Under the pieces are notes generated by a model. The model saw nothing but the letters and a program-made list of their open reading frames with translations. It did not search any database and was not told where the DNA came from. A stretch of DNA of 64,000 bases from Bradyrhizobium commune (lineage in GTDB: Bacteria; Pseudomonadota; Alphaproteobacteria; Rhizobiales; Xanthobacteraceae), in contig NZ_CP061379.1 of NCBI RefSeq assembly GCF_015624505.1, forward strand, positions 1,674,001 through 1,738,000, in the 5' to 3' direction. Positions 1-64,000 of the stretch are shown here, one piece after another. Both the position numbers and the translations under genes were made by a program. Each line of letters begins with the position of its first letter. Positions within the stretch are counted from its first letter, which is position 1.

Positions 1-1
1 C

Positions 2-373
2 GGTTCATCCGGCTCCGACACCATCACCATCACGCTGACGAGCCTGACGTCGTCGACGCTCGGCGTGTCCTCGCTCGACGTCAGCTCGCTATCGGATGCG
101 ACCTCGGCGCTCGACGTGCTGGATACCGCGATCGACACGGTCTCCGCCGCCCGCGCCAGCATCGGCGCGCAGGAATCGCGGTTCAACTTCTCGGCCGACT
201 CGATCTCGACCCAGACGCAGAACCTCCAGTCCGCGAACTCGGCGATCAAGGACGTCGACATCGCCTCCGAGCAGGCCACGCTGTCCTCGGCAGAGGTGAA
301 GACCCAGGCCGCGGTGTCGGCCGAATCGGCGGCCAACCAGATGCCGCAGTACCTGCTCAAGCTGCTTGGCTAA
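2..373 (+). CDS. fliC: Flagellin, C-terminal fragment (5' end outside window)
   Basis: The reading frame is open from base 2 to the TAA at 371-373, so the gene begins upstream of the window. The last ~100 residues match the conserved flagellin C-terminal D1/D0 helices: LDTAIDTVSAARASIGA, followed by SANSAIKDVDIASEQAT and the terminal MPQYLLKLLG. This part packs into the filament core and carries the export/chaperone region. An internal GTG at 65 could be mistaken for a start but would remove the rest of a normal flagellin. It lies upstream of fliD and fliS, the cap and the flagellin chaperone, as expected for a filament gene block. Which flagellar system it belongs to (subpolar or lateral) cannot be settled from the fragment. 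Cys is absent, as in the other axial proteins here. Confidence 0.9.
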   Translation, partial: GSSGSDTITITLTSLTSSTLGVSSLDVSSLSDATSALDVLDTAIDTVSAARASIGAQESRFNFSADSISTQTQNLQSANSAIKDVDIASEQATLSSAEVKTQAAVSAESAANQMPQYLLKLLG

Positions 374-383
374 GGCGCGACAT

Positions 384-436
384 CTAGGCGTCCGCCTAGC
401 GACCGTCATACCGGGCCGGCATGATGCCGGCCCGGT
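384..436 (+). terminator. Two hairpins after flagellin
   Basis: Two inverted repeats follow the flagellin stop. CTAGGCG (384-390) pairs with CGCCTAG (393-399). ACCGGGCCGGC (410-420) pairs perfectly with GCCGGCCCGGT (426-436) around ATGAT. The second is a strong GC stem without a clear U tract. It probably terminates or attenuates the abundant flagellin transcript ahead of fliD. Confidence 0.55.
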
Positions 437-463
437 CCTCCCTGGGATGGATCGGGCAGCAAA

Positions 464-2167
464 GTGACCAGCGTCAGTTCGAGCACCAGCAGCACGTCGA
501 CCACGAGCTCGAGCACGTCGAGCGCCTCGTCAGTGACGACGACCGGCACCAGCACGTCGACCAGCATCGATTGGAGCGCGTTGATCACGGCGGCGGTGGA
601 CGCCAAGCTGACCCAGGCGACCACGATCTCGACCACGATCACCAACAACGAAGCCAAAGTCACCGCCTACCAGACGCTCCAGACAGACCTGTCGACGCTC
701 TCCAGCGGCCTGTCCTCGCTCGCGACCTCCGTCGTCAATTCGCTCGCCACCAACGTCTTTGCCACGCGTTCGGCAAGCATCAGCTCGACCGGCGACGTGA
801 GCGCATCCTCCGCGCTCTCGATGTCGGTCAGTAATGGTGCTGCGACCGGCGACCACACGATGACGATCAGCCAGATTGCGACTGCGCAGAAGGTGGTTGG
901 TACGGCGCAATCGAGTGAGAGCACGGCCCTCGGCTATACCGGAACCTTCTCGCTCGGGCTCGGCAGCGGCAGCACCGCCAGCGTCAGCGTGACGAGCACG
1001 ATGTCGCTACAAGACATCGTCGATGCCATCAACGCCCAGACCTCGACGACCAATGTCCAGGCCTCGATCGTTCAGGTTTCGAGCGGATCGTACGAGATGG
1101 TGCTGTCGGGAACCGAGGACGCCGCCGATATCGCCTATTCGAGCACGTCCGGTGACGACATTCTGAACGAGCTCGGTGTGACCGACAGCTCCGGATCTTT
1201 CAGCGACGTGCTCCAGACCTCTCAGGCCGCGGAGTTCACGCTCGACGGTATCTCGATGACTCGGGATACCAACGACATCACCGATGTGTTGACCGGCGTC
1301 ACCTTCGACCTCTTGCAGGCAACGACGAGCGGCTCGACGCTGAACATCAGCATCGGGACCGATACCAGCCAGATCACGTCGGCCCTCACGACTTTCGTCA
1401 CCAACTACAACGCCTATCGCGATGCGGTGATCGCACAGCAGGCGACCGATTCGGACGGCACGGCCTCTTCCAGCGCAGTGCTGTTCGGCGACGGTACCAT
1501 GCGCGACATCACGAGCCAGCTCGAAAATGCGCTCAACAATACGGTGGGCGGGCTGACCATGGCCGACCTCGGACTGTCCTTCAACGACAAGAACGAGCTC
1601 GAGCTCGACACCTCGACACTCTCGACGATCCTGAGCACCAATCTCAGCGGCGTGACCACGCTCCTGTCGGCACAGACCACGACGTCGTCGAGCCAGCTCA
1701 GCGTCGTCAACACGGGAACCTCGCCGCAGTCGTTCACCCTTGATGTGGCGGTCGACTCCTCCGGTAATCTGACCTCGGCGTCGGTCGGCGGCGACTCCTC
1801 GCTGTTCACCGTGAGCGGCAGCACGATCATCGGCAATGCCGGAACGGCCTATGCCGGCATGGCCTTCACCTATTCTGGAACGACCTCGCAATCGATCACT
1901 GTCACCTCGACCTCGGGTCTGGCGACCCAGCTCTATCAGATCGCCAAGAACGCGTCGTCCAGCACCGGCTCGCTACAGACGCTGATCACGAATCTGACTG
2001 ATCGTGACAACGACCTTCAACAGAAGGTCGACGACATCCAGAGCGCGGCGTCGGCCTATCAGACGCAGCTGGAGGCGCAATACGCCAAGTACCAGTCGGC
2101 GATCGAGAGCGCCAACAATACGCTCACCTATCTCAAGGCCCTGCTTAACTCCAGCTCGAGTAGTTGA
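464..2167 (+). CDS. fliD: Flagellar hook-associated protein 2 (filament cap)
   Basis: FliD forms the cap at the filament tip and directs flagellin insertion after export. The 567-aa product starts at GTG 464 in a nearly pure Ser/Thr leader (about residues 1-35). It then shows the typical FliD_N segment around residues 36-90 (IDWSALITAAVDAKL, followed by a coiled coil). The C-terminal coiled coil (LQTLITNLTDRDNDLQQKVDDI ending ANNTLTYLKALLNSS, about 490-567) is the other family hallmark. The variable middle is Ser/Thr/Gly-rich. No strong Shine-Dalgarno sequence precedes the GTG, so the start is less sure than the identity. Its TGA overlaps the fliS ATG by one base (TGATG), implying coupled translation. 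Confidence 0.9.
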   Translation: MTSVSSSTSSTSTTSSSTSSASSVTTTGTSTSTSIDWSALITAAVDAKLTQATTISTTITNNEAKVTAYQTLQTDLSTLSSGLSSLATSVVNSLATNVFATRSASISSTGDVSASSALSMSVSNGAATGDHTMTISQIATAQKVVGTAQSSESTALGYTGTFSLGLGSGSTASVSVTSTMSLQDIVDAINAQTSTTNVQASIVQVSSGSYEMVLSGTEDAADIAYSSTSGDDILNELGVTDSSGSFSDVLQTSQAAEFTLDGISMTRDTNDITDVLTGVTFDLLQATTSGSTLNISIGTDTSQITSALTTFVTNYNAYRDAVIAQQATDSDGTASSSAVLFGDGTMRDITSQLENALNNTVGGLTMADLGLSFNDKNELELDTSTLSTILSTNLSGVTTLLSAQTTTSSSQLSVVNTGTSPQSFTLDVAVDSSGNLTSASVGGDSSLFTVSGSTIIGNAGTAYAGMAFTYSGTTSQSITVTSTSGLATQLYQIAKNASSSTGSLQTLITNLTDRDNDLQQKVDDIQSAASAYQTQLEAQYAKYQSAIESANNTLTYLKALLNSSSSS

Positions 2168-2595
2168 TGATGCATAATTCGATGGCGTACATGGCCAACC
2201 AGGCCTATCGGGGAGCCGCGACCAGCGTCCCGCCGCTGAAGGCGATCTCGATGCTGCTTGGCGGCGCGATCACCTTCCTTCAGAAGGCGCTCGCCGCACA
2301 GGAGGCGCGGCGTTTCGAGGAAGGGCACGAGTACCTGATGAAGGCAACCGCCATCCTGCGCGGACTGAGCCACAATCTCGACTTCACCAAGGGCGGGGCG
2401 GTCGCCGAGCGGCTGTTCCAGACCTACAACGCCCTCATCCTGGCGAGCCTGAAGGCCTATGGTCGTCCGCATGCGCGGGACAGTTTTCGACGGATCATCG
2501 CGGGGCTGACCGAACTGCGCGAGGCCTGGGAGCACGTCGATGCGACGGTCCGGGGCGGCAAACCTGCCCAGGCCGATTCGGCCCGGAAGGGCTGA
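2167..2595 (+). CDS. fliS: Flagellin export chaperone
   Basis: FliS binds the disordered flagellin C-terminus in the cytoplasm and prevents early polymerisation before type III export. The product is about 142 aa, near the usual 125-145. It shows the FliS pattern of an N-terminal AYMANQAYRGAA followed by an all-helical bundle, with a cap helix that would sit in the flagellin groove. I start it at ATG 2167, which overlaps the fliD TGA; an in-frame TTG at 2164 and ATG at 2170 are also possible. The position directly behind fliD is the family's standard context. The C-terminal tail is Lys/Ala-rich and variable. Confidence 0.88.
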   Translation: MMHNSMAYMANQAYRGAATSVPPLKAISMLLGGAITFLQKALAAQEARRFEEGHEYLMKATAILRGLSHNLDFTKGGAVAERLFQTYNALILASLKAYGRPHARDSFRRIIAGLTELREAWEHVDATVRGGKPAQADSARKG

Positions 2596-2764
2596 GCAGC
2601 CCGCCTTCGCATCCCCGGGGAACCGACGATCGCCGGAGCCGACCATTTTGGCGGCTTTCCGTCGTGCTTCGGGTACTTTTGGCGTGGGATGCCCGCGCAA
2701 ATCCGGTTTTCGACGCGCCTGCAATGCTTTATGACGGGCCCGACCGAGGTGGGATCGGCGGGCG

Positions 2765-3037
2765 ATGGACGTCACCGCGTTTGAGGAACTGATCGACCGG
2801 CTGGGCGAGGATCTCTCGCTCTGGCCCGACGAACAGCGTTTGGCCGCCGAAGTGCTGCTTGCGCAATCGTCCGCCGCACGAGCCCTGCTGGAGGAGGCGC
2901 GCATCCTGCGCAGCGCACTCGCGGCACCTCCGGTACGCGCGCCCGCAGGGCTTGCCGACCGCATTGTTGCCGCGGCTGCAAAGACGAAGAGCGATACCGC
3001 CGAGCCGCGCACCGAGGGCGAGACGGCGGAAGGCTGA
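2765..3037 (+). CDS. Small conserved hypothetical protein in flagellar cluster
   Basis: This 90-aa acidic, helical protein begins MDVTAFEELIDRLGEDLSLWP. It follows a pattern I recognise from small alphaproteobacterial proteins often found near anti-sigma or regulatory genes: a helix, a WP turn, a helix rich in Ala/Leu, and a Pro-rich loop before LADRIVAAA. No enzymatic motif or membrane segment is visible. It sits alone between fliS and flgD, with 169 bp before it and about 260 bp after it. I saw no recognisable promoter in those gaps. Its role in flagellar assembly or regulation is unknown. Confidence 0.6.
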   Translation: MDVTAFEELIDRLGEDLSLWPDEQRLAAEVLLAQSSAARALLEEARILRSALAAPPVRAPAGLADRIVAAAAKTKSDTAEPRTEGETAEG

Positions 3038-3298
3038 GCGGCTCTCTCGCATAGACCTCGTTGCTGTCTTCACCTCTCCTCGCAAGCGGAGCGACGGAGC
3101 GCAGCGCCGCTCCGGCGCAATTCATCGCATCACTCTGAGCTCTCGCGCACGGCAGATTTTGCCGCCTCAACTGCACATCTGGCGCGGGTGAATCGCCGCC
3201 TGAATTCGCGCACCCACGCGTTTCATCAGCACACAGATTTCAAGCGCCGCCGGTCGACATCGTTGTGACCGGGCCGCGCGGGAAAGCCGGAGTTTCTG

Positions 3299-3964
3299 AT
3301 GACCGTTTCCGCAACGAGCTCAACTTCGACGGCCACCACGACGACGTCGTCGTCTAGCACGTCGTCCAGTTCGACGCTCACTTCCAGCGAATTCCTGAGC
3401 CTGCTCACCAGCGAGCTGCAGAACCAGGATCCGCTGAACGCGACCTCGACCACCGACTTCATCAATCAGCTCACCTCCTACGCCAATTTCACCCAGCAGG
3501 AGTCGATCAACTCCAATCTGACCTCGCTCTCCAGCTCGTTCTCGAGCCTCGTGACGCTGAACTCGGTCAACTATATCGGCCACACCGTGGAGGCGAAGGG
3601 TGACACGGCAACGTTGACCAGCGGTTCGGCAACGTACGGCTATTCGCTATCTGCCGCTTCCTCGGACGTTAACATCACGATCAAGGACTCCTCTGGCAAC
3701 ACGGTCTACACCACCACCACCACCGGCACCGCGGGTTCAAATACCTTCACATGGGACGGTAAGAATTCCAGCGGCACTCAGCTTACCGACGGCGGCGAGT
3801 ACACGATTTCGGTGACCGCGACCGACTCTGCCGGCAACTCGGTTCTCAACTACACGACCGTCACCGGCACCGTGACGGGAATCGACACCTCGACCTCCAC
3901 GCCGTCGTTGACCGTGAACGGCGTCCCCGTCAGCGCCGCCAACATCATTGGCGTGACGTCCTGA
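3299..3964 (+). CDS. flgD: Flagellar hook assembly scaffold
   Basis: FlgD is the temporary cap on the growing hook. The 221-aa product has a Ser/Thr-only leader (residues 2-30) and then the signature FLSLLTSELQNQDPLNATS with TDFINQLTSYANFTQQE, the conserved FlgD N-terminal region. A beta-rich half follows with SVNYIGHTVEA, then a fold resembling FlgD Ig/tudor domains (TFTWDGKNSSGTQLTDGGEY). GGAG at 3289-3292 lies six bases before ATG 3299. flgE follows after 31 bp, the usual order. Confidence 0.92.
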   Translation: MTVSATSSTSTATTTTSSSSTSSSSTLTSSEFLSLLTSELQNQDPLNATSTTDFINQLTSYANFTQQESINSNLTSLSSSFSSLVTLNSVNYIGHTVEAKGDTATLTSGSATYGYSLSAASSDVNITIKDSSGNTVYTTTTTGTAGSNTFTWDGKNSSGTQLTDGGEYTISVTATDSAGNSVLNYTTVTGTVTGIDTSTSTPSLTVNGVPVSAANIIGVTS

Positions 3965-3995
3965 TGCCACGCCCTGATTTTCTCGGAGTTTCATC

Positions 3996-5261
3996 ATGAG
4001 TCTCACCGGAGCATTGTCCTCGGCGATCTCCGCGCTCAGCGCCCAGAGCCAGTCCTTGTCGATGATCAGCGATAACATCGCCAATACCAGCACGACGGGT
4101 TACAAGACGACGTCGGCGATGTTCGACGACCTCGTCACCGCGTCGAGCAACACGGCATCCTATGCCTCGGGCGGCGTCACCGTGTCGGGCCGCGCCAACA
4201 TCACCCAGCAGGGCCTGCTGGCGGCGACCTCCAACGCCACCGACGTGGCGATCCAGGGGTCGGGTTTCTTCGTCGCGAGCAACGCGACGTCGGGCGGCAC
4301 CGTCTCCTATACCCGCAACGGCGCTTTCACCATCGACAATGCCGGCTACCTCGAGAACAACGGCTACTATCTGGAAGGCTGGCGCACGGATTCGGACGGC
4401 AACGTCGTCGGCAATGAATCGGCGAGTAATCTCGAAGCGATCAACACCGAGGTGGCATCGACCAGCGGCAGCGCCACCACCAAGACCACGATCGCGGCCA
4501 ACCTGCCGTCGGATGCCACCACGGGCGACACCTATACCAGCTCGATGACGGTCTACGACTCGTTGGGCGCGGCAAACTCGATGCAGGTCACCTGGACCAA
4601 GACCGGCACCAACACCTGGAGCGCGAGCTTCGCCGATCCGACCTCGACATCGGATACCACGACCGCGACGGGCACGGCCTCCGGCACGATCGATATCACC
4701 TTCAACAGCGACGGCTCGCTTGCCAGCACCAGTCCAAGCCCGGCAACCGTCTCGGTCACGGGCTGGACGGACGGCGCCGCCGATAGCACGATCACCATGG
4801 ATCTCGGCACCGCCGGCGGGACCGACGGCCTCACGCAATATGCGTCAGGCGAAACCACGCCGTCGGTCAACGTCACCAGCATCACCTCGGACGGCCTGTC
4901 CTATGGCACGCTCTCGAGCATTGCGATTGGCAAGAACGGTGTGGTCGATGCCACCTATTCCAACGGCAAGACGATCGCGATCTACAAGATCGCGGTGGCA
5001 ACCTTCGCCGATCCCAACGGTCTCTCGGCCAACAGCGATCAGATGTATTCGGCGACGGTGACGTCGGGAGATGCGACGCTCCAGGCGTCGGGCGAGAACG
5101 GCGCAGGCACGATCTACGGCAGCGAGCTGGAGTCCTCGACCACCGATACCTCCAGCCAGTTTTCGAGCATGATCTCGGCGCAGCAGGCCTATTCGGCCGC
5201 CTCCCAGGTCATCTCCACCGTCAACAAGATGTACGACACCCTGATCTCGGCGATGAGGTGA
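3996..5261 (+). CDS. flgE: Flagellar hook protein
   Basis: FlgE polymerises into the flexible hook. The 421-aa product opens with the axial-protein N-terminal motif (ALSSAISALSAQSQSLS then ISDNIANTSTTGYK). It carries the D1-type GLLAATSNATDVAIQGSGFF and YTRNGAFTIDNAGYL. It ends with the conserved hook C-terminus (FSSMISAQQAYSAASQVI, STVNKMYDTLISAMR). GGAG at 3985-3988 is spaced seven bases before ATG. No cysteine is present. The middle is expanded in Ser/Thr compared with enteric FlgE. Confidence 0.93.
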   Translation: MSLTGALSSAISALSAQSQSLSMISDNIANTSTTGYKTTSAMFDDLVTASSNTASYASGGVTVSGRANITQQGLLAATSNATDVAIQGSGFFVASNATSGGTVSYTRNGAFTIDNAGYLENNGYYLEGWRTDSDGNVVGNESASNLEAINTEVASTSGSATTKTTIAANLPSDATTGDTYTSSMTVYDSLGAANSMQVTWTKTGTNTWSASFADPTSTSDTTTATGTASGTIDITFNSDGSLASTSPSPATVSVTGWTDGAADSTITMDLGTAGGTDGLTQYASGETTPSVNVTSITSDGLSYGTLSSIAIGKNGVVDATYSNGKTIAIYKIAVATFADPNGLSANSDQMYSATVTSGDATLQASGENGAGTIYGSELESSTTDTSSQFSSMISAQQAYSAASQVISTVNKMYDTLISAMR

Positions 5262-5264
5262 GTG

Positions 5265-5525
5265 ATGCGCAGTGGAGAAGCCAAGGCGGCCGGTGAGGCG
5301 CTGCTGCGTCGATTGCGACGACTGATGGCCCGGACCGCGAGCGTCGAGGGCGGCGATCGCAAGCAGCTGCTTGCGCTGCTCGACGATGTTGAGACGACCC
5401 GTCGCGGCTTGTTGAAGGAATGCGCCGAGGTCGAAGGTGAGATGAGGCAGGCGACCGTCAGAGCGACCGCGATCGGCGCATATCTGCGCAACTCGCAAGT
5501 CCGCCGCGGCAAACGGCACAACTAG
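5265..5525 (+). CDS. Small helical protein between flgE and flgN-like gene
   Basis: An 86-aa basic, coiled-coil-like protein (MRSGEAKAAGEALLRRLRRLM) with no domain I can name. I choose ATG 5265 because GAGG lies six bases upstream at the flgE end; GTG 5262 is the only alternative. It starts immediately after the flgE stop and is followed 9 bp later by the FlgN-like gene, so it is almost certainly cotranscribed. Its size, helicity and position would suit an export chaperone or FliT/FlgN-like helper, but this is inference from context only. Confidence 0.55.
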   Translation: MRSGEAKAAGEALLRRLRRLMARTASVEGGDRKQLLALLDDVETTRRGLLKECAEVEGEMRQATVRATAIGAYLRNSQVRRGKRHN

Positions 5526-5534
5526 AAGAAGGCG

Positions 5535-5996
5535 ATGACCATGACTGTAGCTCAAGCCACGAGGACGAACGCCACAAGCGGCGATGCGCGAATCAAGTCG
5601 TTGATCCAGCTCATCGACGTCCTGACCGCGCTGGTCGCGGAGGAAAATGCAGAGCTCGCCAAGGGCCTGCCGGCCTCGCGCCTCAAGCAGGTCGACGAGA
5701 AGAACCACCTGGCGGAGATCTTCGAGAAGACCGTTGCCGAATGCGCGGCGGGCACGACCAGCCTGAACGTGCGGGACCGGCTCCTGCGCGAACAGCTCCT
5801 GGAGCGGATCCTGAAGCTGCGTGTTGCGATGGACGAGAACCTGGTGCGTCTGCGCGCGGCGATCGAGGCCAGCAACCGCCGGATCGAGGCCGTCATGCAG
5901 GCGATTCGCGAGCAGATCGCGGCGGTGTCGCCGTATGGCGCCTCCGGCCGCGTCGCGGCGAGGCCGGCCTCCAGCGGCACCAGCCGCAGCGCCTGA
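5535..5996 (+). CDS. FlgN-like hook-filament junction chaperone
   Basis: A 153-aa helical protein, immediately upstream of flgK. FlgN-type chaperones bind FlgK and FlgL in the cytoplasm before export. The residues RIKSLIQLIDVLTALVAEEN, followed by LAKGLPASRLKQVDEKNHLAEIFEK, fit FlgN-family layout: an early helix with an E-rich turn, a mid coiled coil, and a disordered Ala/Ser tail. Sequence similarity across this family is low, so context (flgE, this gene, flgK, flgL) carries much of the call. ATG 5541 is an alternative start with better SD spacing. Confidence 0.65.
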   Translation: MTMTVAQATRTNATSGDARIKSLIQLIDVLTALVAEENAELAKGLPASRLKQVDEKNHLAEIFEKTVAECAAGTTSLNVRDRLLREQLLERILKLRVAMDENLVRLRAAIEASNRRIEAVMQAIREQIAAVSPYGASGRVAARPASSGTSRSA

Positions 5997-6014
5997 CGGT
6001 TCGAGGAGCCCGCC

Positions 6015-7790
6015 GTGTCGCTCGATATCGCCCGCTCGATCGCCTTCAGCGGCCTTTCGGCCTCGTCGGTGCAGATCAGCGTGACGTCGTCGAACATCTC
6101 CAACGCCGACACGACGGGCTATACCGAGAAGACCGCCAATCAGTCGAGCAGCATCACCAACGGCGTCGGCACCGGTGTCACGGTGACGGGCGTCACCTCG
6201 ACGGTCGACAAGCTGCTGCTGAAGTCGCTGGTCGGCGCGACGTCAGATCTCGGCTCGGCCGATACGACCAACACCTATCTGACGTCGCTCGAAAAGCTCT
6301 ACGGCTCGACCAGCAGTACCGACAGTTCGTCAACCGGGACTTCGCTCGCCAACACCATCGCCTCGCTGGAATCGGCGTTGTCGTCGCTGGCGAGTACGCC
6401 GAGCAGCGCCTCGCTGCAATCCAACGTCGTCAGCGCGCTCGACGATGTCGCGAGCCAGTTGCGGGAGACGTCGAGCGGTATCCAGAAGCTCCGCTCCAAC
6501 GCCGATCAGGACATTTCGTCCTCGATCGACGATGTCAATTCCGACCTCCAGCAGATCGCGGACCTGAACGCCCAGATCAAGCAGACGGCGGCAGCCGGCC
6601 AGTCGACGGCCGATCTGGAAGATCAGCGCAACACCGCGCTACAGGACGTTGCGTCCAAGATGAACGTGAGCTACTTCACGGCGTCGAACGGCGATCTCCA
6701 GATCTACACCAAGTCGGGCCAGGCTCTGGTCGACAGCACCGCACATGCGATCAGCTACACCGCCGCGGCCAATGTGACGTCGTCGACGACCTATACCGCC
6801 GGCTCGTCGTCGAGCGGTTTTAGCGCCATCACGGTGAACGGCGTCGACATCACCTCGCAGATCACGGGCGGTGACATCGGCGCGCTCATTACGCTCCGCG
6901 ACAACACCTTGCCTGCGGCGCAGTCCCAACTCGATCAGCTCGCGCAGCAGCTCACCTCCGCGGTGAACAGTGTGTCGAACAGCGCTTCTTCGGTGCCCGC
7001 TCCGACGAGCCTGACCGGCACCGCCAGCGTCACCGGCAGCACGGCGCTGTCCGCCTCGGGCGCGGTGCGCATTGCCGTCACCGACCAGAGCGGCGATTTG
7101 GTCTCTTATGGCGATATCGACCTCTCGTCCTATTCGACGGTTGATGATCTCGTCACCGCAATCAACGGCATCTCCGGGTTGTCCGCCTCGGTCGATTCGG
7201 ACGGTCATCTCTCGATCACCTCAACGGACTCGTCAGATGGCGTCGCCATCAACGAGATGACGAGTTCGGTGGGAAGCTCGGGCGAAGGGTTCTCGCAGTA
7301 TTTCGGCCTCAACGACCTCCTGACCGGGACGAGCGCATCCGACATCGCGGTCAAGAGCGGCATCCTGTCCGGTACCAACGAGTTGCAGCTCGCGACGCTG
7401 GATTCCTCGTCGAGCCTGACGGTCGGCGACACCGTGCTGTCGTCGGGGTCGGCCACAGTGGTCAATGCGTTCTCCAGCGCGTTGACCGATTCCCGCACGT
7501 TCTCCTCGACCGGCGGGCTTGCCGCCACCACCGGCTCCTTCGCCGACTACGCGTCGGCCATCGTGTCCGATGTCGCGAGCAAATCCTCGCAGGCTTCCAC
7601 CAACTACACCGCCAAGGAGACCACGCAGTCGACCTATGCGAGCTCGCTGTCGTCGCAATCGGGTGTCAACCTCGACGAGGAATCGGCCAAGCTGAGCACG
7701 CTCCAGAACAAATATACGGCGGCCTCGGCGCTGATCCAGGCCATCAACTCGATGTACTCGGCGCTGATCACCGCCGTACAGTCGACGTAA
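6015..7790 (+). CDS. flgK: Flagellar hook-associated protein 1
   Basis: FlgK forms the first hook-filament junction ring. The 591-aa product shows the axial N-terminus (IAFSGLSASSVQISVTSSNIS, NADTTGYTEKT) and a long coiled-coil (SDLQQIADLNAQIKQTAA with DLEDQRNTALQDVASKM, about 175-220). The C-terminus is conserved (SGVNLDEESAKLSTLQNKY, AINSMYSALITAV). GTG 6015 is supported by GAGGAG at 6003-6008. Like its neighbours it is very rich in Ser/Thr and lacks Cys. Confidence 0.92.
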   Translation: MSLDIARSIAFSGLSASSVQISVTSSNISNADTTGYTEKTANQSSSITNGVGTGVTVTGVTSTVDKLLLKSLVGATSDLGSADTTNTYLTSLEKLYGSTSSTDSSSTGTSLANTIASLESALSSLASTPSSASLQSNVVSALDDVASQLRETSSGIQKLRSNADQDISSSIDDVNSDLQQIADLNAQIKQTAAAGQSTADLEDQRNTALQDVASKMNVSYFTASNGDLQIYTKSGQALVDSTAHAISYTAAANVTSSTTYTAGSSSSGFSAITVNGVDITSQITGGDIGALITLRDNTLPAAQSQLDQLAQQLTSAVNSVSNSASSVPAPTSLTGTASVTGSTALSASGAVRIAVTDQSGDLVSYGDIDLSSYSTVDDLVTAINGISGLSASVDSDGHLSITSTDSSDGVAINEMTSSVGSSGEGFSQYFGLNDLLTGTSASDIAVKSGILSGTNELQLATLDSSSSLTVGDTVLSSGSATVVNAFSSALTDSRTFSSTGGLAATTGSFADYASAIVSDVASKSSQASTNYTAKETTQSTYASSLSSQSGVNLDEESAKLSTLQNKYTAASALIQAINSMYSALITAVQST

Positions 7791-7805
7791 GATCGGAGCC
7801 CTGTC

Positions 7806-8717
7806 ATGGTCGCGATGCGCATCGCCACCTTCGCCCAGTCGAACCAGATGGTCTCCGATGCGATGCGCATCGAGACTGTCATGGCTGACAAGCAGGTCCA
7901 GGAATCGTCCGGCGTGCTCTCGACCGATTATGGCGGCTATGGCTCGAACGCGCAGCATGTCGTCAACCTCCAGGTCTCGGTGACGCGCGCGCAGTCCTAT
8001 GTCGATGCCGCCACGCTCGCCGACAGCAAAGTCCAGGTGATGTATTCGGCGGTCGGCTCGGTGAGCGATATCATCACGCAGCTCCGTTCCCAGCTCAGTG
8101 CCGCATCGACCAGCAGCTCGACCGAGACCAGCTCGGTGATCTCGTCCGCCCAGCAGATGCTCGAGCAGATGGGCTCGCTCATGAACACGCAGTATGACGG
8201 CCAGTATGTGTTCGCCGGCGGAAAGACGGATACTGCGCCGGTCGATCTCACGAGCTTTGCCAGCGGCACCGGATCCACCACGACAGCGGACACCAGCTAC
8301 TACAATGGCGACGATGAGATCGCCTCGGTGCGGGTCGCCTCCGACGAGACCGTGTCCTATGGCGTTACCGCCGACAATTCGGCGTTCGAAGAGGTGATGC
8401 GGGTCTTGAAGTTCGTGGCGAACAGCACCACGCTGTCGTCATCGGACATTACCAGCGCGCTCGATCTCGCCAGCACTGCACTCGACGACACTGCGGCCGT
8501 GCAGGCAAAGCTCTCGAGCTCGGCGTCCTCGATCGAGACGGCAAGCGCCCGTCAAACCGACTACAAGAGCTATGCCGAGAGCCTCTCGAACGACCTCACC
8601 GGCGTCGACGTTGCCGCCATCACGGCCCAGCTCTCGACCTACCAGGCCCAACTCAGTGCGTCCTATTCGGCGCTTGCCAAGATACTGAGCCTGAATCTCG
8701 CGAGCTATCTGAAATAG
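7806..8717 (+). CDS. flgL: Flagellar hook-associated protein 3
   Basis: FlgL forms the second junction ring between FlgK and filament. The 303-aa product has a flagellin-like N-terminus (MRIATFAQSNQMVSDAMRIE, then SSGVLSTDYGGYGSNAQHVVNLQ) and a flagellin-like C-terminal helix (AITAQLSTYQAQLSASYSALAKILSLNLASYL). GGAG is eight bases ahead of ATG 7806, and the gene follows flgK by 15 bp. It ends the plus-strand flagellar run; the convergent ligase gene ends 7 bp downstream with no terminator hairpin visible. Confidence 0.92.
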   Translation: MVAMRIATFAQSNQMVSDAMRIETVMADKQVQESSGVLSTDYGGYGSNAQHVVNLQVSVTRAQSYVDAATLADSKVQVMYSAVGSVSDIITQLRSQLSAASTSSSTETSSVISSAQQMLEQMGSLMNTQYDGQYVFAGGKTDTAPVDLTSFASGTGSTTTADTSYYNGDDEIASVRVASDETVSYGVTADNSAFEEVMRVLKFVANSTTLSSSDITSALDLASTALDDTAAVQAKLSSSASSIETASARQTDYKSYAESLSNDLTGVDVAAITAQLSTYQAQLSASYSALAKILSLNLASYLK

Positions 8718-8724
8718 GCAAGCT

Positions 8725-10293
8725 TTATTCGGCGACGATCCGTTCCATCGCCATGGCGCGGAGCCTGGCGCGCTGGATTTTCACGCCATTGGCGCTGTCG
8801 GTGACAGGGAAGGCGTCAACCACATAGATCCGCGCCGGGATCTTGTAGCCGGCGAGCCGCTCGCGCAGTCGCGCGGTCAGCGCCTCCTGTTGCGGCGGTA
8901 TGTCGGCAGGAATGACGAAAGCAACGCAGCGCGCCTGTCCTTTCAGATCGACCGCGACGACCTGGGCATCGGCCACGCCGGGACAGGATTTGAGCTCGTC
9001 CTCGATCTCGCCGGGCGCGACCAGGAAGCCGCCGAGCCGCATCGCGTCGCCCGCACGGGTCTCGTAGACGAAGGCGCCGTCGCCGCGGAGCCGGCCGATG
9101 TCGCCGCTGCGGAAGAAGCCGTCCGCGGTGATCGCGTCGCGCGTCGCATCGGGGTTGTTGTAATAGCCGAGAAAGCGCGAGGGAGCGCTGATCTCGATCT
9201 CGCCGGAGATGCCCTGCACCGCAAGCTCACCGGTCTCGGTATCGCGTATGCGGACCTTGGCCTCCGGCGACATCGGCCAGCCGCCGCCTTCGATCCGATC
9301 GGCGAGCGCGTCGCTGGGGCGGGCGATCGAGAACAGCGCCTGCACCTCGCTCGACCCGTAGAGGCCGAACAGCGGCAGGCCCCGCCCCTCGGCCTCGGCG
9401 GCAAGCTCGCGCCAGCCCGGCTGGAACGCGGCGAAGCCGCACACTTCGAGATGGGGGAACGGCCGTGGCGCGTCGGTCAGTGCGAGGATGCGGCGGAACA
9501 TCTCGTCGGAGCCGAAGCTGTGCGTGATCCTCTGTTCGCTGAGGATTTTTTGCGCTGGCGCCGCCTCGAAGGCGTCGAGCACATGGACGGTCGCACCGGC
9601 CGCGATGAAGCCGAGTAGGCTCGTCATGCCGAAGGTGCCGCAGAACGGCAGCATCGCCAGTAGCGAGTGTCTTTGCGGATCAAGCTTCAGCGCCTTGGCG
9701 ACGACGGCGGCGTGCGCGGCCAGTGTCCGCTGTGAATGCGCGACCAGCTTCGGCCCCTTGGTCGTGCCCGAGGTCGTGTAGAGCAGCACCGGCAGATCGA
9801 CATCGCTCTCGGCCGGCGCCGCCGCCGGATAGGAGTTTTCGAATGCGTCGAACCGGACGCAGGGCCAATGCGCGGGGATGGTATCCGCGCCGACCACGGC
9901 AAGCTTTTGCAGCGCGGGCACCTCGTCCCTGGCGACATCGGCGAGGATCGCAGCAAAGTCGATCGAGCGAAACGCAGTCTCGACGATCATCAGCCTGGCG
10001 CCGGACAATTTCAGCAGATGCGCGACTTCCGCGCTGCGGTAGCGCGTATTGACGGCGGCAACGACGGCTCCGCACCGTGCCGCTGCAAACAGCAGTGCGA
10101 TCCATTCGACCCGATTGACGAGCCAGACCGCCACAACGTCGCCCTTGCCGATCCCCTGCGCGGCAATCCAAGCCGCGGTCTGCTCGACCTTCTGCGCGAA
10201 CTGCGCGCGCGACACGGCTATGCCCTCGAACACGAAGGCGGGGCCAGCTTCCGACCCGATCAGCGATTGCAATGAAAAGCGGTTGGCGGGCAT
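8725..10293 (-). CDS. Class I adenylate-forming (acyl-CoA synthetase-like) ligase
   Basis: This enzyme family activates a carboxylate with ATP and transfers the acyl group to CoA or another acceptor. The ~522-aa product has the AMP-binding P-loop (LLYTTSGTTKGPKLVAHS), the GLYGSSEVQ motif, the hinge region (SGDIGRLRGDGAFVYETRAGDAMRLGG in pieces) and the C-terminal catalytic Lys in SANGVKIQRARLR. I prefer ATG 10293 (MPANRFSLQSL); a TTG at 10320 is possible. The gene starts 34 bp after upp on the same strand, so they may be cotranscribed, although no metabolic link is obvious. The substrate cannot be told from sequence; the architecture is fatty or aryl acid type. Confidence 0.8.
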   Translation of the reverse strand: MPANRFSLQSLIGSEAGPAFVFEGIAVSRAQFAQKVEQTAAWIAAQGIGKGDVVAVWLVNRVEWIALLFAAARCGAVVAAVNTRYRSAEVAHLLKLSGARLMIVETAFRSIDFAAILADVARDEVPALQKLAVVGADTIPAHWPCVRFDAFENSYPAAAPAESDVDLPVLLYTTSGTTKGPKLVAHSQRTLAAHAAVVAKALKLDPQRHSLLAMLPFCGTFGMTSLLGFIAAGATVHVLDAFEAAPAQKILSEQRITHSFGSDEMFRRILALTDAPRPFPHLEVCGFAAFQPGWRELAAEAEGRGLPLFGLYGSSEVQALFSIARPSDALADRIEGGGWPMSPEAKVRIRDTETGELAVQGISGEIEISAPSRFLGYYNNPDATRDAITADGFFRSGDIGRLRGDGAFVYETRAGDAMRLGGFLVAPGEIEDELKSCPGVADAQVVAVDLKGQARCVAFVIPADIPPQQEALTARLRERLAGYKIPARIYVVDAFPVTDSANGVKIQRARLRAMAMERIVAE

Positions 10294-10326
10294 GGCGACC
10301 GGAGTAACCCGATCGCACAAACCTGT

Positions 10327-10962
10327 CTACTTGGTGCCGAACATCCGGTCGCCGGCATCGCCAAGGCCCGGCACGATGTAGCCGTGGTCGTTGAGCCTCT
10401 CATCGATCGCGGCGGTCCAGATCGGCACGTCGGGATGTTCGCTCTGGAACTGCGCGATACCCTCGGGCGCGGCCAGGAGGCACACGAAACGGATGTCGCG
10501 GGCGCCTCGGTTCTTGAGCAGGGAGGCGCCGGCGCAGGCTGAATTGCCGGTCGCCAGCATCGGGTCCATCAGGATCACGGTGCGGTCGGAGAGGTCCTGC
10601 GGCGCCTTGAAGTAATATTCCACGGCCTGCAATGTCTCGGGGTCGCGGTAGAGCCCGATATGGGCGATGCGCGCCGAGGGGATCAGCGCCAGCATGCCGT
10701 CGAGGAAGCCGACGCCGGCGCGCAGGATCGGCGCCAGCGTGAGCTTCTTGCCGGCGATCTTCGGCGCCTGCATCGGCGCGATCGGCGTCTCGATCTCGAC
10801 CAGCTCAAGCGGCAGGTCGCGCGTCACCTCGTAGCCGAGCAGCATCCCGATCTCGTTCAGGATCTCGCGAAAGCTCTTGGTCGAGCGGTCCTTCTCTCGC
10901 ATCAGCGAAAGCTTGTGCTGGACCAGGGGATGGGCGACGACGTTGACGCTGCTGTTGCTCAT
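10327..10962 (-). CDS. upp: Uracil phosphoribosyltransferase
   Basis: Upp makes UMP from uracil and PRPP in pyrimidine salvage. The 211-aa length equals the family norm. The PRPP-binding segment [17 protein letters not shown] and the C-terminal uracil site ([16 protein letters not shown]) are intact. The start ATG 10962 gives the typical N-terminus [18 protein letters not shown]. It is the first gene of a short minus-strand pair with the adenylate ligase. Confidence 0.95.
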
Positions 10963-11059
10963 GAAACCGCTCTACACGGTTCCGCCAGGCGGCGCCAGAT
11001 CGGCCGGGCTTTTTCCGCGGGATAGGAGGCCTATTGCTCGCCACGTAGGCAACGAGAGC

Positions 11060-11188
11060 CTAGACGCCGAGCCCGCGCGCCAGAAGCGTGATCACGAGTG
11101 TCAGGATCCCGCCCCAGACCAGGCTCAGCGCCATGGTCACGATTGTCGTGGCGACCGCGTGCTCGAGATGTCCCTTGAGGCGATGCAC
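11060..11188 (-). CDS. Candidate 42-aa membrane peptide
   Basis: From GTG 11188 to TAG 11060 the minus strand encodes VHRLKGHLEHAVATTIVTMA followed by a hydrophobic stretch and LLARGLGV. It has one predicted transmembrane helix with a positively charged N-terminus. The start lies one base after the stop of the 30-aa ORF upstream, an arrangement typical of coupled small genes. The frame can be extended to a GTG at 11215. No homolog is recognised, so the evidence is layout and hydrophobicity only. Confidence 0.4.
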   Translation of the reverse strand: MHRLKGHLEHAVATTIVTMALSLVWGGILTLVITLLARGLGV

Positions 11189-11189
11189 A

Positions 11190-11282
11190 CTAGCCGTCCG
11201 ATGCGGGCGCAGCACTGAGGCGCATGCCGAGCAGCAATGCGCCCATCAGCACGAGCAGGATGACGATCTTGAGTTCAACCAT
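11190..11282 (-). CDS. Candidate 30-aa membrane peptide
   Basis: ATG 11282 to TAG 11190 on the minus strand gives MVELKIVILLVLMGALLLGM and a short polar tail: a single hydrophobic helix with an N-terminal acid and lysine. It begins seven bases after the stop of the FIGRN-type gene at 11289 and ends one base before the 42-aa ORF, forming a compact trio. It could be a regulatory micro-protein or a chance ORF; conservation would decide. Confidence 0.4.
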   Translation of the reverse strand: MVELKIVILLVLMGALLLGMRLSAAPASDG

Positions 11283-11288
11283 ATCGCG

Positions 11289-11636
11289 CTATCTCGCGGC
11301 CAGGCGTGCAAAGAGCCGCCTCGCTCCCTCCGCCAGCACGATCAGCGGATTGCCGCGGTTCTCGATGTCGAGCTCGAAGGTCTCGGTCGGAAACACCAGC
11401 GCACACCGGGACGGCTTGCTCTGCCGGTTGGCAAAGTCGACGGCCGACTTTTTGAACAGGAACAGGCCACCGATGCGCCCACGTGCCTCGCGTGCGACCC
11501 AGAGGCCGGCCTTGTTGCGACCGATGAAGAAGGCGGGAATGGAAGCGCTGACCACATCGGGATCGAGCGGCTTGAACTCCGCCGCCGGCGCCTGCCGCGT
11601 CTGGCGGTGCGTAGCCTGGAGCGCAATCGCGGCCAT
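11289..11636 (-). CDS. FIGRN-family hypothetical protein, copy 1
   Basis: A 115-aa protein of unknown function. The core reads FFIGRNKAGLWVAREARGRI then GGLFLFKKSAVDFA, followed by a beta-like segment CALVFPTETFELDIE. The same core appears in the gene at 12943-13191 (FIGRNHSGQWIAQEQNGLYG, GLFVSRAQAIKYA, IVELPREIELDMG), so the two are paralogs. I start at ATG 11636, placed by GAGGAGG at 11641-11647; the frame stays open to 11702. The pattern of a strand, GxWxAxE, then GGLF and an Ala-rich helix, vaguely recalls short DUF2188-like domains, but I cannot assign the family. It has no signal peptide or membrane segment. Confidence 0.65.
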   Translation of the reverse strand: MAAIALQATHRQTRQAPAAEFKPLDPDVVSASIPAFFIGRNKAGLWVAREARGRIGGLFLFKKSAVDFANRQSKPSRCALVFPTETFELDIENRGNPLIVLAEGARRLFARLAAR

Positions 11637-11679
11637 GGCGGCCTCCTCACACATCTGCAAGGTCATGATGGTCTGCCGA

Positions 11680-11871
11680 TCAGGCGTGGAGATGCCAGAC
11701 ATGGATCGCGGTCTTCAACGCGATCAGTGCCGTGAGCACGCTACCCATCGAGAGCACGGCCAGTGCGCGCAGCGCGACCCGCTTGAGCTGGGCCTTGCGC
11801 TCTTTTGAAGTCCGTGGCCGTTGTTCGGCCCAGTCGGAGAGCCGCTCAAGGCCATGTGTCAGCATCGACAT
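11680..11871 (-). CDS. Small single-pass membrane protein
   Basis: A 63-aa protein starting at ATG 11871 (MSMLTHGLERLSDWAEQRPR), preceded by AAGGA nine to ten bases upstream. A basic stretch (KERKAQLKRVALRA) leads into one transmembrane helix (LAVLSMGSVLTALIALKTAI) and a short His-rich end. A copy of the 50-bp repeated element lies 67-117 bp upstream. Function unknown; it is the first gene of the run that continues into FIGRN copy 1. Confidence 0.55.
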   Translation of the reverse strand: MSMLTHGLERLSDWAEQRPRTSKERKAQLKRVALRALAVLSMGSVLTALIALKTAIHVWHLHA

Positions 11872-11938
11872 TTCAGGAGTCCTTCTCGGCGGGCGGCGAG
11901 ACCGTCGCCCCAATCTGTCTTTCATGATGCGCTTTGCA

Positions 11939-11988
11939 GCGTAGGAATTCGAGACGAGCGCGATTGCGATCGTATAGGAGCGGCATAA
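11939..11988 (-). promoter_or_regulatory. 50-bp repeated element, copy C
   Basis: Read on the minus strand it begins TTATGCCGCTCCTATAC and carries a second block CTCGTCTCGAATTCCTACGC. It aligns without gaps to the copies at 13262-13311, 13858-13907 and 14025-14074; 37 of 50 bases equal the copy before kdp. Position 1 is 117 bp upstream of the start of the 63-aa membrane protein gene. Two TCCTA half-sites lie 33 bp apart, about three helical turns, suggesting a regulator site. Confidence 0.6.
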
Positions 11989-11998
11989 GCGTGCCCGC

Positions 11999-12916
11999 CT
12001 ATGCTCCGACGCCGTCGATCAGCTCCTCGTCGGCGATCGCGGCAAATGCGCGTACCAGGTCCCTCTGTGCGGCCGCGTCCAGCGGCCCGAGCGGCAGCCT
12101 TGTGGTGGGTGAGATCAGGCCAAGCACGTTCAAGGCGCTCTTGAGTGCGGCCGGGCTTTCTTTCGCAAGGCAAGCGGCGAGCGGGATCAGGCGCTTGTGC
12201 AGATAGCGTGCCGATTGCAGGCGGCCCTGCCTGACCTGCGAGAAGATGGTGCGGCACAGATCCGGCGCGATGTTGGCGATCTCCGAGATCGCGCCGTCGC
12301 CGCCACCCGCGATGAAGCCAAAGGCAGTCGTGTCGTCGCCAGAGAGCAGGCGAAATCCGGCCGGCAGCAGCCGGCTCAGCCGCATCGGGCGGGTGATGTC
12401 GCCGCTCCCGTCGCGCAGGCCGGCGAACTGCCGGGACTCGACGAGGCGCAGTAGCGTCTCGTCGGCGAGCGGACGCAGCGTGCGGGAGGGAACGTCGTGC
12501 AGGATCACCGGCAATCCGATCGATCCGGCAATGCTGCGGAAATGCGCGAGCATGCCCTCCTGCATCGGCTTGTTGTAGGCGGGCACCACCGACATGATGG
12601 CATCGGCACCGGCCGCTTCCGCGCGCCGCGCGAGTTCGATGGCATGGCTGGTCGAATTCGTCACTGCGCCGGCGATAACCCGGACCCGACCGCGGGCGAC
12701 ATCGACCGCGGTGCGGATCACGAGCTCCTGCTCGGCCGGCGAGAGCGTCGGCGCCTCACCGGCGGTCTCGCACACCACAATGGCGGGAACGCCGGCCGCG
12801 ACCTGGCGCTCGCAGAGCGCGGCGAACGCCTTCGGGTCGATTCCATCCGACGCATCGAACGGCGTCGGCAGATCCGGAATGAAGCCGGCGAACCAGGCAG
12901 AGGGAGGGATGAACAT
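11999..12916 (-). CDS. DapA-family (dihydrodipicolinate synthase-like) protein without Schiff-base Lys
   Basis: A 305-aa TIM-barrel protein of the DHDPS/N-acetylneuraminate lyase family, starting at ATG 12916 (MFIPPSAWFAGFIPDLPTPF). Family landmarks are VVPAYNKPMQEG (the catalytic Tyr region), VILHDVPSRT and LLSGDDTTAFGFIAGGGDGAIS. The segment that normally reads GIKEATG and holds the pyruvate Schiff-base lysine (K161 in E. coli DapA) reads GLRDGSGD here, so Arg (codon CGC) replaces Lys. The pyruvate-binding GTTGES is CETAGEA. It is therefore unlikely to be the biosynthetic DapA. It follows FIGRN copy 2 by 26 bp on the same strand and probably shares its transcript. It could be a non-catalytic paralog or have a changed reaction. 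Confidence 0.75.
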   Translation of the reverse strand: MFIPPSAWFAGFIPDLPTPFDASDGIDPKAFAALCERQVAAGVPAIVVCETAGEAPTLSPAEQELVIRTAVDVARGRVRVIAGAVTNSTSHAIELARRAEAAGADAIMSVVPAYNKPMQEGMLAHFRSIAGSIGLPVILHDVPSRTLRPLADETLLRLVESRQFAGLRDGSGDITRPMRLSRLLPAGFRLLSGDDTTAFGFIAGGGDGAISEIANIAPDLCRTIFSQVRQGRLQSARYLHKRLIPLAACLAKESPAALKSALNVLGLISPTTRLPLGPLDAAAQRDLVRAFAAIADEELIDGVGA

Positions 12917-12942
12917 GATCGTCTCGCCGGATGGCGGCCTGC

Positions 12943-13191
12943 TCAGGCGGGGCGCTGCGAGAGGCTGGGGCTTTTTCCCATGTCGAGCTCGATCTCGCGC
13001 GGCAACTCGACGATGGTCTCGGGATGCTGTCCGTTTTCGAACAGCGCATATTTGATGGCCTGGGCGCGGCTGACGAACAGGCCGCCATAGAGGCCGTTCT
13101 GTTCTTGCGCAATCCACTGTCCGCTATGGTTGCGGCCGATGAAGACGATGCTTGAGGGAGAGTGGCACGAGGGAGGTTCGACGAGTTTCAC
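12943..13191 (-). CDS. FIGRN-family hypothetical protein, copy 2
   Basis: An 82-aa paralog of the protein at 11289-11636. The matching core is IVFIGRNHSGQWIAQEQNGL followed by YGGLFVSRAQAIKYALFENG and ETIVELPREIELDMGKSP. I choose GTG 13191 because AAGGA lies eight bases upstream; a longer GTG 13287 frame would run through the repeated regulatory element. That element (copy A) begins 120 bp ahead of the start. The DapA-like gene follows 26 bp downstream. Confidence 0.6.
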   Translation of the reverse strand: MKLVEPPSCHSPSSIVFIGRNHSGQWIAQEQNGLYGGLFVSRAQAIKYALFENGQHPETIVELPREIELDMGKSPSLSQRPA

Positions 13192-13261
13192 GGATGCATT
13201 CCTTGCGATTCGCGCCGGCGGGAGCGTGTCCGGCACCTGCGCGCTCAATATCCCGTCTCGC

Positions 13262-13311
13262 GCGTATGATTTCGAGGGCGGCAGCACGACGATCTCATAG
13301 GAACGTCATAA
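13262..13311 (-). promoter_or_regulatory. 50-bp repeated element, copy A
   Basis: The minus strand reads TTATGACGTTCCTATGA, then after a variable stretch CCCTCGAAATCATACGC. Block 1 and block 2 stand at the same distance as in the other three copies; 32 of 50 bases match the kdp copy. It precedes FIGRN copy 2. Confidence 0.55.
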
Positions 13312-13329
13312 AGCCGGGGCTCGGCTCCC

Positions 13330-13797
13330 CTAGCCGAAATGGTCGCAGGCGACAGGCTCGTAGAGCGAATCGTGCGCCGCGCGAACAGAGGAAACGCTCG
13401 GTCGCGACGCTTCCACGGCGATTGCCAGAACCTCGACGCATGCCGACAGCAGGGCGATCGCAAGGTCGCCGTGGCATCCTTCGACCGCGGCGTCGAGCCA
13501 ATCCGGCAGCTCACGCTCGCGCGAAAGCGCACAATGCCATTCACCCTCGTCATAGGCGATGCGGCGGACCTGCCACAGCGGCAGCTCGAACTCCATCAGC
13601 GCCAGCGCAGCGTCGGTCCAGGCTTCGGCTTCGACCAGGTGCATGACACGTGCCGTGCGCTCGCTCTGACCGAGCGACGGGAAGCGCCGGCAGGCCTTCT
13701 CGATGATCTCGCACATCAACGGCGGTGTCATCGCCTGCGCATTGCGCAAACGGTCGCTAAGTGAGGGTAGATCGTGGGGGCGGAGATGGGCGGTCAA
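13330..13797 (-). CDS. Hypothetical protein, 155 aa
   Basis: I do not recognise the family. TTG 13797 is chosen because AGGAGG ends six bases upstream; the open frame continues to 14115 but crosses the regulatory element and shows no protein-like composition there. The product is soluble, acidic and mostly helical, with Trp/Cys-rich patches (FELPLWQVRRIAYDEGEWHC, then a DWLDAAVEGCHGDLAIALLS helix). Copy B of the 50-bp element is 110 bp upstream. It is the first minus-strand gene divergent from kdp. Confidence 0.6.
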   Translation of the reverse strand: MTAHLRPHDLPSLSDRLRNAQAMTPPLMCEIIEKACRRFPSLGQSERTARVMHLVEAEAWTDAALALMEFELPLWQVRRIAYDEGEWHCALSRERELPDWLDAAVEGCHGDLAIALLSACVEVLAIAVEASRPSVSSVRAAHDSLYEPVACDHFG

Positions 13798-13857
13798 GTC
13801 AGGCCTCCTGGATTGGGCGTCGGTCAGTCGGCCGGCCTCTTCAGGATGGCGGGGAGG

Positions 13858-13907
13858 GCATTTGAAAACGAGATGAGGAAGGGACGCGAGATGTAGGAAT
13901 TTCATAA
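13858..13907 (-). promoter_or_regulatory. 50-bp repeated element, copy B
   Basis: The minus strand reads TTATGAAATTCCTACAT and, at the shared spacing, CCTCATCTCG followed by CAAATGC. 30 of 50 bases match the kdp copy. It lies upstream of the 155-aa gene and faces away from copy D, 118 bp to its right. Confidence 0.55.
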
Positions 13908-13941
13908 GTATTTGGGGGGCGACGTCCGCGCCCATTCTCTG

Positions 13942-13985
13942 CTGTGGTCCCGGACAAATCTGCGCTTGCTTGTTCGGGACGACAG
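13942..13985. repeat. Palindrome in the 416-bp divergent intergenic region
   Basis: CTGTGGTCCCGGACAA (13942-13957) pairs with TTGTTCGGGACGACAG (13970-13985), 14 of 16 positions. It looks like the REP-type palindromes common in Bradyrhizobium genomes. The whole gene-free stretch 13798-14213 holds element copy B, this palindrome, element copy D and the leader of the kdp operon; I see no other gene in it. Confidence 0.55.
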
Positions 13986-14024
13986 TGGGGATTGCCGCGC
14001 GAGCGTCGCGCCAACCGTTCGCCT

Positions 14025-14074
14025 TTATGAGATTCCTATAACTTCGCCATAGCCCTCGTCTCGAAAACCTATGC
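14025..14074 (+). promoter_or_regulatory. 50-bp repeated element, copy D (kdp upstream region)
   Basis: It reads TTATGAGATTCCTATAA followed at fixed distance by CCTCGTCTCGAAAACCTATGC. It is the only plus-strand copy and ends 139 bp before the first kdp-region start codon. Direct TCCTA/ACCTA half-sites are 33 bp apart. KdpE, encoded in this operon, is one candidate binder, but the motif does not plainly equal the known E. coli KdpE site. Confidence 0.55.
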
Positions 14075-14213
14075 CGGTGGTGGCACCTCAGCACGGTGAA
14101 AATTCCGGCAGCCAAGCTGGGCGATATGCATCGTCATTGATCTACTGCAAGCCACGGGCCGGGAAACGGAGACACAGTTGCGTTGGAGACAGAGCGCAAC
14201 GAGGAGCATTCCC

Positions 14214-14297
14214 ATGATGGACATTCTGATGCTGGCGCTGGGCTTCGGCTTCTTTGCCCTTGCGATCGGCTACACCTACGCCTGCGAACGGCTGTGA
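14214..14297 (+). CDS. 27-aa membrane peptide preceding kdpF
   Basis: ATG 14214 has an excellent GAGGAG at 14201-14206. The peptide MMDILMLALGFGFFALAIGY TYACERL is one hydrophobic helix ending in a charged tail. Small peptides of this pattern are, to my recollection, often found just before kdpF in proteobacteria. Its TGA overlaps an in-frame upstream ATG of kdpF (TGATG at 14295-14299), so translation is probably coupled. Function not established. Confidence 0.6.
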   Translation: MMDILMLALGFGFFALAIGYTYACERL

Positions 14298-14308
14298 TGG
14301 AGCGGATC

Positions 14309-14398
14309 ATGATTTTCGATTATGCGCTCGCCGGTGCCGTCTCGTTCGGCCTCCTGTTCTACCTCACCTATGCGCTGCTGCGGCCCGAACGGTTCTGA
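14309..14398 (+). CDS. kdpF: Potassium-transporting ATPase subunit F
   Basis: The 29-aa peptide has the classic KdpF form: MIFDYALAGAVSFGLLFYL then TYALLRPERF. KdpF stabilises the KdpABC complex in the inner membrane. GGAG lies six bases before ATG 14309; an in-frame ATG 14297 would add MERI. It is first of the recognised kdp subunits. Confidence 0.88.
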   Translation: MIFDYALAGAVSFGLLFYLTYALLRPERF

Positions 14399-14401
14399 AC
14401 C

Positions 14402-14506
14402 GTGCTGCCGCTGCTCGAATTGCTGCTGGCGGATGCCGTGCTCGTCGCCGGCCTGCTGGCGGTGCTTCTGCCGCTGTTGCGGCGGACACAAAGCCTGAAG
14501 GGTTAA
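14402..14506 (+). CDS. Candidate 34-aa membrane peptide between kdpF and kdpA
   Basis: GTG 14402, three bases after the kdpF stop, opens [20 protein letters not shown], continues hydrophobically and ends RRTQSLKG. Its TAA is four bases before the kdpA ATG. The hydrophobic helix with a basic C-terminus and exact packing between two genes make it plausible, but there is no clear SD and no recognised family. Confidence 0.35.
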
Positions 14507-14510
14507 TGCC

Positions 14511-16214
14511 ATGACTGTGATCGGTTGGCTCCAGATCATTTTATATTGCGCCATCATCGTCGCGCTGACCAAGCCGCTCGGCTGGTACATGACGCGCGTG
14601 TTCAACGGAGAACGCACGTTCCTCTCGCCGGTGCTGCGTCCGATCGAGGCCGGCATCTACTGGTTCTCCGGCGTCGACGAGAAGCGCGAGCAGCATTGGG
14701 TGACCTATACGATCGCCATGCTGCTGTTCCATATCGGAGGCTTCCTGATCATCTACGGCGTGATGCGCCTGCAGGCCGTGCTGCCCTTCAACCCGGCAGG
14801 CCAGGGCGCGGTTGCCGAGGATCTCTCCTTCAACACCGCGATCTCCTTCATCACCAACACCAACTGGCAGAACTACGGCGGCGAGAGCACGATCTCGTAT
14901 CTCGTGCAGATGCTGGGCCTGACGCACCAGAACTTCCTGTCCGCGGCAACCGGTATCGCGCTTGCGGTGGCGCTGATCCGTGGCTTCTCGCGCGCGTCGA
15001 TGCGCACGGTCGGCAATTTCTGGGTCGATGTCACCCGCTGCACGCTCTATGTGCTGCTGCCGATCTGCGTCGTCTACGCGCTGTTCCTGGTTTCGCAGGG
15101 CATGCCGCAGACGCTGGGTGACTATGTCGAAGCCACAACGCTCGAAGGCGCCAAGCAGAGCATCGCGGTCGGCCCGGTTGCCTCGCAAGTCGCGATCAAG
15201 ATGCTCGGCACCAATGGCGGCGGCTTCTTCAACGCCAATGCCGCGCATCCCTTCGAGAACCCGACCGCGCTGTCGAATTTCATCCAGATGATCTCGATCT
15301 TCTCGCTGGGCGCCGCCTTGACCAACGTGTTCGGCCGCATGGTCGGCAACCAGCGCCAGGGCTGGGCGATCCTCGCCGTGATGGGCGTGCTGTTCGTTGC
15401 GGGCGTCTCCGTTACCTATTGGGCGGAAGCCAACGGCACTTCGACGCTCCAGGCGCTCGGCCTGACGGGCGGCAACATGGAGGGCAAGGAGGTCCGCTTC
15501 GGCATCGTCGCGTCCTCGCTGTTCGCCGTGATCACGACGGCGGCCTCCTGCGGCGCGGTCAACGCCATGCATGACAGCTTCACCGCGCTCGGCGGCATGA
15601 TCCCGCTGATCAACATGCAACTCGGCGAGATCATCGTCGGCGGCGTCGGCGCGGGCCTCTACGGCATGCTGCTGTTCGTCGTGCTCGCGATCTTCGTCGC
15701 CGGCCTGATGGTCGGCCGCACGCCGGAATATGTCGGCAAGAAGATCGAGGCGCGCGAGGTCAAGATGGCGATGCTCGCGATCCTGGTGCTGCCGCTGATG
15801 TATCTCGGCTGGACTGCGGTCGGCGTGGTCTATCCCGCAGCGGTCGCCTCGATGGCCAATGCCGGCCCGCACGGCTTCACCGAGGTGCTCTACGCCTTCA
15901 CCTCGGCGACCGGGAATAACGGCTCGGCCTTCGCAGGCCTTACCGGCAATACCTTGTTCTACAACCTCACGCTCGCAAGCGCGATGTTCGTCGGCCGCTT
16001 CTTCATGATCATCCCGGCGATGGCGATCGCGGGCTCGCTCGCCGCCAAGAAGTCGATCCCGCCGTCGGCGGGCACGTTCCCGACCACCGGCGGGCTGTTC
16101 GTCGGTCTCGTCGTCGGCGTGATCCTGATCATCGGCGGCCTCACCTTCTTCCCGGCCCTCGCGCTCGGCCCGATCGTCGAGCATCTCGCGATGAACGCCG
16201 GCCAAGTGTTCTGA
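14511..16214 (+). CDS. kdpA: Potassium-transporting ATPase, K+-channel subunit A
   Basis: KdpA is the superfamily-of-K-transporters-like subunit that selects K+ in the high-affinity Kdp pump. The 567-aa product (E. coli: 557) has about ten membrane segments. It carries the degenerate selectivity loops [24 protein letters not shown] and [14 protein letters not shown]. Start ATG 14511 follows AAGG at usable spacing. It is followed by kdpB after 29 bp. Confidence 0.96.
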
Positions 16215-16243
16215 CAGCCTTCTGATTGTTCGGAGTGACCTCC

Positions 16244-18358
<2,115 letters not shown>

Positions 18359-18360
18359 CC

Positions 18361-18448
18361 CGTCATTGCGAGGAGCGAAGCGACGAAGCAATCCAGACTG
18401 CCTCCACAGGAGAGGTTCCAGGATTGCTTCGCTTCGCTCGCAATGACG
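18361..18448. repeat. Palindromic REP-like repeat between kdpB and kdpC
   Basis: CGTCATTGCGAGGAGCGAAG (18361-18380), continuing to CAATCC, is mirrored by GGATTGCTTCGCTTCGCTCG and CAATGACG (18421-18448). The two arms form a long imperfect hairpin inside the kdp transcript. This type (CGTCATTGCGAG with CAATCC) is widespread in Bradyrhizobium-like genomes. It enlarges an otherwise very short kdpB-kdpC spacer to 109 bp. Confidence 0.75.
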
Positions 18449-18467
18449 AAATAACTGGAGACCCAAC

Positions 18468-19073
18468 ATGCTCAGAGAAATCCGCCCCGCCATCGTCCTC
18501 TTGCTGGTGCTCACCGCCATCACGGGCCTGGCCTATCCGCTCGCCGTGACCGGCATTGCTGGCGCTATCTTTCCGGCGCAGGCGAAAGGAAGCCTGATCG
18601 AGAAAGACGGCAAGATGGTCGGCTCCGCCCTGATCGGGCAGGAGTTCAAGGACGACAAATATTTCCATGGTCGTCCCTCGGCGACGCTGGCGCCCGACCC
18701 GAATGATTCGACCAAGACGGTATCGGCACCCTACAACGCCGCCAATTCGGGCGGCTCCAACCTCGGCCCGACCAGCAAGGCGCTGGCCGACCGGCTGAAG
18801 GACGACGTGGACAAGCTGAAGGCCGAAAATCCGAACGCCGCCGTTCCAGTCGACCTGGTCACGACCTCGGCCAGCGGTCTCGACCCCGACATCTCGCCGG
18901 AGGCTGCGCAATTTCAGGTGCCCCGTGTGGCCAAAGCGCGGAACATCTCGGAGGACCAGCTTAGGCAGATCGTTGCCTCCAATATCCAGGGACGTCTGCT
19001 CGGTCTGCTCGGCGAACCCAGGGTTAACGTTCTTGCCTTGAACCTCGCATTGGATCGTGCGTCCGCGAAGTAG
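18468..19073 (+). CDS. kdpC: Potassium-transporting ATPase subunit C
   Basis: KdpC is the single-span periplasmic subunit that assists KdpB nucleotide binding. The 201-aa product has an N-terminal membrane anchor ([19 protein letters not shown]) and the family motifs [31 protein letters not shown] and [19 protein letters not shown] at 18457-18460 precedes ATG 18468. Confidence 0.95.
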
Positions 19074-19113
19074 CAGTCTAGGCTCGCGGCACACGGATGA
19101 TTATATTCGAAAC

Positions 19114-21837
19114 ATGGTCCGAGAGCGCCGCGATCCCGAACAACGTCCGTCTCCCGAAGCGCTGCTGGAAGCCGCGCGCCGGGAGGAGAGCGCCAGCGGC
19201 AAGCTGAAGATCTTTGTCGGCGCCGCCCCCGGCGTCGGCAAGACCTACCAGATGCTGCAAAGCGCCCACGCCAGGCGCAAGGCCGGCATCGATGTCGTGG
19301 TCGGCTTCGTCGAGACGCATGGCCGCGCCGAGACCGAGGCGCTGGTGCGGGGGTTGGAAGTGATCCCGCGCAAGAAGCTCGACTATCGCGGCCAGATCGT
19401 CGAGGAGATGGACCTCGACGCCGTGATCGCGCGGCGGCCGAGAATCGCCCTGGTCGACGAGCTCGCCCACACCAACGCAGCCGGCAGCCGCCATCCCAAG
19501 CGCTATCTCGACGTGGAGGAACTGCTCTCCCACGGCATCGATGTCTACACCGCCGTCAACATCCAGCACATCGAAAGCCTGAACGACGTCGTCGCCCAGA
19601 TCACGCATGTGCGGGTGCGCGAGACGGTGCCGGATTCGATCTTCGACCGCGCCGATGCGATCGAGCTGATCGACCTTACGCCCGACGATCTCATCCAGCG
19701 GCTGCGCGAGGGCAAGGTCTATGTGCCCAAGCAGGCCGAGCGGGCGCTGGAGCACTATTTCTCGCCGGGCAATTTGACGGCGCTGCGCGAGCTCGCGCTA
19801 CGACGTACCGCCGAACGGGTCGACGAGCAGCTTCTCACCCACATGCAGGCCAACGCCATCGCCGGCCCCTGGGCCGCCAGCGAGCGCATCCTGGTCTGCG
19901 TCAGCGAGGATCCGCGCGCGGCCGGGCTCGTGCGCTACACCAAGCGGCTGGCCGACCGGCTGCATGCCCCGTTCACCGCGATCTCGATCGAGACGCGGCG
20001 GTCTCTGCAATTGTCAGACGACGAGCGCGACCGGCTCGCCGATACGCTGCGGCTGGCGGAATCGCTCGGGGGCGAGGCGCTGACCATTCCCGCGGTCGGC
20101 CGCCGCATTGCCGACGACGTCATCAATTTCGCGCAGGGCAACAACGTCACCCAGATCGTGATCGGCAAGTCGACACGCTCGCGCTGGTTCGAGATGACGC
20201 GCGGTTCCGTCGTGCATGATCTGGTGCGCCGCGCCGGCAATATCAGCGTCCACGTCGTTCCCGGCGACGAGCTGCCGGACGAGGCAGCGCCCAAGACGGC
20301 AGTGCAGACCGCCGCGCGCTCGGAGCCGTTCAATCCGCTGCCCTATCTGAAGGCGATCGGCATCGTCTTGCTCGGCCTTGGCGCCGCGGAGCTGCTTCAG
20401 CCGCGGTTCGGCATCGAGAACGTTGACCTCGTGCTGCTCACCGCGGTGGTGGCGGTTGCGGTCCGGTATGGCTTGTGGCCGTCGCTGCTTGCGAGCATCG
20501 CAGCGTCGCTCGCTTATAATTTCTTCTTCCTGCCGCCGGTCTACACCTTCACCATCACCGATCCGACCAACGTCGCGGCGTTCTTCTTCTTCATGCTGAT
20601 CGCGATCCTGGTCTCGAATGTCGCCGCGCGCGTGCGCACGCAGGCCGACACCGCGATCGGCCGCATCAGGACCACCGAACAGCTCTACGCCTTCAGCCGC
20701 AAGCTCGCCGGCACCGCCACGCTCGACGACGTGCTGTGGGCCACCGCTTATCAGATCGCGCTGATGCTGAAGGTCCGCGTCGTGCTGCTGTTGCCGGAGG
20801 ATGGGCTCTTGACTGTGAAATCCGGCTATCCGCCGGAGGACCAGCTCGACCAGGCCGATCTCGCCGCTGCCAACTGGGCCTGGAGCAATGATCGTTCCGC
20901 CGGTCGCGGCGCGGATACGCTGCCGGGCGCCAAGCGGCTGTTTCTGCCGATGCGCACCGGGCGCGGCCCGATTGGCGTCATCGGCATCGACAACGACCGC
21001 ACCGGCCCGCTGTTGACGCCGGACCAGCGCCGGCTGCTCGACGCGCTGGTCGACCAGGGCGCGCTCGCGATCGAGCGCGTGCTGCTGGTCGAGGACATGG
21101 ACCGTGTCAAGCGCACCGTCGAATCCGAGCGGCTGCGCTCGGCACTGCTCACCTCGATCTCGCATGATTTGAAGACGCCGCTCGCCTCCGTGCTCGGCGC
21201 CGCCTCGACCATGCGCGATCTCGCCGGCGCGCTGTCCGACACTGAGAAGCGCGATCTGCTCGCGACCGTGATCGACGAATCCGAGCGGCTCAACCGCTTC
21301 ATCGCCAATCTGCTCGACATGACCAAGCTCGAATCCGGCGCCATCGTGCCCAACACGGCGCTGCACGATCTCGGCGAGATCGTCGGCAGCGCGCTGCGAC
21401 GGGCATCCAAGATCCTGACTGCGCACAAGGTCGAGCTGGTGCTCGCCGCCGATCTGCCGATGCTCCAGCTCGATGCCGTGCTGTTCGAGCAGGTGCTGTT
21501 CAACCTGCTCGACAACGCCGCGAAATATTCGCCGCCCGATACCATGGTTTCGATCCGGAGCCAGCGCGAGCGGGATCAGGTGGTGCTCCAGGTCGCCGAT
21601 GAAGGCGCCGGCATTCCGCCCGACGAGCTCGAGAGCGTGTTCGACAAGTTCTATCGCGCGCAGAAGGGCGATCATGTCCGTCCCGGCACCGGACTCGGGC
21701 TCGCCATCTCCCGCGGCTTCGTCGAGGCGATGCGGGGCACGATCTCGGCTGCGAACCGTACCGACCGCAGCGGCGCTGTGCTCACCATCCGTCTGCCCGT
21801 CCCGGCACAGACCCACGCATTGGATACCGCCGCATGA
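19114..21837 (+). CDS. kdpD: Potassium-responsive sensor histidine kinase
   Basis: KdpD senses K+ limitation/osmotic stress and phosphorylates KdpE. From ATG 19114 the product is 907 aa (E. coli 894). Domains in order are: the KdpD sensor domain with Walker A GAAPGVGKTYQM near residue 45; a Usp-like domain about 230-370; four close membrane helices about 410-510; a GAF-like region; HisKA with SISHDLKTPLAS (His about residue 684); and HATPase with FNLLDNAAKYSP and GTGLGLAIS. The start is chosen for family length; no strong SD is visible, and the frame extends to 19057 inside kdpC. Its stop overlaps the kdpE start (ATGA). Confidence 0.94.
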   Translation: MVRERRDPEQRPSPEALLEAARREESASGKLKIFVGAAPGVGKTYQMLQSAHARRKAGIDVVVGFVETHGRAETEALVRGLEVIPRKKLDYRGQIVEEMDLDAVIARRPRIALVDELAHTNAAGSRHPKRYLDVEELLSHGIDVYTAVNIQHIESLNDVVAQITHVRVRETVPDSIFDRADAIELIDLTPDDLIQRLREGKVYVPKQAERALEHYFSPGNLTALRELALRRTAERVDEQLLTHMQANAIAGPWAASERILVCVSEDPRAAGLVRYTKRLADRLHAPFTAISIETRRSLQLSDDERDRLADTLRLAESLGGEALTIPAVGRRIADDVINFAQGNNVTQIVIGKSTRSRWFEMTRGSVVHDLVRRAGNISVHVVPGDELPDEAAPKTAVQTAARSEPFNPLPYLKAIGIVLLGLGAAELLQPRFGIENVDLVLLTAVVAVAVRYGLWPSLLASIAASLAYNFFFLPPVYTFTITDPTNVAAFFFFMLIAILVSNVAARVRTQADTAIGRIRTTEQLYAFSRKLAGTATLDDVLWATAYQIALMLKVRVVLLLPEDGLLTVKSGYPPEDQLDQADLAAANWAWSNDRSAGRGADTLPGAKRLFLPMRTGRGPIGVIGIDNDRTGPLLTPDQRRLLDALVDQGALAIERVLLVEDMDRVKRTVESERLRSALLTSISHDLKTPLASVLGAASTMRDLAGALSDTEKRDLLATVIDESERLNRFIANLLDMTKLESGAIVPNTALHDLGEIVGSALRRASKILTAHKVELVLAADLPMLQLDAVLFEQVLFNLLDNAAKYSPPDTMVSIRSQRERDQVVLQVADEGAGIPPDELESVFDKFYRAQKGDHVRPGTGLGLAISRGFVEAMRGTISAANRTDRSGAVLTIRLPVPAQTHALDTAA

Positions 21838-22523
21838 GTGCTGCCCCGATCAAGGTTTTGGTGATCGACGACGAGCCGCCGATCCGCAAATTGCTGCGGA
21901 TGGGGCTTTCCACACAGGGCTATGAGATACTGGAGGCGTCGAACGGCAAGACCGCATTGGAGAAGCTCGCCGAAGAGCCGGCGCTCATCATCCTCGATCT
22001 CGGCCTGCCGGACATCCAGGGCCACGAGCTCTTGCGCACCATTCGCGCCCGCAACGAGGCCGTGCCAATCGTGGTGCTGTCGAGCCGCGGCGATGAGGCT
22101 GGCAAAGTGCAGGCGCTCGATCTCGGCGCCGATGATTATCTGACAAAGCCGTTCGGCATGGACGAACTCTTGGCGCGCCTGCGCGCGGCGCTGCGGCATC
22201 AGCTCCAGGTGCAGGGCGAGCGCCCGATCTTCCGTACCGGCGAGCTCTCCGTCGATCTCGTCCGTCGCATCGTCAAGCTCGGCGAGCGCGACGTTAAGCT
22301 GTCGCCGAAGGAATACGACCTCCTGCGCGTACTGGTGCAGCACGCCGGAAAAGTGCTGACCCATCGCTTCCTGCTCAAGGAGCTCTGGGACGAGCTGACC
22401 GACGCGCAATATCTCCGCGTCTATGTCCGGCAGCTCCGCCAGAAGATCGAAGCCGACCCGGAGCGCCCGCAATATGTGCTGACCGAGACGGGGATCGGCT
22501 ACCGGCTGAAGGCAGGGGATTGA
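21834..22523 (+). CDS. kdpE: Kdp operon response regulator
   Basis: KdpE is an OmpR-type regulator activating kdpFABC. The 229-aa product has a receiver domain (IDDEPPIRK; phospho-acceptor in ILDLGLPD, Asp about 55; conserved Lys in DYLTKPFG) and a winged-helix DNA-binding domain (LSPKEYDLLRVLVQHAGKVL, QYLRVYVRQLRQKIE, ETGIGYRL). Translation is coupled to kdpD by a 4-bp overlap. It is the last gene of the kdp run. Confidence 0.95.
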   Translation: MSAAPIKVLVIDDEPPIRKLLRMGLSTQGYEILEASNGKTALEKLAEEPALIILDLGLPDIQGHELLRTIRARNEAVPIVVLSSRGDEAGKVQALDLGADDYLTKPFGMDELLARLRAALRHQLQVQGERPIFRTGELSVDLVRRIVKLGERDVKLSPKEYDLLRVLVQHAGKVLTHRFLLKELWDELTDAQYLRVYVRQLRQKIEADPERPQYVLTETGIGYRLKAGD

Positions 22524-22527
22524 CTCC

Positions 22528-22640
22528 GTCGTCATTCCGGGACGCGCCTCTTGGCGCGGGCCCGGAATCCATTTTTCGGCTAGGCATGCTTGTCGCGATG
22601 GATTCCGGGCTCGATGCTCCGCATCGCCCCGGAATGACGA
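22528..22640. repeat. Palindromic repeat between kdpE and ku
   Basis: CGTCATTCCGGGACGCG at the left is mirrored by CCCCGGAATGACG at 22627-22639, with inner copies GGAATCCAT and ATGGATTCC. It is a different palindrome family from the one in kdp. It lies between two convergent genes and ends one base before the ku stop, so it may serve as a bidirectional terminator. Confidence 0.7.
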
Positions 22641-22641
22641 G

Positions 22642-23526
22642 CTATCCCGCCTTCCGATGCCGGGCCGGCGACCGGTGCGCCTTCTTCGCACTGCTCTGCC
22701 GCCCGGTCGCCCGGCGCGCATGCGGCTTCGCCGCCGTCTTCTTCGCACCGCGTCCCTTCAGGCTCTGCTTCAGCGCGTCCATCAGGCTGACGACGTTGCT
22801 CGGGCGCTCCTCGGGTTCGGGCAGCTCGATCGTCTTGCCGCTCGCCTTGCGCTTGACGAGTGCCTTCAGCGCGGTCTCATACTCGTCCTTGAACTTCGAC
22901 GGGTCGAAATGCGCGGCCTTGGTGTGCAGGATGTGGCCGGCAAGCTCGACCATGTCCTTGGTGATCTTCGGGCTCTTGATGTCGTCGAAGAACTGGTCCT
23001 CGTCGCGCAGCTCGTAAGGGAAGCGCAGCGTGGTGCCGAGCAGGCCCTTGCCGAGCGGCTTGATTGCGATGATGTGCTCGCGATTGGTGAGCACGATTTT
23101 GGCGAGTGCCACGCGCTCCTGATCCTTCATGGCATCGCGGATCACGGCAAAAGCATCGACCGCGGCCTTGCCTTCGGGGGCGATATAGTAGGGGTGGTCG
23201 AGATAGCGCTGATCGATCTCATCACGCGGCACGAAGCTCTCGATGTCGATGGTGTGATTGCTCTCGATTTGAACGGCTTCCAGCTCCTCTGGCTCGATCT
23301 CGACATATTTGCCCTTGCGCAGCTCATAGCCGCGCACCTTGTCCTCGCTCTCGACGACGTCGCCGGTCTCGGAATCGACCATCTGCTGTTTCAGCCTGTT
23401 GCCGGTCTCGCGGTTGATCATGTGAAACCGCGTCTTCTCGGCGGCCGTCGTCGCCGGGTAGAGCACGACCGGGCAACTCACAAGCGACAGTTTGAGTATT
23501 CCCTTCCAATAGGCGCGCGGGGCCAT
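22642..23526 (-). CDS. ku: Non-homologous end joining protein Ku
   Basis: Bacterial Ku is a homodimer that rings DNA ends and recruits LigD. From ATG 23526 (MAPRAYWKGILKLSLVSCPV) the product is 294 aa with the Ku core (SCPVVLYPA, RFHMINRETG, GYELRKGKYVEIEPEEL). A basic Lys/Arg/Ala-rich tail (about 255-294) resembles the DNA-binding extension of other Ku proteins. GGAG lies six bases before this ATG, so the longer frame starting at 23547 is rejected. Divergent from ligD. Confidence 0.95.
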   Translation of the reverse strand: MAPRAYWKGILKLSLVSCPVVLYPATTAAEKTRFHMINRETGNRLKQQMVDSETGDVVESEDKVRGYELRKGKYVEIEPEELEAVQIESNHTIDIESFVPRDEIDQRYLDHPYYIAPEGKAAVDAFAVIRDAMKDQERVALAKIVLTNREHIIAIKPLGKGLLGTTLRFPYELRDEDQFFDDIKSPKITKDMVELAGHILHTKAAHFDPSKFKDEYETALKALVKRKASGKTIELPEPEERPSNVVSLMDALKQSLKGRGAKKTAAKPHARRATGRQSSAKKAHRSPARHRKAG

Positions 23527-23556
23527 TCCATTCTCCAATGTTTTCAATGCGTTTTA

Positions 23557-23589
23557 GGAACCCCAACCTCTCGACTGGGTTTTGGTTCC
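23557..23589. promoter_or_regulatory. Palindromic divergent EcfG-like promoter of ku and ligD
   Basis: GGAACCCCAACC (23557-23568) and GGTTTTGGTTCC (23578-23589) form an inverted repeat around nine bases. On the plus strand this is GGAAC-N16-GGTT toward ligD; on the minus strand it is again GGAAC-N16-GGTT toward ku. The general stress sigma factor EcfG recognises GGAAC-N16/17-CGTT, so each direction is a near match. This suggests joint stress control of both end-joining genes. Confidence 0.55.
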
Positions 23590-23645
23590 GGGTGGGAGTT
23601 TTGCCGTGTTAGGCTTCGACGCAATTAGAGAATGCGGGACCGGTC

Positions 23646-26318
23646 GTGCTGCGAAAACTCTCCACCTATCGACAGAAGCGTGATTTCGAGAGGACGCCGG
23701 AGCCCTCCGGCGAGGCCGCAGTGGCGCCGTCGAAGCTGCGGCGTTTCGTGATCCAGAAGCACGACGCGACCCGGCTGCACTACGATTTCCGGCTTGAATT
23801 CGACGGTGTGTTCAAGTCCTGGGCGGTGACGAAGGGGCCCTCGCTCAATCCACACGACAAGCGGCTGGCAGTCGAGGTCGAGGACCATCCGCTCGACTAT
23901 GGCGATTTCGAAGGCACGATTCCGGAAGGCCAGTATGGCGGCGGCACCGTGATGCTGTGGGACCGCGGCACCTGGGAATCCGACGATCCCGAAGCCGGCT
24001 TCAAGAAGGGCGACCTCAAATTCACCCTGCACGGCGAGAAACTGCATGGCAGCTGGGTGCTGGTGCGCATGCGTAATCGCGGCGGCGAAAAGCGTACCAA
24101 CTGGCTGCTGATCAAGCATCGCGACGAATACGCCAGCGAAGACGAAGATATTCTGGCCGAGGACAAGTCGGTCGCCTCCGGCCGCGCGATGGCGCAGATC
24201 GCGGACGGCAAGGGCCGTGCACCAACGCCGTTCATGCTGGCGAAGGGCGCCAAGGGCAAGGCGGATGCGGTCTGGCAATCGAACCGCGCAGAGGAGACGA
24301 AAGGGCGGACCGTCAAACCCGCGCCGCGCACGGCGTTGAAGGGAGGTGCGGCGCCCAAGAGCAGGACTGGTAAAAAGGCGACGACGTCCACGACCGCCAA
24401 GAGCGTCTCGGAGATGCCGGATTTCGTGGCGCCGCAGCTTTGCACGCCGGTCGAGCGGCCACCGTCCGGCGATCGCTGGTGCCACGAAATCAAGTTCGAC
24501 GGTTACCGTGTGCAGCTCCGGGTCGAGGGAGGCAACGCGACGCTGAAGACGCGGACGGGGCTCGACTGGACTGACAAGTTCGCCGCGATCGCGAAGGAGG
24601 CAAATGCGCTGCCCGACGTCATGATCGATGGCGAGATCGTTGCGCTGGATCATAACGGTACGCCGAATTTTTCGTCGCTCCAGGCCGCGCTGTCGGACGG
24701 CAAGACCGAAGACCTGATCTTCTTCGGCTTCGACCTCTTGTTCGCCGATGGCCTCGATTATCGGCGACTGCCGCTCGGCGCGCGCAAGGCGCGGCTCAAG
24801 GAGTTGCTCGCGGCGCGCAAGCGAAAGTCGAACCAGATCCGCTACGTCGAGCATTTCGAGAGTGATGCCGACACGGTGCTGCAATCGGCGCTGAAGCTCG
24901 AGCTCGAGGGCGTGGTCTCGAAAAAGCTCGACGCGCCTTATCGTTCGGGGCGGACGGAAAGCTGGACCAAGACAAAATGCCGCGCCGGCCAGGAGGTCGT
25001 GATCGGTGGCTGGAAGACGACGGCCGGAAAGTTCCGCTCGCTGATGGCCGGGGTCTATCGCGGCGATCATCTCGCCTATGTCGGCATCGTCGGCACCGGT
25101 TTTGGAGCCGACAAGGTCAAGCGTATCATGCCGTTCCTGAAAGAGGCGGCATCGAGCGAAAATCCCTTCGGCGGCAAGAACGCGCCGAAGAAGACGCGCG
25201 ACGTGCACTGGCTGAAGCCGGAGCTGGTCGCCGAGATCGAATTCGCCGGCTTCACCGCCGACGGAAATATCCGCCAGGCCGCGTTCAAGGGCCTGCGGCA
25301 GGACAAGCCGGCTGAGGAGGTCGAGGCTGAAATGCCCGCAGATACCAGGCTTGCGCAGCCGACCGCCAGAAAGCGCGCCCCGGCAAAATCCGGAAAAGCA
25401 AAGGACGCCGGCACCGCCGAGGTGATGGGCGTCGCGATCTCAAAACCGGACAAGGAGCTGTGGCCCGACGGCGGCGACGGCGAGGGCGTCACGAAGCTCG
25501 ACCTCGCGCGCTATTTCGAGGCGATCGGTGACTGGATGATCACGCATCTGAAGGGGCGTCCCTGCTCCATCCTGCGCGCGCCCGATGGCATCGGCGGGGA
25601 GACATTCTTCCAGCGTCACGCCATGCAGGGTGGCTCGAAGCTGCTCGAGCTCGCAAAGGTCTCGGGCGAGCGCAAGCCGTATCTCGAGATCAACCGGGTC
25701 GAGGGGCTCGCCGCCGTCGCGCAGATCGGCGGCCTCGAGCTGCATCCATGGAATTGCGCGCCTGGTGCCTATGACACGCCGGGCCGGCTGGTGTTCGATC
25801 TCGATCCTGCGCCGGACGTCGCTTTCGCCGATGTTGTCGAGGCCGCGAAGGAGATGCGGCAGCGGCTGGCCGACGTCGGCATGGAGAGCTTTTGCAAGAC
25901 CACCGGCGGCAAGGGCCTGCATGTGGTGGTGCCGCTGCTCTTTGGGACGCGCGACAAGGTCAGCTGGAAGGAGGCCAAGGCCTTTGCGCAAGGAGTCTGC
26001 CAGTGGATGGCGAATGACGGTCCCGAGCGCTATCTGCTCAACATGTCCAAGAAGCTGCGCAACGGGAAGATCTTTCTGGATTATCTGCGCAACGATCGCC
26101 TGTCGACGGCGGTGGCCCCGCTGTCGCCCCGCGCCCGCGACGGTGCCACGGTGTCGATGCCGGTGACCTGGGCGCAGGTGAAGGGTGATCTCGATCCGAT
26201 GCGGTATACGGTGCGGACGGTGCCGGGGCTGCTGGCGCGATCGAAGGCGTGGGATGGATACGATGATGCGGCTGCGTCGATCAAAGCTGCAATGAAGACG
26301 CTCGCGGCGAAGAAGTAG
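23646..26318 (+). CDS. ligD: Multifunctional DNA ligase D (PE-ligase-polymerase)
   Basis: LigD processes, fills and seals double-strand breaks with Ku. The 890-aa product has domains in the order phosphoesterase (about 20-165, [17 protein letters not shown]), ATP-dependent ligase (about 255-440, catalytic Lys near 283 in EIKFDGYR), OB fold (to about 550), and primase-polymerase (about 600-880, with FDLDPAP and [13 protein letters not shown]). Ala/Lys/Thr-rich linkers separate them. The GTG start lacks a strong SD. The TAG stop lies within the left arm of a palindromic repeat. Confidence 0.95.
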
Positions 26319-26404
26319 GGTGGGCAAAGCGAAGCGTGCCCACCAACTTTCTTCCTCTCGGCGAAGAAGGTGGGCACGGCGCTTTGCGCCTTTGCCCACC
26401 CTAC
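26315..26404. repeat. Palindromic repeat overlapping the ligD stop
   Basis: GTAGGGTGGGCAAAGCG at 26315 is mirrored by CTTTGCCCACCCTAC ending 26404, with inner CGTGCCCACC and GGTGGGCACG. It is a third palindrome family. The TAG stop of ligD (26316-26318) is part of its left arm. It can act as terminator between the convergent ligD and DUF3309 gene. Confidence 0.75.
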
Positions 26405-26414
26405 AAGGTCCGTA

Positions 26415-26579
26415 CTAGATCCGTCCCAGCAGTAGCAATATCAACAGAATGACAATGACGAGCCCGAGGCCGCCGCCGCCGTAATAGCCGGTGCCGTAGA
26501 ACGGTCCGCCGCCAATGCCGCTGAAGCCGCCGAGCAGGGCGATGACCAGGATGATGAGAATGATGGTGCCGATAGACAT
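26415..26579 (-). CDS. DUF3309-type small membrane protein
   Basis: A 54-aa protein from ATG 26579 with GGAGGAG six to seven bases upstream. It begins MSIGTIILIILVIALLGGFS, has a glycine/tyrosine loop (GPFYGTGYYGGGG) and a second hydrophobic helix ending LLLLGRI. This is the two-helix DUF3309 pattern common in rhizobia and often stress-linked. An EcfG-like promoter lies about 62-86 bp upstream. Role unknown. Confidence 0.75.
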   Translation of the reverse strand: MSIGTIILIILVIALLGGFSGIGGGPFYGTGYYGGGGLGLVIVILLILLLLGRI

Positions 26580-26640
26580 ACGAATCTCCTCCAGCCCTCT
26601 GTTGAAAGGGTTGCTTGCACTTGTCCCGTTGTGCGAGGGC

Positions 26641-26665
26641 AACTTGCCGCACGCTTGATGGTTCC
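26641..26665 (-). promoter_or_regulatory. EcfG-like promoter for DUF3309 gene
   Basis: On the minus strand GGAAC (26665-26661), 16 bases, then AGTT (26644-26641). It keeps the GTT core of the sigma-EcfG -10 at the same 17-base distance seen in the ku/ligD site, but lacks the preceding C. The distance to the start codon fits a promoter. Confidence 0.4.
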
Positions 26666-26761
26666 GGTTTTGAGACGCGGCCGCGCGGGCCGAGTTGCAT
26701 GGAACCTTTGCCTTTCCACTCGGCATGACTAAGTGAGAGTCAGTCAGCACGGGACAGGGTT

Positions 26762-27079
26762 ATGTCAGCGCCGCTCATCGTTTCCATTCCGCATCGCCTT
26801 GGCCGCGAAGAGGCCGTGCGCCGGCTCAAGACCGGGCTCGGCCGCGCCGCCGCGAGCATTCCCGTGATGCTGGTCGAGGAGGAGCGCTGGAGCGGCGACA
26901 GCATGAATTTCCGCATTCGCGCGATGGGACAAATCGCGACCGGTCAGGTCGATGTCGCCGATGACCACGTCAAGGTGCAAGTGGTCTTGCCGTGGCTGTT
27001 GCAGCGTTTCGCCGAGATGGCGCAGGCTGCGATCCGCAAACGCGGGCAGCTGCTGCTGACCAAGGATGAGGGAAAGTGA
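26762..27079 (+). CDS. Polyhydroxyalkanoic acid system family protein
   Basis: A 105-aa protein starting MSAPLIVSIPHRLGREEAVR, the hallmark of the PHA-system (PHA_gran_rgn) family linked to PHB granules or their regulation. The rest is a helix, a strand rich in FRIRAMGQIATGQVDV, then VQVVLPWLLQRFAEMAQAAI. No enzymatic motif is present. It ends three bases before the convergent treY stop. Confidence 0.75.
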   Translation: MSAPLIVSIPHRLGREEAVRRLKTGLGRAAASIPVMLVEEERWSGDSMNFRIRAMGQIATGQVDVADDHVKVQVVLPWLLQRFAEMAQAAIRKRGQLLLTKDEGK

Positions 27080-27081
27080 GT

Positions 27082-29868
27082 TCAGGCGCCCACACGCTGC
27101 CGTGGAGGCCTGATGACACTTGTTGTTCGCGCCTCGAGAACCGCCGCAGGAAAATCGCGGAACACCCGTGCTACCGGTAGTTCGTTGCCGGCCAGTCCCG
27201 GCGCGGCATAGCCGGTGATATCGACGGTCGCGTCGAGACTCTCGGACACGGGCCATTCCCGGCCCGCCTGTGTGAATGGCGCGAACAGACGTCCGACGAC
27301 GACGATCACGGCGTCGCGGTCGCGACGACGGGCGAAGGCGATGACATGGTCGGCATGCGCGCCGCGGACCTCCAGCGGCTGGTAGTCGCCATGAGCAAAC
27401 ACATCTGGGAGCGCGTTGCGTAACTTGAGGAGATATCGGATCCAGGCGAGCTTGAGCTGTCCGTCTGGCCAGGTCTTGATCAGGCCGCTCCAGTCCGGGT
27501 TGTCCAATAACGCCAGCGCCACATATCGAGCGGAAAAATCCACGGGCCGGCGATTGTCGGGATCGACCAGCGACAGGTCCCAGAATTCGGTGCCCTGGTA
27601 GAAATCGGGCACGCCGGGCAACATCGCCTTGAGCGTGAGCTGGCTCAGCGAATTCAACGTGCCGAGCAGCGCGATGCGGCGCGCCAGGGTTTCTAGCGAT
27701 TCCAGGAATTCGGCTGATACCGCAGGATCGAGAATCTTCTCGATGTAGCTCTTCACGCCGCTCTCATACGCCTCATGCGGATTGAGCCAGCTCGTCTCCT
27801 CCTTGCCCTCTCGCGCGGCCTTGAGCGCGTAGGCCTGGATGCGTTCGACGAAGCTGGCATCGGTCAGCCCCTGAAGCGGCCAGGCGCCGAGCAGCGTCTG
27901 GTAGAGCATGTATTCGAACGTCGCCGACGGCGCGCGCAGGTTGCCGCGGAGCGCGAGATGCTCTGCGTTCAAGACTTTCCAGCGTGCCACGGCGCTTCCC
28001 CACTCGCCGGGAATCTCGCCGAGTGCCGTGATCCGCGCGCGGGCATCCTCGCCGCGCTTGGTGTCGTGGGTCGCGGTCGCCGTCATGCCGTGCGGCCACT
28101 CTTTCGCGCGTGCCTTCATCGCTTCGTGGAAGGCAGGGATTGCGAGGCCGTGGCTTGCGGGATCGCCGCCGACTTCGTTCAGGGCGAGCAGGCGGTGGAA
28201 TTGATAGAAGGCGGTGTCCTCCAGCGATTTCGCCATCATCGGCCCGGTGAATTGCTGCACCTTGAGCGCGAAGCGGCGCACGCGCGGGGCACTGTGTGGC
28301 GGGCGGCCCGGCTTGAGCAGATCCATGGTCAAGGCATCGCGCAGGAAGTCGAAAATGCCTTCGTCGGTGGCGAACCATTCCGCGCGCGCCCGTGCGATTG
28401 TGTCGTCGATCAGCTTGCGGTCATGCGCGATCGGCGCGGCCGTCGTGAGATAGGTGCGGTAGACCGGGAAATGCAGCACATAGAGCTCGAGCGCTTGCCG
28501 CAGGCTGTCGGCGGAGAAGTCGCGTGTTGAATAATGTCCGTTGGCGATGCGCGCGAGCAGGCGCGTCAGAACGGTGAATTCGCTGGTCAGCAAAGTTTCC
28601 AGCACGCGCCGCTTGGCGTCCTTGACGTAAGGCGCAAGCCGCGGCGGCCGGTTGCTGATCTGCCGCCAGGTCTCGTCCAGCGCCTCCAGTCCCTTGGGAT
28701 CGACCAGGACTTGCGTGATGGCGTTCATCCACTCATAGCCGGTGGTGCCCTGCACGCCGGCGAAATGCGGCAGGCGCTCGTGCTCGCACAGGATCTTTTC
28801 GATCACCGTATAAAAGGGCTTGGCGTTGCCTTGGGCGTCGCGGACCAATCGGTGCAGCCGCTGGCAATATTGCGCGGGATCGCGCAGGCCGTCGATGTGA
28901 TCGAGACGGATACCCTGCAGCCTGCCGTCGGCGACGAGCTGCTTGACCAGCCGGTGCGTGGCGGCGAAGGTGCTCGCGTCCTCGACGCGCAGGCCGGCGA
29001 GCCCGTTGACGTCGAAGAAGCGCCGATAATTGATATCGCTCGATGCAAGCCGCCAATGGCCGAGCTTGTAATGCTGGCGCTCGAGCAGGTGATGCAGCGC
29101 CAGCGTCTGCGCCGGGCGGTCCTTGGCGGCGCGATAGGCGGCAAGGCCGTGTGCGATGATATCGGCGCCGCCCGAGATGTCCTTGAGCTCTGCCTTGAAG
29201 GCGGGCGCCTCCTTGCGGTTCGGCCGGCGCAGACCCGTATAACGCGCCGCAAGCGACAGCAGACGCTTGCCGGCTTCCGTCTCCGCCGCATCTGCTTCCT
29301 TCACGATCAGCCGCAGCAGCTCGCCATATCGCTCGGGCGCGATCGGCAGCCGATGCTCAAAGTACCAGGCGGAAAAGCTGCCTTCGTCGGCATCGTAGCG
29401 CAGCTCGATGTCGCCGCGCTCCAGTGCCTCGCCATAGGAAGAACCAAGGATCGGCAGCAGCACACCGCCACGGGCGCGGTGGGGCAAGAGATCCCAGTCG
29501 ATATCGAAAGCGGCTGCGTGCGGCGAAGTCGGTCCCCATTCCAGCACGTCCAGCCACCAGGGATTGTCGGCAAAGTGCACGCCGACATGGTTCGGCACGA
29601 AATCGATGATGAGGCCGAGGTCGTGCGTTCTGAGCGCCTCACTCAGTCGTGCAAAGCCGGCCTCGCCGCCAAGCTCGGGATTGAACTGGCTGTGATCAAC
29701 GGTGTCGTAGCCGTGGGTCGAGCCCTTGCGCGCCTTCATCACCGGCGAGGCGTAGAGATGCGTGATGCCGAGCGCCTTCAGATAGGGCACTACCGCGGCC
29801 GCCTTGTCGAAGTCGACATCCGCGGTGAGTTGCAGGCGGTAGGTGGCAAGGGGAATGGCGGGAGGCAT
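27082..29868 (-). CDS. treY: Maltooligosyltrehalose synthase
   Basis: TreY converts the reducing end of maltodextrins to an alpha,alpha-1,1 linkage, giving maltooligosyl-trehalose. The 928-aa GH13 product starts at ATG 29868 (MPPAIPLATYRLQL) behind GGAGG, one base after the treZ stop. Catalytic motifs are GIRLDHIDGLRDP (nucleophile), YTVIEKILCE (acid/base) and THDTKRGEDARAR. The C-terminal VPDFYQGTEFWDLSLVDPDN is typical. It is the last gene of the glycan run; TreZ upstream releases trehalose. Confidence 0.95.
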   Translation of the reverse strand: MPPAIPLATYRLQLTADVDFDKAAAVVPYLKALGITHLYASPVMKARKGSTHGYDTVDHSQFNPELGGEAGFARLSEALRTHDLGLIIDFVPNHVGVHFADNPWWLDVLEWGPTSPHAAAFDIDWDLLPHRARGGVLLPILGSSYGEALERGDIELRYDADEGSFSAWYFEHRLPIAPERYGELLRLIVKEADAAETEAGKRLLSLAARYTGLRRPNRKEAPAFKAELKDISGGADIIAHGLAAYRAAKDRPAQTLALHHLLERQHYKLGHWRLASSDINYRRFFDVNGLAGLRVEDASTFAATHRLVKQLVADGRLQGIRLDHIDGLRDPAQYCQRLHRLVRDAQGNAKPFYTVIEKILCEHERLPHFAGVQGTTGYEWMNAITQVLVDPKGLEALDETWRQISNRPPRLAPYVKDAKRRVLETLLTSEFTVLTRLLARIANGHYSTRDFSADSLRQALELYVLHFPVYRTYLTTAAPIAHDRKLIDDTIARARAEWFATDEGIFDFLRDALTMDLLKPGRPPHSAPRVRRFALKVQQFTGPMMAKSLEDTAFYQFHRLLALNEVGGDPASHGLAIPAFHEAMKARAKEWPHGMTATATHDTKRGEDARARITALGEIPGEWGSAVARWKVLNAEHLALRGNLRAPSATFEYMLYQTLLGAWPLQGLTDASFVERIQAYALKAAREGKEETSWLNPHEAYESGVKSYIEKILDPAVSAEFLESLETLARRIALLGTLNSLSQLTLKAMLPGVPDFYQGTEFWDLSLVDPDNRRPVDFSARYVALALLDNPDWSGLIKTWPDGQLKLAWIRYLLKLRNALPDVFAHGDYQPLEVRGAHADHVIAFARRRDRDAVIVVVGRLFAPFTQAGREWPVSESLDATVDITGYAAPGLAGNELPVARVFRDFPAAVLEARTTSVIRPPRQRVGA

Positions 29869-29869
29869 G

Positions 29870-31624
29870 CTAACCTCCGAGACGCCAGACCACCGACCAG
29901 GGCGGAAGCCGGTTGCCGGCCGCGCCGCCCCAGATCGGCGTGGCCGCATCATTGTCCGTGTGTGTGATGTCCTTGTCCGACAGATTGGCGGTCAGGCGCA
30001 ATGTCGCACCATCCTCCATGCGCCAATGTGCGGTCAGCAAGCCGTTGTCGGCGGCCTCGGCAGCGCCGAATCTCGCGCCCTTTAGGCGTGGTGCGATCTC
30101 CTTGCGGCGGAGCGTGAGCAGATCGCGCACGAGCGCAAGCCGCGCGTGCTGCTGCGCCGTGCGGCCGGTCCAGTCGAGCACGGCCGATTCCATCGTGGCC
30201 GGATCGAGCGGATCCGGCACATCGTCGCCGTATTTTTCGTAAGCCCAGGCATATTCCTGCTTGCGGCCCTTGCGCACGGCGTCCGCCAGCCCGCCTTGGA
30301 AATCGCAAAAGAACGGGAAGGGCATCTTTGAACCCCATTCCTCGCCCTGAAACAGCATCGGCACCATCGGCGCGAGCAGCGTCACCGCAAGCGCGGCCTC
30401 GATCTCTCCCGGCGTTGCCAGGCTCTCGAGCCGGTCGCCGAGCGGCCGGTTGCCGATCTGGTCGTGGTTTTGCAGAAAGTTGACGAAGGTCGTTGGCGGC
30501 AGCTCGCCGCTTGGTTCGCCGCGCGGCTTCTTGCCCCAGAATTCCGAGATCTCGCCCTGATAGACGAAGCCCGAGGCGAGCGCACGCGCGAGGTCCATGC
30601 GCGGCGTCTGGTAATCGGCGTAGTAGCCGGCGAGCTCGCCGGTCAGCATCACATGCCAGGCGTGGTGGTAATCGTCGTTCCACTGCGCGCGATATTTGCC
30701 GTTCGGTGGCTCCTGCGCGGCATCGAGCAGGCTGGCGCGATTGTCGCCATTCTCCAGCACGAGGTGGATGTGCCGCCCGGTGGCCTTGGCCAGCTCGCCG
30801 GCGGCGACGCTGAGCTCCTGCAACATCGACTGCTCGCCGGGGATCGTCATGATGTGGTTGGCGGCATCCAGCCGCAGGCCGTCGAAGCGATAGTCTGTCA
30901 GCCAGCACAGCGCATTCTCGACGGCGAAAGCACGCACCTGCGGCACGCGATAGTCGATCGCGCTGCCCCAGGGCGTATGTGCATCGGTGAAGAAAGTCGG
31001 CGCGTAGCGACCGAGATAATTCCCTTCGGGGCCGAAATGATTGTAGACGACGTCGAGAAACATCATCAGCCCGCGCCGATGCGCCTCGTCGATCAGCCTC
31101 TTCAGGTCTTCGGGTCGGCCGTAGGCGCTGTCGGGCGCGTACCACAGCACGCCGTCATAGCCCCAGCCGCGGCGGCCGGCGAAATCGGCCAGCGGCATCA
31201 ATTCCAGCGCGGTGATCCCGGTCGCGACGAGATGATCGAGCCTGTCGATCATCGCGCGGTAAGTGCCTTCCGCCGTGAAGGTGCCGACATGCGTCTCGAT
31301 CAGCACCGTCTCTTCCCATGGGCGTCCGCGCCAGTCCCTGGCGCGCCAGTCGAACGCGGCGTGATCGATCACCTCGCTCGGGCCGAACACATCCTCGGGC
31401 TGGAACGCCGAGGCCGGATCGGGCACGTCGATCTCGTCGTCAATTCGGAATTTGTAGCGGCTGCCGGCATCGAGGCCGGCAATCTCGGCTACATACCAGC
31501 CATCTTCGCGACGCCGCATGGCGTGACGCCGTTCGAGCAGCAGATCGACGCGCCTCGCGCCGGGTGCCCAGAGGCGGAACGATACGCCGTCCTTCGTCGG
31601 CCTGGCGCCGAAGGATGGCCTCAT
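29870..31624 (-). CDS. treZ: Maltooligosyltrehalose trehalohydrolase
   Basis: TreZ hydrolyses maltooligosyl-trehalose to free trehalose. The 584-aa product has an N-terminal Ig-like GH13 domain (VSFRLWAPGARRVDLLLE) and the barrel with MFLDVVYNHFGPEGNYL, FDGLRLDAANHI (nucleophile), LVLENGDN (acid/base) and VNFLQNHDQIGNRPLG. Its ATG overlaps the glgX TGA by four bases, and treY begins one base after its stop. Confidence 0.95.
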   Translation of the reverse strand: MRPSFGARPTKDGVSFRLWAPGARRVDLLLERRHAMRRREDGWYVAEIAGLDAGSRYKFRIDDEIDVPDPASAFQPEDVFGPSEVIDHAAFDWRARDWRGRPWEETVLIETHVGTFTAEGTYRAMIDRLDHLVATGITALELMPLADFAGRRGWGYDGVLWYAPDSAYGRPEDLKRLIDEAHRRGLMMFLDVVYNHFGPEGNYLGRYAPTFFTDAHTPWGSAIDYRVPQVRAFAVENALCWLTDYRFDGLRLDAANHIMTIPGEQSMLQELSVAAGELAKATGRHIHLVLENGDNRASLLDAAQEPPNGKYRAQWNDDYHHAWHVMLTGELAGYYADYQTPRMDLARALASGFVYQGEISEFWGKKPRGEPSGELPPTTFVNFLQNHDQIGNRPLGDRLESLATPGEIEAALAVTLLAPMVPMLFQGEEWGSKMPFPFFCDFQGGLADAVRKGRKQEYAWAYEKYGDDVPDPLDPATMESAVLDWTGRTAQQHARLALVRDLLTLRRKEIAPRLKGARFGAAEAADNGLLTAHWRMEDGATLRLTANLSDKDITHTDNDAATPIWGGAAGNRLPPWSVVWRLGG

Positions 31625-33699
31625 AGCGCCCCCGCGAAAGCGAGCACGGAACGCGGCGGCGCCTTGCTGTCGCTTCCGGGGAGGAAATCGACCGTGTTCA
31701 GCTTGGCGTCGGTCGTGTTCAGGATCTGCTGCCAGCTCTTGTATTCGGGCATCTTGGGCAATTTGAATGCGATCTCTTCGGGGGCGGCGTTCAGGACAAT
31801 AAAGATCGCAGCGCTGCCCGGTTCCATCGGTCCCATCACATAGGAGAGAAACCGCCCCTCAGGGAATTTCCAGTCGCTCTCGGTCATCTCCGCGCCTGCC
31901 GGCGTCAGCCACAATGCGCCATAGGAGATGCCGTCCTTGGGACGGCCGTCGAGCCAGCGATGGCTGCGGAGTTGCGAGAAGCGGCTGCGGATGTCGGCGA
32001 GATGGGTGACGAAGTCGACCATGTCCTCGCCGTCCTTGCCGAGATTGTCCCAGCCGACCCAGCCGACCTCGTTGTCCTGGCAATAGGCGTTGTTGTTGCC
32101 GGATTGCGAATTGCCGACCTCGTCGCCGGCGAGAAGCAGCGGAATGCCCTGCGCCAGCATCAGGCAGGCCAGCACGTTCTTGCGCAGCTGCCGGCGCAGC
32201 CCGAGGATCGTTGGATCGTCGGTCGGTCCCTCGACACCGCAATTGTTGCTATGGTTGTCGTTGGAGCCGTCGCGATTGTCCTCGCCATTGGCCTCGTTGT
32301 GCTTCTCGTTGTAGCTGAAGAGATCGGCGAGCGTGAAACCGTCGTGGACGGTGATGTGGTTGATGCTGGCGCGCGGCCTGCGTCCGTCATGGTTGAACAG
32401 GTCGGAGGATGCCGTCATGCGGCTGGAGATGTCGCCGATCAGGCTGCCTTCTCCGCTCCAGTAGCGGCGCATGGCGCTGCGATAGCGGTCGTTCCACTCC
32501 GACCATTGCGAGGGAAACGCGCCGACCTGGTAGCCGCCGAGCCCGAGATCCCATGGCTCGGCGACGAGCTTGACGGTGGCGAGCACCGGATCCTGCCGGA
32601 TCGCGGTGAGGAACGAGATGCCGCGATCATAGCCGTTCGGCCCGCGCGCGAGCGTGGTGGCGAGGTCGAAGCGGAAGCCGTCGACATGGCAGACCTCCAC
32701 CCAGTAGCGCAGCGAATCCATCACCATCTGCAGCACGCGCGGATGGGCGAGGTTCACCGAGGAGCCGCAGCCGGTGAAGTCATCATAGTAGCGCGGGTTC
32801 TCGCGGTTCAGCCAGTAATAGGAGGCGTTGTCGATGCCGCGATAGCACAGTGTCGGACCGAGATGGTTGCCCTCGGCGGTGTGGTTGTAGACGACGTCGA
32901 GCATCACCTCGATGCCGGCATCGTGCAGCCGCGCCACCGTGGTGCGGAAGGAATCCAACGCGTTGTCCTGGGCGTAGCGCGGCTCCGGCGCGAAGAAGGA
33001 CAGCGTGTTGTAGCCCCAGTAATTGGCGAGCTTCTTCTCCACCAGCACGCGGTCGTCGACGAAGCTGTGAATCGGCAGCAGCTCCACCGTGGTGACGCCG
33101 AGCTTCTTCAGATGCTCGATCATCGCGGGCGATGACAGGCCGCCATAGGTGCCGCGCAAATTCGGCGGCACGTCGTCGCGCTTCTGGGTCAGGCCCTTGA
33201 CGTGAGCCTCGTAGATGATCGTGTCTTCCCAGGCGATGTTGGGGCGGATCTCGCGGCGGCCCCAATTGAAGGTCTCGTCGACCACGACGGCCTTGGGCAT
33301 GCCGCGCGCATTGTCGCGGCGGTCGAAGGACAGGTCCTCGCGGGGCGAGCCGGTGCGGTAGGCGAAATGCGCATCGCTCCAGACCAGCCGGCCGGCGAGC
33401 CGCTTGGCGTAGGGGTCGAGCAGCAACTTGTTGGCGTTGAAGCGGTGGCCGTGCTCGGGTTCGTAGGGGCCGTGCACGCGATAGCCGTAGAGTTGGCCGG
33501 GCGAGACGTCGTTGAGATAGCCGTGCCAGACGTCTTCGGTGCGTTCCGGCAGCTCGATGCGTTCAAGCTCGCGCCGGCCCTGGCTGTCGAATAGGCACAG
33601 CTCGACCTTCTGCGCGTTGGCGGAAAACAGCGCGAAATTGGTGCCGCGTCCGTCCCAGCTTGCACCGAGGCGAGCGGGCGATCCAGCAGTCAGGCGCAT
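31621..33699 (-). CDS. glgX: Glycogen debranching enzyme
   Basis: GlgX cleaves alpha-1,6 branches left by phosphorylase. The 692-aa product has the CBM48-like N-terminus (GTNFALFSANAQKVELCLFD), the isoamylase-type barrel (MLDVVYNHTAEGNHLGPT, FRFDLATTLARG, KLVAEPWDLGLGGYQVG) and NITVHDGFTL-like INHITVHDGFTLADL with SYNEKHNEANGEDNRDG. The start is three bases after the glgB stop. It would feed linear maltodextrins to TreY. Confidence 0.95.
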   Translation of the reverse strand: MRLTAGSPARLGASWDGRGTNFALFSANAQKVELCLFDSQGRRELERIELPERTEDVWHGYLNDVSPGQLYGYRVHGPYEPEHGHRFNANKLLLDPYAKRLAGRLVWSDAHFAYRTGSPREDLSFDRRDNARGMPKAVVVDETFNWGRREIRPNIAWEDTIIYEAHVKGLTQKRDDVPPNLRGTYGGLSSPAMIEHLKKLGVTTVELLPIHSFVDDRVLVEKKLANYWGYNTLSFFAPEPRYAQDNALDSFRTTVARLHDAGIEVMLDVVYNHTAEGNHLGPTLCYRGIDNASYYWLNRENPRYYDDFTGCGSSVNLAHPRVLQMVMDSLRYWVEVCHVDGFRFDLATTLARGPNGYDRGISFLTAIRQDPVLATVKLVAEPWDLGLGGYQVGAFPSQWSEWNDRYRSAMRRYWSGEGSLIGDISSRMTASSDLFNHDGRRPRASINHITVHDGFTLADLFSYNEKHNEANGEDNRDGSNDNHSNNCGVEGPTDDPTILGLRRQLRKNVLACLMLAQGIPLLLAGDEVGNSQSGNNNAYCQDNEVGWVGWDNLGKDGEDMVDFVTHLADIRSRFSQLRSHRWLDGRPKDGISYGALWLTPAGAEMTESDWKFPEGRFLSYVMGPMEPGSAAIFIVLNAAPEEIAFKLPKMPEYKSWQQILNTTDAKLNTVDFLPGSDSKAPPRSVLAFAGAL

Positions 33700-33702
33700 A
33701 TG

Positions 33703-35850
33703 TCAGCTTTCCGGAACGAGGAAGATCGCGGCCAAAGGCGGGATAGTGAGGCGGAGCTCGGGCGTCTTGCCGTCAACGGCCTGAACCTCGCCGATGTTCC
33801 CGACATTGCTGCCGCCATAATGGGCGGAGTCCGAATTGAATACCTCTTTCCACTTGCCGGCAAACGGCACACGAACGCGATAGTTGCGATAGACGTTGGG
33901 TGAGAAATTGACGATCACGAGGCAGCGCGCGTGATCGTCAAATCCCTTGCGCAGCCAGGCGAACACGTTGCGGTTGGCGTCGTTGGTGATCAGCCATTCG
34001 AAGCCGGCCTGGTCGCAATCCATCTGATGCAGCGCCGGCACCGCGCGATAGAGCCGGTTGAGGTCGCGGATCAGCGCCTGGATGCCCGAATGGTTCTTGT
34101 ATTCCAGCAGGTGCCAGTCGAGCGACTGGTCGTGATTCCATTCGCGGCTCTGCGCGATTTCTGCGCCCATGAACAAGAGCTTCTTGCCGGGATGGCCGAA
34201 CATGAAGCTGTAATAGGCCCGCAAATTCGCAAAGCGCTGCCACTCGTCGCCGGGCATGCGGCCGAGGATCGAGCGCTTGCCGTGCACGACCTCGTCATGT
34301 GACAGCGGCAGGATGAAGTTTTCCGAGAAGGCGTAGTGCAGGCCGAACAGGATCTCGCCGTGATGATGCTTGCGGTGGATCGGATCCTTGCTGATGTAGT
34401 TCAGCGTATCGTGCATCCAGCCCATGTTCCACTTGTAGCCGAAGCCGAGCCCGCCGAATTCCACGGGGCGCGAGACCTGCGGCCAGGCTGTGGATTCCTC
34501 CGCCGCCGTGGTCGCCTGCGGGAAGCGGGCGAACAGTTCGGTGTTGAAGCGGCGCAGGAACGCAATCGCCTCGATGTTCTCGCGGCCGCCATACTGGTTC
34601 GGAATCCAGGCGCCGGGCGGGCGGCTGTAGTCCAGATAAAGCATGGAGGCGACCGCATCGACGCGCAGGCCGTCGATGGCGTAGCGCTCGAGCCAGAACA
34701 CCGCGTTCGACACCAGAAAATTCGTCACTTCGGTGCGGCCGTAATTGTAGATCAGCGTGCCCCAATCGAGGTGGCGGCCCTGGAGCGGATTGGCATGCTC
34801 GTAAAGCGAGGTGCCATCGAAGCTGCCGAGCCCGTGCGGATCGTCGGGGAAGTGGCCGGGCACCCAGTCGAGCAGCACGCCGATGCCCTCACGGTGGCAG
34901 GCATCGACCAGCGCGGCGAAATCTTCAGGCGTGCCGAAGCGGCTGGTCGGCGCATAGAGGCCGGTCGGCTGATAGCCCCATGAGCCGTCGAACGGATGCT
35001 CGCTCACAGGCAGGAATTCGAGATGGGTAAAACCCATGTCGCGAGCGTAAGCCGGCAATTGCTCGGCCAGCTCGCGATAGGTCAGCCATTCATTGTCACC
35101 CTTGCGGCGCCAGGAGCCGAGATGGACCTCGTAGATCGACATCGGCGCCGACAGCGCGTTGATGCCGTCGGGCGCCGGGCGGGGACGCGGGAGATGCGCC
35201 TCGTCGAAGACGATGGAGGCCGTCTTCGGCCGTACCTCGGCCGCAAAGGCCAGCGGATCGGATTTCAGCGGCAGTCGATGACCGTGCGGTCCGACTATGT
35301 CGAACTTGTAGTGGTCACCGGCGTTGGCGTGCGGGATGAACAATTCCCAATAGCCGGCGCCGCGCACCCGCATCGGATGGCGCCGCGAATCCCAGAAATT
35401 GAAATCGCCAACCACGGCGACGCGTCGCGCGTTCGGCGCCAGCACGACGAAGCCGATGCCGTCGACGCCGTCGAGCGTCATTGGATGCGCGCCGAGCTTG
35501 TCATAGAGGCGCTGATGGGTGCCTTCACCCAGCAGATAGAGATCGAAATCGGTCAGGATTGGCGGAAAGCGATAGGCGTCCTCCAGCTCGACGACGTCGT
35601 TGCCGAATTGCGCGCGCAACTGATAGCGTTTGGAACCGTTTGGCAGGGCGCCGATGAACAAACCGGAATCGTGGACGCGATCAAGCTTCGCCACCTCGCC
35701 GTGTTCGCCGATTGCCTCGACATTCGAAGCCTCGGGAAGAAACGCGCGAACCACGCTCTTGCCGCCCTCGGGATGCAGTCCGAGATAGTGGAAGGGATCG
35801 GAGTGGCGGCCCTCGATGATCGCGTAGGCCTCGGCAGGCAGTTTAGGCAT
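33703..35850 (-). CDS. glgB: 1,4-alpha-glucan branching enzyme
   Basis: GlgB forms alpha-1,6 branches. From ATG 35850 ([20 protein letters not shown]) the product is 715 aa, with N-terminal carbohydrate-binding modules and the catalytic barrel. Motifs are [27 protein letters not shown] (nucleophile), AAEESTAWP (acid/base) and [14 protein letters not shown]. The start overlaps the treS-mak stop by eight bases, so translation is coupled. Confidence 0.96.
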
Positions 35851-38800
35851 GTGCTTCGCTCTCGGCATTGGACAAAATGCGAAGCAGCCCGGTCAGCGGC
35901 GCATTGAGCCCGTCCGGCCGGTGCGACAGCTCGTACTCTACTTCGTCGAACGCGTGATCAAGCATGAAAAACCTTAACAGGCTTTCCGCGGACTTCCGAT
36001 TGTCCGGCCATAGCCGGCGGTCGGTCATGGTCTCGCGATAGGCGGTGAGGAATGTCGTGGTGGCGCGTTCGCGCCATTCGCCGAGGGCAGCTCCAATGCG
36101 GCCCTGCTCGTCGGGGCCGCCCGCGAGCGCGCGATTGAGCGCCGCGGTGGCCGCGAGCTCGATCGAGCGGACGAGGCCTGCGACGTCGCGCGCGGCAGGA
36201 GCCTTTCGCCGCTTGTCGGCCAGCGGCAGGCGCGGATCGCCGTCGAAATCGATGATGAAGATGTCGTCCTTCACGATCAGAGTTTGCCCGAGGCGGAAGT
36301 CGCCATGATGACGGATGTTCAACCCGCCGATGCCGGATGGCAATAGCGCCGTTAGCCGATCGGCCAGGTCCGCGCGCGCGGCGACGAGGCGGTCGACCAG
36401 CGGCCGGTCGGCCTCGCGCAGGCTGTTGCGGCTGTCGGCGAGCCGTTCGAACACCCGCTCGGCGCGCCCCTTGAGGTCCGAGGCCCAGCGCTTGAGGTGA
36501 GCCGGCCCGATCGCCTCGGGGGCGAGATCGGCAGGCTTGGCCGCGGCGAGTGCCATATGCAGCTCGGCAAGCCGCCGGCCGGTCTGCGCCAGATGGTGCA
36601 GATAGGGAACCTGGTCATGATGCTCGCGGGGGGTGTCGCTCGCCGCCAGCAGCCGCTGCTCGTCGACCTGACGGTCGAGATAGGAAGCGGTCACCGCCCA
36701 GCCGTCGCCCTGATTCTCGACATAGGCGTGCAGGACGCCGACGGCGCTGCGACTGTCGCCCTCGACAAGCTCGACGCTGCCGAGCAGCGCCGGCGCATGC
36801 GTAAAGCGGGCGACCTCGGTGAGATAATGGCCGATCTCGATCTCGGGATTGACGCCGCTTTCGAGCTGGCGATGGATCTTGGCGACATACTGGTTGTCGA
36901 CGAGGGCCGTGCTGTTCGACTGCTCGACCGCCCGGATGCGCGCGGGTTCCTTGATGGCGTATTCGGCGAATCGGCTGGTGGCCTTGAACTCCAGTCGCAG
37001 ATTGTTTTCATCCACAACGAGGTTCTGCGACAAGCCTCGCAGGAAAAGCCCGATGAAGATCTGGTCGGTCGCGACGTCGAGCAGCGTACCTTCGCGCGCG
37101 CCCTGGCGCACGGCGGCGAGCGCCTTCGGGTTGAAGCGCTCACGGTCGAACCGCACCCACTCGATTTGCATCGGCAGCACGTAGCGCGTCGTGACGTCGT
37201 CCTGCGGTGTTTCAAAGAACGCGATCCAGGGGCGGTTATCACCAATGTCGCTGAACGGCACCGCCGAGGTCAACGTGGCTTTGATGTGCTTGGGATTGTG
37301 CTCGGGATACCAGCGTGTCCGCGACAGGAATCCCGGGAGCACGTCGCGCTCGAACACGCCGCGTTCGCGCGCGAGCGACACCCAATTCGAATTAAGCGGC
37401 ACCACTAGCGTTTCGAACTCGGGAACCGCGCGTGGCGTCACTGGCTCGGACTTGTCGCGTTCCTGAAGCTGGAACCAGTAGAAGCCGTAAGGCCCCAGCG
37501 TGATCATGTAGGGCAATTCGCCGATCGCGGGGAAACGCGTGCGGCCGAGCATCTCCTGCGGGATGCGGTCCTTCCATGGCGTGAGATCAAGCTCGGTCGC
37601 CTGCGCGGCACGTGACAGATTGGCGACGCAGAGGATCACCTCGTCGCGATATTGCCGGACATAGGCGAGCACGGCGCGGTTGGCCGGACGGATGAACGTC
37701 ATGGTGCCGCGGCCGAAGGCGAGCGTCGATTTGCGCACCGAGATCAGCCGCTTGGTGGCGCTGAGCAGCGATGACAGGCTGCGCGACTGCGCCTCCACGT
37801 TGACCGAATCGTAGCCGTAGACAGGGTCCATGATCGGCGGGGCGTAGAGGCGGGCGGGATCGGCGCGGGAGAAGCCGCCATTGCGGTCCGGGCTCCATTG
37901 CATCGGCGTGCGCACGCCGTTGCGATCGCCGAGATAGATGTTGTCGCCCATCCCGATCTCGTCGCCGTAATAGATGATCGGCGTGCCGGGGAACGACAGC
38001 AGCAGCGAGTTCATCAGCTCGATCTTGCGCCGGTCGTTGTCCATCAGCGGCGCAAGCCGCCGGCGGATGCCGACATTGATGCGGGCGCGCGGATCGTTGG
38101 CGTAGGTGGTCCAGAGATAGTCGCGCTCGACGTCGGTGACCATCTCCAGCGTCAGCTCGTCATGGTTGCGCAGGAACAGCGCCCATTGGCAGATCGCCGG
38201 AATGTCCGGCGTCTGGCGCAGAATGTCGGTGATCGGGAAACGGTCCTCCTGCGCGATCGCCATGTAAATGCGCGGCATCAGCGGGAAGTGGTAGGCCATG
38301 TGGCATTCGTCGCCACGGCCGAAATATTCCTGCACGTCCTCCGGCCATTGATTGGCCTCGGCCAGCAGCAGCTTTCCCTTGGAATAGGCATCGAGCTCCT
38401 GGCGCAGGCGCTTGATGATCGCATGCGTCTCGGGGAGGTTCTCGTTCGAGGTGCCCTCGCGCTCGCAGAGATAGGGGATGGCGTCGAGCCTGAAGCCGTC
38501 GACACCGGCGTCGAGCCAGCGCTTCATCACCTGGATGATGGCGCTGACGACGCGCGGATTGTCGAAGTTGAGATCCGGCTGGTGCGAGAAGAAGCGGTGC
38601 CAGTAGAACGCGCCGGCTTCGGGGTCCCAGGTCCAGTTGGATTTCTCGGTATCGGTGAAGATGATCCGCGTGCCCTGGTATTTCTGGTCGGTGTCGCTCC
38701 AGACATACCAGTCGCGGGCGCTCGAGCCCGCCGGGCTGCGGCGCGCGCGCTTGAACCAATCGTGTTGATCGGAGGTATGGTTGACGACGAGCTCGGTGAT

Positions 38801-39136
38801 GACGCGCAGGCCGCGCTTCTGCGCTTCTTGGATGAAGCGCTTGAAATCCTTCATCGTCCCGAAATCGGGATTGATCGAACCATAATCGCCGATGTCGTAG
38901 CCGTCGTCGCGGCCGGGCGAGGGATAGAACGGCAGCAGCCACAGCGCGGTGACACCGAGATCCTGGAGATAGGGCAGCTTCTCGGTTAACCCCGCAAAAT
39001 CGCCGATGCCGTCATTGTTGCTGTCGGCAAAGGCCTTGACGTGGAGCTGGTAGATGATGGCGTCCTTGTACCAGAGCTCATCCACGACCTCGGCAGCCTC
39101 GGCCTTTTTTGTATCGACGGAAGACAGAACGTTCAT
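35843..39136 (-). CDS. treS: Trehalose synthase-maltokinase fusion
   Basis: The N-terminal ~550 residues are TreS, interconverting maltose and trehalose, with [39 protein letters not shown] and [12 protein letters not shown]. After a linker, residues about 640-1097 are a maltokinase (Mak/Pep2) that makes maltose-1-phosphate: [19 protein letters not shown], then [11 protein letters not shown] and [16 protein letters not shown]. The usual Brenner motif HGDxHLGQ has Arg in place of the second His. ATG 39136 follows AAGGA; length about 1097 aa, normal for the fused form. It is second in the run, 11 bp after the GlgE-like gene. Confidence 0.94.
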
Positions 39137-39147
39137 GGCGTGAATCC

Positions 39148-41094
39148 TTACGCCAGGCAGCGGAACAACAGTGCGGGATCGCGGTCGGGATCGATCCGCA
39201 ATCTGATCCCGCCCCATTCGATACGGGACTGTTCGCCGGTGAGGAGATTTTCGAGTGTTGTGACGTGGCGGCGCTCGCCGTCGACGTCGATGGCGAGGTC
39301 GCCGAGCGGCAACCAGAATTCGCGCACATGGCGCGAGAGGGCGATGACGACGACGACCGTGTTGGCGGGTTCAGCCGCCTCCTTGGCGAAGGCGATCGTC
39401 TCGTCGTCCTCGATATTGAAGAAGCGCAGATCCGCCGTCTGCTGAAGCGCCGCATTCTCGTTGCGGATGCGATTGAGCGCGGTGATGTAGGGCTTGATGT
39501 TGCCGGGCTTGTCCCAGTTGCGCTGGCGGATCTGGTACTTCTCGGAATCCTGATATTCTTCGCGGCCGGGGACGGCCTCGTGCTCCAGCAGCTCGAAGCC
39601 GCTATAGACGCCGTAACTGCCCGACAGCGTCGCCGCGAGCGCAGCGCGCGACTTGAACGCCCAGGCTTCGCCGCTCTGGAGATGATAGGGCAGCAAATCG
39701 GGCGTGTTGACGAACAGGTTCGGTCGATAGAAGTCGCGCTCGGGATAGCGCGTCAGCTCACCAAGATATTGCTCCAGCTCCCATTTCGCGGTGCGCCACG
39801 GGAAATAGGTGAAGGATTGCGTGAAGCCGAGCTTGGCAAGCCCCTTCATCAGCTTCGGCTTCGCGTAGGTCTTGGAGAACAGGATCACCTCGGGATGCCG
39901 GCGACGGATGTCCTGGATCAGCCACTCCCAGAACGGCAACGGCGCGGTGTCGTGATTGTCGATGGCGAAGATGGTGACGCCGTGGTCGATCCAGAACAAC
40001 ATGGCGTCGCGGAATGCGTTCCAAAGTCCGATCCTGTCGACGGAGGCGAAATCGGGGATGACGATGTCCGAGTAGGGGCCATCCGCGGCCCGCACCGAAC
40101 GGTCCGGCCGCCACTTGAACCATTCCGGATGCTGCGTCAGCCAGGGATGATCCGGCGAGCATTGCGCGGCGAAGTCGAGCGCCAGCTCGAGACCGTATTC
40201 GAGGCAGGTCGCGACCAGCGCGCGAAAATCCTCGATGGTGCCGAGCTCGGGATGCAGCGCATCGTGTCCGCCCTCGGCCGAGCCGATCGCATAGGGCGAG
40301 CCGGGATCGCCCTCAGCGGCGACCGGAGCATTGTTGCGGCCCTTGCGGCTTGTGTGGCCGATCGGGTGGATCGGCGTGAAGTAGAGCACGTCAAAACCCA
40401 TTGCAGCGATCTCGGGCACGCGCGCGATGCAGTCGCGCAGCGTGCCGTGCTGGCCGGGCGTCCGGCTCTGGCTGCGCGGCATCATCTGATACCAGGCGCC
40501 AAAGCGCGCTCTGTCGCGGTCGATGATCAGCGGGAAGTTCGGCGAGCGGGTGAGGTCGGGCCGCGACTGGCTCTCCGACATGGCCGCGCTGAGCTCGGTT
40601 GCGAGCAGCGGCGCGACGTCACCGCTTTGAAGGTAGTCCTCGCATTGTCTGACGATGACGGCCGCGGCGTCCTGCTGCGCGCCATGCGCCTTGGTCAGGA
40701 GGCCGGCGCCCTCGATGGCATCGAGCGTGACGTCGGCGCCGGAGAGCTGCCTGCGTTCGAGCCCATGACGCCAGGTGGCGAACTCGTCGGTCCAGGCCTC
40801 GATCGCATAGACATATTCGCCGGGCTCGCCGGGCACGAACGCGCCGGACCAGCGGTCATCGCCGTGATGGGTCATCGGCTCGCGCCGCCACTCGCGCTCC
40901 TGCTCGCCGCGCCAGATCAGCGCGGCACTGACCACGGCGTCGCCGTCGCGATAGATATCGGCCCAGACCTCGATCCGCTCGCTCGCGATCCGCTTCACGG
41001 CAAAGCGGCCGCCGTCGATCAGCGGATAGACGTCTTCGATGATGAAAGCGCTGCCGGCTGCGGCACTTTCGACAGTTTGAATTGTCTTGTTCAC
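39148..41094 (-). CDS. GlgE-like maltosyltransferase homolog with altered active site
   Basis: GlgE transfers maltose from maltose-1-phosphate to glucan ends. This 648-aa GH13_3 protein has the DUF3416 N-terminal domain and conserved parts of the barrel: [63 protein letters not shown] and [10 protein letters not shown]. The nucleophile Asp is kept in [12 protein letters not shown], but canonical FRVDNPHTKP has Arg and Lys where this has Ala. The acid/base Glu of FLAEAFTRP is missing ([10 protein letters not shown]), and the phosphate-contact loop ENPPKKYQD is replaced by ADGPYSD. It is intact as a reading frame and heads the operon, so it is probably translated, but normal GlgE catalysis is doubtful. 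Confidence 0.85.
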
Positions 41095-41164
41095 GGTGAT
41101 GCCATTGACAAGAAAGCAGGAGCCCGTTTCCCTTGTCGGGAACCTACGCTTGGTACCTATATAG

Positions 41165-41190
41165 AAAGCCGCTTGTGTGTCATTAGTTCC
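41165..41190 (-). promoter_or_regulatory. EcfG-like promoter for the glgE-like operon
   Basis: The minus strand reads GGAAC (41190-41186), 17 bases, CTTT (41168-41165). Three of four -10 positions match CGTT and the spacing equals the perfect site just to the right. It lies 71 bp before the operon start codon. Confidence 0.35.
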
Positions 41191-41195
41191 CCCTG

Positions 41196-41221
41196 GGAAC
41201 GGCAGCTGCGGTTTGCGCGTT
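41196..41221 (+). promoter_or_regulatory. Sigma-EcfG-type promoter of malQ
   Basis: GGAAC (41196-41200), 17 bases, CGTT (41218-41221): an exact match to the alphaproteobacterial general stress consensus. It is 78 bp before the malQ ATG. The rest of the 205-bp intergenic region shows no gene. Confidence 0.65.
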
Positions 41222-41299
41222 AACCCTGACTAACGTCTTCCGCCACCTCGCTAAAATCGATGTCCCCGGCCAAACAATGGCCTGCAAGCTGCGTGCCGA

Positions 41300-43276
41300 A
41301 TGGATCTTTTAGCTCAAGCCCAGATCAAGGGCGTTCAGTCCGAATTTACCGACGCCCTTGGCAAGCTGCGGGTCACCGCGCCCGAGGCGCTCAAATCGAT
41401 CCTCGACGCGCTGCCGGAGAAGCGGGTCTATCGCTTCGTCAGCGGGCCGGTCGTGGTTCGTGCTCTCGGCCATCCGCGCACCGAACTGGCGGCCATCGGC
41501 GCCGCGCCACTGCAATGGAAAGTCACCGTCAGCGGCCAAATCAGCGAACCTAACGTGATCGCGCAAGGCGAGACGCGCGAGCCGGTGATCGCATGGCCCG
41601 CGGGCCTGCCGCTCGGCTATCATCGGCTGACACTGACCGATGCCAAAGGTACTACGGAAGAGGTGCCGATGATTGTGGCACCCGAGCGGGCCTTTGGCGG
41701 CGATTTCGATCGCGGCTGGCTGCTCGCCGTGCAGCTCTACGGTGTCCGCTCAGACCGCAATTGGGGCATCGGCGATTTCACCGATCTGGCCGGTCTCGTC
41801 CGGCTGGCAAAACAGCTCGGCGCCGACGGGGTCGGGCTCAACCCGCTGCACGTGCTGTTCGATAATTATCCAACCGATTGCAGCCCCTATTCGCCGAACA
41901 GCCGGTTGTTTCTCAACCCGCTCTACATCGACGTCGAGGCGATCCCGGAATTTTCGGCGGACCTCGTCCCCGATGCGGCGGCAACCGCCGAGCGGCTGCG
42001 TGAAGGCGATCGTGTCCCTTATGCGGATATGGCAGCGCTGAAATGGCTGGGCCTGCGCGCCGCCTTTGACAGCTTTGTGAAAAGCGCGAGCGGCGTCCGT
42101 CGCAATCAGTTCGACGCCTTTCGCGCCGAGCGAGCGCCGCTGTTGTCCCGCTTTGCCTGTTTCGAGGTGCTGCGCCATCGCTTCACCGGGCCGTGGTGGG
42201 AATGGCCGGTCGAATGGCAGCAACCGATTGATGCAAAATGCGCCGAATTGCGCAGCGGTCCCGACAAGCACGAGGTCGAATTCGTCGAGTTCGCGCAATG
42301 GACGGCCGACAGCCAGTTGCATGCCGCCAAGGAGTTGGCCGGCGAGCTCGGCATGCGGGTCGGGCTCTATCTCGACGTCGCCGTCGGCGTGCAGTCCAAC
42401 GGCTTCGATGCCTGGAACGAGCAGACCGCCATTTCGCGCCATCTCGCCGTCGGCGCGCCGCCCGACGTGCTCAACACCGTCGGCCAGGATTGGGGCCTCG
42501 CCGGCTTCAACGCCGGCGGTCTTGAAGCGCAATCCTTCGTGCCGTTCGCCGACATGCTGGCCGCTTCGATGCGCCATGCCGGCGCGATCCGGCTCGATCA
42601 CGTGCTGGGATTGAAGCGGCTTTATCTGGTGCCGCGCGGCTTCAGGCCGGACAACGGCGCCTACGTGCAGATGCCGTTCGAGGCATTGCTTGGCGCCGTC
42701 GTGCGAGAGAGCGCGGCCCACAAATGCATCGTGATCGGCGAGGACCTCGGCACCGTGCCGGAAGGTTTTCGCGAGACCATGCAGGACTTTGGCATCTGGT
42801 CCTATCTCGTCATGATGTTCGAGCGCGATGATGCCGGCCATTTCCGCAATATCGACCATTACCGGCCGAACGCGCTGGTGACGCTGAACACGCACGATCT
42901 CTGCACCTATGCCGGCTGGCGCTCCTTCAGTGATCTCCGGATGAAGCTGTCGCTCGGGCTAGATCCCGGCGAGGACGAACAGGCGCGCTGGGATGCGCTC
43001 GGCGCGCTCGACGAGATCCTGCGCCAGAACGGCATCGACGCCAACGACCTCTATTCGGTGCTCGCCTTCCTGTCGCGCACGCCATCGCGCCTGCTCGCCG
43101 TGTCGCTGGAAGATCTGCTCGGCGTGATCGACCAGCCCAATATTCCCGGCACGATCGACGAGCATCCGAACTGGCGTCAGCGGCTGCCTGTTATGCTCGA
43201 CAAGATCGCCGCCAAGGTCGATCTCGCGGCTTTGAAGGCCGCGACGCGGGAACGTTCCTTGACCGGCGTGCGTTGA
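41300..43276 (+). CDS. malQ: 4-alpha-glucanotransferase
   Basis: MalQ transfers maltodextrin segments between glucans. The 658-aa GH77 product has an N-terminal beta extension (about 1-130), then GWLLAVQLYGVRSDRNWGIG, DCSPYSPNSRLFLNPLYID, the catalytic AIRLDHVLGLKRL, VIGEDLGTVPEG and LVTLNTHDLCTYAGW. ATG 41300 has no strong SD. The GH15 gene follows after 33 bp, so the two are likely cotranscribed from the EcfG-type promoter upstream. Confidence 0.93.
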   Translation: MDLLAQAQIKGVQSEFTDALGKLRVTAPEALKSILDALPEKRVYRFVSGPVVVRALGHPRTELAAIGAAPLQWKVTVSGQISEPNVIAQGETREPVIAWPAGLPLGYHRLTLTDAKGTTEEVPMIVAPERAFGGDFDRGWLLAVQLYGVRSDRNWGIGDFTDLAGLVRLAKQLGADGVGLNPLHVLFDNYPTDCSPYSPNSRLFLNPLYIDVEAIPEFSADLVPDAAATAERLREGDRVPYADMAALKWLGLRAAFDSFVKSASGVRRNQFDAFRAERAPLLSRFACFEVLRHRFTGPWWEWPVEWQQPIDAKCAELRSGPDKHEVEFVEFAQWTADSQLHAAKELAGELGMRVGLYLDVAVGVQSNGFDAWNEQTAISRHLAVGAPPDVLNTVGQDWGLAGFNAGGLEAQSFVPFADMLAASMRHAGAIRLDHVLGLKRLYLVPRGFRPDNGAYVQMPFEALLGAVVRESAAHKCIVIGEDLGTVPEGFRETMQDFGIWSYLVMMFERDDAGHFRNIDHYRPNALVTLNTHDLCTYAGWRSFSDLRMKLSLGLDPGEDEQARWDALGALDEILRQNGIDANDLYSVLAFLSRTPSRLLAVSLEDLLGVIDQPNIPGTIDEHPNWRQRLPVMLDKIAAKVDLAALKAATRERSLTGVR

Positions 43277-43309
43277 GAAGTCTTAAGAATTTCTCAGGCG
43301 CGCAAACCA

Positions 43310-45115
43310 TTGTCAGAGAAGATCGAGGACTATGCGTTGATCGGCGACTGCGAGACCGCAGCGCTGGTCGGGCGCAACGGCTCGATCGACTGGCTATGCT
43401 GGCCGGCCTTCGATTCCGACGCCTGCTTTGCCGCAATCCTTGGTACGCCCAGCAACGGCCGCTGGCTGATCGCGCCGAGCGAGGAGGCGACCAGTATCTC
43501 GCGCCGCTATCTCGGCAACACCCTCGTCCTGGAAACGCGCTTCGAGACGAAAGACGGCACCGTCACGCTGATCGATTTCATGCCGCCGCGCGGCAAGGCG
43601 TCAGATATCGTGCGACTGGTGCGCGGCGTCGACGGCACAGTGAAGATGCGAATGGAGCTCGTCATCCGCTTCGGCTTCGGTGTTGACGTTCCCTGGGTGC
43701 GCCGCTGCGAGGATGGATCGCTGCTCGCGATCTCCGGGCAGGACATGACGGTGCTGCGCACGCCGGTCGAGACCCGCGGCGAGGATCTGACGACGGTTGC
43801 GGAATTCGAGGTGGCGGCCCGTGAGACCGTGCCGTTCGTGCTGACCTACGGCCCCTCGCATCTCGATCCTCCCGAGCCGATCGATCCCGAGATCGCGCTC
43901 AAGGAAACCGAGGAATTCTGGCAGGAATGGTCGAGCCGCTGCACCCAGGACGGCGACTACCACGATCTCATCCTGCGCTCGCTGATCACGCTGAAGGCGC
44001 TGACATTCGCGCCGACCGGCGGCATTGTCGCCGCCCCAACCACGTCATTGCCGGAGAAGCTCGGCGGGATGCGGAATTGGGACTACCGCTTCTGCTGGCT
44101 GCGCGATGCGACGTTTACCCTGCTGGCGCTGATGAACTCCGGCTATACCGAGGAAGCCTCCGCCTGGCACAATTGGTTGCTGCGCGCGGCGGCCGGTTCA
44201 CCGTCGAACATGCAGATCATGTACGGCATCTGGGGCCAGCGGCGGCTCCTGGAATGGGAGGCGGGCTGGCTCGCTGGCTATGAGGGGGCCCAGCCGGTGC
44301 GCGTCGGCAATGCGGCGCACGCGCAGCTCCAGCTCGACGTCTATGGCGAGCTGATCGACGCCTTCCACCAGTCGCGGATGGCCAAGCTGAAGCTCGACGA
44401 GGAGACTTGGGCCGTCGAGTGCAACGTGCTCAACCATCTTGCCGAGGTCTGGGACCAGCCCGATCACGGCATCTGGGAGCGCCGCGGGCAGCCCAGGCAC
44501 TACGTCTTCTCCAAGGTGATGACCTGGGTCGCCTTCGACCGCGGCATCAAGAGCGCCGAGACCTTCGGCTTCAAGGCGCCGCTGTTGCACTGGCGCGCCT
44601 TGCGCGAGGCCATCCACCGCGACGTCTGCCACAGGGGCTTCGACGCGGACGAGGGCGCCTTCGTCGAGTCCTATGGTTCAAAGTTGCTCGATGCCAGCGT
44701 GCTGCTGTTGCCGGCGGTCGGATTCCTGCCGGTGGAGGACCCGCGCATCCGTGGCACCATCGCGGCCATCGAGCAGCACATGATGCGCGACGGCTTTGTG
44801 CTGCGGCACGATCCGCGCGAGGTCTCCGAGGAGACGCAGCCGATCGAAGGCGCGTTCCTGGCCTGCACGCTGTGGCTCGCCGATGCCTACGTGCTCTCGG
44901 GCAATCTCGACAAGGCGCAAGAGCTGTTCGACCGTGTCGCGCGCCTGGCCAACGACGTCGGGCTGCTGGCCGAGGAATACGACCCTATCGCGCTCCGCCA
45001 GACCGGCAATTTCCCGCAGGCGCTGACGCACATCGCGCTGATCAACACCGCGCATAACCTCTCGGCGGCACGGCACGCGAGCGACAAGCCGGCGATGCAG
45101 CGGTCGAAGCAGTGA
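43310..45115 (+). CDS. GH15 family glycosidase (glucoamylase/trehalase-like)
   Basis: GH15 enzymes remove glucose from alpha-glucans or split trehalose. The 601-aa product has the N-terminal beta domain opening KIEDYALIGDCETAALVGRN then GSIDWLCWP. The (alpha/alpha)6 barrel shows LGGMRNWDYRFCWLRDATFT, YGIWGQRRLLEWEAGWL and C-terminal LAEEYDPIALRQTGNFPQAL, where the catalytic Glu pair is expected. The start is TTG 43310. Substrate, glucan or trehalose, is not resolved; the neighbourhood allows both. Confidence 0.85.
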   Translation: MSEKIEDYALIGDCETAALVGRNGSIDWLCWPAFDSDACFAAILGTPSNGRWLIAPSEEATSISRRYLGNTLVLETRFETKDGTVTLIDFMPPRGKASDIVRLVRGVDGTVKMRMELVIRFGFGVDVPWVRRCEDGSLLAISGQDMTVLRTPVETRGEDLTTVAEFEVAARETVPFVLTYGPSHLDPPEPIDPEIALKETEEFWQEWSSRCTQDGDYHDLILRSLITLKALTFAPTGGIVAAPTTSLPEKLGGMRNWDYRFCWLRDATFTLLALMNSGYTEEASAWHNWLLRAAAGSPSNMQIMYGIWGQRRLLEWEAGWLAGYEGAQPVRVGNAAHAQLQLDVYGELIDAFHQSRMAKLKLDEETWAVECNVLNHLAEVWDQPDHGIWERRGQPRHYVFSKVMTWVAFDRGIKSAETFGFKAPLLHWRALREAIHRDVCHRGFDADEGAFVESYGSKLLDASVLLLPAVGFLPVEDPRIRGTIAAIEQHMMRDGFVLRHDPREVSEETQPIEGAFLACTLWLADAYVLSGNLDKAQELFDRVARLANDVGLLAEEYDPIALRQTGNFPQALTHIALINTAHNLSAARHASDKPAMQRSKQ

Positions 45116-45116
45116 C

Positions 45117-45929
45117 TTAACCGACCCCGTTCCGCTTCAAGATCATCTCCATCGCCTCCGCAAAACCATCCTGCTCGTTGCTCGCGGTGACGTGGGTCGC
45201 CTGGTCCTTGACGCTGTCGGTGGCGTTGCCCATCGCGATCGAGGTGCCGCTGACGCGGAACATCGCGAGGTCGTTCTGCATGTCGCCGATGGTGGCGACC
45301 GCGTCGGTCGAGATGCCGAGCCGCTTGGCCATCGCCTGCACGAATGTGCCCTTGTTGAAGCCGGGCGGAGTGATGTCGAGGTAGTAGGTCTGCGAGCGCA
45401 CCGCGGTCGCCTCGCTGCCGAGCGCCTCCTGCATCGCCTTCTCGCAACGCTCCAGCCCTGCCGCATCGGCGCTGGCGCCGACGATCTTGCAGGCGCTGGC
45501 GAGATACGGCGAAAAATCCGTCACGATGGTCGGGGTGGAGCGGATCGTGTGCTCTTCATGCGCGACGTATTTTCCGTTCGGGTTATCGATCAGCCATTTG
45601 TCGTAGGTGAACAGCCAGATGTCGGCGCCGAACTCGCGGAGGATCTGTAGGCAACGTTCGGCCGCGCTTGCGGAGATCAGGTGCTGCTCGACCGGCCTCA
45701 TGTCGGGGTCGATGATCGAGGAGCCGTTGAACGGGCCGACCGGCAACCAGAGCGCGAGCGGCTCGATCAGGAAGCGCATGCCGATGGCGGGGCGGCTGGA
45801 GGTGATGGTGAAGCCGATGCCGGCCTGGTGCAGCCGTTGCACCGCGCCGCGGGCGCGGTCGGTCAGCGTCTTGTCCTTGGTCAGCAAGGTGCCGTCGACA
45901 TCGGAGACCACGAGGGAGATTTGCGTCAT
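45117..45929 (-). CDS. Cof-type HAD-IIB phosphatase
   Basis: A 270-aa haloacid dehalogenase-like hydrolase, probably acting on sugar phosphates. Motif I is VVSDVDGTLLTKD, motif II TITSSRP, motif III the Lys in FNKGTFV, and motif IV TIGDMQNDLAMF. The C2 cap lies between motifs II and III. It converges with the GH15 gene with one base between stops and no terminator visible. gntK lies upstream with 39 bp between them. Confidence 0.88.
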   Translation of the reverse strand: MTQISLVVSDVDGTLLTKDKTLTDRARGAVQRLHQAGIGFTITSSRPAIGMRFLIEPLALWLPVGPFNGSSIIDPDMRPVEQHLISASAAERCLQILREFGADIWLFTYDKWLIDNPNGKYVAHEEHTIRSTPTIVTDFSPYLASACKIVGASADAAGLERCEKAMQEALGSEATAVRSQTYYLDITPPGFNKGTFVQAMAKRLGISTDAVATIGDMQNDLAMFRVSGTSIAMGNATDSVKDQATHVTASNEQDGFAEAMEMILKRNGVG

Positions 45930-45968
45930 GGCAGCACCTCAGATTTCATGGCCTCGGATTTCATGGCC

Positions 45969-46499
45969 TCAGCGTTTCACACCGTCGAATCTTAACTGCC
46001 GCACGATGCCGTCCACGATCGTCTCGACGGATTCGTCGATCGAGACGGTGATGACATGCTCGCTCGCCTCGGGCGGCTCCAGCGTGTTGAACTGGCTGGT
46101 GAGGAGTCCGGGCGGCATGAAATGGCCCTTGCGGTGCGAGAGCCGGTCGGCGATCAGCTCCTGGCTGCCCTTCAGGAAGACGAAGCGGACGTCGCTGCGT
46201 CCACGCAGCAGCACGTCGCGATAGGTGTGCTTCAGCGCCGAGCAGGCAATGATGACGTGCCCGCCCTTGTCGCAGACCCGCGCGATCTCGTCGGCGATGG
46301 CGTTGAGCCAGGGCCAGCGGTCCTCGTCGGTGAGCGGATGGCCGGCCCGCATCTTCTCGACATTGCGTGCGGGATGAAAGCTGTCGCCGTCTTCGAAACG
46401 CCATCCGAGGCGCTGGCCAAGCAACTCGGCAATCGTGCTCTTGCCCGAGCCCGACACGCCCATCACGATCAACGCACAAGGTGCTTCAACGCCCGCCAC
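45969..46499 (-). CDS. gntK: Gluconokinase
   Basis: GntK phosphorylates gluconate to 6-phosphogluconate. The 176-aa product starts at GTG 46499 (supported by GGAGGGG), giving VAGVEAPCALIVMGVSGSGK with Walker A GVSGSGKST. Other motifs are FEDGDSFHPARNVEKM, LTDEDRWPWL and CSALKHTYRDVLRG-like CSALKHTYRDVLL. It overlaps pgl by 14 bases; the frame to 46586 is read-through into pgl. Confidence 0.93.
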   Translation of the reverse strand: MAGVEAPCALIVMGVSGSGKSTIAELLGQRLGWRFEDGDSFHPARNVEKMRAGHPLTDEDRWPWLNAIADEIARVCDKGGHVIIACSALKHTYRDVLLRGRSDVRFVFLKGSQELIADRLSHRKGHFMPPGLLTSQFNTLEPPEASEHVITVSIDESVETIVDGIVRQLRFDGVKR

Positions 46500-47235
46500 G
46501 AATCCCCTCCGGAAGCGCGGCCTGGTCGACCAGCCAGACGGTCTCACCATTCGAGCGCGCGCGTACGGCCGGCAGAGTCTCGCCATTGAGGAGGCGCGTC
46601 AAGATCGGCTGCTTGTCGTGCCCTGCAATCTCGAACAGCATTTCGCGGCACGAGGCCAGCGCCGGCAAAGTGAGCGAGACCCGCGGCACGAAAGGCGCGA
46701 CATTGGCTTTGGGCACGCCGACGACCCAGCGCCCGGTCTCCTCGATCTCGGGATAGCCCGGAAACAACGATGCGGTGTGGCCGTCCGGGCCCGCCCCCAT
46801 CAGCACGAGATCGAATAGCGGCCGGGCCGGATCGAGGCTTTCAGCTCCGTAGAAGGCTTGCAGCTCGCGCGCATAGGCCGCGGCGCTGGCGTCGGGATTT
46901 TCAGCCGTTGTCGGAATCGGGTGGATATGCCCTGACGGCGCGCTGCGATCGAGAAAGGCCGCGCGCGCGACCGCCATGTTGTTGAGGGGATCGTTTTCCG
47001 GCACGAAGCGCTCGTCGCCGATGAACCAGTGCACGCGATCCCACGGAATCTTGCCGCGATACGCGTCGCTGCCAAGCAACTGATAGAGCTTCTTCGGACC
47101 AGAGCCGCCGGTCAGCCCAATCGCGATGCGCCCGGGATTGGCGGCAATGCGCGCCATCACCCGTTCGGCCGCAGCCTGTGCAAGGGCTTCCGCGTCGGCG
47201 ACGACGATCAGCTTCGGCTGGTCGGCCGCCGCCAT
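46486..47235 (-). CDS. pgl: 6-phosphogluconolactonase
   Basis: Pgl hydrolyses 6-phosphogluconolactone from Zwf. The 249-aa DevB-type product starts at ATG 47235, overlapping the zwf TGA by one base. Motifs are IGLTGGSGPKKLYQLL, VHWFIGDERFVPENDPLNN, LVLMGAGPDGHTASLFPG and SLTLPAL. It links zwf to gntK in one transcript. Confidence 0.94.
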   Translation of the reverse strand: MAAADQPKLIVVADAEALAQAAAERVMARIAANPGRIAIGLTGGSGPKKLYQLLGSDAYRGKIPWDRVHWFIGDERFVPENDPLNNMAVARAAFLDRSAPSGHIHPIPTTAENPDASAAAYARELQAFYGAESLDPARPLFDLVLMGAGPDGHTASLFPGYPEIEETGRWVVGVPKANVAPFVPRVSLTLPALASCREMLFEIAGHDKQPILTRLLNGETLPAVRARSNGETVWLVDQAALPEGIRGGR

Positions 47236-48746
47236 CACGAATATTTCCGCCAGCTGCGGCCGTCGCGCCGGAGCAGCTCGTCGGCGCAGGCCGGGCCGTC
47301 GCTGCCGGCTTCATAGGTTTCGATGCCATTGGTGCCGGCGTTCTGCCAGGCATCGAGGAACGGCTGTACCGCTTCCCATCCGGCTTCGACGCCGTCGGCG
47401 CGCTGGAACAGGATGTTGTCGCCGATCATGCAGTCGTAGATCAGCGTCTCGTACCCGGTCGAGGGATCGGCGCGGAAATAGTCGCCGTATTTGAATTTCA
47501 TCTCGACGCCGTCGATGGTGATGCTCGGTCCCGGAATCTTGGCGTTGAACTGGAGCTCGATGGTCTCGGTCGGCGCAATGCCGATGGTCAGGAAGTTCTG
47601 CGAAAGGCGGTCGACGGTGGTGCCGTTGAACATCGACAGCGGCGCCTGCTTGAACTTGATCGCGACTTCGGTGCGCTTGTGCCCCAGCGCTTTGCCGGTG
47701 CGCAGATAAAAGGGAACGCCGGCCCAGCGCCAATTGTCGATCATCAATTTGAGCGCGACGAAAGTCTCGGTGGTGCTGCCGGGCTTGACCTCCTCGGTCT
47801 TGCGGTAGTCCGGCAGCTCATCATCGCCGATGCGGCCGGCGAGATATTGGGCGCGGACCGAGCTCTTCAGCGCTTCTTCTTCGCTCGGCCGCTGGATCGC
47901 GGTCAGAACCTCGGCCTTCTCCGAGCGCACGGAATGGGCGTCGAAACGCGCCGGCGGCTCCATCGCGACCAGCGACATCAGCTGGAACAGATGGTTCGGC
48001 ACCATGTCGCGCAGCGCACCCGTGGCATCGTAGAACCCACCGCGATGGCCGACGCCGAGCTTCTCCTCCACCGTGATCTGGACGTGGTCGATATGGTTGC
48101 GATTCCAGATCGGCTCGAACATGCCGTTCGCGAAGCGCAGCACCAGGATGTTCTGCACCGTCTCCTTGCCGAGATAGTGATCGATCCGGTAGATCTGGTG
48201 CTCCTCCATGATCTTCAATAGCTCGGCATTGAGCGCGCGCGCGGTCACGAGATCGGTGCCGAACGGCTTTTCGATCACGAGCCGGCGCCAGGCGCCGTTC
48301 TCTTTCATCATGCCGGTGCGGCCGAGCTCGCGCGCGGTCGGCGCGAACGCGGCTGGCGGCGTTGCCAGATAGAACAGCCGGTTGCCACCGGTGTCCTGCG
48401 CACATTCCAGCGAATCCAGATGCTCGCGCAGGCGGTCGAACGACGGCGGGTCTTTTGGATCGGCCTCGACGAAGGTCACGCATTCCAGCAGCTTCCGGGC
48501 GATGTCGTCATCGATGGGCCGCGTCGCGAATTGCTTCAGGCCCTTTAACAGGCTGTCGCGCAGCTCGTCATCGGACTGGCCCTTGCGGGCCACGCCGACG
48601 ACGCAGAACTTTTCCGGCAACAAGTGCTCGGCCGCCAGATTGTAGAGCGATGGCATCACCAGCCGATGGGTGAGGTCTCCGGTCACGCCAAAAATGACGA
48701 AGGCGCAATTTTCCGGCTTGCGCTTGGCTTGAAGGTCTTTTGTCAC
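47235..48746 (-). CDS. zwf: Glucose-6-phosphate dehydrogenase
   Basis: Zwf oxidises glucose-6-phosphate, committing carbon to the Entner-Doudoroff/pentose phosphate routes. The 503-aa product has the nucleotide motif VIFGVTGDLTHR, the substrate/catalytic RIDHYLGKETVQN and EKPFGTDL. Start is GTG 48746. It is followed by pgl with a one-base overlap; gnd ends 30 bp upstream. Confidence 0.96.
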   Translation of the reverse strand: MTKDLQAKRKPENCAFVIFGVTGDLTHRLVMPSLYNLAAEHLLPEKFCVVGVARKGQSDDELRDSLLKGLKQFATRPIDDDIARKLLECVTFVEADPKDPPSFDRLREHLDSLECAQDTGGNRLFYLATPPAAFAPTARELGRTGMMKENGAWRRLVIEKPFGTDLVTARALNAELLKIMEEHQIYRIDHYLGKETVQNILVLRFANGMFEPIWNRNHIDHVQITVEEKLGVGHRGGFYDATGALRDMVPNHLFQLMSLVAMEPPARFDAHSVRSEKAEVLTAIQRPSEEEALKSSVRAQYLAGRIGDDELPDYRKTEEVKPGSTTETFVALKLMIDNWRWAGVPFYLRTGKALGHKRTEVAIKFKQAPLSMFNGTTVDRLSQNFLTIGIAPTETIELQFNAKIPGPSITIDGVEMKFKYGDYFRADPSTGYETLIYDCMIGDNILFQRADGVEAGWEAVQPFLDAWQNAGTNGIETYEAGSDGPACADELLRRDGRSWRKYS

Positions 48747-48776
48747 GAACTGTACGCCTTCGCTTGCTTGTTGCTC

Positions 48777-49775
48777 TTACTTCGGCTTCGAAGCGTCCGG
48801 CTGCTTCGGCTCCTTGTGGCCGCCGAAACCCGCGCGCATCGCCGAGAGAATTTTTTCGGCGAAGGTGTGTTCCTTGCGGGAACGGAAACGTGTGTAGAGT
48901 GCCGCGGTCAGGACTTCCGCCGGCACGGCCTCGTCGATCGCTGCGTTCACGGTCCAGCGTCCCTCGCCGGAATCCTCGACGAAGCCGGAATATTCCGCGA
49001 GCTGCGGGCTGTCGGCGAGCGCGGTCGAGGTGAGATCGAGCAGCCAGGACGGGATCACGCTGCCGCGCCGCCAGACTTCGGCGATGTCGGCGAGATCGAA
49101 ATCGTAACGATGATCGGCGGGCAGCGCATCGAGGTTGGCGTTCTTGAGGATGTCGAACCCTTCGGCATAGGCCTGCATGAGGCCGTATTCGATGCCGTTG
49201 TGGATCATCTTGACGAAATGGCCGGCACCGACCGGGCCGGCGTGGATGTAGCCCTGCTCGATGCGGTGATCGCGCCCCTCACGTCCCTCGGTGCGCGGAA
49301 TGTCGCCGGCGCCGGGTGCGAGTGCGGCGAAGATCGGATCGAGCCGGTCGACCACGGCCTTCTCGCCGCCGATCATCATGCAATAGCCGCGGTCGAGCCC
49401 CCAGACGCCGCCTGACGTGCCGACGTCGACATAATGGATGCCGCGCGTCTTCAACGCCTTGCCGCGGCGGACGTCGTCCTGCCAGAAGGTGTTGCCGCCG
49501 TCGATGATGACGTCGCCGTCCTGCATCACGCCCGCGATCGTGTCGATCGTTTGCTCGGTGATGCGCCCCGCAGGCAGCATCACCCAGGCGTTGCGCGGCC
49601 GCTCGAGTCTCGCGATGAACTCCTCCAGCGTCGCCGAGCCCACCGCGCCGTCTGCGGCCAGGCCGGCGACGGCCTTGGCGTCCTTGTCGTAGACCACGGT
49701 CGAATGTCCGTGGCGCATCAGCCGGCGAACGATGTTGCCGCCCATCCGGCCGAGGCCGATCATGCCGAGTTGCAT
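48777..49775 (-). CDS. gnd: 6-phosphogluconate dehydrogenase, decarboxylating (short, NAD-type)
   Basis: Makes ribulose-5-phosphate and CO2. At 332 aa it is the short form. The Rossmann motif [20 protein letters not shown] followed by [10 protein letters not shown], with Asp after the strand, suggests NAD preference. Catalytic signatures are [21 protein letters not shown] and [22 protein letters not shown]. It lies between tal-pgi and zwf; 12 bp separate it from tal-pgi. Confidence 0.93.
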
Positions 49776-49787
49776 TGAGATAATCCC

Positions 49788-52637
49788 CTAGTTCAGTGCG
49801 TCGTTAAGCGCCGCATTGAGCGCCGCGAGACCCTTCTTGAGCGGACCCTTCAGGTGCACCCGAAGCGCGCGCCGGCCGCGCTCGGTGAGCACGTCGAAAT
49901 CGCCGCGGGCCTGCGCCGCCTTGATCACGCCGAAGCTCGCCTTCTGACCCGGCACGGCCAGGTCCTTGGCATCGTCAGCGGTGATCTGGAGGAACACGCC
50001 GCTGTCGGGCCCGCCCTTGTAGGCCTGCCCGGTGGAGTGCAGGAAGCGCGGGCCGAACTCGGCGGCAGTCGCCAGATGCCGCTTCTCGAGCACGGCCGTC
50101 CGCATCTCCTGAAGCGCCTCGATCGTGGCCTTGTCGCGCGCGATGTAGCCGAGCAGGGCGAAGTAGTCGCCATGGCGGGAGCGCGTGATATGCGCCTTCA
50201 GCCAGGAGGTGAGGTCGCCATTGGCCCCCATCGCGCGCAATGCGGCGGCGTTGGCGTCGTTGGTGTAGAGGTCGGCCTCAGCGGTGCTGACCACGGGCTG
50301 CTCCGGCGGCAACTCGCCGGTCTTCTCGTACGCTGCCGTCAGCTCGCGGGTCTTGATCTTGGCCGCTTCCACGTCCGGCTGGTCGAACGGGTTGATGCCG
50401 AGAATTGAGCCCGCCACCGCGGTCGCCATCTCGAAGCGGAAGAATTCCTGCCCGAGATGATCGATCGACTTCATCACGATGCGCACGGCGGGATGACCGG
50501 CCGCTTCGAGCGCGCTGAGCTTGGCGTCATGGTCGGCATCCGTTTCGCCTTCGGTGCGGATGTCGATGAAGAAGCGGTCGTTGCCGTAGACTGACGGATC
50601 GGCCAGCGGCTCGCCGGCGATCGGGATCAGACCCTTGCCCTCCTTGCCGGTCGATTCCGCGATGAGCTGCTCGGCCCAGGCGCCGAAATCGGCGATCTTC
50701 TTCGACGACAGGATCGTCACCTTGTCGCGGCCTTCAAGCCCGGCGAGGCCCATGGCGAGGCCGAGCTGCACGCCGGGGTTCTCAGCTGGCGGCACGTCCG
50801 GTCCGCACGAGCGGGCCATCGACAGCGCATGCTTGATCAGCGTCTTGACGTCGATGCCGGCGGTCGCCGCCGGCACCAGGCCGAATGGCGAGAGCACCGA
50901 ATAGCGCCCGCCGATCGACGGCTCGCCGTGGAAGATGCGGGCATAGTCGAGCTTCGTTGCTGCCTTCTCCAGCGACGAGCCGGGATCGGTCACCGCAATG
51001 AAGCGGAAGCCGGTCTTGGCCTTCGGCCCGATCGCCTGCGCGACGCGCTCGTGGAAATAGTCCTTCATCGCGTTCGGCTCGGTGGTGCCGCCGGACTTGC
51101 TCGACACGATGAACACGGTGTTGGCGATGTCGATCTTCGCCTCCATCGCCCGCACCTGCGCCGGATCGGTGGAATCCAGCACATGCAGCTTGGGGAAGCC
51201 CGCCTTCCTCGCAAAGGTCTCAGCCAGCACCTCGGGCCCTAAGCTCGATCCGCCCATGCCGAGCACGACGGCATCGGAGAATTTCTGGCCCTTCACGCGG
51301 CTGGCATAGTCCTCATAATCGGCGACGTCGGCTTTCGCTGCGCTGTCGAGCCAGCCAAGCCATTTGTTTTCATCCGTCCCGGTCCAGACCGATTTGTCGC
51401 GCTGCCACAGCCTGCGAATTTTTGCCGAGGCGCGCCATTCCTCGGTGCTCTTGGCGACTGCCTTGCCGAGTCCGTCACTGAGCGAGAGCTGCTGGCGGTC
51501 GATCGCAGGGCCGAGCACGGTTGCGCGCTTGTGCGCGACCGCGCCGTAGAGCTTGTCGGCGGCGTCGGCAAACTGCTTGACGCCGTCCTTGACGAGCTCT
51601 TCCGTGATCGCATCCAGCGAGATGCCGGAGCGCTCCAGCTCTTCGAGCACACGATAGGCGTCCTCGACATTCTCCTCCAGGCTGTCGCGCGGCTTGCCGT
51701 GGTCGCGGAACGCATCGAGCGTTGCCGGCGGCACGGTGTTGACGGTGTCGGGGCCGATCAGCTCCTCGACATAGAGGACGTCGCTGTAGTCCTTGTTCTT
51801 GGTGCCGGTCGAGGCCCACAGCATGCGCTGCGGCTTGGCGCCCCTGGCGGCGAGCTTCTCCCAGCGCGGCCCCGAGAACAGGCGCTTGTAATCCTGGTAG
51901 GCGACCTTGGCGTTGGCGATCGCGACCTTGCCCTTCAGTGCAGCAAGCCGCTCCTTCTCGGATGGGTCGTTGGCCCGCGCGATCTTCTCGTCGAGCTGCT
52001 TGTCGACCACGCTGTCGATACGGCTGACGAAGAAGCTCGCGACGCTTGCGACATGCGACGGATCGCCGCCGCCGGCGACATATTTCTCGAGGCCCGCGAG
52101 ATAGGCCTCGGCAACCCTGAGATAGACTGCCTTCGAGAACAGCAGCGTGATGTTGATGCTGATGCCGTCGCCGATCAGTGTCTCGATCGCCGGCAGGCCT
52201 TCCGGCGTCGCCGGCACCTTCACCATCAGGTTCTTGCGATTGACGTCCTTCCACAGCCGCCGCGCTTCGGCGATCGTGCCGGCGGTGTCCATCGCGAGGT
52301 AAGGCGAAACCTCGAGGCTGACATAGCCGTCATGGCCCTTGAGGCGATCGTAGACCGGGCGCAGCACGTCGGCGGCGCTCTGGATGTCCTCGACTGCGAC
52401 CGTCTCGAACAGATCGGCGACGGTCCGGTCGCCGCGCTTCAGCGCCTTGCCGATCGGGGCGTCGTATTCGTCGGAGCTGCCGATCGCCTTCTCGAAGATA
52501 GACGGATTGGACGTGACGCCTTTGACGCCATCGGTGTCGATCAGCCGCTTCAGGTCGCCCTTGGCGATGAAGCCGCGGGCCAGGAAGTCCAGCCAGACGG
52601 CTTGTCCGTGCTTTTCCAGTTCTTTGACGGGATTCAT
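49788..52637 (-). CDS. Bifunctional transaldolase / glucose-6-phosphate isomerase
   Basis: The 949-aa fusion joins transaldolase (residues about 1-370; GVTSNPSIFEKAI, Schiff-base Lys about 140 in LMVKVPATPEG, GISINITLLFS) with phosphoglucose isomerase (about 390-949; VVLGMGGSSLGPEVL, VSSKSGGTTEPNAM, GGRYSVLSPFGLVPAA, INPFDQPDVEAAK). Such tal-pgi fusions are known in several bacteria. It lets sedoheptulose/erythrose products return to glucose-6-phosphate next to zwf. It heads the minus-strand sugar-phosphate run. Confidence 0.95.
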   Translation of the reverse strand: MNPVKELEKHGQAVWLDFLARGFIAKGDLKRLIDTDGVKGVTSNPSIFEKAIGSSDEYDAPIGKALKRGDRTVADLFETVAVEDIQSAADVLRPVYDRLKGHDGYVSLEVSPYLAMDTAGTIAEARRLWKDVNRKNLMVKVPATPEGLPAIETLIGDGISINITLLFSKAVYLRVAEAYLAGLEKYVAGGGDPSHVASVASFFVSRIDSVVDKQLDEKIARANDPSEKERLAALKGKVAIANAKVAYQDYKRLFSGPRWEKLAARGAKPQRMLWASTGTKNKDYSDVLYVEELIGPDTVNTVPPATLDAFRDHGKPRDSLEENVEDAYRVLEELERSGISLDAITEELVKDGVKQFADAADKLYGAVAHKRATVLGPAIDRQQLSLSDGLGKAVAKSTEEWRASAKIRRLWQRDKSVWTGTDENKWLGWLDSAAKADVADYEDYASRVKGQKFSDAVVLGMGGSSLGPEVLAETFARKAGFPKLHVLDSTDPAQVRAMEAKIDIANTVFIVSSKSGGTTEPNAMKDYFHERVAQAIGPKAKTGFRFIAVTDPGSSLEKAATKLDYARIFHGEPSIGGRYSVLSPFGLVPAATAGIDVKTLIKHALSMARSCGPDVPPAENPGVQLGLAMGLAGLEGRDKVTILSSKKIADFGAWAEQLIAESTGKEGKGLIPIAGEPLADPSVYGNDRFFIDIRTEGETDADHDAKLSALEAAGHPAVRIVMKSIDHLGQEFFRFEMATAVAGSILGINPFDQPDVEAAKIKTRELTAAYEKTGELPPEQPVVSTAEADLYTNDANAAALRAMGANGDLTSWLKAHITRSRHGDYFALLGYIARDKATIEALQEMRTAVLEKRHLATAAEFGPRFLHSTGQAYKGGPDSGVFLQITADDAKDLAVPGQKASFGVIKAAQARGDFDVLTERGRRALRVHLKGPLKKGLAALNAALNDALN

Positions 52638-52952
52638 GATGATTATTTATCTCCAAGCCTGCGGGCGAGGGGTTTCCGCGCCGGTCCTGACGCGCTATCG
52701 TCTAGCTTACATGCTCCCGGGAGGGAACCAATCAAGGGTATTCGCGTCATACTCTCAGTGTAACTCCGTCGCGATCATGACGATCCAGGCGGCAGCGTTG
52801 GTTTTGCGTAATAAAGTGCCGTCGGCCGGGATCGTTCGGTCGAGGTCTCCTGCGTAAAGCCTAACTGTCGCGTGACGGAGTGGTCGTCGGCGGATTTCGA
52901 TCCGGCTGACGGATCGTTGGCTCGGTCGCGAATGGCCATGCTGGGGGAAAGC
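52638..52952. other. Intergenic region, no gene recognised
   Basis: 315 bp between tal-pgi and the divergent two-TM gene. I see no gene of credible composition. GGAAC at 52724-52728 followed 16 bases on by CGTC (52745-52748) is a weak EcfG-like match, 205 bp from the plus-strand start. No clear minus-strand promoter for tal-pgi was found. Confidence 0.4.
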
Positions 52953-53603
52953 ATGCACATACAGCGTCATGGCGTCGCGCTCGCCGTCGCCGACAGCCCC
53001 CAAGCGGTCGCGCCGGCGGTCTGCGTCGACGCATCCCACGATCTCGAAATCGGGCAATGCGTGACGCGCCAGCGGCTGCTGGTCGCCGCGGGCTTCGCGA
53101 TGACGCTGCTGAGCGCTGGCCTTGCCTTCGATTGGTGGGATAGCGTCGCCTACGACACGGCGTTGGGCTATGCCGGCGTCGCGGTGTTCGGTCCCATCAC
53201 CTGCTGGCTGATCTGGATGCTGCCGGCCGAGCGGGGTCCGGTGGTGGTCGTCACCGCCTACGGCGTCCGCGATCTCCGCATCGGCAACGACTTTCTGCTG
53301 TGGGACTCGATTGCGGAGGTCTCGGCTGACGAATGCCGCGGGCACAGGATGATCGTGCTGACGCCGACGCCGGCCATGCAGCGGCAGCTGTGCACGAGTG
53401 GTGCCCAGATGCGCTGCGCGCAGGACGATCGGCAGAGCGGTCGAATCGTTATCCGTTCGGAGGGGTTGGCGACCGATTTTGACACACTGCTGCGTGCTTG
53501 CCGCGATTGTCATGCTGCGAGCAATCAACGCACCGCATTGCAGCAGGAAGATGAACGCGGCGCGCAAGACGGTGCTCAAGGCTTCGCCGTACAAGCGTCA
53601 TAA
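52953..53603 (+). CDS. Two-TM conserved hypothetical protein, copy 1
   Basis: A 216-aa protein starting at ATG 52953, five to six bases after GGGGGA. Two membrane helices (RLLVAAGFAMTLLSAGLAF; GYAGVAVFGPITCWLIWML) are followed by a beta-rich cytosolic domain with VVVVTAYGVRDLRIG and FLLWDSIAEVSADE. The same plan and motif occur at 61591-62175 (VGIRDTRLAGETIAWSAVRK), so these are paralogs. The fold resembles small two-TM proteins with a PH-like domain, an inference from the layout only. Function unknown. Confidence 0.65.
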   Translation: MHIQRHGVALAVADSPQAVAPAVCVDASHDLEIGQCVTRQRLLVAAGFAMTLLSAGLAFDWWDSVAYDTALGYAGVAVFGPITCWLIWMLPAERGPVVVVTAYGVRDLRIGNDFLLWDSIAEVSADECRGHRMIVLTPTPAMQRQLCTSGAQMRCAQDDRQSGRIVIRSEGLATDFDTLLRACRDCHAASNQRTALQQEDERGAQDGAQGFAVQAS

Positions 53604-53726
53604 GTTCGCCGCTCGCGGGTCAGTATGGTGCGGTGCCGGATGGAGCGATCCCCGGTAATGCCCGGATGTTGCGACCGAGTGACATTTTCTGGAAATGAGC
53701 CAATATAGATATAGATTCGCACAAAT

Positions 53727-53744
53727 AACAGGCATGTGCCTGTT
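53727..53744. promoter_or_regulatory. Inverted repeat upstream of prkA
   Basis: AACAGGCA-TG-TGCCTGTT, eight-base arms with a two-base centre, in the 299-bp region between the two-TM gene and prkA. It could be an operator or the end of the upstream transcript. Nothing else but the EcfG promoter is seen in this stretch. Confidence 0.4.
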
Positions 53745-53842
53745 CGTAACTCAAAGAGTGCCTACGTTGTGCGTTGCGTCGAGTCTGCACCCGGGTGTCC
53801 AATGATCGTCATGTGCTCACGCTGATTCGAGACTGGCGCTGA

Positions 53843-53868
53843 GGAACGGTCCAGTAACTGCTTTCGTT
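53843..53868 (+). promoter_or_regulatory. Sigma-EcfG-type promoter of prkA operon
   Basis: GGAAC (53843-53847), 17 bases, CGTT (53865-53868): an exact general-stress consensus, 34 bp before the prkA ATG. Confidence 0.7.
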
Positions 53869-53902
53869 TCAGCTTGTAGCGGAACTCACGCGGAGAGGGA
53901 TC

Positions 53903-55846
53903 ATGTACAACGATTCTTTATTCAACGCTTTCGCTCGGTCGTTCGAGGCGAGAAGCCAGCACGACATGTCGATGGCGGAATATCTGGAATCGTGTCGAAG
54001 CGATCCCATGAAATACGCGAATGCGGCCGAGCGGTTGCTAGCGGCGATCGGCGAGCCCCAGACGATTGACACGGCCAAGGACCCACGCCTTGGCCGTATT
54101 TTTTTGAATCGCACGATCAGGACTTATCCAGCCTTCGCCGGCTTCTACGGCATGGAAGAAACCATCGAGCGCATCGTCGGTTTCTTCAGACACGCCGCGC
54201 AAGGCCTCGAAGAGCGCAAGCAGATCCTCTATCTGCTCGGACCGGTCGGCGGCGGCAAATCCTCGCTCGCCGAGCGGCTGAAGTCGCTGATGGAAGTGCA
54301 GCCGATCTACGTGCTCAAAGCCGGCGATGAACTCTCGCCCGTGTTCGAAAGCCCGCTCAGCCTGTTTGATCCCGATCATCTCGGGCCGATGCTGGAAGAG
54401 AAATATGGCATTCCGCGCCGGCGCCTCACCGGCCTGATGAGCCCGTGGTGCTACAAGCGGCTTGAGGCCTTCGGCGGCGACATCTCCCAATTCCGCGTCG
54501 CCAAGATCCAGCCGTCGCGGCTGCGCCAGATCGCAGTCTCCAAGACCGAGCCGGGTGACGAGAACAACCAGGATATCTCCTCGCTGGTCGGCAAGGTCGA
54601 TATCCGCAAGCTCGAGACCTACGCGCAGAACGATCCCGACGCCTACAGCTATTCCGGCGGCCTCAACCGCGCCAACCAGGGCATCCTTGAATTTGTCGAG
54701 ATGTTCAAGGCGCCGATCAAGATGCTGCACCCGCTGCTGACCGCAACGCAGGAGGGCAATTACATCGGCACCGAGAATATCGGCGCCATCCCGTTCACCG
54801 GCGTCATCCTCGCGCACTCCAACGAGGCGGAGTGGGCGAGCTTCAAGGCCAACAAGAACAACGAGGCCTTCATCGACCGCATCTGCGTGATCAAGGTGCC
54901 TTACTGCCTGCGGATCACCGAAGAGCAGAAGATCTACGAGAAGCTGATCCAGGGCTCCGAGCTCGCGGCCGCGCCGTGCGCGCCCTCGACGCTGGAGACG
55001 CTGGCGCGGTTCTCGGTGATGTCGCGCCTGCGCAAGCACGAGAACTCCACGGTGTTCGCCAAGATGCGGGTTTACGACGGTGAGAGCCTGAAGGAATCCG
55101 ATCCGAAGGCGCGCAGCGTCCAGGAATATCGCGATGCCGCCGGCGTCGACGAGGGCATGGACGGCGTCTCCACCCGCTTCGCCTTCAAGATCATGGCTGC
55201 GACCTTCAACCACGATCCGCAGGAGATCGCCGCCGACGCCGTGCACCTGATGTACGCGCTGGAGCAGTCGATCCGCCGCGAGCAGCTGCCCGAGGAAGTC
55301 GAGAAACGCTATCTCGAATTCATCAAGGCGGATCTGGCGCCGCGCTACGCCGAGTTCATCGGCAACGAGATCCAGAAGGCCTATCTCGAATCCTACTCGG
55401 ATTACGGCCAGAACCTGTTCGACCGCTACGTCGATTATGCCGACGCCTGGATCGAAGATCAGGACTTCAAGGATCCCGACACCGGCCAGCTGCTCGATCG
55501 CGAGCTTTTGAACCAGGAGCTGACGAAAATCGAGAAGCCGGCCGGCATCGCCAACCCGAAGGACTTCCGCAACGAGGTGGTCAAATTCTCGTTACGGTCC
55601 AGGGCCCAGAACGGCGGCAAGAATCCGACCTGGACCTCCTACGAGAAGATTCGCGATGTGATCGAAAAGCGGATATTCTCTCAGGTCGAGGACCTGCTTC
55701 CGGTCATCTCGTTCGGGTCCAAGAAGGACGGCGAGACGGAGAAGAAGCACGGCGAGTTCGTCGCACGCATGGTGGAGCGCGGCTACACCGAGCGTCAGGT
55801 TCGCCGACTGGTCGAATGGTACATGCGCGTGAAGCAAGCCGGTTGA
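53903..55846 (+). CDS. prkA: PrkA-family serine protein kinase
   Basis: PrkA/YeaG combines an AAA-type domain with a kinase-like region; in E. coli it acts in stress and starvation together with YeaH. The 647-aa product opens MYNDSLFNAFARSFEARSQH with MSMAEYLESCRSDPMKYANAAERLL. It has Walker A LGPVGGGKSSLAERLK near residue 115 and the family segments KYGIPRRRLTGLMSPWC, RANQGILEFVEMFKAPIKML and TFNHDPQEIAADAVHLMYAL. GAGAGGGATC before ATG 53903 serves as SD. yeaH follows after 13 bp. Confidence 0.95.
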   Translation: MYNDSLFNAFARSFEARSQHDMSMAEYLESCRSDPMKYANAAERLLAAIGEPQTIDTAKDPRLGRIFLNRTIRTYPAFAGFYGMEETIERIVGFFRHAAQGLEERKQILYLLGPVGGGKSSLAERLKSLMEVQPIYVLKAGDELSPVFESPLSLFDPDHLGPMLEEKYGIPRRRLTGLMSPWCYKRLEAFGGDISQFRVAKIQPSRLRQIAVSKTEPGDENNQDISSLVGKVDIRKLETYAQNDPDAYSYSGGLNRANQGILEFVEMFKAPIKMLHPLLTATQEGNYIGTENIGAIPFTGVILAHSNEAEWASFKANKNNEAFIDRICVIKVPYCLRITEEQKIYEKLIQGSELAAAPCAPSTLETLARFSVMSRLRKHENSTVFAKMRVYDGESLKESDPKARSVQEYRDAAGVDEGMDGVSTRFAFKIMAATFNHDPQEIAADAVHLMYALEQSIRREQLPEEVEKRYLEFIKADLAPRYAEFIGNEIQKAYLESYSDYGQNLFDRYVDYADAWIEDQDFKDPDTGQLLDRELLNQELTKIEKPAGIANPKDFRNEVVKFSLRSRAQNGGKNPTWTSYEKIRDVIEKRIFSQVEDLLPVISFGSKKDGETEKKHGEFVARMVERGYTERQVRRLVEWYMRVKQAG

Positions 55847-55859
55847 GGCGGATGAGAAA

Positions 55860-57143
55860 GTGGCCATTCATATTATTGACAGGCGCCTGAATCCGGGCGG
55901 CAAGAGTCTTGAGAACCGGCAGCGGTTCTTGCGTCGGGCCAAATCCCTGGTGCAGGGCGCCGTCAAGAAGACCTCGCAGGAACGCGACATCAAGGACGTC
56001 CTGGAGGGTGGTGAGGTTACGATCCCGCTCGACGGCATGCACGAGCCGCGGTTCCGCCGTGAAGGCGGGACGCGCGACATGGTATTGCCCGGCAACAAGA
56101 AGTTCATCGAGGGCGACTATCTCCAGCGCTCCGGCCAGGGCAGCGCCAAGGATTCCGGTCCCGGTGAAGGCGACAGCGAGGATGCCTTCCGCTTCGTGCT
56201 GAGCCGCGACGAATTCGTCGATCTCTTCCTCGACGATCTCGAGCTGCCCGATCTCGCCAAGCGCAAGATCGCGCAGACCGAAAGCGAAGGCATCCAGCGC
56301 GCCGGCTACACCACGTCGGGCTCGCCCGCCAACATCTCGGTCAGCCGCACGGTCCGGCTCGCGCTTGCGCGCCGCATTGCGCTCAAGCGTCCCCGCAAGG
56401 AGGAGCTCGAAGAGCTGGAAGCCGCGATCGCCGCGTCCACCGACGAGGACGAGCGCGCCGAGCTTCTCGCCCAGCTCGCAACGCTGAAGGCGAAGTCGAA
56501 ACGGATTCCCTTCATCGATCCGCTCGACATCCGCTATCGCCGTTTCGAGATGGTGCCGAAGCCGGTGGCGCAGGCGGTGATGTTCTGCCTGATGGACGTC
56601 TCCGGCTCGATGTCCGAGCACATGAAGGACCTGGCCAAACGCTTCTACATGCTGCTCTACGTATTCCTGAAGCGGCGTTACAAGCATGTCGAGATCGTCT
56701 TCATCCGCCACACCGACCGCGCCGAGGAGGTCGACGAGCAGACCTTCTTCTACGGTCCGGCCTCCGGTGGCACGCTGGTCTCGAGCGCGCTTCAGGCGAT
56801 GCACGAAATCGTGCGCGAGCGCTTCAACCCGTCGGACTGGAACATCTATGCCGCGCAAGCCTCCGACGGCGACAATTCCTATTCCGACGGCGAGCTCACC
56901 GGCATGCTGCTGACCGAGAAGATCCTCCCGGTTTGCCAGTTCTTCGCCTATCTCGAGGTCGGGGAGTCCGGCGGCAGCGCCTTCGATCTCTCCGATTCCT
57001 CACTCTGGACCCTCTATGAGCGTCTGCGCAACAGCGGCGCACCGCTCTCGATGCGCAAGGTCAGCGAGCGCAGCGAGATTTTTCCGGTGTTCCACGATCT
57101 GTTCCAGCGCCGCGAAGCCACGCAGGAGAAAGCTGCTCCATGA
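55860..57143 (+). CDS. yeaH: YeaH/YhbH family protein (DUF444)
   Basis: Partner of PrkA in the conserved PrkA-YeaH-SpoVR stress module. The 427-aa product starts at GTG 55860 (VAIHIIDRRLNPGGKSLENR). It has the helical Arg/Lys/Glu-rich N-terminal half and a von Willebrand-like C-terminal half with MFCLMDVSGSMSEHM (MIDAS DxSxS) and SGGTLVSSALQAMHEIV. Function at molecular level is not known. The spoVR start overlaps its TGA (ATGA). Confidence 0.93.
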   Translation: MAIHIIDRRLNPGGKSLENRQRFLRRAKSLVQGAVKKTSQERDIKDVLEGGEVTIPLDGMHEPRFRREGGTRDMVLPGNKKFIEGDYLQRSGQGSAKDSGPGEGDSEDAFRFVLSRDEFVDLFLDDLELPDLAKRKIAQTESEGIQRAGYTTSGSPANISVSRTVRLALARRIALKRPRKEELEELEAAIAASTDEDERAELLAQLATLKAKSKRIPFIDPLDIRYRRFEMVPKPVAQAVMFCLMDVSGSMSEHMKDLAKRFYMLLYVFLKRRYKHVEIVFIRHTDRAEEVDEQTFFYGPASGGTLVSSALQAMHEIVRERFNPSDWNIYAAQASDGDNSYSDGELTGMLLTEKILPVCQFFAYLEVGESGGSAFDLSDSSLWTLYERLRNSGAPLSMRKVSERSEIFPVFHDLFQRREATQEKAAP

Positions 57144-58678
57144 CGGAACGCTTGTTCGAAGGCGCCGATTGGGATTTCCGGACCTTGCAGCGCATCACCG
57201 ATGCCTGCGAGGAGGTGGCGTTGAAGGATCTCGGGCTCGACGTCTATCCGAACCAGATCGAGGTCATCACCGCCGAGCAGATGCTGGATGCCTATTCGTC
57301 GGTCGGCATGCCGCTGTTCTACAAGCACTGGTCGTTCGGCAAGCACTTCGCCTATCACGAGGCGTCCTACCGCAAGGGCCTGATGGGACTTGCCTACGAG
57401 ATCGTGATCAACTCCTCGCCCTGCATCTCCTACCTGATGGAGGAGAACACGGCGACGATGCAGACGCTGGTGATCGCGCACGCCGCCTTCGGCCACAACC
57501 ACTTCTTCAAGAACAACTATCTGTTCAAGCAGTGGACCGATGCCGAAGGCATTCTGGACTATCTGGATTTCGCCAAGAACTACGTCATGCAGTGCGAGGA
57601 GCGCTACGGCCGTGTCGAGGTCGAGCGCACGCTCGACGCCGCGCACGCGCTGATGTCGCACGGCATCGACCGCTATCCCGGCAAGAAGAAGCTCGACCTG
57701 CGCGAGGAGGAGAAGCGGGCAGGGCGCCGGCGCCAGCACGAGGAAGAGGTCTTCAACGACCTCTGGCGCACCGTGCCGAAGGGCGCCTCGAAGACCCGGT
57801 CTGCGATCTCCCTCGAACGACGCCGCAAGCTGCTCGGCCTGCCGCAGGAAAATTTGCTCTATTTCCTGGAGAAGAGCGCGCCGCGGCTGGCGCCCTGGCA
57901 GCGCGAGCTGTTGCGCATCGTCCGCCACATCGCCCAATATTTCTATCCGCAGAGCCAGACCAAGGTGATGAACGAGGGGACGGCGACCTACGTCCACTAT
58001 CGCATCATGACGAAGCTGCACCAGCAGGGCCGCATCACCGATGGCAATTTCCTCGAATTCCTGGGATCGCACACCAACGTGGTGTTCCAGCCCGAATTCG
58101 ACGATCAGCGCTTCTCGGGCTTCAATCCCTATGCGCTCGGCTTTGCCGTGATGCAGGACATCGAGCGCATCGTCACCAATCCGGCTGACGAGGACCGCGA
58201 ATGGTTCCCCGACATCGCCGGCAAGAACGACGTAATGGGTGTGCTGCGCGACGTCTGGGCCAATTATCGCGACGAAAGCTTCATCGCCCAGTTTCTGAGC
58301 CCGAAGCTGATGCGGCACTTCCGCATGTTCCACCTGCACGACGATCCCGAGGAACGCGCCGGCATCCGTGTCGACGCGATCCACGACGAGCGCGGCTTCC
58401 GCCGCGTCCGGCGCGAGCTGGCACGGCAGCACGACGTCGGCTACATCGACGCCAATATCGAGGTGGTCGATGTCGATCTCGCCGGCGACCGCCGGCTGAT
58501 CCTGCATCACCGCGTCATCAAGGGCTCGCAGCTCAACGAGACCGACGCCAAGCGCGTGCTCCAGCATCTCGCCGATCTCTGGACCTACGACGTCGCGCTG
58601 ATCGAGGTCGACGCCAACGACAAGGTCTTGCGCGAATATGTCGTCAGCCCGCGCCCGATCCCTGCGGCGGTGGCCTGA
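57140..58678 (+). CDS. spoVR: SpoVR family protein
   Basis: Third member of the module; named for B. subtilis spore cortex formation but common in non-sporulating proteobacteria (YcgB), where it follows stress control. The 512-aa length matches the family. Motifs are MPLFYKHWSFGKHFAYHEAS, MEENTATMQTLVIAHAAFGH, HNHFFKNNYLFKQWTDA and YFYPQSQTKVMNEGTATYVH. The His/Glu-rich core suggests metal binding (inference). Coupled to yeaH by a 4-bp overlap. Confidence 0.95.
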   Translation: MTERLFEGADWDFRTLQRITDACEEVALKDLGLDVYPNQIEVITAEQMLDAYSSVGMPLFYKHWSFGKHFAYHEASYRKGLMGLAYEIVINSSPCISYLMEENTATMQTLVIAHAAFGHNHFFKNNYLFKQWTDAEGILDYLDFAKNYVMQCEERYGRVEVERTLDAAHALMSHGIDRYPGKKKLDLREEEKRAGRRRQHEEEVFNDLWRTVPKGASKTRSAISLERRRKLLGLPQENLLYFLEKSAPRLAPWQRELLRIVRHIAQYFYPQSQTKVMNEGTATYVHYRIMTKLHQQGRITDGNFLEFLGSHTNVVFQPEFDDQRFSGFNPYALGFAVMQDIERIVTNPADEDREWFPDIAGKNDVMGVLRDVWANYRDESFIAQFLSPKLMRHFRMFHLHDDPEERAGIRVDAIHDERGFRRVRRELARQHDVGYIDANIEVVDVDLAGDRRLILHHRVIKGSQLNETDAKRVLQHLADLWTYDVALIEVDANDKVLREYVVSPRPIPAAVA

Positions 58679-58718
58679 GGGGACTGGCCAGGCGGCGGGG
58701 TGCGCATTGATGTGCCCT

Positions 58719-58740
58719 CGGCCCTTGTGGGAGAGGGCCG
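58719..58740. terminator. Hairpin between convergent spoVR and DUF1801 gene
   Basis: CGGCCCT (58719-58725) pairs with AGGGCCG (58734-58740) over an eight-base loop. It lies 18-41 bp from the two facing stops and could terminate from either side. No U tract is visible. Confidence 0.4.
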
Positions 58741-58757
58741 CGTCCGTGGCTGCGCAG

Positions 58758-59183
58758 CTATGTGGAGCGCTTGGCCGGCTTCTTCTTCGACGCGTTCAGC
58801 TCCACCGCCGCGCGGATCAGCGCCTTCAACGCCTTCTCATTGATCTTCTCGCCTTCGCGAATGTCGATCGCGCGCCGCACATTGCCGTCGAGGCCGGAAT
58901 TGAACAGGCCGGCCGGGTCTTCCAGCGCCGCGCCCTTGGCAAAGGTCATCTTCACGACGGCCTTGTAGGTCTCGCCGGTGCAGATGATGCCGTCGTGCTC
59001 CCACACGGGAACGCCGCGCCATTTCCATTCCTCGACCACGTCGGGGTCGGCCTGCTTGATCAGGCCGCGAATGCGCCCGAGCATCTCGCCGCGCCAATCA
59101 CCGAGCTCCCTGATCCGGCCGTCGATCAGTTTTGAGGGCGACGCTCCGTCCCCATCCTTCTTTGCGGTCACCACCTTCTTCAT
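58758..59183 (-). CDS. DUF1801 domain protein
   Basis: A 141-aa protein from ATG 59183 (MKKVVTAKKDGDGASPSKL). The YdhG/DUF1801 pattern is clear: DWRGEMLGRIRGLIKQADPD, VVEEWKWRGVPVWEHDGIIC and KMTFAKGAALEDPAGLFN. The basic C-terminus ends KKKPAKRST. GAGGCGAGATC precedes the ATG. It overlaps the preceding membrane-protein gene by four bases. Biochemical role unknown. Confidence 0.85.
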   Translation of the reverse strand: MKKVVTAKKDGDGASPSKLIDGRIRELGDWRGEMLGRIRGLIKQADPDVVEEWKWRGVPVWEHDGIICTGETYKAVVKMTFAKGAALEDPAGLFNSGLDGNVRRAIDIREGEKINEKALKALIRAAVELNASKKKPAKRST

Positions 59184-59404
59184 GATCTCGCCTCGCTCGA
59201 TGCAGCGCTGCGTCGGCCGACGTAAGGCTGCGCGAACAGATAGAGCCCGGTCGCAAGCAACGGGATCAGCGGCACGAACGCCATGAGCCCGATCCATGTG
59301 GCCTGAACCTGCATGATCAGCGCAACGATGTTGGCGCTGACGGCGAGTGTGAAGGCGATGGACAGCCAGCGATGGATCTGCCGAATCCACATGTTCGAAC
59401 TCAA
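59180..59404 (-). CDS. Small two-TM membrane protein
   Basis: 74 aa from TTG 59404, where AGGAGG stands five bases upstream; ATG 59392 is possible but badly spaced. It has two helices (HRWLSIAFTLAVSANIVAL; WIGLMAFVPLIPLLATGLYL) and a basic tail. It overlaps the DUF1801 gene (ATGA) and lies 34 bp after the SRPBCC gene, so arsR to DUF1801 probably forms a four-gene operon. Confidence 0.65.
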   Translation of the reverse strand: MSSNMWIRQIHRWLSIAFTLAVSANIVALIMQVQATWIGLMAFVPLIPLLATGLYLFAQPYVGRRSAASSEARS

Positions 59405-59438
59405 TGGGACCTCCTTTGAGAAATGATTGATGGCCAGG

Positions 59439-59870
59439 CTAGTCGGCTCGCGCCAGCAGCTCATCCAGCTTGGCAAAAAACTGCTTCCAGCCGGCATGGG
59501 CGCCGCCATAGGCCTGCTTCTGGCTGGGGCGGAAGCCCGCTTGCTCGACGCGCAGACGCGTGCCGGCCCCTTGCGGGGTAAGCGTGAACGTCACCACGCT
59601 TTTGAGATCGTAGGCCGCGTCCTCATGCGTGAAATTCCAGGTATAGGCGAGCGATCGCTGCGGCTCGATGGCAAGCACCTCGCAGTCCAGCACGCCGCCC
59701 CACTCGCCGCGCAGATTGAAGCGATGACCGACCTCCGGCTTGAAGTCGTTCTTCATCAGCCATTCCTCGATCAGATGCGGCTGCGTCAGCGCGCGCCACA
59801 GCCGCTCCGGCGGAAACGCAAATTCGCGCTCGATGACCACGGATCGTGTTTCAGTTGCGGCTTCCATCAT
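59439..59870 (-). CDS. SRPBCC (AHSA1-like) domain protein
   Basis: A 143-aa helix-grip protein typical of those paired with ArsR regulators. It has VVIEREFAFPPERLWRALTQ then PHLIEEWLMKNDFKPEVGHR and the C-terminal GWKQFFAKLDELL. The ligand is unknown. Its ATG overlaps the arsR TGA (ATGA). Confidence 0.9.
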   Translation of the reverse strand: MMEAATETRSVVIEREFAFPPERLWRALTQPHLIEEWLMKNDFKPEVGHRFNLRGEWGGVLDCEVLAIEPQRSLAYTWNFTHEDAAYDLKSVVTFTLTPQGAGTRLRVEQAGFRPSQKQAYGGAHAGWKQFFAKLDELLARAD

Positions 59871-60190
59871 TGGTCCATCCTCTTCAGCAAATCATCGAGC
59901 GCATCGAGCCGGTTCTGCCAGAAGCCCGTCATCTGGCTGCTCCAGTCGATCAGCGGATTGAGCGCGCCGGGCTGTGCGCTGTAGTGCGTCTGCCGTCCCT
60001 CGTGGCGGTCGCGCACCAGGCCGGCCTGCTTCAGCGCACTGAGATGCTTCGAGACCGCCGGCTGGGAAACGCCGGATCGCGCCGTCAGTGCTCCGACCGT
60101 CTGTTCGCCCTCGTGGCACAGCCGCTCGAAGATCGCCCGCCGGGTCGGGTCGGCGAGGGTCCGGAACAGGAGATCGTGGGTGGCGGACAT
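59867..60190 (-). CDS. ArsR-family winged-helix regulator
   Basis: A 107-aa repressor starting at ATG 60190 (MSATHDLLFRTLADPTRRAI). The helix-turn-helix is GALTARSGVSQPAVSKHLSA followed by LKQAGLVRDRHEGRQTHYSA. The metal Cys motif of classical ArsR (ELCVCDL) is absent, as usual in the SRPBCC-paired group. An inverted repeat stands directly in front of the gene, suggesting autorepression. Confidence 0.9.
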   Translation of the reverse strand: MSATHDLLFRTLADPTRRAIFERLCHEGEQTVGALTARSGVSQPAVSKHLSALKQAGLVRDRHEGRQTHYSAQPGALNPLIDWSSQMTGFWQNRLDALDDLLKRMDQ

Positions 60191-60197
60191 AGGCAAT

Positions 60198-60243
60198 CCA
60201 TAACTCACAAGTTATGGATTAATTCATAATCGCAGAGTTATGG
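60198..60243 (-). promoter_or_regulatory. Probable ArsR operator
   Basis: CCATAAC (60198-60204) and GTTATGG (60211-60217) form an inverted repeat around six bases; a further GTTATGG is at 60237-60243. The site lies within 10-55 bp of the arsR start, in AT-rich sequence unlike its surroundings. Confidence 0.6.
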
Positions 60244-60279
60244 ATAAGTCAAGCGCGGCTTGGGGGATGTGGTGGCGCT

Positions 60280-60729
60280 TTACGGCCGCAAATACAGATA
60301 CCCCTGCGACTGAAGCTCGGCGATGCGGACCACGCCGCCTTTCTCCGCGCTGACGAAGCCGGGGAGCAGATCCTTGAGCGTGACGTTCTGCGTCTTCATC
60401 GTGTTGCCGCAAGCGGCAAGCTCGACGCCGTCCTTCGTGAAATTGCTGATCCGCCCGCTGACATCAGGGTTGGCTTGCGCCAAGTGGAACGCCTTCAGCG
60501 CCGGCCCGTGGATCACCAGCGCGATCGTGACATGGTCGGGCCCGCCGACGCCGTCGATATGGTTCTGGATGTTGCCGAGCACGAAGTTGACCTTGTCGGC
60601 GTCGCTGAGGTGATAGACGACCTTCAGCTTGCTCGACGGTGCGGCCTCAGTGGCGGCCTTCGCGCGCGAGGCGGAGAACGCTGCGCCCAAAGCCGAGATT
60701 GTGCTCCACAAGATGTTCCGGCGGTTCAT
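60280..60729 (-). CDS. Exported DsrE-like protein
   Basis: 149 aa from ATG 60729 (AAGGAG at good spacing). The N-terminus MNRRNILWSTISALGAAFSA then SRAKA is a signal peptide with a twin Arg. The mature part has the DsrE/DsrF-like fold: VVYHLSDADKVNFVLGNIQN, VTIALVIHGPALKAFH, and GVELAACGNTMKT with one conserved Cys. Sulfur-relay members are cytosolic, so the exported form's function is open. Confidence 0.78.
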   Translation of the reverse strand: MNRRNILWSTISALGAAFSASRAKAATEAAPSSKLKVVYHLSDADKVNFVLGNIQNHIDGVGGPDHVTIALVIHGPALKAFHLAQANPDVSGRISNFTKDGVELAACGNTMKTQNVTLKDLLPGFVSAEKGGVVRIAELQSQGYLYLRP

Positions 60730-60772
60730 GGCGATCTCCTTGCGACTGCCCCCGCCATTGTCGGAAACCATA

Positions 60773-61393
60773 TCACTTGTGGCGAAGGGCGGCGAGTTCC
60801 TTGCGGTCGGTCACGAGCGCGGCGCACTCGTTGTTGTCGGTTCGGTCGAGCCGGAAAACCCCGTCGTCGCTGCCCGCGACCAGCGATCGCTCGGCCTCGT
60901 CGTCCGGCTTGTTGTGCAGCCAGACCCTGACGCTTGCGAGCCGCACGATGGCCGACTTGTCGTCCTTCGAGAGTGCGATGCCGATGCCGCCGCCCTCGCA
61001 ATCGACGCCGCAGCCGAGACGGGTCTCGTTGCCGTCCTTGGTGAACACCACGTGATGGCAGGAGCCGCTGGAGTCGAAATCGCCGTTGCGATTGCGATAC
61101 CGGAAGCCGAGCCGGAATGAGTTGTGGAGCTGCTTGTCCTCCTCGTCGGTCTCAGCGGAGACCAGAAGCTTCATCGAGGCGACCTTTTGCTTCGGATGCC
61201 GGGCCAGATGGTCGGCATCGTAGCGGCGGACGAAGCAGGCATAGGCCGTGTTGCCCGGCGCGCCGGCATACATGCGCGCGTTGAAGGCCTCAGTCTCGGC
61301 CTTGCTGGCCTCGCGGATGTCGTCGGCCTCGTCGGCGCGGGCAGCGCCGATGAACGCCGCAAGGGCAAGCGGGACGATGAGGGCAAGCTTCAT
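60773..61393 (-). CDS. Secreted hypothetical protein
   Basis: 206 aa from ATG 61393. A Sec signal peptide (MKLALIVPLALAAFIGAARA) precedes DEADDIREASKAETEAFN. The mature protein has four to five Cys (YACFVRRYD, SGSCHHVVF, RLGCGVDCEGGG, NNECAAL), likely disulfides in the periplasm. I do not recognise the family. The DsrE-like gene starts 44 bp downstream. Confidence 0.7.
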   Translation of the reverse strand: MKLALIVPLALAAFIGAARADEADDIREASKAETEAFNARMYAGAPGNTAYACFVRRYDADHLARHPKQKVASMKLLVSAETDEEDKQLHNSFRLGFRYRNRNGDFDSSGSCHHVVFTKDGNETRLGCGVDCEGGGIGIALSKDDKSAIVRLASVRVWLHNKPDDEAERSLVAGSDDGVFRLDRTDNNECAALVTDRKELAALRHK

Positions 61394-61590
61394 GATCGCA
61401 CCGGACGCGTGAGCCGTTGACGGCCCACATCGGGACGGTGGGGCCAACTGGCGGTTAGTCGCAAGCCGCACGTGGCGCGTTCAACTGCACTCCCTCGCGG
61501 GGAGCCTCGCGCAAGGTTCCAGGCTTAACCCCTAGGAGGGAGGGGCGCGGATAAGCCCCGGGTTGCTGCAAATGGCTGGAGGCGGTCGAA

Positions 61591-62175
61591 ATGTCCGAAA
61601 GTCAGAACTTGCCCAATCTTGCGATCGGCTATTCCCGGGTGCGGCTGCTGACGTTTTTCGGCGTCGGCCTGCTGCTGACGCTGCTCTGCGCTGCGCTTGC
61701 ATTCAGCTGGCAGCAGGGCAAGAGCATCACCACGTTCGAAGTCGCCGCCTGCAATATCGGCGCGGTGTTTTTCGGCCTTGCCACCTGCAGGATGCTCTGG
61801 AGGCTGATCTCAGCCAGGCAGCCGGTGGTCTTCATCAGCCGTGTCGGCATTCGCGACACCAGGCTCGCCGGCGAGACCATTGCCTGGAGTGCCGTGCGGA
61901 AGATTTTTCTATGGGAGCAGCGCGCGCAGAAGTTCGTGGTGCTCAAACTCGATCCCCTTGTCGCTGAGCGGTTCTCCGGGGGATTTCTGATGCAGGCCTT
62001 GTCGATGATGAACAAGGCGCTCGGCCCTGACAGCGCCATCGTCAACGCGGGCGGCCTGACCATGGACGCCGAAAAATTGCTCGAGACCTGCAAGCGATAT
62101 TGGGGTGCCGGACGACCGGCCCCATTGGACCACGCCGTGCCCGAGCCTGAGGCGAAGCCGGAGCCTGTCAGCTAA
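61591..62175 (+). CDS. Two-TM conserved hypothetical protein, copy 2
   Basis: 194 aa from ATG 61591 with GGAGG eight bases upstream. Two helices (RLLTFFGVGLLLTLLCAALA; VAACNIGAVFFGLATCRML) lead to a domain with VVFISRVGIRDTRLAGETIA then WSAVRKIFLWEQ. It shares layout and motif with the 52953-53603 product. The C-terminus is Pro/Glu-rich. Function unknown. Confidence 0.68.
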   Translation: MSESQNLPNLAIGYSRVRLLTFFGVGLLLTLLCAALAFSWQQGKSITTFEVAACNIGAVFFGLATCRMLWRLISARQPVVFISRVGIRDTRLAGETIAWSAVRKIFLWEQRAQKFVVLKLDPLVAERFSGGFLMQALSMMNKALGPDSAIVNAGGLTMDAEKLLETCKRYWGAGRPAPLDHAVPEPEAKPEPVS

Positions 62176-62216
62176 AGCTGTTTTATCCGAACCACTGCAA
62201 GCCCAGAGCTCAGAAC

Positions 62217-62237
62217 ACCTCTCCCGTAGGGAGAGGT
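62217..62237. terminator. Bidirectional hairpin
   Basis: ACCTCTCCC-GTA-GGGAGAGGT, nine perfect base pairs, between the convergent two-TM gene and korB. No long U tract follows on either strand. Confidence 0.55.
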
Positions 62238-62251
62238 AACCGAACAACGCC

Positions 62252-63307
62252 TCACCGCAGGCTGGCGTTGAGCTTGTCCAGTGCCGCCGAGCCCGGGCAG
62301 AGCGTGTCGGCTTCCAGCGTGTTGAGCGGCGTTTCGACCGTGTTGAGATGGGCGTGCAGATCTTCCGCGTCGGGATCGACGTACAGCAGCCCGGTGACGA
62401 TCTGCCCCTTGGCGGCGTGCTTCTGGAGGAAGGTCATCGCACCCAGCCGGTCATGCGGATCGTAATCCGCGTCGATCTTGCGCAGCGCGATCTTGCTGCC
62501 GTCGTGCTGCTCGACCACCTGCACCGTGCCCGGCGCGTAGTCGACGGCGATCGGGTCGCGGCCGACCAGCACGTCGAGACGGTTCACCGCGTCATTGTGC
62601 TCGCGGACATAGTCGAAGCTCTTGGTCGAGCCGGCGTGGTTGTTGAAGGCGATGCAGGGGCTGATGACGTCGATGAAGGACGCGCCCTTGTGGCCGATCG
62701 CGGCCGCGATCAGCGGCACCAGCTGGCTCTTGTCGCCGGAGAAGCTGCGGGCGACGAAGGTCGCGCCCAGCTGCAACGCGATCGCGACGAGGTCGATGGC
62801 GTTGTCGGTGTTGGTGACGCCCTTCTTGGATTTCGAGCCGCGGTCGGCGGTCGCCGAGAACTGGCCCTTGGTCAGGCCGTAGACGCCGTTGTTCTCGACG
62901 ATATAGGTCATGTTGACGCCGCGCCGGATCGAATGCGCGAACTGCCCGAAGCCGATGGACGCGGAATCGCCGTCGCCGGAGACGCCGAGATAGATCAGGT
63001 CGCGGTTGGCAAGGTTGGCGCCGGTCAGCACGCTCGGCATGCGGCCGTGCACCGAATTGAAGCCGTGCGAATTGCCGAGGAAATAGTCCGGAGTCTTCGA
63101 GGAGCAGCCGATGCCGGAAATCTTGGCCACGCGATGCGGCTCGATCGAGAGCTCATAGCAGGCCTCGATGATCGAGGCCGTGATCGAGTCATGGCCGCAG
63201 CCGGCGCACAGCGTCGAGATTTTTCCTTCGTAGTCGCGGTGGGTGTAGCCGAGCTCGTTCTTCTTCAGCCCGGGATGATGGAATTTCGGCTTGGCAATAT
63301 AGGTCAT
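62252..63307 (-). CDS. korB: 2-oxoacid:ferredoxin oxidoreductase, subunit beta
   Basis: The beta subunit binds thiamine diphosphate in the reversible oxidative decarboxylation of a 2-oxoacid, usually 2-oxoglutarate, to acyl-CoA. The 351-aa product has STLCAGCGHDSITASIIEAC, ISGIGCSSKTPDYFLG, and the TPP motif VSGDGDSASIG up to YIVENNGVYGLTKGQ. The start ATG 63307 overlaps the alpha-subunit stop (ATGA). Oxoglutarate rather than pyruvate is inferred from the two-subunit layout. Confidence 0.92.
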   Translation of the reverse strand: MTYIAKPKFHHPGLKKNELGYTHRDYEGKISTLCAGCGHDSITASIIEACYELSIEPHRVAKISGIGCSSKTPDYFLGNSHGFNSVHGRMPSVLTGANLANRDLIYLGVSGDGDSASIGFGQFAHSIRRGVNMTYIVENNGVYGLTKGQFSATADRGSKSKKGVTNTDNAIDLVAIALQLGATFVARSFSGDKSQLVPLIAAAIGHKGASFIDVISPCIAFNNHAGSTKSFDYVREHNDAVNRLDVLVGRDPIAVDYAPGTVQVVEQHDGSKIALRKIDADYDPHDRLGAMTFLQKHAAKGQIVTGLLYVDPDAEDLHAHLNTVETPLNTLEADTLCPGSAALDKLNASLR

Positions 63308-63999
63308 GACACGGCCTTGCGGAGCGGAGTCACCTTGAGGTGATCCTGGTGGTCGCCAATGGCTTTTGCGATGTAGCGCGCGGTAATCGGCGAGCCGTCA
63401 TAGTGCACGATCGGCACCAGGCGCACCGGATCGATGCCGTTCTCGTTGACGATGAGCTGACGGAGCTGACTGTCGCGGTTCTGTTCGACCACATAGACGA
63501 AGTCGTGCTCGGCGAGGAAGCTCGCGACGCTGGAATGGAACGGGAAGGCGCGGATGCGCAGGCGGTCGAGCTGGTGCCCGCGTGCCTCCAAGAGGCCGAT
63601 CGCCTCGTCCATCGCCGGCGAGGTCGAACCGAAATAGATCACGCCGTATTTGCTCGGCTTTGCCGCATTGGCCTGGAGCGGTCGCGGCACGAGGTCCTGC
63701 GCAGTCTCGAACTTGCGCACCAGCCGCTGCATGTTGTCGGCGTAGACCGAGCCTTCCTCGGAATAGCGCGCATAGCGGTCGCGCGAGGTGCCGCGGGTGA
63801 AATAGGAGCCCTTGGTCGGATGCGTGCCGGGATAGGTGCGGTAGGGAATGCCGTCGCCGTCGACGTCGAGATAGCGGCCGAAGTCGCGGCCCTCGTCCAG
63901 CATCTCCGCGGTCATGATCTTGCCGCGGTCGTACTGTCGCGCATCGTCCCATTTCAGCGGACGGCAGAGCCGGTGGTTCATGCCGATGTCGAGGTCGAG
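63304..63999 (-). CDS. korA: 2-oxoacid:ferredoxin oxidoreductase, subunit alpha (C-terminal part)
   Basis: Open to the window edge; the N-terminal part lies beyond 64000. The 231 residues seen carry the C-terminal features of the fused gamma-alpha subunit: DGDGIPYRTYPGTHPTKGSY, VIYFGSTSPAMDEAIGLLEA, LRIRAFPFHSSVASFLAEHD and VYVVEQNRDSQLRQLI. Its stop overlaps the korB start by four bases. Confidence 0.9.
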   Translation of the reverse strand, partial: LDLDIGMNHRLCRPLKWDDARQYDRGKIMTAEMLDEGRDFGRYLDVDGDGIPYRTYPGTHPTKGSYFTRGTSRDRYARYSEEGSVYADNMQRLVRKFETAQDLVPRPLQANAAKPSKYGVIYFGSTSPAMDEAIGLLEARGHQLDRLRIRAFPFHSSVASFLAEHDFVYVVEQNRDSQLRQLIVNENGIDPVRLVPIVHYDGSPITARYIAKAIGDHQDHLKVTPLRKAVS

Positions 64000-64000
64000 C

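Follow-up and report, generated by a model that had tools for sequence, protein, structure and literature searches.

A GlgE homologue with a derived active site, retained beside an altered maltokinase domain in one clade of Bradyrhizobium

The closest described systems are GlgE, the maltosyltransferase of family GH13_3, and maltokinase (Mak/Pep2). Residue roles in GlgE are given throughout in Streptomyces coelicolor numbering, via alignment to GlgE1. According to excerpts of PMC4526890, phosphate is held by N352, K355, Y357 and N395 and the second glucose by K264, N268, S279, D359, K534 and Y535, while R392 touches O2', D394 is the nucleophile and E423 the proposed general acid; the acceptor site is described as H397, W448 and R449 (PMC7805345). 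In the maltokinase of M. vanbaalenii, mutating Lys413, Tyr416 or Tyr420 is reported to have practically abolished activity, and mutation of the P-loop Ser136 cost 97% of maltokinase activity (PMC4306142). His and Trp at the Mak 307 and 428 places are reported to contact the sugar in maltokinase and glucosamine kinase alike (PMC6520443). For B. diazoefficiens, treS (blr6767) is reported to be sigma-EcfG-controlled, and a treS mutant to have more trehalose and less maltose (PMC8092242); neither blr6766 nor blr6768 was mentioned in the literature that we searched.

The protein studied here was first annotated as an intact GlgE homologue with most of its scaffold, and this description held. Its 648-aa minus-strand frame is open from a GTG start, scores 176.5 bits against Pfam GlgE_dom_N_S (cut-off 25) and resembles solved GlgE structures over its full length, the closest being S. 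coelicolor GlgE1 (phmmer E 6.8e-148). The GLGE_C match, at 24 bits, falls slightly short of the 27-bit cut-off. The predicted model (pLDDT 86.3, pTM 0.85) has GlgE as its top Foldseek and VIA matches. We consider the protein a GlgE homologue by descent and predicted fold, for which the name maltosyltransferase appears unfitting, as it lacks several of the defining residues that were tested. Searches of the source genome (one contig, 7.62 Mb) by Pfam profile and by protein found no second GlgE, and the idea of a hidden copy was rejected accordingly.

On the minus strand the gene is followed by treS-mak, glgB, glgX, treZ and treY, and it lies in divergent orientation to malQ and to a GH15 trehalase-like gene (Table 1). 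The GGAAC element upstream of glgE was present in 159/159 clade loci, 20/20 canonical and 14/14 C2 loci (classes defined below); the stricter EcfG-type promoter pattern GGAAC-N14..19-[CT]GTT matched 0/159 clade upstream regions. Elsewhere in the window (the whole stretch of 64,000 nucleotides analysed), a fused transaldolase/phosphoglucose isomerase gene of the known family NF007080 lies at 49788-52637.

Table 1. Features of the glgE locus, with positions in the window
Feature	Positions	Strand	Remarks
GlgE-like (GH13_3) protein, 648 aa	39148..41094	minus	derived active site
KGRNN, residues 251-255	40330..40344	minus	-2 subsite K264 and N268 kept; roles as reported in PMC4526890
Phosphate loop ADGPYSDI, residues 337-344	40063..40086	minus	canonical AENPPKKYQDI; N352 and K355 lost, Y357 and D359 kept
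Nucleophile motif, residues 376-385	39940..39969	minus	canonical FRVDNPHTKP; R392A, P396H, H397D, K399A; nucleophile Asp kept
Acid/base motif, residues 404-413	39856..39885	minus	canonical IFLAEAFTRP; Glu423 to Lys408
NTPD, residues 463-466	39697..39708	minus	D480, third GH13 carboxylate, kept
SEKY, residues 517-520	39535..39546	minus	-2 subsite K534 and Y535 kept
TreS domain of TreS-Mak fusion	37448..39136	minus	catalytic motifs intact; ORF 35843..39217; family alignments begin at ATG 39136
Maltokinase-like domain (derived Mak)	35843..37417	minus	remodelled sugar pocket; ATP/Mg core intact
Mak catalytic loop HGDFRLGQ	36284..36307	minus	canonical HGDxHLGQ; catalytic Asp kept, sugar-pocket His307 to Arg
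Mak IDFDGDP	36233..36253	minus	canonical IDFEGEP; Mg Asp322 kept, E324D, E326D
Mak helix	35930..35962	minus	canonical LEKAFYEIEYE; K413 to His, Y416 to Asp, Y420 kept
Mak W428 to Gly	35909..35911	minus	sugar-contact Trp of maltokinase and glucosamine kinase as reported in PMC6520443; placed by spacing from Y420
GlgB branching enzyme	33703..35868	minus	
GlgX debranching enzyme	31621..33699	minus	
TreZ	29870..31624	minus	
TreY	27082..29952	minus	
GGAAC element 5' of glgE	41186..41190	minus	possible promoter -35 box; conserved in all Bradyrhizobium classes

Active site of the GlgE homologue

Aligned to S. coelicolor GlgE1, FRVDN is replaced by FAIDN (R392A) with the nucleophile D394 retained as D379, and AEAFT by SKTYA, so that E423 becomes K408; both changes, and the survival of the nucleophile, are as the first-pass annotation had described them. 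That annotation had also called the phosphate loop gone, which proved only partly right: the canonical ENPPKKYQDI is reduced by a 3-residue deletion between DGP and YSDI, with loss of N352 and K355, but Y357 and D359 are kept and the loop is not wholly absent. Two of the four phosphate contacts are thus lost and two (Y357, N395) kept. Also kept are the second-glucose contacts, Q324, D394, D480, W448 and R449. Our results suggest that the protein has retained its sugar pocket but lost phosphate contacts and the means of proton transfer, since the changes fall on the residues of the latter and spare the contacts of the former.

These substitutions are shared across a large group of relatives. 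Among 117 derived loci (some genomes counted more than once), E423K, P396H, H397D and K399A were each found in 117/117 and R392A in 116/117; chance or sequencing error is excluded by their fixation across many independent genomes. The -2/-1 maltose subsites were similarly stable in the same loci (K264, D359, N395, D480, K534 and Y535 in 117/117, Q324 in 115, S279 in 112, N268 in 107). When distinct clade sequences were counted, position 423 was Lys in 108/108, as against Glu in all 40 canonical sequences compared, and position 392 was Ala in 107/108 and Thr in one. The nucleophile D379 was kept in 106/108 and D466 (equivalent to D480) in 108/108; the two exceptions carry V or A at the nucleophile in intact frames, and A or G stands there in 2/122 Lys-type proteins.

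Thirteen GlgE positions were conserved within both the derived and the canonical group but with different residues. None of these 13 switched positions gains a Glu that could substitute for Glu423, and one gains Asp (382). Read from the alignments, the protein is without the residues that a transfer of maltosyl units from maltose-1-phosphate (M1P) relies on, Arg392, Glu423, N352 and K355 all being lost; this part of the first-pass reading is supported, and loss of M1P transfer by this protein, taken alone, is very likely. Names given in the group's database records include starch synthase (maltosyl-transferring) and alpha-1,4-glucan:maltose-1-phosphate maltosyltransferase, activities that its sequences make unlikely. 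No description of this GlgE variant was found in our literature search of open-licence PMC papers.

Distribution within and outside Bradyrhizobium

Of 146 Bradyrhizobium genomes surveyed, 116 carried GlgE, and the motifs were read in all 116. The derived Lys-type accounted for 78/116 genomes. A second class, C2, with another altered loop (EHPPQRWDD) but with Arg and Glu kept, was found in 14, and a canonical GlgE adjoining treS-mak in 19. Four genomes had a distant canonical GlgE (~60% identity) beside a Mak, with no adjacent Bradyrhizobium-type TreS, and one had a degenerate GlgE. In the distant canonical set (L075-L078, from G103, G052, G054 and G110), Mak lies next 3' with 39-41% identity, as measured for L075 and L077, and the G110 copy is frame-broken.

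Where loci could be given species names, 78/80 were of the derived type, and the species included B. japonicum, B. diazoefficiens, B. liaoningense, B. yuanmingense, B. canariense and B. betae. Names among the C2 relatives were B. pachyrhizi, B. tropiciagri, B. jicamae and B. erythrophlei, which we take to be the elkanii group. In a TreS DNA tree (53 rows, 18 of them derived), the derived type formed one clade (SH-aLRT 98) and C2 another (99), and protein trees of GlgE, Mak, MalQ and GH15 recovered both; this agreement fits vertical descent. Across the genomes sampled, the GlgE active-site changes are fixed in a single Bradyrhizobium clade, that of japonicum, diazoefficiens, liaoningense, yuanmingense and their kin.

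Outside Bradyrhizobium, Arg and Glu were kept in 22/22 loci of one sample and 24/24 of another (samples of limited size with overlapping genomes). The DNA pattern for F-A-x-D-N-H-D matched 10/248 genomes of the family, all Bradyrhizobium, and 4/385 genomes of the class, of which two were Bradyrhizobium and two were unrelated frames. Within these limited samples, the derived motif was not found outside the genus.

A few proteins stand apart from these classes. Three C2-type (elkanii-type) relatives (P0136, P0140, P0142) have the acid/base Glu423 replaced by Gly, along with other erosion. Three metagenome proteins (P0146, P0147, P0195) have Glu423 to Lys with Arg392 and P396-H397-K399 kept, and the loop of P0195 is slightly altered too; these are either rare variants or point errors. 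The degenerate GlgE (L079, genome G083; FRADNPQAKP) lies beside a degenerate Mak in a genome that has GlgC, and is possibly a case of independent decay.

The maltokinase domain and the route through GlgC

The gene next to glgE was expected to make M1P. It is indeed TreS-Mak, and the TreS motifs were intact in 80/81 clade loci (the remaining locus was not covered), but its Mak domain has lost the sugar pocket in the same clade. With Mak numbering transferred by alignment and by spacing, His307 was replaced by Arg and Tyr416 lost in 95/95 distinct clade sequences. Trp428 was likewise lost in all 95 (Gly 94, Ala 1), and Lys413 in 91, with four keeping it. The ATP Lys, Asp305 and Asp322 were kept in 95/95, and the predicted model retains a maltokinase fold (pLDDT 83.2; best match 4u94). 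The two helix positions vary within the clade (Q, H, R, K, L or T at 413; D, N, E, H, G, K or V at 416). All four sugar-pocket residues were retained in canonical (21/21) and C2 (14/14) Bradyrhizobium sequences. By genome, the Mak change was seen in 45/45 clade members where a full Mak was compared, the other 33/78 lying outside this count. M1P synthesis by TreS-Mak is doubtful, because the domain has lost published maltose-pocket residues. As the Mak sugar pocket and the GlgE active site are altered in the same clade, both M1P steps have changed together. In C2 the kinase P-loop Ser136 is Pro in 14/14, so this lineage has altered the same route through other residues.

It is conceivable that GlgE chemistry survives, with Asp382 or His381 giving the proton, Lys408 binding phosphate and residual Mak activity making enough M1P. 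Phosphate is a good leaving group, the nucleophile and D480 are mostly kept, and Asp382 is a newly fixed carboxylate beside the nucleophile. Arg392, Glu423, N352 and K355 are all gone, however, and of the three Mak residues whose mutation is reported to have practically abolished activity (Lys413, Tyr416 and Tyr420; PMC4306142) the first two are changed here; we regard this explanation as highly improbable.

The clade also has the GlgC route to glycogen. GlgC was over cut-off in 77/78 derived genomes, the exception (G055) having it in two adjacent pieces, and in the source genome glgA and glgC are adjacent. In the other classes it passed in 14/14 C2, 3/19 canonical, 1/4 distant-canonical and 1/1 degenerate genomes; 19/24 genomes with other non-C2 GlgE lack it. 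Among 30 Bradyrhizobium genomes without GlgE, 6 were over cut-off and 24 were not. GlgA, over cut-off in 143/146 genomes, does not discriminate between GlgE classes. The presence of GlgC in the clade fits an M1P route made dispensable, with an association of GlgC and altered GlgE that has only 2-3 tree changes behind it (1-2 independent pairs).

Selection, the role of the retained proteins and comparison with known systems

Selection was estimated by pairwise Nei-Gojobori dN/dS (dS 0.1-1.2, at most 300 pairs per gene; the pairs share ancestry and are uncorrected). Median values for derived and canonical Bradyrhizobium GlgE were 0.152 and 0.123 over the whole protein and 0.110 and 0.097 in the barrel, its most constrained part. 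The N/S domain (0.205 vs 0.135) and the C domain (0.203 vs 0.165) were somewhat more relaxed, as was the derived Mak (0.220 vs 0.171), and the lowest value among the genes measured was that of TreS (0.044). The new residues A377, H381, D382, A384 and K408 are themselves fixed in the clade, K408, H381 and D382 in 108/108 sequences with synonymous codon changes; the solvent-facing pocket residues K519, Y520 and D343 are also invariant (108/108). A full-length open frame was found in 77/78 clade genomes, the G078 copy being frame-broken. Faster evolution on the clade stem was not seen: with the motif columns left out, the GlgE stem measures 0.172, and the MalQ stem is at least as long (0.197). 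These values indicate that the derived glgE is kept under purifying selection.

A slowly decaying relic of the M1P pathway would be consistent with the decay-like cases nearby (the degenerate GlgE and Mak of G083, the three elkanii-type proteins with Glu423 to Gly), with the one frame-broken genome among 78 and with the somewhat relaxed Mak. It accords poorly with open frames in all the other clade genomes, low dN/dS and the fixation of new residues, and we consider it improbable. Alternatively, both proteins could persist only to hold or activate a TreS assembly, their pocket residues serving folding and not a ligand. Mak is fused to TreS and its predicted fold is kept, a structure of a TreS-maltokinase complex exists (5jy7), and TreS is the most constrained gene measured. 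Against such a structural role, it is the sugar-pocket barrel of GlgE that is most constrained, with its N/S and C domains less so, and pocket residues that face the solvent, K519, Y520 and D343 among them, do not vary; we find it decidedly unlikely.

A retooled pathway deserves more weight, although it too is unlikely. Here, the derived Mak would phosphorylate another small molecule, and the derived GlgE would be an enzyme acting on a different donor through a new site of Asp379, His381, Asp382, Lys408 and Asp466. In both GlgE and Mak, active-site residues changed on a single stem and have stayed fixed since; in GlgE, 9 of the 13 switched positions fall in active-site windows (p 0.0023 vs 171 doubly conserved positions), a clustering weakened by windows chosen after the list was seen. 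The kinase core was kept in all 95 sequences while the sugar pocket changed and Arg became fixed at His307, a glucosamine kinase is reported to have arisen from a maltokinase-like protein (PMC6520443), and an active GH13 enzyme with an aberrant triad offers a precedent (PMC5347038). The GH13 Arg and acid/base Glu are nonetheless both lost with no new Glu fixed, the nucleophile is absent from some intact members, and Mak 413 and 416 vary freely and have not settled on a new specificity. The fuller proposal, in which the B. japonicum group turned TreS-Mak-GlgE into a new two-step sugar-phosphate system, with a new Mak acceptor and a GlgE catalyst working without Arg and Glu at a site of Lys408, His381 and Asp382, is quite unlikely.

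The active sites of both proteins have been rewritten, yet selection maintains the two genes, which makes a new function probable. Of the roles first suggested for the GlgE homologue (a regulator, a glucan-binding scaffold or an enzyme with a new mechanism), the sequences favour one in ligand binding without transfer, although it may still work by a new mechanism. As the derived GlgE keeps its maltose pocket and is under selection, we favour, at about even confidence, a retained non-transferring partner that binds maltose or alpha-glucan in the trehalose-glycogen operon. The M1P branch would be disabled at both steps, in Mak through loss of the maltose pocket and in GlgE through loss of the phosphate site together with the acid/base Glu and the invariant Arg, while TreS, GlgB, GlgX, TreZ, TreY and MalQ remain and glycogen could be made through the GlgC ADP-glucose route that the clade carries. 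Maltose or glucan chain ends may bind in the intact -2/-1 pocket of GlgE, which might act as a sensor or docking partner for TreS-Mak and the glucan enzymes of the operon. With Ala and Lys in place of the Arg392/Glu423 pair, the two remaining Asp may be neutralised by Lys408, which would thereby hold the pocket in a binding state. The sequence basis consists of the substitutions and their fixation, their co-occurrence with the Mak changes, purifying selection, the intact sugar subsites and the fold; ligand binding by GlgE and its partnership with TreS-Mak are what we infer.

Several observations weigh against this binding partner. Retention of the nucleophile Asp in 106/108 sequences, and of D480 in all, goes beyond the need of a pure scaffold, so chemistry may remain, and the same report of an active GH13 enzyme with an aberrant triad (PMC5347038) counts here too. 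The N/S and C domains evolve somewhat faster than their canonical counterparts, a pattern that lends no support to a docking surface under strong constraint. The GlgC link has few changes behind it, and GlgC is also present in three of the canonical genomes in which TreS-Mak is adjacent.

The clade offers a natural case in which the maker and user enzymes of M1P were altered together yet kept, with ancestral and derived forms comparable within one genus. The metabolite concerned is reportedly toxic in mycobacteria. Our findings are also relevant to the still unsettled part that TreS plays in these bacteria, in view of the reported treS mutant with its raised trehalose and lowered maltose (PMC8092242).

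Compared with the GlgE maltosyltransferase (GH13_3), the derived protein differs by R392A, E423K, H397D, P396H, K399A and the loss of N352 and K355. The derived Mak resembles maltokinase (Mak/Pep2) in its kinase fold, P-loop, ATP Lys, Asp305, Mg Asp322 and TreS fusion, and differs from it in His307 to Arg, the loss of Tyr416 and Trp428 and, mostly, of Lys413. Actinobacterial glucosamine kinase (6hwj-6hwl) belongs to the same kinase superfamily and is a precedent for acceptor change in a maltokinase-like protein. However, its reported signature Q-x(2)-RE-x(2)-YA-x(3)-LP-x-W (PMC6520443) and catalytic-loop His do not occur in the derived Mak; in the copy in the window, Asp and Gly stand where the signature has Arg and Trp. 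A known GH13 group with fixed altered catalytic residues resembles the derived GlgE in that Lys replaces one carboxylate; in that group the nucleophile and stabiliser are changed and the acid/base Glu is kept, whereas in the derived GlgE it is the Glu and the Arg that are lost.
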